Shown: in pieces, positions 1-37,942 of the stretch | Position numbering within the stretch: position 1 is the stretch's first letter | How the letters are laid out: each line of letters opens with the position of its first letter | Made by a program: the position numbers and the translations under genes | From: Thoreauomyces humboldtii | Taxonomy: Eukaryota; Chytridiomycota; Chytridiomycetes; Spizellomycetales; Powellomycetaceae | Length of the DNA stretch: 37,942 nucleotides | NCBI GenBank assembly: GCA_027596035.1 | Contig: JADGJA010000135.1 | Coordinates: 1-37,942, forward strand | Reading direction: 5' to 3' | Notes under the pieces: model-generated | What the model was told of the DNA's origin: nothing | Databases searched by the model: none | The model's input: the letters and a program-made list of their open reading frames with translations, nothing else

Positions 1-1818
1 ACTTGGTTAATCCAGGTACGTACGGCTCAGAAGCTGTGATCAATGTGTTTTGATTGCTAAGCCTCCAAACGTAGGTACCTCTAGCCTCTTTAAAGTAAGA
101 TTGAGGCTTTCACACGTGGTTGCAGCAAGGCCATTCACGTATTTTCTTGGTGGATTTTTGAGGAGCCGATTATTGAAGTCGAGATCCGAATTGCTCCAAG
201 GAGGAGTTTCTCTTTGGTCAGGAACGCTCTGCTCAACTCTCACGGACCACCGAGCAATTTGTTTTGAGGCGGACTAGTGATGTCAACTTCAAATTCCTGC
301 CATCCAAGCATGACATGGTAATATTTTGTTGACCTTCCCCCATACAACATGCCATCTACAAGCAGGTGGTTAGATCGAGCAAAGTCGTAACAACCGTGCG
401 GAGTGACGTCAGCTTGGGAAGGGTATTGGGGATCATCACCAGCTTGAAGAAATTGTCAAATTCTGCGGAACTGCTGGAAGATCTTCAATATTCTGTCATC
501 GAGAATTCAACTGGCATAGGAAGCCTCGGCGAAAGTGGTAAGGCGCAAGTGCTAACAGCTGGCATTTATATCTCCTCATATTTCTGCGGATAGGGAAACT
601 CAAAGTGCTGGTGTCTCTGTTGCCTACGATCAAACGGAATACCACGGAGAAGGTATGCGGATATGGTGGATATATCATTTTCCTGCGACCTCACCGCGCG
701 CCATTAGGTCGTAGTGGTGTCCAATTGGATGCAAACCTTAGACATTATCGCAAAGCTATGCCAAGAGAGTGAATACCAAACCCTGCGCCTCAACAGCAAG
801 ATAGCAGCCGAAAAGCGCCAAGCGTGAGCCTCTTGCATTAAGATTATCCAAGGAACTGAATTTACTGATCGCTAAGGTTTAGAATTGTGGACAAATTCAA
901 CACTTCTAAAAATCATTTTGTGATGCTGTTTTCTAGCAAAGCGGGTGGAGTGGGATTAAATTTGATTGGAGCAAGCAGACTCGTTCTCTTTGATATTGAC
1001 TGGTATGATGAACAATCTCCACCACCTGGCTTTTTCTTAACACTCTTCTTCTCAAGGAATCCGAGTGTCTGTCAGCAAGGTAGGGGTTGGCTTCACGCGT
1101 TCGGTGGGCATGACCGAACCCTCAAGCAACCGGCTTAGCAATGGCGCGTATTTGGCGAGACGGGCAGACGAAGGAAGTACGAATTTACCGGCTGATCAGG
1201 TGAGGCCTCGTATTGGTTTCCAGGACAATGTGGGGAAACTGACCTGGAATCCTACCTGTATAGCACTGGAACCATTGAAGGTAAATCATTATCTGAGACA
1301 TGTATGCTCATAAGACCAGATTCGCTAATATTGTTGCACGTAGAAAAAATCTATCAGCGGCAGCTCATCAAGCAAGGGCTAGCTGACCAAGTAGTTGACA
1401 AACATGAAATCTCCCTCAACGACTTCTCCGGAATGCAGCTGAAGGACATCTTTGCTCATGATGAGCATACCGACTGTGGGACCCACGACCTTATTATGGA
1501 CTGCACTTGCGAGGAAAGTAAAGTGGTAAGGCATCTAATAATTGCGGATTCCGGGTGAAGAAATCGACATTCCTCGCCCCTTTCTCCCAAGATAGTGTGC
1601 GGGCTTCGGAACACGACGGTCTCTGGTGCCACCTTCGGCCGAGCTCGTTTTCTGGATCCGACTCTGCTCCACGGGAAAAGGCGGAGCACTTTCGAACCAT
1701 GGACCCTATACTGGCGGAACTGCTCATGCAAGAGCCGTATCTGAAGCAAACGGTCTCTTTTGTATTTTACAAGTCCGTGACGGCTTCTAGTGTAGAATCT
1801 GTCGATACCATCGCTTAG
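1..1818 (+). pseudogene. RDH54: RDH54/RAD54B-like SNF2 translocase, 3' part, damaged
   Basis: Rad54-family proteins are DNA translocases that act with Rad51/Dmc1 in homologous recombination; this piece covers the second helicase lobe and C-terminus. The gene enters the window already open. Readable exons: about 177-537, 594-652, 708-823, 883-1002, 1057-1079, 1139-1199, 1264-1280, 1344-1517, 1592-1818, all phase-compatible, with introns of 54-74 nt. Visible motifs include [46 protein letters not shown] and STGTIEEKIYQRQL, and a C-terminal TxDCGTHDL/SFVF segment typical of RDH54/RAD54B rather than RAD54. Damage: an in-frame TGA at 330-332, where the family usually has Arg in a VxFCRPS segment; an apparent one-base loss near 175; and RLNSKI where RLDGxT is usual. 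The stop could be spliced out by a 45-nt GT-AG intron (318-362), but that would delete conserved residues. From 333 to the end the frame is intact, so the damage looks recent. Confidence 0.8.
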
Positions 1819-1886
1819 CGTAGCCAACATCATTACAGCAAAAATATACGCGCAGACTTATATATGGCAGGTGTATACGCTGTGGG

Positions 1887-3075
1887 TTAGGGCTGCCGAG
1901 GGTGTTGATGTTGAGATAAGTCCGAGGGATGCCGGAGCTGCGATGAGCTTCCACCGTACAGCAAAATATGCGAAGGTGTGGTCACCTGATATGGATATAT
2001 GTAAGGCGCAACGTTCCCGCGACCTGCTTCATCGAGCGGTAGTTGACTCTGGGCAGTGGGGTACGCCCCGTTCGAAATCTGTGGAGGCAGCGGGGTGTAT
2101 TGCTGATGCCGTCGCTGATGATCGGGATGATGCTGCCATTCCTGAGACCGTTGTTGGTGATGCGGATGCAACTGCGGTTGCGTCTGCTGAACCGGCCCCT
2201 GCTGGAAGTATCGGTCAGGCTGTTGAAGAACGGGTGGAACCGGGTGGGACGCCTGTCCTGGGGGAGCGGATACGCTGGACTGAGTTGCTCGCTGTCTCTG
2301 GTGAGAACTTTCGCTACGCTGGCTGCTGCTGCTAGCGGTCTTTCCCACTTTACTCGAAGCGCCGTCATCAACCGACTGCTCAGCAGGGGCGGCAGCATCA
2401 ATCGATTCTCCACCAGAGTTCAGACACTTCTGAATAAGGGTTTTGCCCTCCGCTCTTGTGATGATAGGCTGGAGGCTGGGGGTTGCGAAAGTATGTACTT
2501 GTCCACTCTCTGACGCCACAATCAGAAGGACCTGCGTCCCGGTCAGGGTGGAAAGCTCATAAGCCTGACGAGGCCATAGAACACGTCAGCGGGGTCAAAT
2601 ACGCTTTGAGGATAGGCGAAAATGTCTCACCTTCTTCATGATGCCCGCCCTGCGCTTGCTGAACGAGATCAGCCTTCGAGCTCGATCTTCGATGAACTCG
2701 ATGCGGATTTTGCGACGGCCGCTGTTTTTGCGATGAGACCCCTCCTCATCCGACCCTTCCTCCTCCTGGTGATCCTCGTTGTCTTCAGCTGCAGGCGCCG
2801 TCCCCGTTTGAGACCTTGCCTCCGATAGTTCGGTTGCTTCCCCCAGGTTCATAGATTCTGATAGGAACGCTGAGAAGTTAGGCATGGATCCAGGTAAGAA
2901 GCACACAACGCGACACAGGAGTCCGGTAGCCATCTCGCGTACCATGCGTTGGTGCAATCTGAGGATGAAGGAGGTAGGGCATGTCATACTGCGGCGGTTG
3001 CGAGACCGGTGTATACAAGTAGCGGCCGGTCTCATCAGCGGACGGCCCTGCGTCGTACTGATATGGTCCACTCAT
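1887..3075 (-). CDS. MCM1: MCM1/SRF-type MADS-box transcription factor
   Basis: Nuclear DNA-binding factor of the SRF/Mcm1 class, which binds CArG-like sites and recruits partners for mating-type, cell-cycle and metabolic genes. Model: exons 3075-2943, 2869-2631, 2564-1887 (introns 73 and 66 nt), 349 aa. The MADS domain lies at about residues 95-150 (RRKIRIEFIEDRARRLISFSKRRAGIMKK, written in two exons, followed by AYELSTLTGTQVLLIVASE), and the SAM extension continues to about 175 (TFATPSLQPIITRAEGKTLIQKCLN). An acidic stretch (EDHQEEEGSDEEG) precedes the MADS box, as in many fungal Mcm1 proteins. The C-terminal half is Gln/His/Pro-rich and probably an activation region. The start at 3075 (MSGPYQYD) is preferred; an in-frame ATG at 3135 exists. 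It converges on the RDH54 relic, with the two ends 68 bp apart. Confidence 0.92.
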
Positions 3076-3575
3076 GTTCGAGCGGAGGAAAGAGGATGTG
3101 TGGGACTTTCGATGTCCGTCCCTTAGCCGTCCCAAATAGTAGTTTGCAACGCGTTGCGGCCCTTCGGAGGTAGCAGTAAATCGAGCCGATGAGGCACAGG
3201 ACTCTGGCTACTGCAACTAAAAGCGACAAGAGGAGACTATCGAGGAAGCTCTTGGCGTCTGTCGTCGCACTGATGTACGGTCCTGAGTTGAGGTGGTCGA
3301 GGCACGGTCGTGAGTTGAAATGGTGAATGCACATGCCCCCCGCGAGAGAGCGGGCGTTGGGAGGGGGGGGGGGTCGGCGGCCGTGGCGAGACGCCCACAG
3401 TCCAGCGGCCCAACTTTCACCGCTTACGTCAGCACGAGCGGTGAAACCCCATAGCGGGCAACTACAAGGCTTTATCAAGACTCTTCTTTCGCGGGTTCGA
3501 TTCAAAAATAAAATGCTTCACGCTAGCTGCCTCCCTGCAGGATGGTTGCAGTGGAGTCGACCAAACATAGTCCTC
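3076..3575. other. Intergenic, upstream of MCM1 and downstream of the PLAC8 gene
   Basis: About 500 bp with no supported gene. It holds a G-run near 3361-3373. The open frames here have no recognisable domains and look like chance. It should contain the MCM1 promoter and the PLAC8 3' end. Confidence 0.5.
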
Positions 3576-4188
3576 CTAGTTCATGCCTGCTCCAACCATG
3601 GCATCGATCTCCCTCTTCTCTTGCGTCAACGCGCAGGAGTAGCAGCAGCAGTGGGCACACTAATGAAGGGAAAGGAGAATCGACAGGAACACAGATGAGT
3701 GTTCAGTTCGGTTCCAATCTTCAGACTTGTCAGGAATTTACCAGGTCAGAGCAACCACCTCCGCTGATGTTGTACTTGCTTCGGATGCTGGCACGGCCGC
3801 CGGCAGCAATGCAGGGAGCGAAGGGTCCTACGCAAGCGTAGATGCAGCAGTCGCCACAGCAGCCGTCCGACTTGTTGAGAGCCTGCTTGTTCTTGCCGTA
3901 CGCACAGGCGGGGAAGCACATCGCAAAGCAGCATGTGCCGATGTCGCCGCAGCAGGAGAAGAGACCGTACGTCCAGTCTTTCGGAGGGCGCTGAACGACC
4001 TGCGTCACAACCACCACCTGTGGGATTAACACAACGAAAGCATGTCAGCGTTACGATCCCTGACCGCGCTGTTGATACTCCTGGAACAGGCGGCTTACAT
4101 TGGCTTGTCCGGGCTGAGCCATCATGGTCGGCTGTGGGGCGTATCCGGGCTGGACGGTCTGCATCATAGGTTGCTGCTGGTACGACAT
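3576..4188 (-). CDS. PLAC8-family cysteine-rich protein
   Basis: Small Cys-rich protein of the PLAC8 family; plant and fungal relatives are membrane-associated and linked to organ/cell size control and metal or calcium handling. The substrate cannot be told here. Model: exons 4188-4099, 4017-3742, 3659-3576 (introns 81 and 82 nt), 149 aa. The N-terminus is a Gln/Pro/Met-rich tail (MSYQQQPMMQTVQ). The PLAC8 domain runs from about residue 42 (WTYGLFSCCGDIGTCCFAMC) through GCCGDCCIYACVGPFAPC to the short last exon (CAHCCCYSCALTQEKREI), which supplies the family's closing CC..CxxxQExREI motif. Recovering that last exon by splicing is strong support for the model. It lies with MCM1 between two copies of RDH54 3' sequence. 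Confidence 0.9.
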
Positions 4189-4780
4189 CTTGCTTTTCTG
4201 CTTTTTCGGTGGGAATGTGAGGTGGGGCACTGGGGGGTGGCCAGTAATCAAACAAGACTGGGTGTAAGAACAACAGTTGCGCAACTAGAGCTCTGCGCTC
4301 CTGTTCGTGGCAGAAACGACTGCTTCTTACATGTTTCGATGCGGGCCGTGGAAGAATGCTAGAATGCGATGTTGAACCGATGCCGGGGACGCTTTGGAAT
4401 GTGATGCGGTTTGTCACGAGAGATAGAACAGCCAAGCTATGACTTTGAAGGGAGCGGGGACAGACGAGGCTGACTTTATCAACTCGTGAGCCCGCTTCGG
4501 GCGCGCCTACCACCCAGAACCTCAAACTCCGCTTTCGCGAAAGTTGCCATTGCCCTGTTCAGCTATCCTTGGCTTTTTGACTTTTGCCCATCCGAATGCA
4601 CCGAATTTTTGACCTCACAGAGTTCACACAGTCATGACACCAGACTACACGTAGAACGGTCTGTGAGAGGGTAAGACGGTAGGAGAGGGTAAGCAGAGCA
4701 CTTTTTACCCTCGACGGTTTCTGGACAGCCGGTGTAGGACTGGGTTACCGAGGCTTCAGGGTGAGCCCATGGTATCCGGG
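4189..4780. other. Intergenic, promoter side of the PLAC8 gene
   Basis: About 590 bp upstream of the PLAC8 gene on the minus strand. I see no supported gene. The open frames here lack recognisable domains. The right edge meets the second RDH54 fragment. Confidence 0.45.
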
Positions 4781-4784
4781 GTTG

Positions 4785-5235
4785 GCCTTGTGTGGCACTG
4801 GAAACACTTGAAGGTAAATCATTATCTGGGACATGTATGCTCATGGGACCAGACCCCCTAATATTGTTGCACGTAGAAAAACATGTATCAGCGGCAGCTC
4901 ATTAAGCAAGCAAGGGCTAGCTGACCAAGTCGTTGACAACCATGAAGTCTCCATCAACACCTTCTCCGGAACGCCTGAAGGATATCGTTGCTCATGATGG
5001 GCATACCGACTGTGGGACCCACGACCTTCTTATAGACTGCACTTGCAAGGTAAGGAAAGTGATAACGGATCTAATAATTGCTGAATCCGGGTGAGGAATA
5101 TTCCTTGCTAGGATGGTGTGAGGGTTTCGGAACACAGCGGTCTCTGGTGCCGCCCAGCCCAGCTCGCTTTCTGCATCCGACCCTGCTCTCCGAGAAAAGG
5201 CGGAGCACTTTCGAATCATGGACCCCTTGCTGATC
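4785..5235 (+). pseudogene. Second, decayed copy of the RDH54 3' end
   Basis: This stretch matches 1255-1715 base for base over long runs, in the same orientation. It repeats the end of the GTIE exon, the following intron (including its donor, the CTAATATTG branch region and the CACGTAG acceptor), the YQRQLI...QGLADQVVD exon, the CGTHDL..DCTC segment and the terminal REKRRSTF region. It carries small insertions and deletions: an extra CAAG within the KQGL codons and a loss within the ...GMQLKD codons. The TGYPE-side upstream exons are not recognisable, so it is a partial copy with no start and no open frame. It is clearly more diverged than copy 1, so it has probably been non-functional for longer. 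Confidence 0.8.
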
Positions 5236-5649
5236 TGTGGTCAGCTGCTTCCTGAAGGTCTCTGACACAATGGTGTCGTCGAAGTCTTCGCCACGGTTCA
5301 AGTGTCCCGGACGCACCAGCGGAATTGTCTCAAGCTCATCACGTCATTCCCGCTTCTCGAATACAACCGTTCCTGAGATCCTCTGGAGAGCTGTCCTTGC
5401 TGCTTATATTTAGTTAACCTCCCTTGGTCTGCCTTGGATACGCATACATCTGGATTGCTAGGATCACCCGAACAACAAGATTCCAATTTTGGTTCGTCAA
5501 AAGCACGGCTGAAATTGTCAGGGAGGCCAAAAAAAAAGCAGAAACAACATAAAAATGGGTCGAAGCTTGCGATATAAGGAGAGGAAGAAACTGTCCAAAC
5601 AATGGCGGCGCGCACCGCAGTGCGAAAGACCGACAAGCAGCCTCAATTC
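5236..5649. other. Intergenic, 3' of sugar transporter
   Basis: About 400 bp between the RDH54 fragment and the transporter stop codon. It contains a short A-run (5530-5538). No gene is supported. Confidence 0.4.
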
Positions 5650-7550
5650 TTAACGGACGGTAGCCTCGCTCTGATGCATGTTCGTGTTGTTCTTGTCTGC
5701 GTAGCCCAGGGCGTTTTGTGGGAGTTCGGAGTGCGAGTGTCGGCCCTTGACGATGTATCCCGCGCTGTGCCTTGCTGGGATGCCAGAATCGAACAGCTCG
5801 TCGACATCCTCGAGGGCCAATCCCTTGGTCTCGGGAACGAAGAAGTACACGAAGACGCCGCCGACGAAAACGAAGAACGCCCAGATGAAAGAGATCTTGG
5901 GACCTGAACGGAAAGCGACACAAAACTCGGTTAGTCAGTGATGGGCATGGATGCTGGTGATTTTATAAAAACTCCTTACCAAGATTTCCCTTGTCGTGAT
6001 CCACCACGTAAGGCGTGCAGAAGGCCAAAATAAAGTTCCAAAACCAGTTGGAGGCGGTTGACAACGAAACACCCTTGGATCGGATCCGAATGGGGAAAAC
6101 CTCAGTGGTCACCACCCAAGCCCCGGGTCCCCACGACGAAGCGAACCTGTACGTATACGCGTCAGCTAGGAAAACCACTGTACTTTACATCTGACACCTC
6201 TTACCCGTAAATGAATATGCATGTAAAAACGATGAGGGCAACGCCTGCAGGACCGTTTGCGCTTATGACGGCGCCTGTAGTATTGTCCAATTTGGCTGGA
6301 TAAGCCGTGCCGATGCTTGCCACAACAATCTGCCCGATGAACATGATCGCTGAGCCCATGAGGAGGAGCTGGCGGCGGCCGATGCGTTCGACGAGGTACA
6401 GTGCTGGGAATGTGCTGACAACATTGACGACGCCGGTGATGGTCGATGTGAGGTAGGCCTGCGAGATGCCGGCCTGACGGAAGAAGGTGGGACCGAAGTA
6501 GAAGATAGCGTTCACTGAAAGGAGACAATCACAATTAGCTTCGAGACTGCCCGCTTTAGCGCTGCTGTCAGACATACCTCCTGTAAGCTGCTGGAAACAC
6601 TGGATCCAGATTCCAATCTGAGTGCGGCGGTTGCTGTTTCCACGGAAGCAGTCGGCGTAGGTTGCTTCGTTGACACCCAGGGATGCTTCAAAGGCGAGCG
6701 CCTCCTCGAGCTCGACCATCTCGTCGACGATCACGGTATCCTGCGGAGGCCTGCCTCGCAGCCGGGACAATGCACTGCGGGCTTGCTCCGGGCGACCTTC
6801 CTTCAGGAGATACCGAGGCGATTCGGGCAGAACGATCATGCCAAAGAAGAGCACTAGAGCAGCCAGCGAAAGCGATGCGGTTAGTCTTCTTGAGCTCAAG
6901 ACATGTCGAGTCGACTCGACTTACCAGCAGCGAAAACGAACTGCAGTGCGATGGGCACCCGGTAGGAAGTGCGGCCGGAGATGTTTTGACAGCCTTGGTT
7001 CACACCAAAGGCTGCGAGGATGCCGATGGTGATGGCGAGCTGGTAAGTGGAGACCAGGGTGCCTCTGAGGTGTTTTGGAGCAGCCTCGGCCTGATACAAA
7101 GGAATCAAGTCCGAGAGCAGACCGACTCCGAAACCAGCGACGACACGTCCGGGGAGGAGCAATCCGAGGCTGTGACTAGCTGTCTGCAAGGCGACACCGA
7201 CAGAAAAGACGCAGCAGGAGACCATGATGGCATAACGTCGGCCTACGCGATCGGCGAGGTAGCCGGCGGTGAGGGCGCCGAAGAAGGTGCCGATGCTCAG
7301 GATCGAAACAATGACGGAACGGACACTTGATTTGAGGGGTTGTCCTCCGCCAGGACCAAAGTCGTTGATGAAGGCACTCATCTGCGGTAGGCTATCGGTG
7401 TGAGAGACAGTCACCGACGCTCACGAGCACGGTCGCCCGACGATTCACCTCTTGGATTCCGGAAATAAGTCCCGTATCATATCCGTAGAGAAATCCACCA
7501 AACGACACGAATATGCAGATGAGGATACTGATGGCGTTGACGTTCGCCAT
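5650..7550 (-). CDS. MFS sugar transporter (HXT/sugar porter family)
   Basis: Plasma-membrane sugar/proton symporter or facilitator of the major facilitator superfamily, with 12 expected membrane segments. Model: exons 7550-7449, 7381-6925, 6853-6578, 6514-6205, 6146-5980, 5903-5650 (introns 58-76 nt), 521 aa, the usual family length. Family signatures occur in order: GGFLYGYDTG in TM1, GYLADRVGRR (about residues 74-83), PESPRYLLKEGR (about 195), QQLTGVNAIFYFGPTFF (about 272, completed across an intron), ERIGRR, WGPGAWVVTTEVFPIRIRSKG and PETKGLALEDVDELF near the C-terminus. The start at 7550 gives MANVNAISI directly before TM1, a short cytosolic N-terminus. The exact sugar cannot be assigned; the motifs suit a hexose or related monosaccharide. 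Confidence 0.93.
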
Positions 7551-8034
7551 CTCGGACAGATTCTCGAGCAGTAAACGACAAGGGCAGTAGAGTTTTGTAG
7601 TATGTGCAGCAGGCTCTTGGGTTTGAAGTGTGCAAGCTCGTTGGGGGGTGAGGTAGATTCAAGAAGCAAAGGGCAGTGAGAGCGTGAAGCCGACGCACCC
7701 GAGCGAAGTCTTTACATATCGCCGGGCCAGGTGCCGTAGCGTTTCTGGTCGTGGCGCGTCGGCCCTTTGCATCACGAGGGAAGGGGGGTTGTGAGTGTCA
7801 TTGGCTCACGCGCGCGCGCGCGCTCACTCTGTTGAATTCTGTGCCCACACCATGCTGAATGTTAAAGGATGACGGCATCATGAATCATCGGGCAGATCGC
7901 CGGAAAGGGGGAAGGTGTGTCAGGTGGTAGGGAGGGATGCATCCCCCTCGGGCCCCTCCCCTCCAAGGCTCCAATTTAAAATACCAGAGGGACACCATCA
8001 CAAAGAGCACCGCTGGTAGTACCCCGGAAGTGTT
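7551..8034. promoter_or_regulatory. Upstream region of the sugar transporter
   Basis: About 480 bp between the transporter start and an orphan ORF. It contains an alternating CG run (about 7809-7822) and several C-runs near 7940-7970. It must hold the transporter promoter, but I see no clear TATA box at a normal distance. Confidence 0.4.
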
Positions 8035-8772
8035 TCAGATCAGCAGTCTGCTTTGGACAGCCAAACTCCGCTCTCTCCTCAGTGCACACAAACAAAGTCG
8101 ATAGCTTCGCGTTTCGCCCCATTTTCCCCAAGTCGTGTTTTCCCTACCATTTTGTGAAGACATTCCCACTATAGCATACCATTTTAAAAGCACAATAGAA
8201 GCTTGGAACTTTGAGGGCACAGAGAAGCAGGTATGTTGAGTATTATTCTGGTTTTTGAATTGCCAAAATCCATCCACTGACAGCTTCTTACTAGGGGTAA
8301 CTCTACTCTCAGACCGAGTTTTTGCCAACTTTGCAGCACGTTCAGTGCTCCCACAACCCACACAGTTGGCCGATTCTATCGAAACTGGACACGCAGCTGC
8401 CTCCACGTATGATACAGCTTGTGTACAAACCGAGGAATTTTCGGTCCAAAACTGACTGACTTTTACTAGGGAAGTCTTCTTGGTATTGGACGGACATACT
8501 GTGAAAGTTTCGTTGGCTGGAAACCAGAACTGACCAGTGCGTTTCACTTCTTGGGATGCAGATGCCACGTACGAGGGCCAAAAGGACTGTAGCGCTTTTT
8601 GGGACAGCTCCGCTCCCATAGCCTTTTGAGGAACTTTGAGTCCTCTTGCAGTTCTGAATACTGCTCCTGTAGAATAAGGTTGCTGTATCAAATCCTCCCC
8701 ATGATTGGGGCTACAATGCCTGTGCTTCGCATTTTGGTTACTGCCCCTTGACGTCTTACTCCGGGCCATCAA
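8035..8772 (-). CDS. Orphan ORF with repeated FW motifs
   Basis: A 245-codon open frame that I do not recognise. It begins MMARSKTSRGSNQ and has no signal peptide or membrane segment. It sits in a stretch visibly richer in A+T than the neighbouring genes. Four similar short motifs recur: LQSFWPSY, TGQFWFPANETFTVC, VSQFWTENSSVC and VDGFWQFKNQ, often with a basic residue before FW and an Asn and a Cys after it; CVGCGS is also present. Recurrence in one frame argues that it is coding or derived from a coding element, but codon use is unlike the flanking genes. It could be a lineage-specific gene, an element remnant, or chance. Low confidence. Confidence 0.35.
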   Translation of the reverse strand: MMARSKTSRGSNQNAKHRHCSPNHGEDLIQQPYSTGAVFRTARGLKVPQKAMGAELSQKALQSFWPSYVASASQEVKRTGQFWFPANETFTVCPSNTKKTSLVKVSQFWTENSSVCTQAVSYVEAAACPVSIESANCVGCGSTERAAKLAKTRSESRVTPSKKLSVDGFWQFKNQNNTQHTCFSVPSKFQASIVLLKWYAIVGMSSQNGRENTTWGKWGETRSYRLCLCALRRERSLAVQSRLLI

Positions 8773-9375
8773 GTTTGGCTTGTCATAGCTTGATATGTCC
8801 CCTATTTAGTTCTTCCAGAAATGTTACAGCTTCGGAGCCTGGCTAATTCTGAACACTTCGCTCATCAGATGTATTGCTCTAACATCATCGACAAGGAAGA
8901 GACTCCTCATTTCGACAACTACCTGTCTAAACTACTTGTTTCCCGCCAAAAGTCAAATATAAAAAATAAAAGTAAAGAGACAGAAATGTAGCCAAAGATA
9001 ATCTCCATCTATCCTTCATTGGATGTGCCTGTGGCAACGGCTTCCCCAGGGCGTGCAATGAAATGGACTGTCGGGGGTCAGAAGAGAGGAAGAGAAATGG
9101 GGTGTGGAGCTATCCAAACGTATGTGTGCGCTGGCGCCGCTGGGGCTCTCTTCCCAACAAAAGCCAAAGGACGTCATCCCGAGCCACTACTGTCGAAAGA
9201 TTGTACCGGTGGACCGTACGGCGGTATGCTTCCCCCAGATTTCCGGGACCGCCCTCCCCTCGGTCCTCCTCGTTTGACATTCATCAAAGCATTCGGGAAG
9301 TTTCCCCAAGGCTCGTTGGGACCCCGTTGAGCCCTTTCCGTCCTGTGATATTCTGCTCGAAACTCCTTTCAGAGC
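8773..9375. other. Intergenic, AT-rich then pyrimidine-rich, upstream of the LysM gene
   Basis: About 600 bp. The left half (8800-9000) is AT-rich with an A/T run near 8958-8975; the right half is more GC-rich and presumably contains the LysM gene promoter. No gene is supported. Confidence 0.4.
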
Positions 9376-10670
9376 ATGTGGTCCGACGGAGTCACCTCCT
9401 CTGCTCGGTCGGTAGCCCCAGCCAACACCTCCCCTCGTCACCGAGCGACCGCTGCTGCTTGCGCGTCCTCCACCACCAACTCCCCGCTCTTCAGTTACCC
9501 CTCACCGCTACGAAAGCGGTCAACCGACATCGAGAGAGTTCAGGCCGTCGCCGCTATCGGCTCCGACTCCGTCCCTCTCGCTCCCGCCGCCGACCCCGAC
9601 TACTTTCCGACCCCGACCGGTGGCCGGCCCATGCCTCTGCGACGCTTGTCCTTTGGGAGAGACGGCTTACGGGACACACCGGCTGCTTCGGACGGCATCG
9701 TACATCGCGTCAAGCGGACGGACACTTTGGCTGGTGTGGCGATATCGTATCGAGTCAGCGTACGTGTCTTTTGCCTTTTGTTATGCGGACGGGGTCGGCG
9801 CTTGGATAGAGGCAGTGGAGTTGCGGTCTGACCAGGGCTAACTCTGTCCGTCACTGTTGTTGCACAGCTTTCGAAACTGAAGAAGTTGAATCGCATCTGG
9901 AACAACGATGACATCAAGATGCGCGATACTCTTATCATTCCACGAATGGCTGCCTTTGGCGGTGAGTTACCCGGTCCCTCGGTGCGTCTGGTTTCGTGTC
10001 AGATTCAGCAAGCTCAAAAGCTGCGCTCCCCGTCGAATAGGGCCGGTGACACCTCCCATCCTACCAGAGGCCACGGACTATGGTTTCGACGCACGACCGC
10101 CTCTGCCATCACCGCTCACCCGACGGACGAGCAGCACGGCACCGTTGCTGCCGACCGTGGCCGAGAAGACCACCCAGGACTTTTTCACGCGGCTCGATGC
10201 CGACGTGGCCGCCACGATGGACGAGCTGGGCAGTCACGCCGTCTGGCAGCCTTCTCCCGCGTCCGAGTCGCCCGTCCCGCACATCGGACACACGGGATCC
10301 CAATGGCAGTACGACGATCCGTCCGCTGCCTACGGAGGGTTCCCGTCCCGTCCGCCGAAGGCTCCCCCGAGCTCCCGCAGAGGTACCGTCGGGAGTCTGG
10401 AGGCCGTACTAGGAAGGCCCGTGGCTTTTCCCGAGACAGGCGCGGAAGCTGCCCTGAGAAAGGTTCCTGCCAGGGCCGCATCGTCCTTTGCTTGGATCGG
10501 CAGGTAACGCACGTCGACACCGCGCTTTCCAGAGTGACCTGAAGAACTCTTTCATGCAGGCTAACGGTAAACGATCTTTTGTCCGTAGTAAGTTGAAGGA
10601 ACTGTCGAGCGACTTGCGGCCCATCACCCCGGATCGCACCGATTACGTGCCCGTCCGCACCGATGACTGA
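9376..10670 (+). CDS. Intracellular-type LysM domain protein
   Basis: LysM modules bind N-acetylglucosamine polymers; eukaryotic proteins with one LysM and no signal peptide (LYSMD type) act inside the cell and their ligand is unclear. Model: exons 9376-9759, 9868-9961, 10068-10503, 10589-10670 (introns 108, 106 and 85 nt; the last has a GCTAAC branch site), 331 aa. The LysM domain is at about residues 108-157 and is split by intron 1: IVHRVKRTDTLAGVAISYRVS joined to LSKLKKLNRIWNNDDIKMRDTLIIP, an excellent LysM consensus. The N-terminal 100 residues are Ser/Pro/Ala-rich with no hydrophobic signal; the C-terminal 170 are Pro-rich and low complexity. No secretion signal argues against a chitin-masking effector. 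The acceptor of intron 2 is inferred from frame. Its end faces that of the dioxygenase gene. Confidence 0.82.
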
Positions 10671-10863
10671 ATGATCGCTGGCGTATCATCTACCCAGTAT
10701 GTACATAGCGTAACGTAAACCTAGAAACCCACGTGCTCGATCGGGAAATTTTGGCTACTCTCGTTGGTTGAATGAGATTATAATGCAAGAAACAGGCAAA
10801 AGTCTATGTATGGCAGATTAGAGAGAAAGAGCGGGTGAGATAAAGGGGGAATACGAAGGTTCT

Positions 10864-12273
10864 TTACACCACCGTCCTCTTGTCCAAAACGGTCTTGACG
10901 CGACTCCTGTAGTCGTCCCAGTTGTGATACGACCCACAGACACGGCGATGGCCGTCGAAGGGAGCTCGTCCATGGAGCACGCGCCAGTTGTCGACCATCA
11001 CGGCCCGACCTGGCCGTAGCGCGATCCAGAGCTCGTTGGCAGGATCCCGGAGCAGGTCCGTCCAGACCTTGAGGGCTCGGTAGAACTCTGCGACCTGACC
11101 GGGTGCGAGACCGGTGAGGGTGGACCTGTCGTCATTGTTGAACCGGATCTGGTACAGCGATCTCGGCGACCCTTGGTCGTGGTTGAGAATGGAGAAGGGG
11201 TGAGCGGGTTCGACGAGGGTGTTTGCGTCGCCCGCGGAATGGGCCGAGAAGCGCACGGTCGACAGGGTCTCGTAGGCGCGAGGATCCGTCCGCCTCAGCT
11301 GGTCCGCGACGTGGAATCCGTCGACGTAGAGGGACTGCCCGCCGCGTCCATCGTGAGCCAGGAGGTGAAACAGTTGGAGACCGACGGGATCGGTGAAGTA
11401 GGTTCCGTCGGTGTGGGCGGGGAGACCCAGTTGGGTGTAGGCCGTGTCGCCGTGCGCGAGGTCCGACGTGAACTCCCAGAAGCGACCGTAATGGGTCTCG
11501 CGGATGAAGCTGACGCGCTCCCCGAGGGCTTGCGTCGCTTCAGGAGTGGGAGGGACGCCGTCCACAAAGGCGAGACCGTACACGTCCATGTCGTGGAGCC
11601 AGGCCGCGAGTCCGACCTCATCCCGGGCCGGATTCATCACATCAGCGTACTGCACGGTGGGGAGAGAGTCGGCAATGGATGCGTCCCAGAGACGCTTGAC
11701 GCGCTGCGGGGCAGCGTAAGGGGTGGAGGCGGCCACGGGTGGTCCGAGCTTTGGAGCGTAGGAGTTGGTCCTGAGCCAGTCGAGGGACACTAGGCTTCGA
11801 TGGGCGTCCTCGGTCTCCCACAGAATGCTGAGCTGGTCCCCTTCCACGGACATGACGGCGGGCTTGATGGACAGCGGGATGGCGGACGTGTCGACGAGTC
11901 GCTGCTTTGTCACGGGATGGAAGCAGCTCGGACACCGGCAGTGATCCCGCAGCCATATCCCGTGAAACCTCGATACGCTTCCATCCGGGAAGCGGACGGC
12001 GACGGTTCCATCGACCTCGACCCAGGCTGCAGGGGTGATCAAGGCGTCCGTGCCGATGGGTCCGGACGGATTATCATGCAAAGGAGCGACGCGCGCGGCG
12101 GCAGCGGAGCTCTGCGTGGCGAGGGTGCGCGCCTGGTTGAGGGAGAGCTTCCGTGCGCGAGTGACGGAAGCCAAGGTCGGAGAGCACGGACTCAGGCAGC
12201 GTGCATGAGCGAAGACGCGGGCCGAGCCCTGACGGTACACGGCTGTTCCGATGCGCAGCAGGCGAAACGCCAT
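10864..12273 (-). CDS. Trimethyllysine dioxygenase-type Fe(II)/2-oxoglutarate enzyme, mitochondrial
   Basis: Hydroxylates N6-trimethyllysine, the first step of carnitine biosynthesis, using Fe(II) and 2-oxoglutarate; the sister enzyme gamma-butyrobetaine hydroxylase is the main alternative. A single uninterrupted reading frame of 469 aa. The first 60 residues are Arg/Ala/Ser-rich with no acidic residues (MAFRLLRIGTAVYRQG), a good mitochondrial presequence. The N-terminal domain has the WLRDHCRCPSCFHPVTKQR segment (about 107-125; Cys/His zinc-like cluster). The catalytic domain has HTD at 287-289 and His434 (VLHGRAPF) as iron ligands and RRVCGSYHN (443-451) for 2-oxoglutarate. The wording of these segments fits fungal trimethyllysine enzymes better. 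The frame stays open further upstream to 12849, but that part has no homology and is left out. It is the only sizeable confident gene here without introns. Confidence 0.88.
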   Translation of the reverse strand: MAFRLLRIGTAVYRQGSARVFAHARCLSPCSPTLASVTRARKLSLNQARTLATQSSAAAARVAPLHDNPSGPIGTDALITPAAWVEVDGTVAVRFPDGSVSRFHGIWLRDHCRCPSCFHPVTKQRLVDTSAIPLSIKPAVMSVEGDQLSILWETEDAHRSLVSLDWLRTNSYAPKLGPPVAASTPYAAPQRVKRLWDASIADSLPTVQYADVMNPARDEVGLAAWLHDMDVYGLAFVDGVPPTPEATQALGERVSFIRETHYGRFWEFTSDLAHGDTAYTQLGLPAHTDGTYFTDPVGLQLFHLLAHDGRGGQSLYVDGFHVADQLRRTDPRAYETLSTVRFSAHSAGDANTLVEPAHPFSILNHDQGSPRSLYQIRFNNDDRSTLTGLAPGQVAEFYRALKVWTDLLRDPANELWIALRPGRAVMVDNWRVLHGRAPFDGHRRVCGSYHNWDDYRSRVKTVLDKRTVV

Positions 12274-13230
12274 GGACGAGGTGAGGTGGTTGTCTGATGA
12301 AAAGTGGTAAAAAGTTCTGAAAGCGTTTGTTTTTGGTGCGTATTGAGTGGTGAACCAGGGCAAAACGGTATTTGAAGAAACGCGAAGAAGAGATGGGAGA
12401 CGAGACAGAGAGAGACTTGTGAGGATGCGAGATGCCTGAAGAGCTTCGAGACGATCGATATGAAGGGATATTATGGCGAAGAGGACGTGCCAAGTGTCCC
12501 CGGCAGAACAGGAAGCCAAGGCAGCAAACAATTGGAAACGGCGCGCGCCTCCCTTTCTTCCGTTCCCTGGTAACGCCACCACGACTCGATCGGGTAGGCG
12601 GTAAGGCACATATGACTCATGCACGCTTGAGAGTTGAGACGCACACCGGTTAGGGTCAGGGTTGCCTCCCTGCTCGCTCCCCTCTTTTTTGGTTTGGTTT
12701 CGACGCCTCCATTCTTCCCCCTTTTCCCCTTTCCTCCAGCGAGCGGTGACGGCGGTGGGGGTCGTCGTTTCTTTTTCCTCGGGCTCCTCTCCTTTGCCCT
12801 TTCCATGCGTGCGCACTCTCGAGACACCACCATCATCATTCTCTGACATTTGCCACGCACACTCCGTATTCCTTGCCTGCCACGCACACTCCGTATTCCT
12901 TGCCTGCAGTTTGACACAACATAGCCTCCCTCCCCCTCTCTCGTTTCAAGCAAGAAAAAAGGGAACGGTAAGTCACCGTCCTCTCCTCGGCGCAACAAAG
13001 CAGTCCCCGTCTCTCTGGGGGTCTTTTGACTTACCCCTCGACGGGCAGGTCTCACCATCCACTCTTCTCCAGTCTTCTCAACCTTTTCTACTTCTACCTT
13101 TAGTTCCCTAGTCCAGTCTTAAGTTACCTGAAAGATCGATTCTTCGGTCTTGTTGCTAGCTCTCCATCGTCCCGACCAGTTTAGCTCCACAACCCTTCCA
13201 TCTCGCACTCTCCATCTCACACATACCAAC
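12274..13230. promoter_or_regulatory. Shared divergent promoter region (dioxygenase / BAR-like gene)
   Basis: About 960 bp between two divergently oriented genes. It holds a 27-bp tandem duplication (12852-12905), pyrimidine-rich tracts on the right consistent with the BAR-like gene's 5' UTR, and no convincing TATA box. Both genes must take their promoters from here. Confidence 0.55.
12852..12905. repeat. 27-bp perfect tandem duplication
   Basis: The unit begins GCCACGCACACTCCGTATTC and occurs twice without a gap or mismatch (12852-12878 and 12879-12905), inside the divergent promoter. Confidence 0.95.
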
Positions 13231-15326
13231 ATGACCAGCGAACCATCAGCAGCTGCTGCCACGGAACTCCCCCAGGAGCATGTAGAGGCCGAGCTGCAGG
13301 ACCTCGCAGTGGACGTCGGCGGCGACCAGGCACAGGTTTGGGGCGGCGACGACGGTCGGCAGGAAGAGGTTGCAACCCGCGACCATTCCGACATTCCAGC
13401 AGCGCACGGCCGCGACCAAGACATAGCGTCGGTTGCGCCCGCAGTGGAGGAGCAGGACCACGTGACGCATCTCGAATCGACAATTGCAGTGCCCCCTGTA
13501 GAGGAAGCGGTTCCATATCAAGAGGAGGTCAACGCAGAGGCGCACGTGCCTTCGGTGGCTACCGAAGGGACGACAGTTGAATCGCTTCCAGAGTCCGAGT
13601 CCGAAGATGAAGAGACCACTCTGGGCTCCCTTGCGCGACGGTACTCGGAAACCGCTGAGCAGCTCGCTGCTCAGACCCTTCCGACGACCGGCACGGCGTC
13701 GGATGCATCCGCATCTCCGCTGCCCGAGGAACCTGAAGAGGAGCCCGAGGTTCTACCGGTGCTTTCCATCGGCCTTCCTGCTCGCGTTTCCTCCCTCCAG
13801 ACCCGTCGCGAGCTCAATCGCTCCGCCAGCGCTTCCTCCATCTCCTCGACCAACCTGGTCATCTCGCCAGTGTCCCGGACTGACACCTCCGCACCAGAGC
13901 TGCGAACTACCGAGCTGCCCACCTTTGCCACTCCGACGCCCATGGCCGCCGTTCGCGTCCCCGTCGTCGGTGACCTCGGCATGGGCAACCGCCCGCCACC
14001 CGCGTTTGTATCCTCACTGGGATCAAACAGGGACTACGGCATGCCTCTGAGCGAGAACTCAAAGTCCAAGCAGTTCAACACCCGCCTTGACGTAGGTCCC
14101 TCGCATCCCAAGTAGTTGCGAGCGAGGTATCCTGACCGGACTTTGTCCCTTCTAGTACATGGTCGGCGAGTTCTTTACACGCCAAGTCGCAAAGATGGCA
14201 ACCAGCACACCCGAGAGCGTCGACAGGATAGGGAAGCTCTTTTCGCAGCGCGTGCGCGAGAAGCTTGGCCAGCAGGTGGGCAAACAGGTGCGCTCTTGAT
14301 ACGATTTAATCAGCGAACTGTCCTTTTCTGACACTATTTTCTTCATCAGTGGGCTCACGTCACACAGCAGCCCGAAGTGGACGAAGCGGCAAAGGATATC
14401 GAATCCATGCACACGTACTACGCGCAGCTCGAGAAGATGGTCGAAAAGCAGCGTTACGCACTGCAGCAGCTCAATGAGGTCGAGTCCGAGCTCTCGCTCT
14501 TCTACCAGCAGAAGGGTTACCAGGAGCACCAGGAGGAAATTGGTCGCAATCTTGTGCATCTCGGCGTTTCATACCACCAGGAAACGTAAGTCGAACCCTA
14601 TCGGAACTTCTCCGGGATCTGGTGCGGATACTTATCATTGTTTGTTGATAGCAAGGAGCGCGTGCCTGTAATCGCAGCCTTGGATGCTTACCTCGAGTTC
14701 CTCAAAACATTCAAGTCAAAAGCCATTGCTGACTCCCGCGACACCATCAAGCTGCAAAAAACTGCTCGACAAGAATTCGACTCCTATGCTTCGCGATTGG
14801 GACACCTGGAGGAGAAGAACGTCCGTGCCAACAGCACCGGACCCGTCCACACTGGCCCCGCTCAGTCGATCTCGTCTTCGTCGGGTACGGAGCGCCGCTC
14901 GTCTTTCAACCCCTTGCGAAGCAAGGCGACTGAGGAAACGGCAAGGTATCAAGAGAAGGAGCTCGACCAGACTCGGCAAAGGTTCCAGAACGCCAAGACA
15001 AAGTATCAGACGCTCAGCACACAGGTCATCGACAAGGCGGGACTTCTTGAGATGAAGAGGGAGGTGGACTTCGGAGCTTACCTCGCCCGCGTCGTTGAAT
15101 GTGAGTCGCCCGTGACGTCTCTTTGCACCTGCCTTTTGCAGTTCCTGATTGATGTCCGTTCTTTCTCTTAGCCCACGATGCCTACGGAGCGCGACACTTC
15201 GAGGCCGGCAAGGTCCGCGCCGATGGCTTCTACCTTCCGGCCGATGCTGCTACCTCCACACCATCCCCTGTGATTGACGGCGACGCTGAGCGTCAGAAGA
15301 TGGAAGAGGAGCAAGGATCCCGGTAG
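13231..15326 (+). CDS. BAR/AH-like coiled-coil protein with disordered N-terminus
   Basis: Probably a peripheral membrane-remodelling protein of the BAR/arfaptin-homology fold class; I could not assign a named subfamily. Model: exons 13231-14091, 14156-14287, 14350-14585, 14652-15100, 15172-15326 (introns 62-71 nt), 610 aa. The first 287 residues are acidic and Ser/Thr/Pro-rich with no fold signal. From about 288 to 575 the protein is long charged helices: YMVGEFFTRQVAKM, HTYYAQLEKMVEKQRYALQQ, AYLEFLKTFKSKAIADSRDT, LQKTARQEFDSYASRLGHLEE and RYQEKELDQTRQRFQNAKTKY. The FLKT...I.DSRDT...AR.EFDSYA pattern is typical of the second BAR helix. A Ser-rich loop (residues ~470-495) interrupts the helices. 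No PH or SH3 domain is seen. An in-frame upstream ATG-like start is possible but not needed. Confidence 0.75.
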
Positions 15327-16277
15327 ACCCGACTGCTACCTCAACAACTTCATTCGCTGTGCCTCGCCTCCGCTATTCAAGAACCTTTTAACCGTATCCC
15401 CCTACCCCTTTCTTATGTATAGTTTTCACCCTCGATTATTTTCAGCACCATCTAGGCTTTTCCTTTTTTTATGATTTACATTGATGCTCCCTCGACCCCC
15501 CTCCCTTTTCACCGTTACGTGGACCGTTACGTTCTTTCCTGCGAAGGGTCGCCCGCGGGCTAGAGGCAAAGTGTGCAGTACTGTGTGCGAAGGTGCATAC
15601 GTCGTACACAGCACAAGCGGTTTGTGCCATGTACCACCGTTTACGGCTTGCATTCGTGCTGCACACAAGGTCCGGCGAAGTTCCGGCTTCGCAGAATTGC
15701 GGAAAGATTTCCCAGGCTGAGCGAAGGTTTTGCCTCCTTGTGTGCCCCTTTGCCACCGGAAGATTAAATCCAATTTAGCGTTCCATTTTAGACTTTTTCC
15801 TCGAGGAGACAGCCTCCGCTTTCCGGTCCGTGTACACACAAAGTACACAAACAGGGCCACCGGCACCCCTCCCCCGAAGCTGTCCGACGCAGAGCCTTTG
15901 TCGGTCGTCGTGGGCGACAACGAAAAGAGTCAAGCGGCTCTGTAGGGGTTGTTCCTCACGGCCCGTGGCACGATACCATCCTTCCCTTGCTCCCGGCACT
16001 CGCCGTGGTGTCAGCGATGAAGATGGCCACTGCGGTCGGGATCTCCCGGTGCCTCCCCTTTCCTTCCCCTCGCGCGCGGCAAGGCTGCCCACATGGGCTC
16101 AGATAAGCGCGGATTTGCCTTCGTCCAAAAAGTCACTCTCTTTCGTTCATCCCGTGTAGGAGCGCTGGTGTGATCGAGAGTTCTGGTCTGCATCTCCCGC
16201 CGAAGGAACGCTTATACATCCCGCCTGCTGCAGCTCCTTCCCCCTTCCGCCGCGACGCTCACTCGCTCAGGATACCC
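15327..16277. other. Intergenic, 3' of BAR-like gene and promoter of class C GPCR
   Basis: About 950 bp. The left part is T-rich 3' UTR-like sequence (15377-15475); the remainder is moderately GC-rich. The open frames have no recognisable domains. The GPCR promoter should lie in the right half. Confidence 0.45.
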
Positions 16278-19200
16278 ATGCAGCCGTCCCGTGCACCCTT
16301 GGCGCTATGCTGGCATCATTTCCTTCTGTTGGCTCTTCTCCTCATCCCGCTTGCATCAGCAGTGCCTCAGAATCTCACCTACGGAATTGTCCTCAACTCT
16401 CAAGACCCCGCATCCCCTTCCTTCATTCGGGCCATTTCCCTTGCCAAAGATGCCGTCAATGCCGATCCGACCCTCAATCCATATGTATCCGTCTCCCTGA
16501 AAACTTACGACTCGATGGGAGCGCCCACCCAAGCCTTCATTGCAGGCATGCAAGCGGTTACCGAAGGCGTTTCGGGATTGATAGGCGAAGCGGACAGCGG
16601 GAACACCGAAACGCTTGCTTTGGTGTCCCAGGTCCGAGCCAACATACCGCTTTGTAGCGGAGCATCCACATCTCCAGCCTTGAGCAACAAGACCGAATTC
16701 CCCAACTTCTTCAGAACGATACCGAAGGACGACGCCCAGGCCGCGGGCTTCGTCGCGCTCCTGGCGCAAATGGGCTGGAAGCGTGTGGCGATCCTGTTCG
16801 AGGGAACGGCGTATGGGCAGGGAATCACTCAGGCGCTCGGAACCGCCAATACCGACACCGGAGCGTTCTCCATCGATGCGCAACTGTAAGTCATATTGTT
16901 TCTCTATCGGTTCGATGGGAAGCAAGTGCTGATGCTGTTCCTCGATCCAGATCGTTCAACCCCGAAGACGACGCTCAGATCACCTCACAACTCCGAGCCC
17001 TCCTTGCATCTGGTTCTCGCATCATCCTCGCGATCGGAGCCGATACCGCGAACTTTGCGAAGCTCATCAAAATGGCCGCGACGATGGGACTGGTCGGGGA
17101 CAACTACGTTTGGGTCTTGTCGGACGCCCTATTCCCAGCGCTTCAACAGCTGTCGGATTCTCCGACTACCGCCGACCCTGCCGTTGCTGCCGCCTTGAAA
17201 GGAGCGTTGGCGGTTTATCCGAGGGAGAGTTCAGGTCAGGCTGGAATCAACTTTGCGAGCACCTTCGCGACGGGGAACAGTGCGATCCCTTTGGCGCCAT
17301 ACTCCATGTTTTACTACGATTGCGTGCAAGCACTCGTCCGCGCTCAGCTTCCCCTGCTCCCCGCCTTTCCCGTTTTTAACATCGCACAGATTGCTTCGGT
17401 CACCTACCCCGGCGTGACGGGCACCCTGGCTTTTACGCCTGCGGGTGACCGCGTCGGTGACTTTCTCGTTTACAACTACAACGGTCACAGCGTTTCCGAA
17501 GTTGCCAGCATCAAAGCCCCGACCTACGTGTACAGCCCGTCCACCACCGTCGCGATCACGTTCCACTCCGGTTCATCGAGCCCGCCGCTCGACGCACCCG
17601 TCATGAAGGACAACGTGGTAGACTGGACGTCGCCCCTCGCGATCGTCGTCACGGCTGCGTTCGGGATCATGGTGGTGGTGATCCTCGTGTCGGCTGTTGG
17701 GATCTTCGCCAAGCGACAGGACGCGGGAATGAGGGCTGCGAGTCCGCTGTTCTGCGGACTTTCGCTTCTGGGAATGCTGCTGGTGTTCTTGAGCGAAGGG
17801 GTCGATGTGGGCGCCAAAACTCAGCTACATTGCATCGCGTACCCGGCCCTCTTGAGTACTGGGTTCTTCATCACCTTGGTACGTGCCGGGCTACACTCGT
17901 GTCGAACACTGCATTGAGTTGACAAGATGCCTTCTCTTATTCTCAGTGCGCCGTGTTTGTCAAGCAGTGGCGGATCTACCGAATCTTTGAAAACGTTCAC
18001 CTCATCAACCAGGGCATCAGGGATAAAAAGCTCATCACAATCTTTTCGCTGATGGTCGGAGTTCAGATCGTAAGTTGTCCGCACATAACATTACGCTATT
18101 CTTTCTGTCATTTACCTTTTTGGCGCAATAGATCCTCCTCGTCTGCATGATGATAGTGACCCCGTTGCACCCAGTTGCGACGCTGGACAAAATGACGGGA
18201 CAAACCACGTATTCTTGCGAAGCTACGAACTCATCATTGCAAGGCATCTTTGCGGCTCTCATATTTGCCTACGGTGGTGCGCTGGTCCTCGTCTGTACTT
18301 ATCTCGGTAAGTCACCAAGACCTCGACCAAGGAATAAGAGCTTGCACTCATGCCTCACACTTGACAGCCATCCGGACGCGCAACGTGTATTCCGCTTTCA
18401 ATGAAAGCAAATGGATCGGTTTGAGCGTGTACAACATCATCTTGTGTGGTTCTATCGCCATGTGAGTCCAGCTCGAACTTTCGCCTGGCCCCTTGCTGGA
18501 TCCTGCTTCGTACTTACTCTCGTATTTCTCATCAACTAGCGGCATGACCTACATCGGTGGAATTCCAGAAACTACCCGCTTCGGCGTCCGTTCGGCCGCC
18601 GTCTTCTTCGCGGCGACAGTGGTGTACTACACACTGGTGGGCCGTCTTTTCCAGGTCCTCCTCATCTCTGAGAATTCTCGATCGGAGGACCTCGGATCAG
18701 GAGCCGCGGCGGCGATGGCGGCCCAGGAAGTCAAGGCGGCCGCCTCCTACGTCCAGCTCGGAGTCGTCACACGCTCGGGTCAGGGACTCGTGGCCGTCCA
18801 GATGCGGACGGGAAGATTCCCGATGAGGCAGCAGGGGGTCGTGAACGCGCATTGGAAGACGCACATCTTGAGCGTCGCGTTGGGGGCTGGAGAAAGGACT
18901 TTGGTGTTGTTCGAAGTCAATTCTGTAAGTCCAAGTTCGGGGAACATTCAGAGTTTCGGGACCGTTTCGCTCATCTCTTATCATCAGCACGAGGCAGGCG
19001 TAGCCGTCCCTCTCACATCCGTTCGAGCTCGTGTGGTTTCATCCGACAGCAAGCCCAGCGACGGTCGAGCACGTCAATACCGCTTCGAGATCAGATACCA
19101 CACGACGTGCATGGTGGCGCAGGCGTCCACGCAGACAGAGTGTGATGAGTGGGTGTACCTTCTCAACAGCGCCGCCGGAACGGGTTCTCAGGACGACAAC

Positions 19201-19341
19201 CTCCACGGAGGGGAGTCTCCGCTGCCATACTCGCCGACACGCGCAGCACATGGCGGGTCGAGGAGGGAGAACGACTTCGGGCTGCTGCCCTATGCGGCTA
19301 GTGGAAGAAGAGGGGGATCTCATGCTCAGGGGGGGAGGTAA
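16278..19341 (+). CDS. Class C G-protein-coupled receptor with PBP1 ectodomain and C-terminal PH-like domain
   Basis: Cell-surface receptor of the metabotropic glutamate/GABA-B architecture. Model: exons 16278-16885, 16951-17878, 17947-18069, 18132-18306, 18368-18461, 18540-18924, 18988-19341 (introns 61-78 nt), 888 aa. Signal peptide at residues 1 to about 28 (LLLALLLIPLASA). A periplasmic-binding-protein type 1 (ANF-receptor) domain spans about 30-420: it opens LTYGIVLNSQD and contains GLIGEADSGNT, FFRTIPKDDAQAAGF and GWKRVAILFEGTAYGQG. Seven hydrophobic segments follow (about 430-690), with RAASPLFCGLSLLGML at TM2 and Cys in LHCIAY (TM3) and TYSCEA (loop 2), the expected disulfide pair. 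No Cys-rich linker precedes TM1, as in GABA-B receptors. The tail (about 726-838) looks like a PH domain (GVVNAHWKTHILSVALG, YRFEIRYHTTCMVAQAS, CDEWVYLLNSA). Ligand unknown; amino acids or related small molecules are plausible. Confidence 0.87.
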
Positions 19342-19872
19342 GAGCGAGACAGGAAAAGAGCGCGCTGGTACGCGTTTAGTTTAGATGCGTAATGATCGGC
19401 GTACGTGAACTTGGTTGAATTGTCTGTTACAATTACATGTTTTGTCCTTCAAAAAATGAAGAGTTTTTGTCGACTAATCATTATTTGCGAATGGGAAGGC
19501 CGCCTGGTGCTTTCGACCTGCCCCAAGGCACAAGGGCTGAGTTAAGCCCGACTACAGGGAAGGAGCTGAGATCTCTCAAGCAACAAAGGGATCGTCGTCG
19601 TGACAGGCACGGATTCCCACCCTGTCGCCCGGGGGTCGCCAGTCTTTCGAAGAGGGTGGAGTCCAACGAACGGTACGGGAAAGACCGAACAGTACCCTCT
19701 GTTCCTCCCTCACAAAGAAACTTTCGCGACGAAAGTCGCGTGCCAAGGGCGTCCACCAGTCGGAACGTATAGAGACTGAGATATGGATCATCCGATCCAC
19801 ACGGAGACATCATCCGATGTGGTGCGTCGTCCCCTTCCATTCCTTCCATGCGCTGATTTCCCCAACCCTTCC
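19342..19872. other. Intergenic between convergent GPCR and RPB11 genes
   Basis: About 530 bp holding both 3' ends. I see no gene; AT-rich sequence at 19380-19490 suits the GPCR terminator region. Confidence 0.45.
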
Positions 19873-20508
19873 TCAGTACGCGCGATCCACCGTGTAACCG
19901 TTGGACATGTCCGAGCTCTGCATTCCATGCAGAGTAAGCTCGTTCTACATAACGTAACAAGAAGAGCGTTGGTTCAGACAAGGTTGTGGAACAGATCAAC
20001 CTTTAGGGATCGGTACGATCGATCGTTACCTCGAACTTTCGCTTGATCTGGGAGATCTCCTTCTGTAGGTTGTTGATGTTGCTCTGAAGGACCTGCAGAG
20101 GGGACGTTTCTGGCGTGGTTTGGAGCTTCAGGTCTACCGAGTGATCCAGAGGATGAGACATCTTGTATCCTGCGAAAAGAACCGACTTGTCCTTCAGAAG
20201 CTCCCTGCAAAAACGAGTGTCGGAACCGTGAGCCCGCCGCAGAAAAGGGGAGGAATCGGCTCGAACTCGGCTTCGAGGCTTTACATTCTCAGGATGTTTC
20301 CCAGGGTGTGATCCTCCTTCTCGAGGTGGTATGTGGCGGCGTTTGGGATCTTTGTGTCTTTGATTTCGGTGACTCTGCGAGGTGAACGGACAAGTACATG
20401 AGCCTTCAGTGACAGCCGCAGCGTCCCTTCAACTGCTCGGATTCAAACCTACTTTTGTACACCTTCCGGAAGCAGATATATCTCATGGATTGCAGGTGCG
20501 TTTGACAT
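19873..20508 (-). CDS. RPB11: RNA polymerase II subunit RPB11
   Basis: Small subunit that pairs with RPB3 in the alpha-like heterodimer needed for RNA polymerase II assembly, in the nucleus. Model: exons 20508-20453, 20374-20285, 20204-20030, 19944-19873 (introns 78, 80 and 85 nt), 130 aa against about 115-120 in the family. In order: LPEGVQK followed by VTEIKDTKIPNAATYHLEKEDHTLGN across the first intron, whose EKEDHTLGN is the diagnostic alpha-motif; then ILRMELLKDKSVLFAGYKMSHPLDHSVDLKLQTT, and a C-terminal helix (NNLQKEISQIKRKFE). The last exon (NELTLHG...) is not strongly conserved and gives a tail slightly longer than usual, so the 3' boundary is less sure. Every exon is short, and no single long frame spans the gene. 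Confidence 0.9.
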
Positions 20509-21118
20509 TGTTACGAGGGTGTTTGGATCTTGTTAGTGGTTTGGTCTCCGTCGTGGGGGGTCGTCCTGTTGACACGGTGAGTCAATGTATGTGCTGCACA
20601 GCCACATGAGACTCCGTCGTCGTACACCTGCCATGTCACATCGTTCTGTCACATAGTGCAGTACACCAGGGGATTTCACAGTACAGAGCATTTCTCGTAA
20701 AATCCGACGTCGAAACTCTTGTGTGTAACTAGTCGCTGTCCAATGTGCAATTTGCCCTGGCATCGGCACAGGGTGACACAAACGCTGGAACTTTCACTGA
20801 AAAAGTTCCAGCGCTCGAAAGAGGTCGCCCAGAAGTTTCAGCGTCCCAACTCCTCTGCTTGGCCCCCTTAGAGGAACAACCCCCAACTCGCTGGCTAACA
20901 CACAAGAGTTGGGACAGAGTCGCTAGCCATACCATTATTTTCTGGTAACGCTGGAACTTTTTTGTCCAAAAGCCGAAAAACGTCCAAAATGGCCTACCGT
21001 GAAACACCCTACTGCCTGTACAGAACAAAAAAAAATCATGTTCTTCAAGACCCTTCGCGAAGGTACATGTATATGCAGCAGAGGCAGTATGAGACTTTCA
21101 CCTCAAGCAAAAGGTGTG
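20509..21118. other. Intergenic with hairpin-forming repeats
   Basis: About 610 bp between RPB11 and tRNA-Asn. No gene supported. It contains the hairpins at 20782-20813 and 20843-20915 listed separately. Confidence 0.5.
20782..20960. repeat. Cluster of inverted repeats (12-bp and 10-bp arms) with a third motif copy
   Basis: CGCTGGAACTTT at 20783-20794 is followed, after a 7-nt loop, by its exact complement AAAGTTCCAGCG (20802-20813). A further direct copy, CGCTGGAACTTTT, begins at 20949. Between them GTCCCAACTC (20843-20852) pairs with GAGTTGGGAC (20906-20915). It may be a degraded non-autonomous element or a structured terminator-like region. Confidence 0.75.
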
Positions 21119-21192
21119 CGCACCCGGGCAGGGTTGAACTGCCGACCTTCCGATTAACAGTCGGACGCTCTAGCCAACTGAGCCACGGGAGC
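21119..21192 (-). tRNA. tRNA-Asn (anticodon GUU), no intron
   Basis: Read on the minus strand from 21192, the sequence folds as a complete cloverleaf: D stem GCTC/GAGC, anticodon stem TCCGA/TCGGA with loop CTGTTAA (anticodon GTT), and T stem GGCAG/CTGCC with loop TTCAACC. The acceptor stem GCTCCCG/CGGGTGC pairs except position 3-70, which is U-U. The discriminator base is G. A and B boxes are both normal. Confidence 0.95.
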
Positions 21193-23030
21193 AATTGAAC
21201 GAGAGAACGATATACTTGCCGCTACAAGTTCTCTGCTCATGCTTTGCATTACTGTCAATTTTGTTCCAGGTTCGAGACTCGGACGCCAATGGCCGAATCA
21301 TGGATGGATTACTTTTACAAGCCCTGCCAAGAGATCTTTGAGAACGTACAGTACACAAATCATGCCGCGAGCAACTGCGCTTCGCTTACGGAAGCACGGA
21401 GCATCGCCCCCGACTTCCACGTGGAGATGCCGCTCCCGCTGTTCCATCCGGCTCAGGGGTCCTCCCCTGGACTGTTGGAAAACCAGCAGAAAAAAGTAGT
21501 AGCATGTACAACGTACAGTACAGTTGCGGGACACAAGTCCGGAACCCAGTCGATTAGCGCTACCACCGGCGGGTTGCTCTTTGGAAAGGGTTCTTCACTT
21601 CTGTCCGCCCAGTACCGTCTGGGTGCCGAAATCATGGTCGGGCTGTCGGACGGTCAGGTCAGAAAATCATTGCCGATCGCTCCCATGTGGCATGTGGGAT
21701 GGCTCAGGGTCGTACGGGTGGTGGTGGCTCACATTACACCAACCTCGGCAGTCGGCATTCCAGACCTCGGCTGCGGCAGGCCTTGGACAAGGTCGAGAGG
21801 ACCCAAGTCCCCGGGCCCGGGACGACGGAGAAGATGACGGTAAGCCCTTCTGGACCGAAGGGACCGCTCTCATCCGGGACGTGGTGATCATGCCTTTCCC
21901 ATGGCGACGACTCGTGCGCAGCAACGGGAGAGACGAGCGAGCGCACGCGCGCGTTAGCACAGAAAGGGGGCTACGTGCACAACACGACTTTCCGTACACA
22001 CACATGCAGACTGCACCAGGGACCGGAACCATCCGACCCACCATCATCGTGCCATCCCCCCCTGGCCTGCGCGCGCGCCCTTTTCAAGGCTCTCATCAGG
22101 GGACGGTTCCGACCTTCCTTGCGCTTTCTTGAATGCCGATTGTTCTCCAGGAGACAATCCTTGCGCTGCTGCCGCCCTTTTCACACAATCCCCCATTCGG
22201 CTTTCCCTCCACTTCCTCTCGCAAACAAGGGCACCACTCTCCCTTCCCTCCATCTCTTCTGGCGTCTTCGCCCCCCTTCGTCGCACTCGGCACACCTACC
22301 AATACCGTCATATTTCCTAAAGTAAAAAAATTACAACCCTTTATTTTTCCTACCAAGGCTTCCTCTCGGTAACTTTTCCCAACGCCCGCCCCGGACGGGT
22401 CGCATACCCGGTGCAGGCCTCGCATCGTCCGTCTGCCGCCAAACGACCGTCGACCCGCGCAGACGGACGGTGCCCGCCGACAGACGCCAGGGCAAAGACC
22501 CGCGGTGCGTTCAAGGAACTTCGCAACCCCTACCGTATGCATCGCTTGTCGTTCTCCACCGGCGATGGATGTTCATGCTCTCTGCATATGTCTTGTCTGT
22601 GTGGCGAGCTGATCGCCTTTTACTAACGACGCTCTTCTTCTCTTCTTGCGAAAAATTAGGGTCAAATAGCACCAACCTCGCGTACACAAACGCACGCTAG
22701 TGACGCTACCCTCACCTTGACGACGGAACGCTTCAGCCGTCGTTAAGGGGCCCCCTCGTTTGCTACTTTGGGCATAACACCTCATCTCTGTTCATCCCAA
22801 GCACTTTGCGTGAGACCGAGCGCCCGCATTACCGTGCGGCCCTCCGTTTCGTCTTCGTTTTTCGCCCCCACCGTCAGCCCGCTCTCCATTCTGCGGCTTA
22901 CCAACACCCAAACTTCTGCCCAACGCCCACGATTTCCCGCCATTTTCCCGTTGCGCGGCCCCAGCCTCACTTACCGCATCCGTCATAGATTCCTTGAAGC
23001 CGCGGCACGGCCTCTGTTTCGGACTTGTGC
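21193..23030. other. Long intergenic/5' region of the Q-rich protein gene
   Basis: About 1.8 kb. It contains several open frames of 60-200 codons in different frames (for example 21244-21837 and 22768-23030) but none shows a recognisable domain or splice pattern. GC-rich pieces at 21770-22100 and pyrimidine-rich pieces at 22180-22330 suggest promoter/5' UTR. I cannot exclude a lineage-specific gene in 21240-21900. Confidence 0.4.
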
Positions 23031-26000
23031 ATGGAGAGAAACGAGGCGGAGGGCCGTCAACACACCTCCGGCGAGACTGCTGCAGGTGCAAGCGGCAGCC
23101 TTCTCGGCGACTGGCAGCCACGGCCTTCCAATGCGGACGAGGGCGAGCAGTATACCTCTCGGGCACGGTGGGGCAACGCATCCGCCCATGGCTCGGGCGC
23201 GATGCCTACGAGCGCGCTTGTTTCGTCCGAAACTGCCTTCCCTAATGTTCGTAGTCATTCATCTCCTTACTTGGACATTCTTCTTCGTCAGCCCCATCCC
23301 ACGTCGGCGGAGCTTCCCCATGCTTCAGCCAACGCTGATGCTGTGCAGGGCGGGCACATTTCTCCGGATCAAAAGGTCCCGCTATCGTTCGATTCGTCTC
23401 CGTACCGTCTATATGACCGTGCTAACCAGCAGAGGCAGATGTCGAGCAAGATTTCCGCATATCCTCGGCATCTCCATCCGTCAGTTCCTCCGGCCGCACA
23501 ACCTCAACACCAGCATCCCGCCTGGGACACATGGCCGGGAAATGGTCCATCGCCCGTTAGTTTTTCGAACATGCCCTTACGCCCTTCATTTCCAGAGGGG
23601 CGGCCCAGTCAACTCATTGCGCGACCGTCGCAGCAGTCGTCGCCGTCTTTGGCGGATGCAAACCGAGATTACCCCATGCACACACCTTCACGGCCGCCCG
23701 AGCCTTTGATCTCCGATCCTCGAGGACGGTTGCCCACTATCGACACCCGAGGAGCTTCATCAAGTGGTGGCGATGACTACGAATCACAAGTGAGTCAACA
23801 GCAATCGCCTTCGCAGCCGAAGTCGAAATCACATGCCGAATTGGGCTCTCCTCCGTCGCGAGATACGCAGCAAGGAACTCTGCTTCTGTCGAATCAACAG
23901 CAGCAGCATTGGCGGGGTTCTGCGCATCAACCCTCCCCATACCCTTACGCTCAACAACTGCAGCAGCAGTCTCACCTACATTCACCTTCGCCGACTTCTG
24001 GGGCGCAACGCTCTCAGCAGGGCTTGCATCAGCAACAGCGTTCTCAGTTTCCAGGTGCTATCTTTTCCCAGCGCTTGCAATCGGCGTCGCCTACACAACC
24101 GTTACGGTACCCGCAGCAGCCGCCATACCGAGAGTCGTATACGCATGGTCCCCACCGTGATCAGCAACCTCTCAGTGATCCTTTACGACAAGACCAAGAA
24201 TACCAGCATCAGCAAAATCAGCAATATTTTGGACAACACCAGCGCCAGCAGCAGTTCCAGCATCATCCGCAGCATCACCAGCCGTACCCTCCGCCACATC
24301 GCCTTGGTCCATCAGGGTACCCTCCAGCATATCCTCAAGATCTGATCTCGTCGCCGTCCACAGTTCAGCAGCGCCGTGATTCGCGCGAGGATGACATGCA
24401 ATCGCGATACCGACAAGAGCAGGCGTACTCTTCCCCGCAAGATTCCTACCGCCTATCCTATGGTCCCTACGACCAATCTTTGCACGCAGACGGCGCCAGC
24501 GGGACGGCTCGATATCAGATGCCACCAAAACCTCGCCATGTCCGGGCAGGATCTTATAGTGAGTGTCAACAATCCTGCAATACCGATTGTTTGCTGCAGC
24601 GTTATTGACACTCCATTTTGAAGATGCCGTCGCCCCTTCAGCACATTCTCCGCATGCTGACATCTATCCACGGCCGCCTTCGGTAGTGCCGTCGGAACCA
24701 ACGCATCGTACGTCCCCAGCACATGTCGGTTTTGGCAGCTGGGGCAGCGATCCCGCACAGCTTCCACCTCGACCCATGTCCCCCGGCTCGACTGACTTGC
24801 AGGTGGGCGCGGCTAGCCAGTCATCCCGAATAGTTACGCGACGTAAGAAGACGAGTTTGGAAGAGGAAGGCTACTGCTGTAGGTGCAAGGTCCACATCGG
24901 GACGCTCGTCCTTCACGGAGCTCCCCTCCAGCTCATGGCTCCTCACGTCGTGGAGCTCCGCTGCATGAAATGCGAGTTCGGATACAGTGTAGCCTATGAA
25001 ACGGCTGCCGCTCCGCCTACTCGACGTCGGAGGAAGCGTGTTCAGACATACGGACCTGGCGCCGAGCTCGACTGCGACGTTTGCATGAGGAGAGTGGGTT
25101 CCGGAGGCGTCCGAGCGCCGTTCGAAGGAGAGGATATGTCCGACGATCCGAGCGTTCCAAGACCCAAGAAGCCCAAGGGTCGATCCAGCAGTAACGGCGG
25201 AGCGCAAGACTGGGTGGAACCCAGCTTCGATGTCGAGGTCATTTGCACTTCATGTAAAGCGAAGTACGCCCTGTGCACCGAATGTGGCGGCGGAGGTAAG
25301 CGGCCTTTAGGCGATGTCTCGCTGTCGAACTGAAGCTGACCTCAACACCAGGCACCTTCAGGACAGGGAAGTGGAGACCAATCGAGCTCTTCCCACTGGG
25401 CAGAAAGACCTGCAGCCTCTCGCATCTTCGAGTGGGTCCAGGGGCCCCGATTGATATCCGATGCTGGGAGTATCCGAAGGAGCTTGAGCTTGAGCCACCC
25501 CCAGAGAGTCTAGCGCTCAATGCGCTACCGCATCCACCGACTCATGAAGATCTTCAACGTATTCTTTTCGCAGAGCTTCAGGAAGTGTATGAAGATGGTT
25601 TCATGACCAACCTTGCGCTACCGACCGTTATGGAAGGTCTACCCGTCGTCAGCTCCTGGGAAAACATCACTGCTCGATTTCGCCGAGCTTGGGATGAGGC
25701 CCAGTCCGGCTTGACAACCCAAGTTGATGGCGTCAGGGTCTTTCTAGCGGTGGCATGGATGAGTACTGCGGCCTCGGGACGGCATCGCGGAGGCAAGAAA
25801 GGAAAGGCCTCGCATCATGGAATCGGTGGTGGAAGAGGTTCCTCGGTTGGACTTCCGCCGAACACCAGTCTAGCAGGAGGCCAACCTGCTCCATCCCCAA
25901 TTCCAGATCCTTCCGAGATACCCGACCCTGCCCGAATGATGGTATCGTTCATCACTGCGAAGTGGAACGTCCGTGAGTCATCCGTCCTCCTCATGCCCGC

Positions 26001-26694
26001 AGCTGACCGTGGTACCGACCCGACCCCAAACGGCATCACAGCCGAACTCCTTCGTCGCGTTCTCACCCGCGTTCAAGCCGACGCGAGCCTCGACGACGGC
26101 GTCACACCTGTCCTGCCACCCGTCAAGCACGTGTGGTGCTATATGCGGAACCCGGCCGTTACGACGTCCCTGTACCCCAACCACAACGAGGCCATCGTGC
26201 GGGCGGCCGGCAACGCCAGCAGCGCTCTGTCCACCGGTGGTTCGGGTGGATCCAGTGGCACCTGGCGAGCTGCTGGCATCCTCGGTCGACTGGGCATGGT
26301 GCCCGTGTCCCAGTACATCCGCACCAACCCGAACCTGGATCCTGGCCTCTTCGAGGACTCTTTCCCGACAGAGATCCGTCCGTACTTTGCCCCGTACGTC
26401 ACGAGCGTGGAGGACGTGACGAGACTCTTGCAGCCCAAGCCGGCGCCCGTCAGACGGAGCGTAGGAGGTAGAGGCAGCGGAGGAAGCGTCGGCGGAAGGA
26501 CCACGGGTGATGGAGGGCCTGGAGGGAGCGGAGAGGGTCGGCAGCAGGAGCAAGAGCAAGAGCAGGAGCAGGAGCAGGAGCAGGAACATGAGCAGGAGCA
26601 GGAACAGGAACCTGTCCCGGAACAGGTGCAAGACCAGGACCAGGAGAACCCAGCCGAAGGGCACGAGGACTTGGACATTGCCTCATCGCCATGA
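23031..26694 (+). CDS. Uncharacterised Q/P/S-rich protein with paired CxxC motifs
   Basis: Function unknown; I recognise no named family. Model: exons 23031-24558, 24624-25295, 25352-26694 (introns 65 and 56 nt), 1180 aa. Residues 1 to about 590 are low complexity, rich in Gln, Ser, Pro and His, like a transcription-factor activation or scaffold region. Around 591-730 come Cys pairs CCRC, CMKC, CDVC, CTSC and CTEC in two clusters, which could bind two or more zinc ions. A globular-looking part follows (about 734-1090: FRTGKWRPIELFPLGRKTCS, DGFMTNLALP, WENITARFRRAWDEAQ, HVWCYMRNPAVTTSLYPNHNEA, GMVPVSQYIR). The tail has an (EQ)n repeat encoded by CAGGAG units, about 26542-26640. Cys spacing is even and boundaries agree in phase, so the gene is very likely real; nuclear location is inference. 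Confidence 0.8.
26542..26645 (+). repeat. CAGGAG-type hexanucleotide repeat in coding sequence
   Basis: A run of CAGGAG/CAAGAG/CAGGAA units encodes alternating Gln-Glu with an occasional His (EHEQ). It lies within the last exon of the Q-rich gene and keeps the frame. Confidence 0.85.
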
Positions 26695-27003
26695 GAAACT
26701 CGATCACGTCCTGGTTCAGGAAGACTTCCCTCTGTATCATATCGCTGGACAGCTGGCATCGCTATTCTCTCTTTCCTCTCGTCTCTGTTTCCCCATCAGG
26801 ATCTTGCTAGACCCTTCCACACGCTTGTATTTTCTCTTCTACATCCATGTATCTGTCCGTGTGTTGGGTTTCCTTGAAGCTGGAGATAGAGATTCGAAAT
26901 GACAAGGTCTTTCCTCTGGTTCCCATGGACACGTCTCGTTCTACTATCATTTTTTTGTTTATTTCTTCTTCGTAACGTCCTCGTCTTCCTCCCCCTCCTT
27001 CCT
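26695..27003. other. Intergenic between convergent genes
   Basis: 309 bp holding two 3' ends, pyrimidine-rich in the right part (26950-27003). Nothing else seen. Confidence 0.4.
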
Positions 27004-27485
27004 CTACAGCTTGGACGAGGAAGATGAGTCGGAGGGAGCGACGTCCCCTACGTAGAACTTTGGCCCGAACTTTGCCAGGATGGCGTCCGAGTGGAACTGG
27101 TTGAACTGCTTCGTGGCGTCCTTCCCAGCAGCCTGTCGTGTGTGAGACAGCGGCGTGAGAACTCAATACCAAGGATGGGCGACGGTTTCTTTGGGGGAAA
27201 AAAAAGCGAGTGCGGGGCAAGGCAGGGAACAGTACGAACCTTCAGAAGGATCTTCTTTCCGCCTGGATGCTCGTCGACGAAGGATGCAACGTCGTAGACC
27301 TGTGGGTGTTGGTGGGCAGGACGTTGCCTTGATCAGTGCACGAGCAGGAGTGGAGGAAAGGTGGAGAACGTGAACCGCGGTGGGTTTCCCCAAACTGTTC
27401 GCTTTACCTTTCCCCTGATCATGAGCAACGGATGTTCTGATGAGGACGCCGAGGACACATCGTCGGGAGTGAAGGATTTCGTCAT
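27004..27485 (-). CDS. Small soluble cytochrome b5-domain protein
   Basis: Heme-binding electron carrier domain; it probably donates electrons to a desaturase, hydroxylase or reductase partner. Model: exons 27485-27408, 27299-27240, 27132-27004 (introns 108 and 107 nt), 88 aa. The heme ligands are His37 in EHPGGKK and His60 in FNQFHSDA, 23 residues apart, normal for the fold. The order LMIRGK, VYDVASFVDEHPGG, AAGKDAT and FYVGDV matches cytochrome b5. There is no C-terminal membrane anchor, unlike typical microsomal b5, so it is probably soluble. An in-frame upstream ATG at 27560 would add 25 residues without signal character; 27485 is preferred. It is divergent from the small hydrophilic protein gene, 459 bp apart. 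Confidence 0.9.
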
Positions 27486-27944
27486 TGTGAAGCTATCTTG
27501 TCGTTTGTAAATGTGTTGGGAATGGGGAACGGGAACTGGTCCTCGACTTTCGTTTGGCACGTGCGTTCGGCGCGTACAGCAGCCCTACTTTCGCGCCGCA
27601 TGGGCTAAAGGACCAGCCACCTGACGCGTCGCGTCCCACACGCCTTCTCCGGGCGGAGACAAAGCAAAGTGACGTCAAGAAATCTCGATGAGACCTCATC
27701 ATTCCCAACGCTGGGTCATGTGCACGAAGGAAGGTTCGCGTCGCATCGTACCCGCGCGCGTCATGGAACATTGATACCAGTATATGCCAGGTGCAATACG
27801 CACTATGACATACTTTCTACTCCAGCCAGAGAGTACCCCTGTATAAAAGCCTGAGAAAGCCTCGCATCTTCCCTCTCTGCATCGAACCGAACCACACCTC
27901 CTCGAATCCCACCACACACCTCACACACACACACACAAACAACA
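27486..27944. promoter_or_regulatory. Divergent promoter between cytochrome b5 and the small hydrophilic protein
   Basis: Contains a clear TATAAAAG at 27842-27849, about 100 bp before the ATG at 27945, and a (CA)n tract at about 27919-27936 in the 5' UTR of that gene. The cytochrome b5 gene has no obvious TATA box here. Confidence 0.6.
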
Positions 27945-28270
27945 ATGGACGCCATCAAGAACGCTGCCTCTGGACTCCTCAACAAGGGTGCCCAGCCCTC
28001 CTCCACCAACGCCAACGCTGGAGCCGCTCAGCCCGGCCAGCAAGCCGGCGGAAACTCCTTGATCGACAAGGTATGAAAAGAGAGATTCAGCAGGCGAAAG
28101 TCACAAGCCTACATGTGCTGACTTGCTTATGTCCTTTCCAGGGAGTCGACTATGCGCAATCGTCCGGCAAGATCCCCAACACCGGCACGTCTGAGGGCAA
28201 CATGATCGACAAAGGTCAGGTCGCTTTCGACCAGTACGAGGCCAAGCAGGGACGCAACGGTGGTCTGTAA
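27945..28270 (+). CDS. Small hydrophilic LEA-like protein
   Basis: 84 aa, very polar, without Cys, Trp or membrane segment. Model: exons 27945-28070 and 28142-28270 (intron 71 nt). It begins MDAIKNAASGLLNKG and is rich in Gly, Ala, Asn and Gln. A short repeat is visible: SLIDKGVDYAQSSGK and NMIDKGQVAFDQYEAKQG. Such small disordered proteins in fungi often respond to stress or stationary growth; that is inference. The strong TATA box upstream suits high, inducible expression. AATAAA at 28368-28373, about 100 nt past the stop, is a likely polyadenylation signal. I cannot assign a family. Confidence 0.7.
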
Positions 28271-29680
28271 AGCAACTGCCTATCGTCCCTTCTTTCGTCC
28301 TCCTTTTTTGCACGTTCTGTACCATATACCTGCCTTCCCATCCTTCGTCATCCTCGAAGGAGTTGCAAATAAAAACTTAGTCTTGCACCAAAGCTATCCT
28401 GCCACAACGCTTTGTCGACTGTCTCTTTGCATGATGCCGGAGTTGCCCGCACAGCAAATGTCTCGAGCTCCCGCTCCGCGAGTCCCTTATTCCGTCAGTC
28501 ATGAAATCGCGCGCTTCGATCAGTTGCAGCGAGCAAGCCACGTTCTCTGACTGTTTCCAATCTTTCCCACCCTCATCCCCATTCACTTGCATCCACCTCT
28601 CCGCATGCAGCTGTCTTCTTCGTTCGTCCTCTGTCTGCTCGAGCCAGGCTCGAGCAACGTTTTTGGCATGGCGTATACGGGATAATTATCAGGCTGCGAT
28701 ATTGTCTGTTGGAGCCAGAAGGGGGAGACAGCAATGAGCAAGTTGCCAGGCAGTAGCATGATAAGCGGTTTATTCTGCTCATCCTCCTGCTCATGGTAGG
28801 AGGGCAGCCCTGGGGTTGGGGTCCCGGGCCCCCCATACACCGAAGATGATGCTTTCTAGGGCTGTTGCTCTGCAGCTCCGGACACGACCGAAACGCCTCC
28901 GGACATACGGGATTTATTGCGTCCTGTCCCATAGTGAAAAGCAGAATAAAGCTGGGAATAAAGGCCAGAATAAAAGAGGGCTAGTTTCCCCCACCCTTGG
29001 GCCCGTGGGAGGATGTCTTTGTTCGCTACGAGGGAGTCTGGGCAACAAATCCCCGAGGAACGAGGCAGCAAGGAGATATCACACGGTCATGGCTCAGCGC
29101 GGGCCACGAACTTTCAGTAGGTCGCTGCTCGAACATTCAAGGTGTGCCTCCTTAGCCACTCACATAAATTGACCCGGGGCCCTTGGATCTCCATGTCTCC
29201 GACCAACGATCCTTGACACTTTATTTCTTTTAAACCCAAAGCTATTCGCCTGCCATCTAGCCTTTCTCATGTCAGGGACGCTACAAAACAAGCGAGGGCA
29301 CAACCATGTTAGGGCCCGCCCTGGGCGAACGTGTTCACAATCAACAGACGCTTCTCCATCCTTCTGTCGAGTAAGCGAGCTCTTCGCTTTTTTGATGCTA
29401 CGGTCGCCCCAATTGATATGGGAAGATATCCAGAGAGGCGCATGAATGGGGGCCGAGCAGCATGACCCTTGCCACGATAATTAGAAGCCACATCTCGCCT
29501 TCTCTCCGACGAGCAGAGCTAGAAAGCTGCTTTATTTAAATATCTGCCCAGCTTGTGCGATCCCCCGGGTCCTTTCCACTTTCTATGCCTGCTCGTTTTC
29601 TTTGCCCAGGGTGACGCCGTCGACTCAGCATACCCTCAAAGAACATCCCAAGTAGCACTGCATAAGTCTCGATTCCACAA
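28271..29680. other. Long intergenic region upstream of the REJ/GPS-like gene
   Basis: About 1.4 kb with no supported gene. It has a G/C-rich piece (28800-28840), a stretch with repeated AGAATAAAG-like words (28944-28975), and TATTTAAATA at 29533-29542, which is about 140 bp before the next ATG and could act as its TATA element. Confidence 0.45.
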
Positions 29681-32600
29681 ATGAGGCTAAAAGACGTCGT
29701 CGGCGTCTTGGTCGGCGCTCTGGCCGCAGCCCACGGGGTTACAGGGCAGACCGATTCGACTTCAGCTGCTCCCACCACTGCCGATTCTGGACAGTTCAGT
29801 TCCATCGGCACCGTTTCAAGTACGCCTGCAGTTACCAACGAGTTGCAGTCGGAATCGGTGACAATCTCAGCTTCGGTCTTAGCTGTCATCTCGTCTGCGA
29901 CGCCCAGTGGACAGGGGGCATCGACCCCAGCCCCAACTCCCACTTTGTCATCTGCATCCAGCGATGATTTGCAGCCAACCACGTCGATGACGGATTCGGC
30001 CATGAACAGCCTCCAGACGTCGACGACGACCTTCTCGTCATTGGCTTCGGCCGTTCTTTCGGCTGCTTCCGCAAGTGCCTCGGTGTCTAGCAGTGACCTG
30101 CAGTCATCGACGATGACCTTCTCGTCGTTGGCCTCGGCTGTTCTTTCGGCTGCTTCCGCAAGTGCACAGACCAGCTTCACCCAACTCGGCGCTTCGGCAT
30201 CTCCAACAGTGACTTCGACTCCCAGCGCTGTATCCGGCAATGGGTTGCAGTCGACTATGCCGACGACCACCTCGTCCTTCACCTCGGTTTTTACCAATGG
30301 CATGCGGTCGTCGACGTCCATGACATTTTCGTCACTGGCTTCGGCAGTTCTTTCGGCGGCTTCAGCAAGTGCTCAGGCTAGCTTCAGCGGTACAGGTGCT
30401 TCAGCCTCGGGATCAACTTCGATGGCCTACACAATGACCCCGACTCCGACGTTCTCTACTGCCGGATCGCGGACGATCTCGACGACTAATCGACAGAGTA
30501 CGTCCGCTTCGGCTACCAGTCGAACAACCTCGACCGAATCTCGTCCGACCGCCACTACCACGGCCAGCAGCATACAGCCCGGTGCATATTTTCCACGTAA
30601 GTTTGGGTGGCGGGTTATCTTATCTGGGTACCCGAAACTCATATGTTCCGAATACCACCTGCCCTCCTCCAGTGTACCCTTACTACAAAGTAATCTCCAA
30701 TGGTCAGGAATATAACGTCACATGGACCGATGGCTTGACGGCTGTCAGCTCGGCGACCATCAAAAAGGTAACACGCGGTCATTCTCTTGTCGCACCGGAT
30801 ACTCTTAGCTCATGCCTCTGCCATGATAGCCTTATCCGGTTCCAATCCTCACATCCGAAGGCCAAGTCCAGGCGATGCCTTATAATGATGGTAAGAACGC
30901 GGCGACAAGTGTTTGTGATGAGGCTGAGCTAATACTTGCTTTGTTCTTTTAGACAAATACCCATGTACCTATAACGGCTTCTCGGGAACGTGTTCTACTG
31001 GCGGTCGAATGAACGGCGACAGCGGCTCGTCTGCTTGCTATCAGAGAGACGATTTACAAGGCAATAACACTGGTATGCCTGGCGGTAACCAACCTGGCAA
31101 CAATCAGAACGACAATTCAGGCCTTTCCTTGAGCGCAACGCAAAGCGCATGTACACTCGATCTCCCTGGATTTATCAGCGGCACTCTGACCAGGAATGTG
31201 ACGCAAGTGAGAACGAACTGTTCCACCTACAAGACGCTAGGGCTCACCGGTGGTCCCGTCGTCACAACCCATGTTGATGCATACCCCTGCACCAAAAGTA
31301 TTGCGATGTTCAACTCAACCGGAAGCTTCACCAGTATGGTTCTTCAGAACATATCATGTTCCGCTGATTTCTCCACCGAAAGTCCTGGGATCATGAGCAC
31401 GTGGCATTACAAGGTGAGTTTCGGAGCCCGTCGACCATTGTCGAGGACTGCAGCTCTGTCGAAAAGGGGTTGACCTTTGCTGCAGTGCGCCGGAATCGGG
31501 AACAATACTTTGCTGCAAGACTGCTCTTACACCGAACCAGAGGAAACGCTATTTGGGCTGGACGTTTGGAACGTTACGCAGGTCCCATGTCAGAGAAACG
31601 TCACTCTACAGGGTCCCGGAATCTCGTCCATCAACGTGGCTGTCTCTACCTCCTGCGTTACCTATGAGTACACGGGTCCTGGTGATCCGTACAAGGTGCG
31701 TTTATCATCCCAAGCCTCCCTCTACCTATCGCATCGACTGACTTTGCTCTCTTCCTTGTTAGAAAACATACTTCGATGGTCCTTGCTACGGAAATTCTCA
31801 GGGGGTCGTTGTGGGGTCGACTTGTCACTGGGAAACGTGGACAACTGGAGAGGAGAACTTGCCGATCGTTCAGCGGCAAGCTTGCGAGAGACCGCTTCTG
31901 ACTTACATCGATGGAAAGTTTAATGGCACGGTGATCTCAAACACTACCTGTACTACTCAGACCTACCCGGATGCAACCGTTGCAAGGTAAGCTGTCGAGC
32001 CTGTCAAGGTACGAACTCCCCACACTGATGCATGTCGGGCTGCACAGTGAGGACTATGCGTGCCTGCAATGGAGCGATAGCTTCGGATTCTCGCAGTTCC
32101 CATGCAACACATGGACTCGGCTTTATCCTGGGCTAGTGTCTTCGTGGTCAATGCCGTGCGCGGTGAGTCAACGTTATAAGCCTTGTCGGGCAGGACAGCT
32201 ACTGATGCGCAAGTTCGAGCAGGTGCCCAGCAGTGGCTACTACGTAGGTAGCCGATTTGATCCGGGTTCTGGATCTATCAACACCACGTGTTCGGTCTAT
32301 GTTCAAGTGAGTCTCAGATTTTGGCCTACTTTTGTCACCGCCTCCTCACCTCGGGATCGTTCCCTTTAGTCGGCTGGCTCGTATAACGTTACTCGAAGCT
32401 TCTTCACCTACCCATGTCAAAGTCTCATACCATCCTCGAATGGCACTATTTCCAGCTACACAAACTACATGTGCGAGGGCGTTTGGTCTATCGGCCCAGT
32501 GGGATCAGCAACGGGCCCCGGTGGAATCTCTCCTGGGAGCAACATGGGCGGCGATTCCGGCTACAACGGTGTGTCACAGGGCAACAAGGGTACCTACGAC

Positions 32601-35600
32601 ATGAGTTCTTGGACTAGGAACACAACTCTATGTGTCAAGACAGTTCCGAACTATTTCAATGGTACTCAGGTTAGCCGGATGACGTTGAATTCTACGTGTA
32701 CCACGCTATCGAACTCGAACAGTCGCGAGAACGTGACGCTCTGGAGGTACATAGAAGTCCCAATGCCTCTGAACTGCTGCTCTTGCTGAACTCCTCGTCT
32801 CTCTAGCTATCAGTGCATTGGGTCTGATAGCTTCAGTCCCAATGGCACCTTCTCCATGAATTCGACCACCTGCGCCGGCTACTCGTCAAACCTGAACACA
32901 ACAACTATTTACGCTTATGCTTGCAATGGCAACTCGTTTTGCCTTGCTCCGAGCCCGATGGCGGGAATCGTTGCCTGCTCGTCCTCGGATTGCAAGCAGT
33001 TTGCTGGCAGTTCCTTGGTTCCTTCTCTGTGCTCCAACGCATCCGACACGGCGTGCTATGCAAGCACTGGATCTGATCTGTGTGATTACACGCAAGGTTC
33101 AGCACGCTACCAGGGTTTTTCGAATGCATTCGCTGCTTTCAACAAATGGTACTCTCAGTCTCTGATCGAACCTGCTCGGGCGACAACGAACAATTCCTTC
33201 TACTACCCACCTGAGGTCTTTCACCTCGACTCGACTCAGAGCCTCGTTCAACCGAACGTCCCCTTTATGACTGGCTTGTTCGATGAAGACTACTCAAACG
33301 ACACCTGGTCTGGGCCCTTTTGGCCAACTCCGGATCCGTCGGTCCTCGCGATCCCAATTTACAACTTCCCCTGGCACTACCCTTCTGCCAACTCCACGAT
33401 GCCTTGGTCGAACTTTCCTTACGATGAAGACACTGTTGCACCCATAGGAATGCTTGAGGGCTTCACTTTCGGCTTGGGAAACGGTAATGGAAGCACTATG
33501 ACTCATCGTTGGGAATTTTCAACCGCTGATGTGCCGTCGCTTTCTATCGAAAAGGCAATGCTCCCCAAAGCGTTTGGCCCATGATACCTGTTCCTCAGGA
33601 TGGAAAGTTTACGAACAACAGCGACATTCCCTGGATCCTGTTCCCGGCCATTCCAACCCTCACTTCAATTGGACCGACCGCAACTTCAACTTTGTCGCCA
33701 TCGGCCTCGGCCACGGCCACCCCAGTTGTCGTTGTCAACCCCTGTCCCGTGCCGCCTCAGAACGGAGCCGTTCTCTTTTCAGGATCCGCGCTCCAGGGAG
33801 GATCATCGTCGGTCCCGACTTTGAGCATCGGCGGAGGCGCCGTAGCCTCCCTGTCGATTTCCGGCTACACATGCAACTTTGCCAAGGTTTACGTCTTCTG
33901 GTCCCTCGATAGTCTCGTTAGCGCGAGTATCAGCAATGTCTCTGCACAGACGGGCGAGATCAGAACGCAACTCTTTTCCTATCCAATCCAAATTGGAACC
34001 TTGGACCCAAGTGTCAACCACACCATCAGCTCTCGAGCAGTCTATCTTGATGCCAGCGATCGCGTCCTGTCAACCTTGGTAGCCACCGGCTCTTTCGGTG
34101 TTCTTGCCCCAAGCTTTACCGCCGCTCTCACATTACAGCCCGGCATCGTGTCCGGCGCTCTTGACTTTTCTTTGGACGCGACTCCATCCGTCGACGGGTA
34201 AGCCGGAGCCCAGTCCATCAGTAAGCTTATGACATGACTGACTAATATCATTGCGGACAGCATCGATGTATGCTACTTCAAGAAGTTTGTTTCGACGACC
34301 GCGTACAACACGTGTCAGAACTTGAACCCGGGAATTTCGGCATACATAGGAATTGTCCTCGTTCGCTTCAAATGTCAGACAATCAATGGAACGGCTTGTC
34401 CGTTCAACATTCCGACGACAGCCACCCCCGATCAAATGTGGAATCGCAGTCGAAATACCAACACCTCCTTCATTGCGGTCCAAGCGGCCAATGACACCGG
34501 AGGAACTTTTCTGACCATTACCACGGATGTGCCAACGTTCAAGATTCCCAGGTCGGCGCTTGTAGACGGGAGCTATCTATTCAGTGTGGCAATTCAGCAC
34601 CAGGTTCGTTCTCGACTGAGTTCAAGAACGTTTGTTTCTTTACTTACTGACATCTGCTTCTCTAGGGTTATGGCGCTTCAACGGGATCACCCCCAGTCTC
34701 CGTCATCATTAAAACCACTCAGTACTACATCTCGCTTGCTCCATTGACTCTATATGCCCCCGCCACAACCTATATTGTTCCTGCAGTCGTAACGATTGTG
34801 CAAAGTGTCATCGCAACTGATCTACCTGCGAACGTGATTTATTCTTGGGTGGTCACGAACCCTGCCGGAACTACGCTGCGCTCCGCTGCAACAAAGGGGA
34901 ATCTGAAGGTTGACACAACTGGGTTTACCGACGGGTACGAATCGCGAGCAGAAACTTGAGAGCATTCGCCTGCAGTTGGATTGATTAGATTTTCTTCATG
35001 TAGGACCTACACGGTTGCTTTGACGGTTACGGATACTCATGGCAATTTGGCGAAGTCGACGCTCTCGTTCGCAGTCTTGGCTACGATCCCTGCTCCGACG
35101 GCGTGCAGCTTGAGCCCCGCGCAGGGCCAAGAGCTCTCAACCTTTACTGTGACTTGTCCGAGGGCAGATCTGCAACTCGATGGCGCATCGTACTTCTACA
35201 GCTATTTGCTCGGCAGTGTCTATACGACGGTAGCTTACCCTGGTGCGGCTGTTCAGACCATGGTTTTGCCGGCTGGTCTTGTCTCAGTGTATGTAAATCC
35301 CTCGCGGCCCGTCTCTGTGTAGAGGGGAGATGTGATACTCACATACTATTGTTACTTGCCTCTAGCTACGTGCAGCTATATTTGCCGAACAATCTCGTTC
35401 CTGGTTTGCCACAGATCCTGGTGGCTAATGTAACGGTCCTTCCTGCGATCACTAGCAGCACGGAACTGAGCTCAACGTATGCCGGCAAGTTCTCAGCAAC
35501 CGCCGACCCTGCGGCTATTGCCGCTTCAATGGACAGCTTCAAGACCCAACTCGCCAACTTGCCTCCTGGGAGCGCTACCAACCAAGCGGTTGCTGCAGTT

Positions 35601-36842
35601 GCCGATTCGCTTTCGGCAGGGGTCACTGCGAACGAAACTTCATCCTCTGCGATCGCAAAGACGGCTGCAATGGCCAGTCTCCTGACGTCTGGCGCCACTC
35701 TCTCCGACGACAGCAAGAAACAGGCCGGCGTTGCTGTATCCCATCTCTGCGCCTTCCTCGCTCAACCGGGAGCGCAGGTCCCGCTGTCGACCTTGCAAGC
35801 CGCAGGCAACGCCATCATCTCGTCGGCAGTAGCGAACTCGACTTCCTCGGGAGATGCGCAGCTCAACGCTCTTCAGTTTGTGGGACAGGCTTTGGCCAAC
35901 AGTCTGAGCCCTGGGCAGAACACGTCCCTCGCAATCGGTAACGCTTCCCTCCTGGGAGTTTACTCCAACAACCCGGCCGATATGCCCACGAGCCTCGGAA
36001 CCACAGGCAGCGTTTTGCAGCGTAGGTCAGTCAGCACGACCGGCAACTGTGCGGCCAATTTAGGCGCATCCGTTCAGAATACCGTCTTGGCGAGCGGAGC
36101 TAGCTCGGGGTCAGTGGTCAACATTCAGTCAAACTGCATGGCGACCACTCCGTACGCCATTGACCCGTCCCTCCTTACGACTGGGATCTCTACGTAAGTG
36201 TTTGAGCGGGACCCTCTGTATGCTTGCAAGATAGAATGCTCAGCTAGGATTTGCTTCTAGTCTGACTCCTAGCGTTTTGACCCTGTCCGTGATGATCGAC
36301 AACGTGGCCATGACTGGACAGCTGAGTTCCAACATCTCGGTGACCATCCCGACGACATACACAGCTTCGGCTCTTCTGCATCGCCGAACCCTCATCGAGC
36401 GTCGTTCGACTGTGTATTCAACCCAGGTAACGATCGTGGCAGTCTTGGAGCTGTTTTCCTTTCGATCTCCTCGCTGATATGGCTATATCGTTTACTTCAG
36501 TGCATCGTATGGGACTCGACAGCCGGTTCCTGGTCGTCGACAGGCTGCACCGCGACCTCCCCAGCGACGGGCGGATCGTCGACCACATGCTCGTGCAGTG
36601 TCATCGGCACCTACAGCGTCCAGATCCTTTCCCGCGTCGTCGTGCCCAGCAGCACGACCACCACGTCGACTTCGACGGCCACCTCCACTCCCACCGCGAC
36701 CTCGACTCCTACACCCACGCCGGTCGTATCGGGAAACTCGGGTATCTCGAAGGGAGCCATCGCGGGCGCTGTGATCGGGTCGGTGGCCGGTGCGGCCATC
36801 ATCGGCGGTGCGGCGTTCTACCTCATCAAGGTCCGAGCTTGA
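29681..36842 (+). CDS. Large surface protein with REJ/PKD-like modules, GPS-like motif and C-terminal anchor
   Basis: Polycystin-1/sea-urchin REJ-like ectodomain protein, role unknown. Exons: 29681-30596, 30673-30767, 30830-30890, 30953-31413, 31486-31695, 31763-31986, 32048-32162, 32223-32306, 32370-32746, 32807-33530, 33599-34197, 34261-34603, 34666-34934, 35004-35288, 35366-36193, 36261-36426, 36501-36842; 2032 aa. Signal peptide 1 to about 22; Ser/Thr-rich stalk to about 305 with three repeats; Cys-rich region about 340-930 with many N-x-T/S sites; REJ-like region from about 1115 (NPCPVPP) and a PKD-like module (YTVALTVTDTHGN, about 1495). A GAIN-like part leads to a GPS-like motif at 1920-1970 (CIVWDS, GSWSSTGC, TTCSCSVIGTYSV), which keeps the Cys/Trp framework but not the usual HL-S/T cleavage site. 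A hydrophobic segment (about 2003-2027) then ends in KVRA, so it is single-pass or GPI-anchored, not a channel or GPCR. The 33530/33599 junction has the weakest splice donor. Confidence 0.82.
30030..30380 (+). repeat. Three near-identical copies of a Ser/Ala-rich unit (SSLASAVLSAASASA)
   Basis: Copies of about 50 bp start near 30031, 30119 and 30327 and encode FSSLASAVLSAASASA, with mostly synonymous differences between copies (for example TCGTCATTGGCTTCGG against TCGTCGTTGGCCTCGG). They sit in the mucin-like stalk of the REJ/GPS-like protein. Confidence 0.85.
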
Positions 36843-37942
36843 GAGCCCACGAAACTCTCTTCTCAGAAGCCAAACAGACGGTCATGAAAAGAAGGTTTCA
36901 GGCGGACAGTCGTTCTGGAAGGGAAAGAGGTTAAATCTTGGAGAAAAGCGGGAGAGGATATGACAAAAGAGACAGAAGAAAACGCCAGGCCGAGTGGACC
37001 TGCGCGAGCATATGGAGTGAAACAGTAAAAAGTCCAGAAAGAATACTTTCTTATAATGTCCAGCGTTTCTCACGGGCAGCTGCCATCACGCAGTACGTCG
37101 TGTTGACCGGTGTACAGCATCACGTCCGCTGCATACCAACTGCGGGACAGCCCAAGCCATCGTGCACAACACGCGGTTTGCCTGTTTGCGCATGTCGAGG
37201 CGCTCAACAGGAAACCAACACATCCTGCTGGCACGCCAGCCATCAGACATGACATCACGAGATCATGTTGGGTTGTGCGGGGGTCGCAGGAAAAGAACAA
37301 GGACGAGGGGGAACAGTGCTCACGGCATTTCGACGAGATGGACTGGGAGATGGTCTGGTAGGGAAACACCTACGGGATCAAAAGAACCCTTTTCTTGCGT
37401 ACGAACGTATGCACGTAGTATGATGATACTCTCTCAGCAAGATGAAATACATTAAGCAAAAAAGAACGTCGAAGCCAAAAAAGTGCAAAAAAAGTATGTG
37501 TGGTTTTTCTTTCCCAGAGTATGGACCCGGGCTCCCGTAGGACACCGGCGGTTAGGCATTTTTCATTTGACGAAGGTGTCTTGCTTGGCTTGTCCTTGGC
37601 TTGGCTTGCTTGCTTGAAGCTTGCTTGCTTGCTTGCCTTGTCGACAGGGGATATACGGAACCTCCAGGTTTATATAGCCGTAAATCAGAGTGTCCTGTTT
37701 TTCTTACCTCTGATCGCGAACTGGTTGGAGTTGGTTGGAAACTTCCAGCCAACAGGACGTGATGTGTCATTGCACAGCCTCCCTGTCCTCTCCTCTCTTC
37801 CCGTTCCTTCTGTCCTCCCCTTTTCCCACGCCGCGGCAAACCCACGCACAACGGCTCTCTCCTCGTCCTCTTCGTCCTCTTCCTTCTTCTTCTTCTTCAT
37901 CATCATCTCCTTCCTTCTCTCCTCCCTTCCCCTCCCTCCCTC
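36843..37942. other. 3' flank of the REJ/GPS-like gene and start of the next intergenic region
   Basis: About 1.1 kb without a supported gene. AT-rich to 37500; then a (CTTG)n-type repeat at 37581-37640, a TATATA word at 37671-37676, and a strongly pyrimidine-rich tract from 37783 to the end that resembles a fungal 5' UTR or promoter tract for a gene beyond the window. Confidence 0.5.
37581..37640. repeat. TTGC/TTGGC short tandem repeat
   Basis: Repeated TTGCTTGG / TTGC units make an imperfect tetranucleotide repeat about 60 bp long. Confidence 0.85.

Follow-up and report, generated by a model that had tools for sequence, protein, structure and literature searches.

A predicted single-pass REJ–GPS protein of a chytrid fungus whose GPS motif lacks the self-cleavage residues

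Described REJ and GPS systems and the chytrid gene

SpREJ1, SpREJ8 and SpREJ9 of the sea urchin are single-transmembrane members of the PKD1 family that combine a REJ domain (partial in SpREJ8 and SpREJ9), a GPS and one predicted transmembrane segment, and polycystin-1 carries REJ and a GPS ahead of its first transmembrane segment (PMC1934368). In the same source, a complete REJ domain has six conserved cysteines and GPS cleavage is assumed for the family. During GAIN self-cleavage, a His activates a Ser or Thr nucleophile, and GPS motifs that do not self-cleave occur in ADGRB2 and ADGRB3 (PMC13062082). An adhesion GPCR with a single-pass isoform is Cirl (PMC13197933). Fungal adhesion-type 7TM receptors reportedly lack N-terminal domains (PMC3251606), and a GAIN-bearing ectodomain of the complex kind seen in adhesion GPCRs is described as apparently confined to holozoans, although various non-holozoans are said to carry GAIN in other genes (PMC12716839). 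The REJ–GPS–one-transmembrane architecture is already known from sea urchin, the non-cleaving GAIN domain from animals and the single-pass adhesion-GPCR isoform from Cirl.

We analysed a 37,942-nucleotide stretch of the assembly of Thoreauomyces humboldtii, a chytrid of the Spizellomycetales (contig JADGJA010000135.1), hereafter the window, and compared the protein it encodes with these systems. Likened by description, the window protein shares REJ, a GPS and one transmembrane segment with SpREJ1, SpREJ8 and SpREJ9, but these are animal proteins of a family assumed to be cleaved, whereas it has Gly at the nucleophile position. Polycystin-1 also has REJ and a GPS ahead of the membrane but continues into 11 transmembrane segments and a PLAT domain, whereas the window frame stops four residues past its transmembrane segment. 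ADGRB2 and ADGRB3 resemble it in having a GPS that is not self-cleaving, but ADGRB2 keeps HLS, ADGRB3 has RLS and both have seven transmembrane segments, whereas the window protein lacks the nucleophile itself. Among the literature matches listed (titles and abstract openings, with most subscription journals outside the search) there was no publication on chytrid REJ or GPS proteins, and we have not seen described the fungal combination, with HLT-bearing and HLT-less branches side by side. An account of rumen fungi (PMC6712302) concerns a Gal_Lectin domain allying with polycystin-1, and neither REJ nor GPS.

The coding region occupies 29681..36842 of the window (stop codon 36840-36842), on the forward strand like all features below, and its 17 exons encode 2031 residues. 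The model was rebuilt from the sequence; its 16 introns measure 60-77 nt, all are GT-AG, and the single stop is terminal. A protein search found a predicted orthologue, Geranomyces variabilis HDU88_008308 (1769 residues, 42% identity), which bridged 16 of the 16 junctions in frame, with small alignment gaps near several. A G. michiganensis sequence spans introns 10-14 and ends at the position of intron 15. The 17-exon model that had been proposed in a sequence-only reading thus stayed open throughout and matched the orthologue at its junctions, strongly supporting one gene, at the level of a database-predicted protein rather than of transcripts. Two NCBI protein searches, which scored the 7,995 and 7,988 candidates with the most words in common in size ranges of 493-1570 and 1117-3554 residues, returned no 100% match, so the deposited annotation may have this gene split or may lack it.

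Ectodomain and membrane anchor

The N-terminus begins with a probable signal peptide (29681..29746), called by hydropathy alone from hydrophobic residues 3-21, followed by a Ser/Thr-rich stalk (29747..30580) recognized by composition, with three copies of FSSLASAVLSAASASA; Ser and Thr make up 47% of residues 23-300, and the whole protein contains 38 N-glycosylation sequons. Exons 4-10 of the model encode a Cys-rich region (30953..33483). When the whole protein was aligned, 41 of its 47 Cys fell on Cys in the G. variabilis orthologue, and the same number (41/47) did so in a paralogue on contig C692 of the assembly. Signal peptide, stalk and Cys-rich region had all been read from the sequence before and were found again here.

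A REJ match covers residues 1352-1542 (34451..35154, across introns 12 and 13). When residues 1134-1612 were scanned alone, PF02010 scored 30.2 bits against a cut-off of 25 (E 2.3e-7), with positions 136-337 of the 452-position profile matched. Full-length Pfam scans left REJ unreported in the window protein and likewise in the C692 paralogue, the two Geranomyces sequences and a Phlyctochytrium relative; the C692 REJ was visible in a six-frame search (46.5 bits), and that of G. michiganensis is present among the database's precomputed domains. The PKD-type Pfam models stayed under their cut-offs in residues 1134-1612. Of the REJ/PKD-like segments suggested earlier, the REJ part held in the regional scan.

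The strongest hydrophobic segment of the protein is at its C-terminus (residues 2009-2027, mean hydropathy 2.02), where a predicted transmembrane segment, AIAGAVIGSVAGAAIIGGAAFYLI, at 36756..36827 is followed by the four residues KVRA. Weaker segments (1.40-1.67) occur at 1429, 1573, 1597 and 1857; none of the four has an above-threshold counterpart in the G. variabilis orthologue, whose sole such segment is C-terminal. Between the GPS and the stop there is one hydrophobic segment, not the seven of an adhesion GPCR, nor is there the PLAT domain with up to 11 transmembrane segments of the PKD1 family. Since the frame stops after this segment, no PLAT, channel or 7TM domain can follow, and the earlier description of a single hydrophobic segment with a four-residue end and no multi-pass domain behind it was borne out. 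GPI-anchored proteins have a C-terminal tail that is wholly hydrophobic after the omega site, so KVRA speaks against a GPI anchor. The C-terminal stalk and transmembrane part showed 67% identity to the orthologue (43/64 aligned residues), versus 40-51% in the three other parts measured; against the C692 paralogue it showed 8/44 aligned residues (18%), that is, the similarity is absent there. The transmembrane helix is rich in Gly and Ala.

The GPS, the region before it and the chytrid relatives

A GPS motif was found at residues 1918-1958 (36424..36620, across intron 16), with PF01825 scoring 24.0 bits against a cut-off of 22.5 on the whole window protein. Its Cys/Trp frame is complete (C1919, W1922, W1929, G1933-C1934 and C1948-x-C1950), in line with the GPS assignment of the sequence-only reading; the Trp that is invariant two residues past the first Cys in a sister family is V1921 here. 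The cleavage tripeptide H-L-S/T is replaced by V1952-I1953-G1954 (36600..36608). The alignment to the canonical paralogue is gap-free through the C-x-C-x-H-L-T of the sister family, where the window protein has C-S-C-S-V-I-G. That reading had placed the missing residues at VIG-T; their absence was confirmed, and the register was shifted, with HL/S-T aligning to VI/G and the named Thr falling one residue later. The nucleophile position is Gly in 3/3 family sequences that reach the GPS (VIG in the window protein, TLG in G. variabilis and YLG in C692), a count that leaves aside G. michiganensis, which ends at the intron-15 position, and Phlyctochytrium, which ends before the GAIN region. In the alignment used (A5), both GPS exon rows have their first two residues out of place, and the L009 exon-3 row has its N-terminal half misplaced. 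Because the published route needs a His-activated Ser or Thr, this GPS would not be expected to cut itself in that way.

A GAIN-type module ahead of the GPS is a tentative assignment. Alignment to a structure model of the G. variabilis orthologue placed a fibronectin-III-like domain at 35083..35450 (across intron 14), and its helices placed a stretch corresponding to GAIN subdomain A, with approximate limits, at 35451..35960. The element order in this model is the same as in a GAIN model of the sister family; the GAIN-B part of the G. variabilis model has pLDDT <50. A structure search with the model gave zero PDB matches reaching E 0.001, and there was no GAIN chain among the best 50 Foldseek rows or the best 50 VIA rows listed. 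In the latter, 49 rows aligned chains, mostly of FnIII/Ig type, to about residues 1-100, and one aligned a helical filament to residues 103-273. A profile of the window family searched against the PDB yielded two matches, neither relevant and neither an adhesion-GPCR chain. Profile–profile comparison of the window and sister families aligned 40 GPS columns and nothing more (probability 60.8); beyond the GPS, no alignment between them was obtained. We use the GAIN label on the basis of the GPS match, the element order and the sister family, for what is a candidate module of this kind.

The sister family consists of chytrid REJ–GPS proteins in which HLT is invariant (8/8 proteins, 7 named taxa). 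REJ and GPS are precomputed in all eight and were scanned here in two, and three relatives are labelled 'GAIN-B domain-containing' by UniRef. Its member in this genome lies on contig C180, matches T. humboldtii HKX48_003988 at 100% identity and is a single open frame. Like the window protein it has REJ, a GPS, a large ectodomain and one strong C-terminal transmembrane segment, but it differs in its intact HLT, a tail of about 100 residues with a PPxW motif and its single open frame. Given this protein in the same genome and HLT in 8/8, loss of the triad in the branch of the window protein is the simpler reading from this comparison, and the ancestral form proposed earlier is not favoured. The chytrid single-pass REJ–GPS set, with HLT-keeping and HLT-less branches, would offer a genetic system in flagellated fungi in which to ask what function a REJ–GAIN module serves when no 7TM or channel domain is attached, and whether it needs cleavage.

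KR and RR pairs (KK excluded) number three in the 2031 residues, at 1806, 1904 and 1910, and the GAIN/GPS region holds all of them. Site 1 (LQ-RR/S, residues 1806-1807, 36021..36026) shares its alignment column with an RR of both Geranomyces sequences, with that of C692 (LSRR) one column off. Site 2 (LH-RR/T, residues 1904-1905, 36382..36387) and site 3 (IE-RR/S, residues 1910-1911, 36400..36405), with the first GPS Cys, C1919, eight positions on, have counterparts in G. variabilis; C692 has a counterpart of one of the two, and alignments differ as to which. Further pairs are found in C692 at 108 and 130, near the N-terminus, and at 1689 in the GAIN region; in G. variabilis (KR at 1028); and in G. 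michiganensis (KR at 386, RR at 559). These sites beside the GPS had gone unmentioned in the earlier reading. KR/RR motifs are common in secreted fungal proteins, and Kex2 favours an aliphatic P4; P4 is Leu or Ile at each of the three window sites. A P-domain subtilase with frames that appear kexin-like by eye is encoded in the assembly, so that the sequence pattern for Kex2/furin cutting, KR/RR with aliphatic P4, occurs together with a kexin-like enzyme in the genome. Cutting of this type may stand in for self-cleavage in the window protein.

Possible modes of action

REJ and GPS in this order, a C-terminal hydrophobic anchor with four residues behind it, loss of H-x-S/T and KR/RR pairs common to relatives are established. 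Judged by its sequence, the window protein is real and represents a conserved variant, in fungi, of the architecture of polycystin-1 and sea-urchin REJ proteins. We consider it about evenly balanced that this is an elastic surface glycoprotein of type I, crossing the membrane once, whose GPS cannot self-cut, which a Kex2-type enzyme possibly nicks and which acts through a membrane partner. Its predicted layout starts with a Ser/Thr stalk and a head rich in disulphides; fibronectin-III-like domains in a REJ-type stack come next, then a GAIN-type module, one transmembrane segment and a near-zero tail. The head and REJ stack would bind or feel substrate or wall; adhesion or wall sensing is inferred from composition. 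Force would not be released through GPS self-cleavage, and Kex2-type cuts at KR/RR could instead give an ectodomain of two chains that disulphides and the GAIN fold keep together. As just four residues lie on the cytoplasmic side, a partner would be needed for signalling, and the protein might act by pulling on another membrane protein, for example the longer-tailed sister, or by pairing through its Gly/Ala-rich helix, a candidate partner contact that does not extend to the C692 paralogue (18%).

The protein might also simply be an uncleaved adhesin, a long elastic anchor from membrane to wall or substrate in which the GPS is a structural relic and convertase cuts are irrelevant. The missing catalytic residues in every family member that reaches the GPS, the four-residue tail, the 38 sequons and the Ser/Thr stalk are consistent with this tentative alternative, and there is animal precedent in ADGRB3 and ADGRB2, which crystallised uncleaved (PMC13062082); on the other side, both Geranomyces species and one paralogue have KR/RR pairs in this module, too. 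Assembly through the transmembrane helix with the canonical HLT sister or another receptor, so that the window protein serves as a decoy or partner subunit modulating that protein, appears quite unlikely. It draws on the Gly/Ala-rich segment lying in the part most like the orthologue, on the longer tail of the sister and on the 1TM isoform of Drosophila Cirl, which apparently heterodimerises with the 7TM form (PMC13197933), but the same part is unlike in the C692 paralogue.

We regard it as very improbable that the window protein is just an ordinary sensor of mucin-like type, with a GPS-like motif that arose by chance or convergence in a Cys-containing fungal stalk. The score is modest (24.0 vs 22.5), whole-protein scores of G. 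variabilis (19.0) and C692 (20.1) fall below the cut-off of 22.5, and with a custom profile of the sister-family GPS, a weaker control, 1 of 6000 shuffled sequences exceeded the 14.5 bits of the window protein. Against this, a six-frame search of the 20.67-Mb assembly (E<=10) placed GPS matches in at least three places, all over the cut-off (30.8 bits in the window, 27.7 in C692) and all in REJ-type genes, a lower bound since the search worked at exon level and four candidates were scored; the three matched genes all have a C-terminal transmembrane segment, and a canonical paralogue is present in the same genome. REJ exceeded its cut-off in the regional scan as well. Furthermore, when the isolated GPS segment was compared with the PDB, 10/18 matches were adhesion-GPCR chains, albeit at E 0.076-1.2; of the rest, 7/18 were designed or repeat proteins matching by repetition and 1/18 was a lectin.

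Returning to the convertase sites, a further paralogue, on contig C457, has LERR/D twelve residues past C-x-C and nine past the HL/T cut position; its GPS is degenerate, with no Pfam match and -0.5 bits with the sister-family profile. It is conceivable, though on balance doubtful, that chytrid REJ–GPS proteins have swapped GAIN self-cleavage for convertase cleavage, the HLT branch cutting itself and the window branch and C457 being cut at Kex2-type sites. If so, the conserved output would be a two-chain, force-releasable ectodomain reached by two proteolytic routes within one fungal family.

The genome was also searched for candidate partners. Searches with PLAT, 7tm_2 and Polycystin_dom came back empty; the controls were also silent and introns break the genes, so absence is not implied. 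A PKD_channel match on contig C61 was considered as a polycystin-2; its best match was YVC1, a TRP channel of yeast, polycystin-2 trailing by a wide margin, and it was therefore not counted as one. A second, weaker PKD_channel match lies on contig C256.

The head of the surface protein

The head domain of the window protein starts at residues 300-357 (window 30580-30890) with a motif, (F/Y)-P-x-YPYY ... YNVTW ... PY, that is common to this protein, its predicted Geranomyces variabilis orthologue (P0002) and the REJ-GPS paralogue on contig C692 of the same assembly. The pattern is suggestive of the Kre9/KNH-type domains of fungi, but a Pfam scan of the window protein returned no match over these residues. 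On visual inspection, the Cys-rich head (residues 420-770) appeared to be a series of units of about 50 residues carrying N-x-T-C-x-x-Y ... PC.

Sister and paralogous proteins

The sister REJ-GPS protein on contig C180 (L007, 2652-7352, minus strand) has a cytoplasmic tail with PPxW. This motif was found close to the C-terminus, in the predicted cytoplasmic tail, in all eight relatives, and took the form PPRW-x-x-HL in five of them. A third paralogue of REJ type was observed on contig C457 (L001, L011), with a REJ score of 88.5 bits, a Ser-rich stalk and a degenerate GPS in which LERRD lies C-terminal to C-x-C; it also has a hydrophobic segment rich in Gly and Ala, and its tail is short and basic.

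Other genes in the window

Exons of a class-C GPCR-like gene (16107-19341, plus strand) matched ANF_receptor (87.2 and 42.7 bits, both above cut-off) and 7tm_3 (33.3 bits, slightly below the cut-off of 33.5) in Pfam. The frame at 18466-19341 (plus strand), without a match in the Pfam scan, was placed with this gene by position alone. On the minus strand, Pfam identified a gamma-butyrobetaine-hydroxylase-like dioxygenase (10864-12945; TauD, 137.4 bits; GBBH-like_N, 46.9 bits) and an exon of a sugar transporter (6201-6920; Sugar_tr, 141.6 bits).
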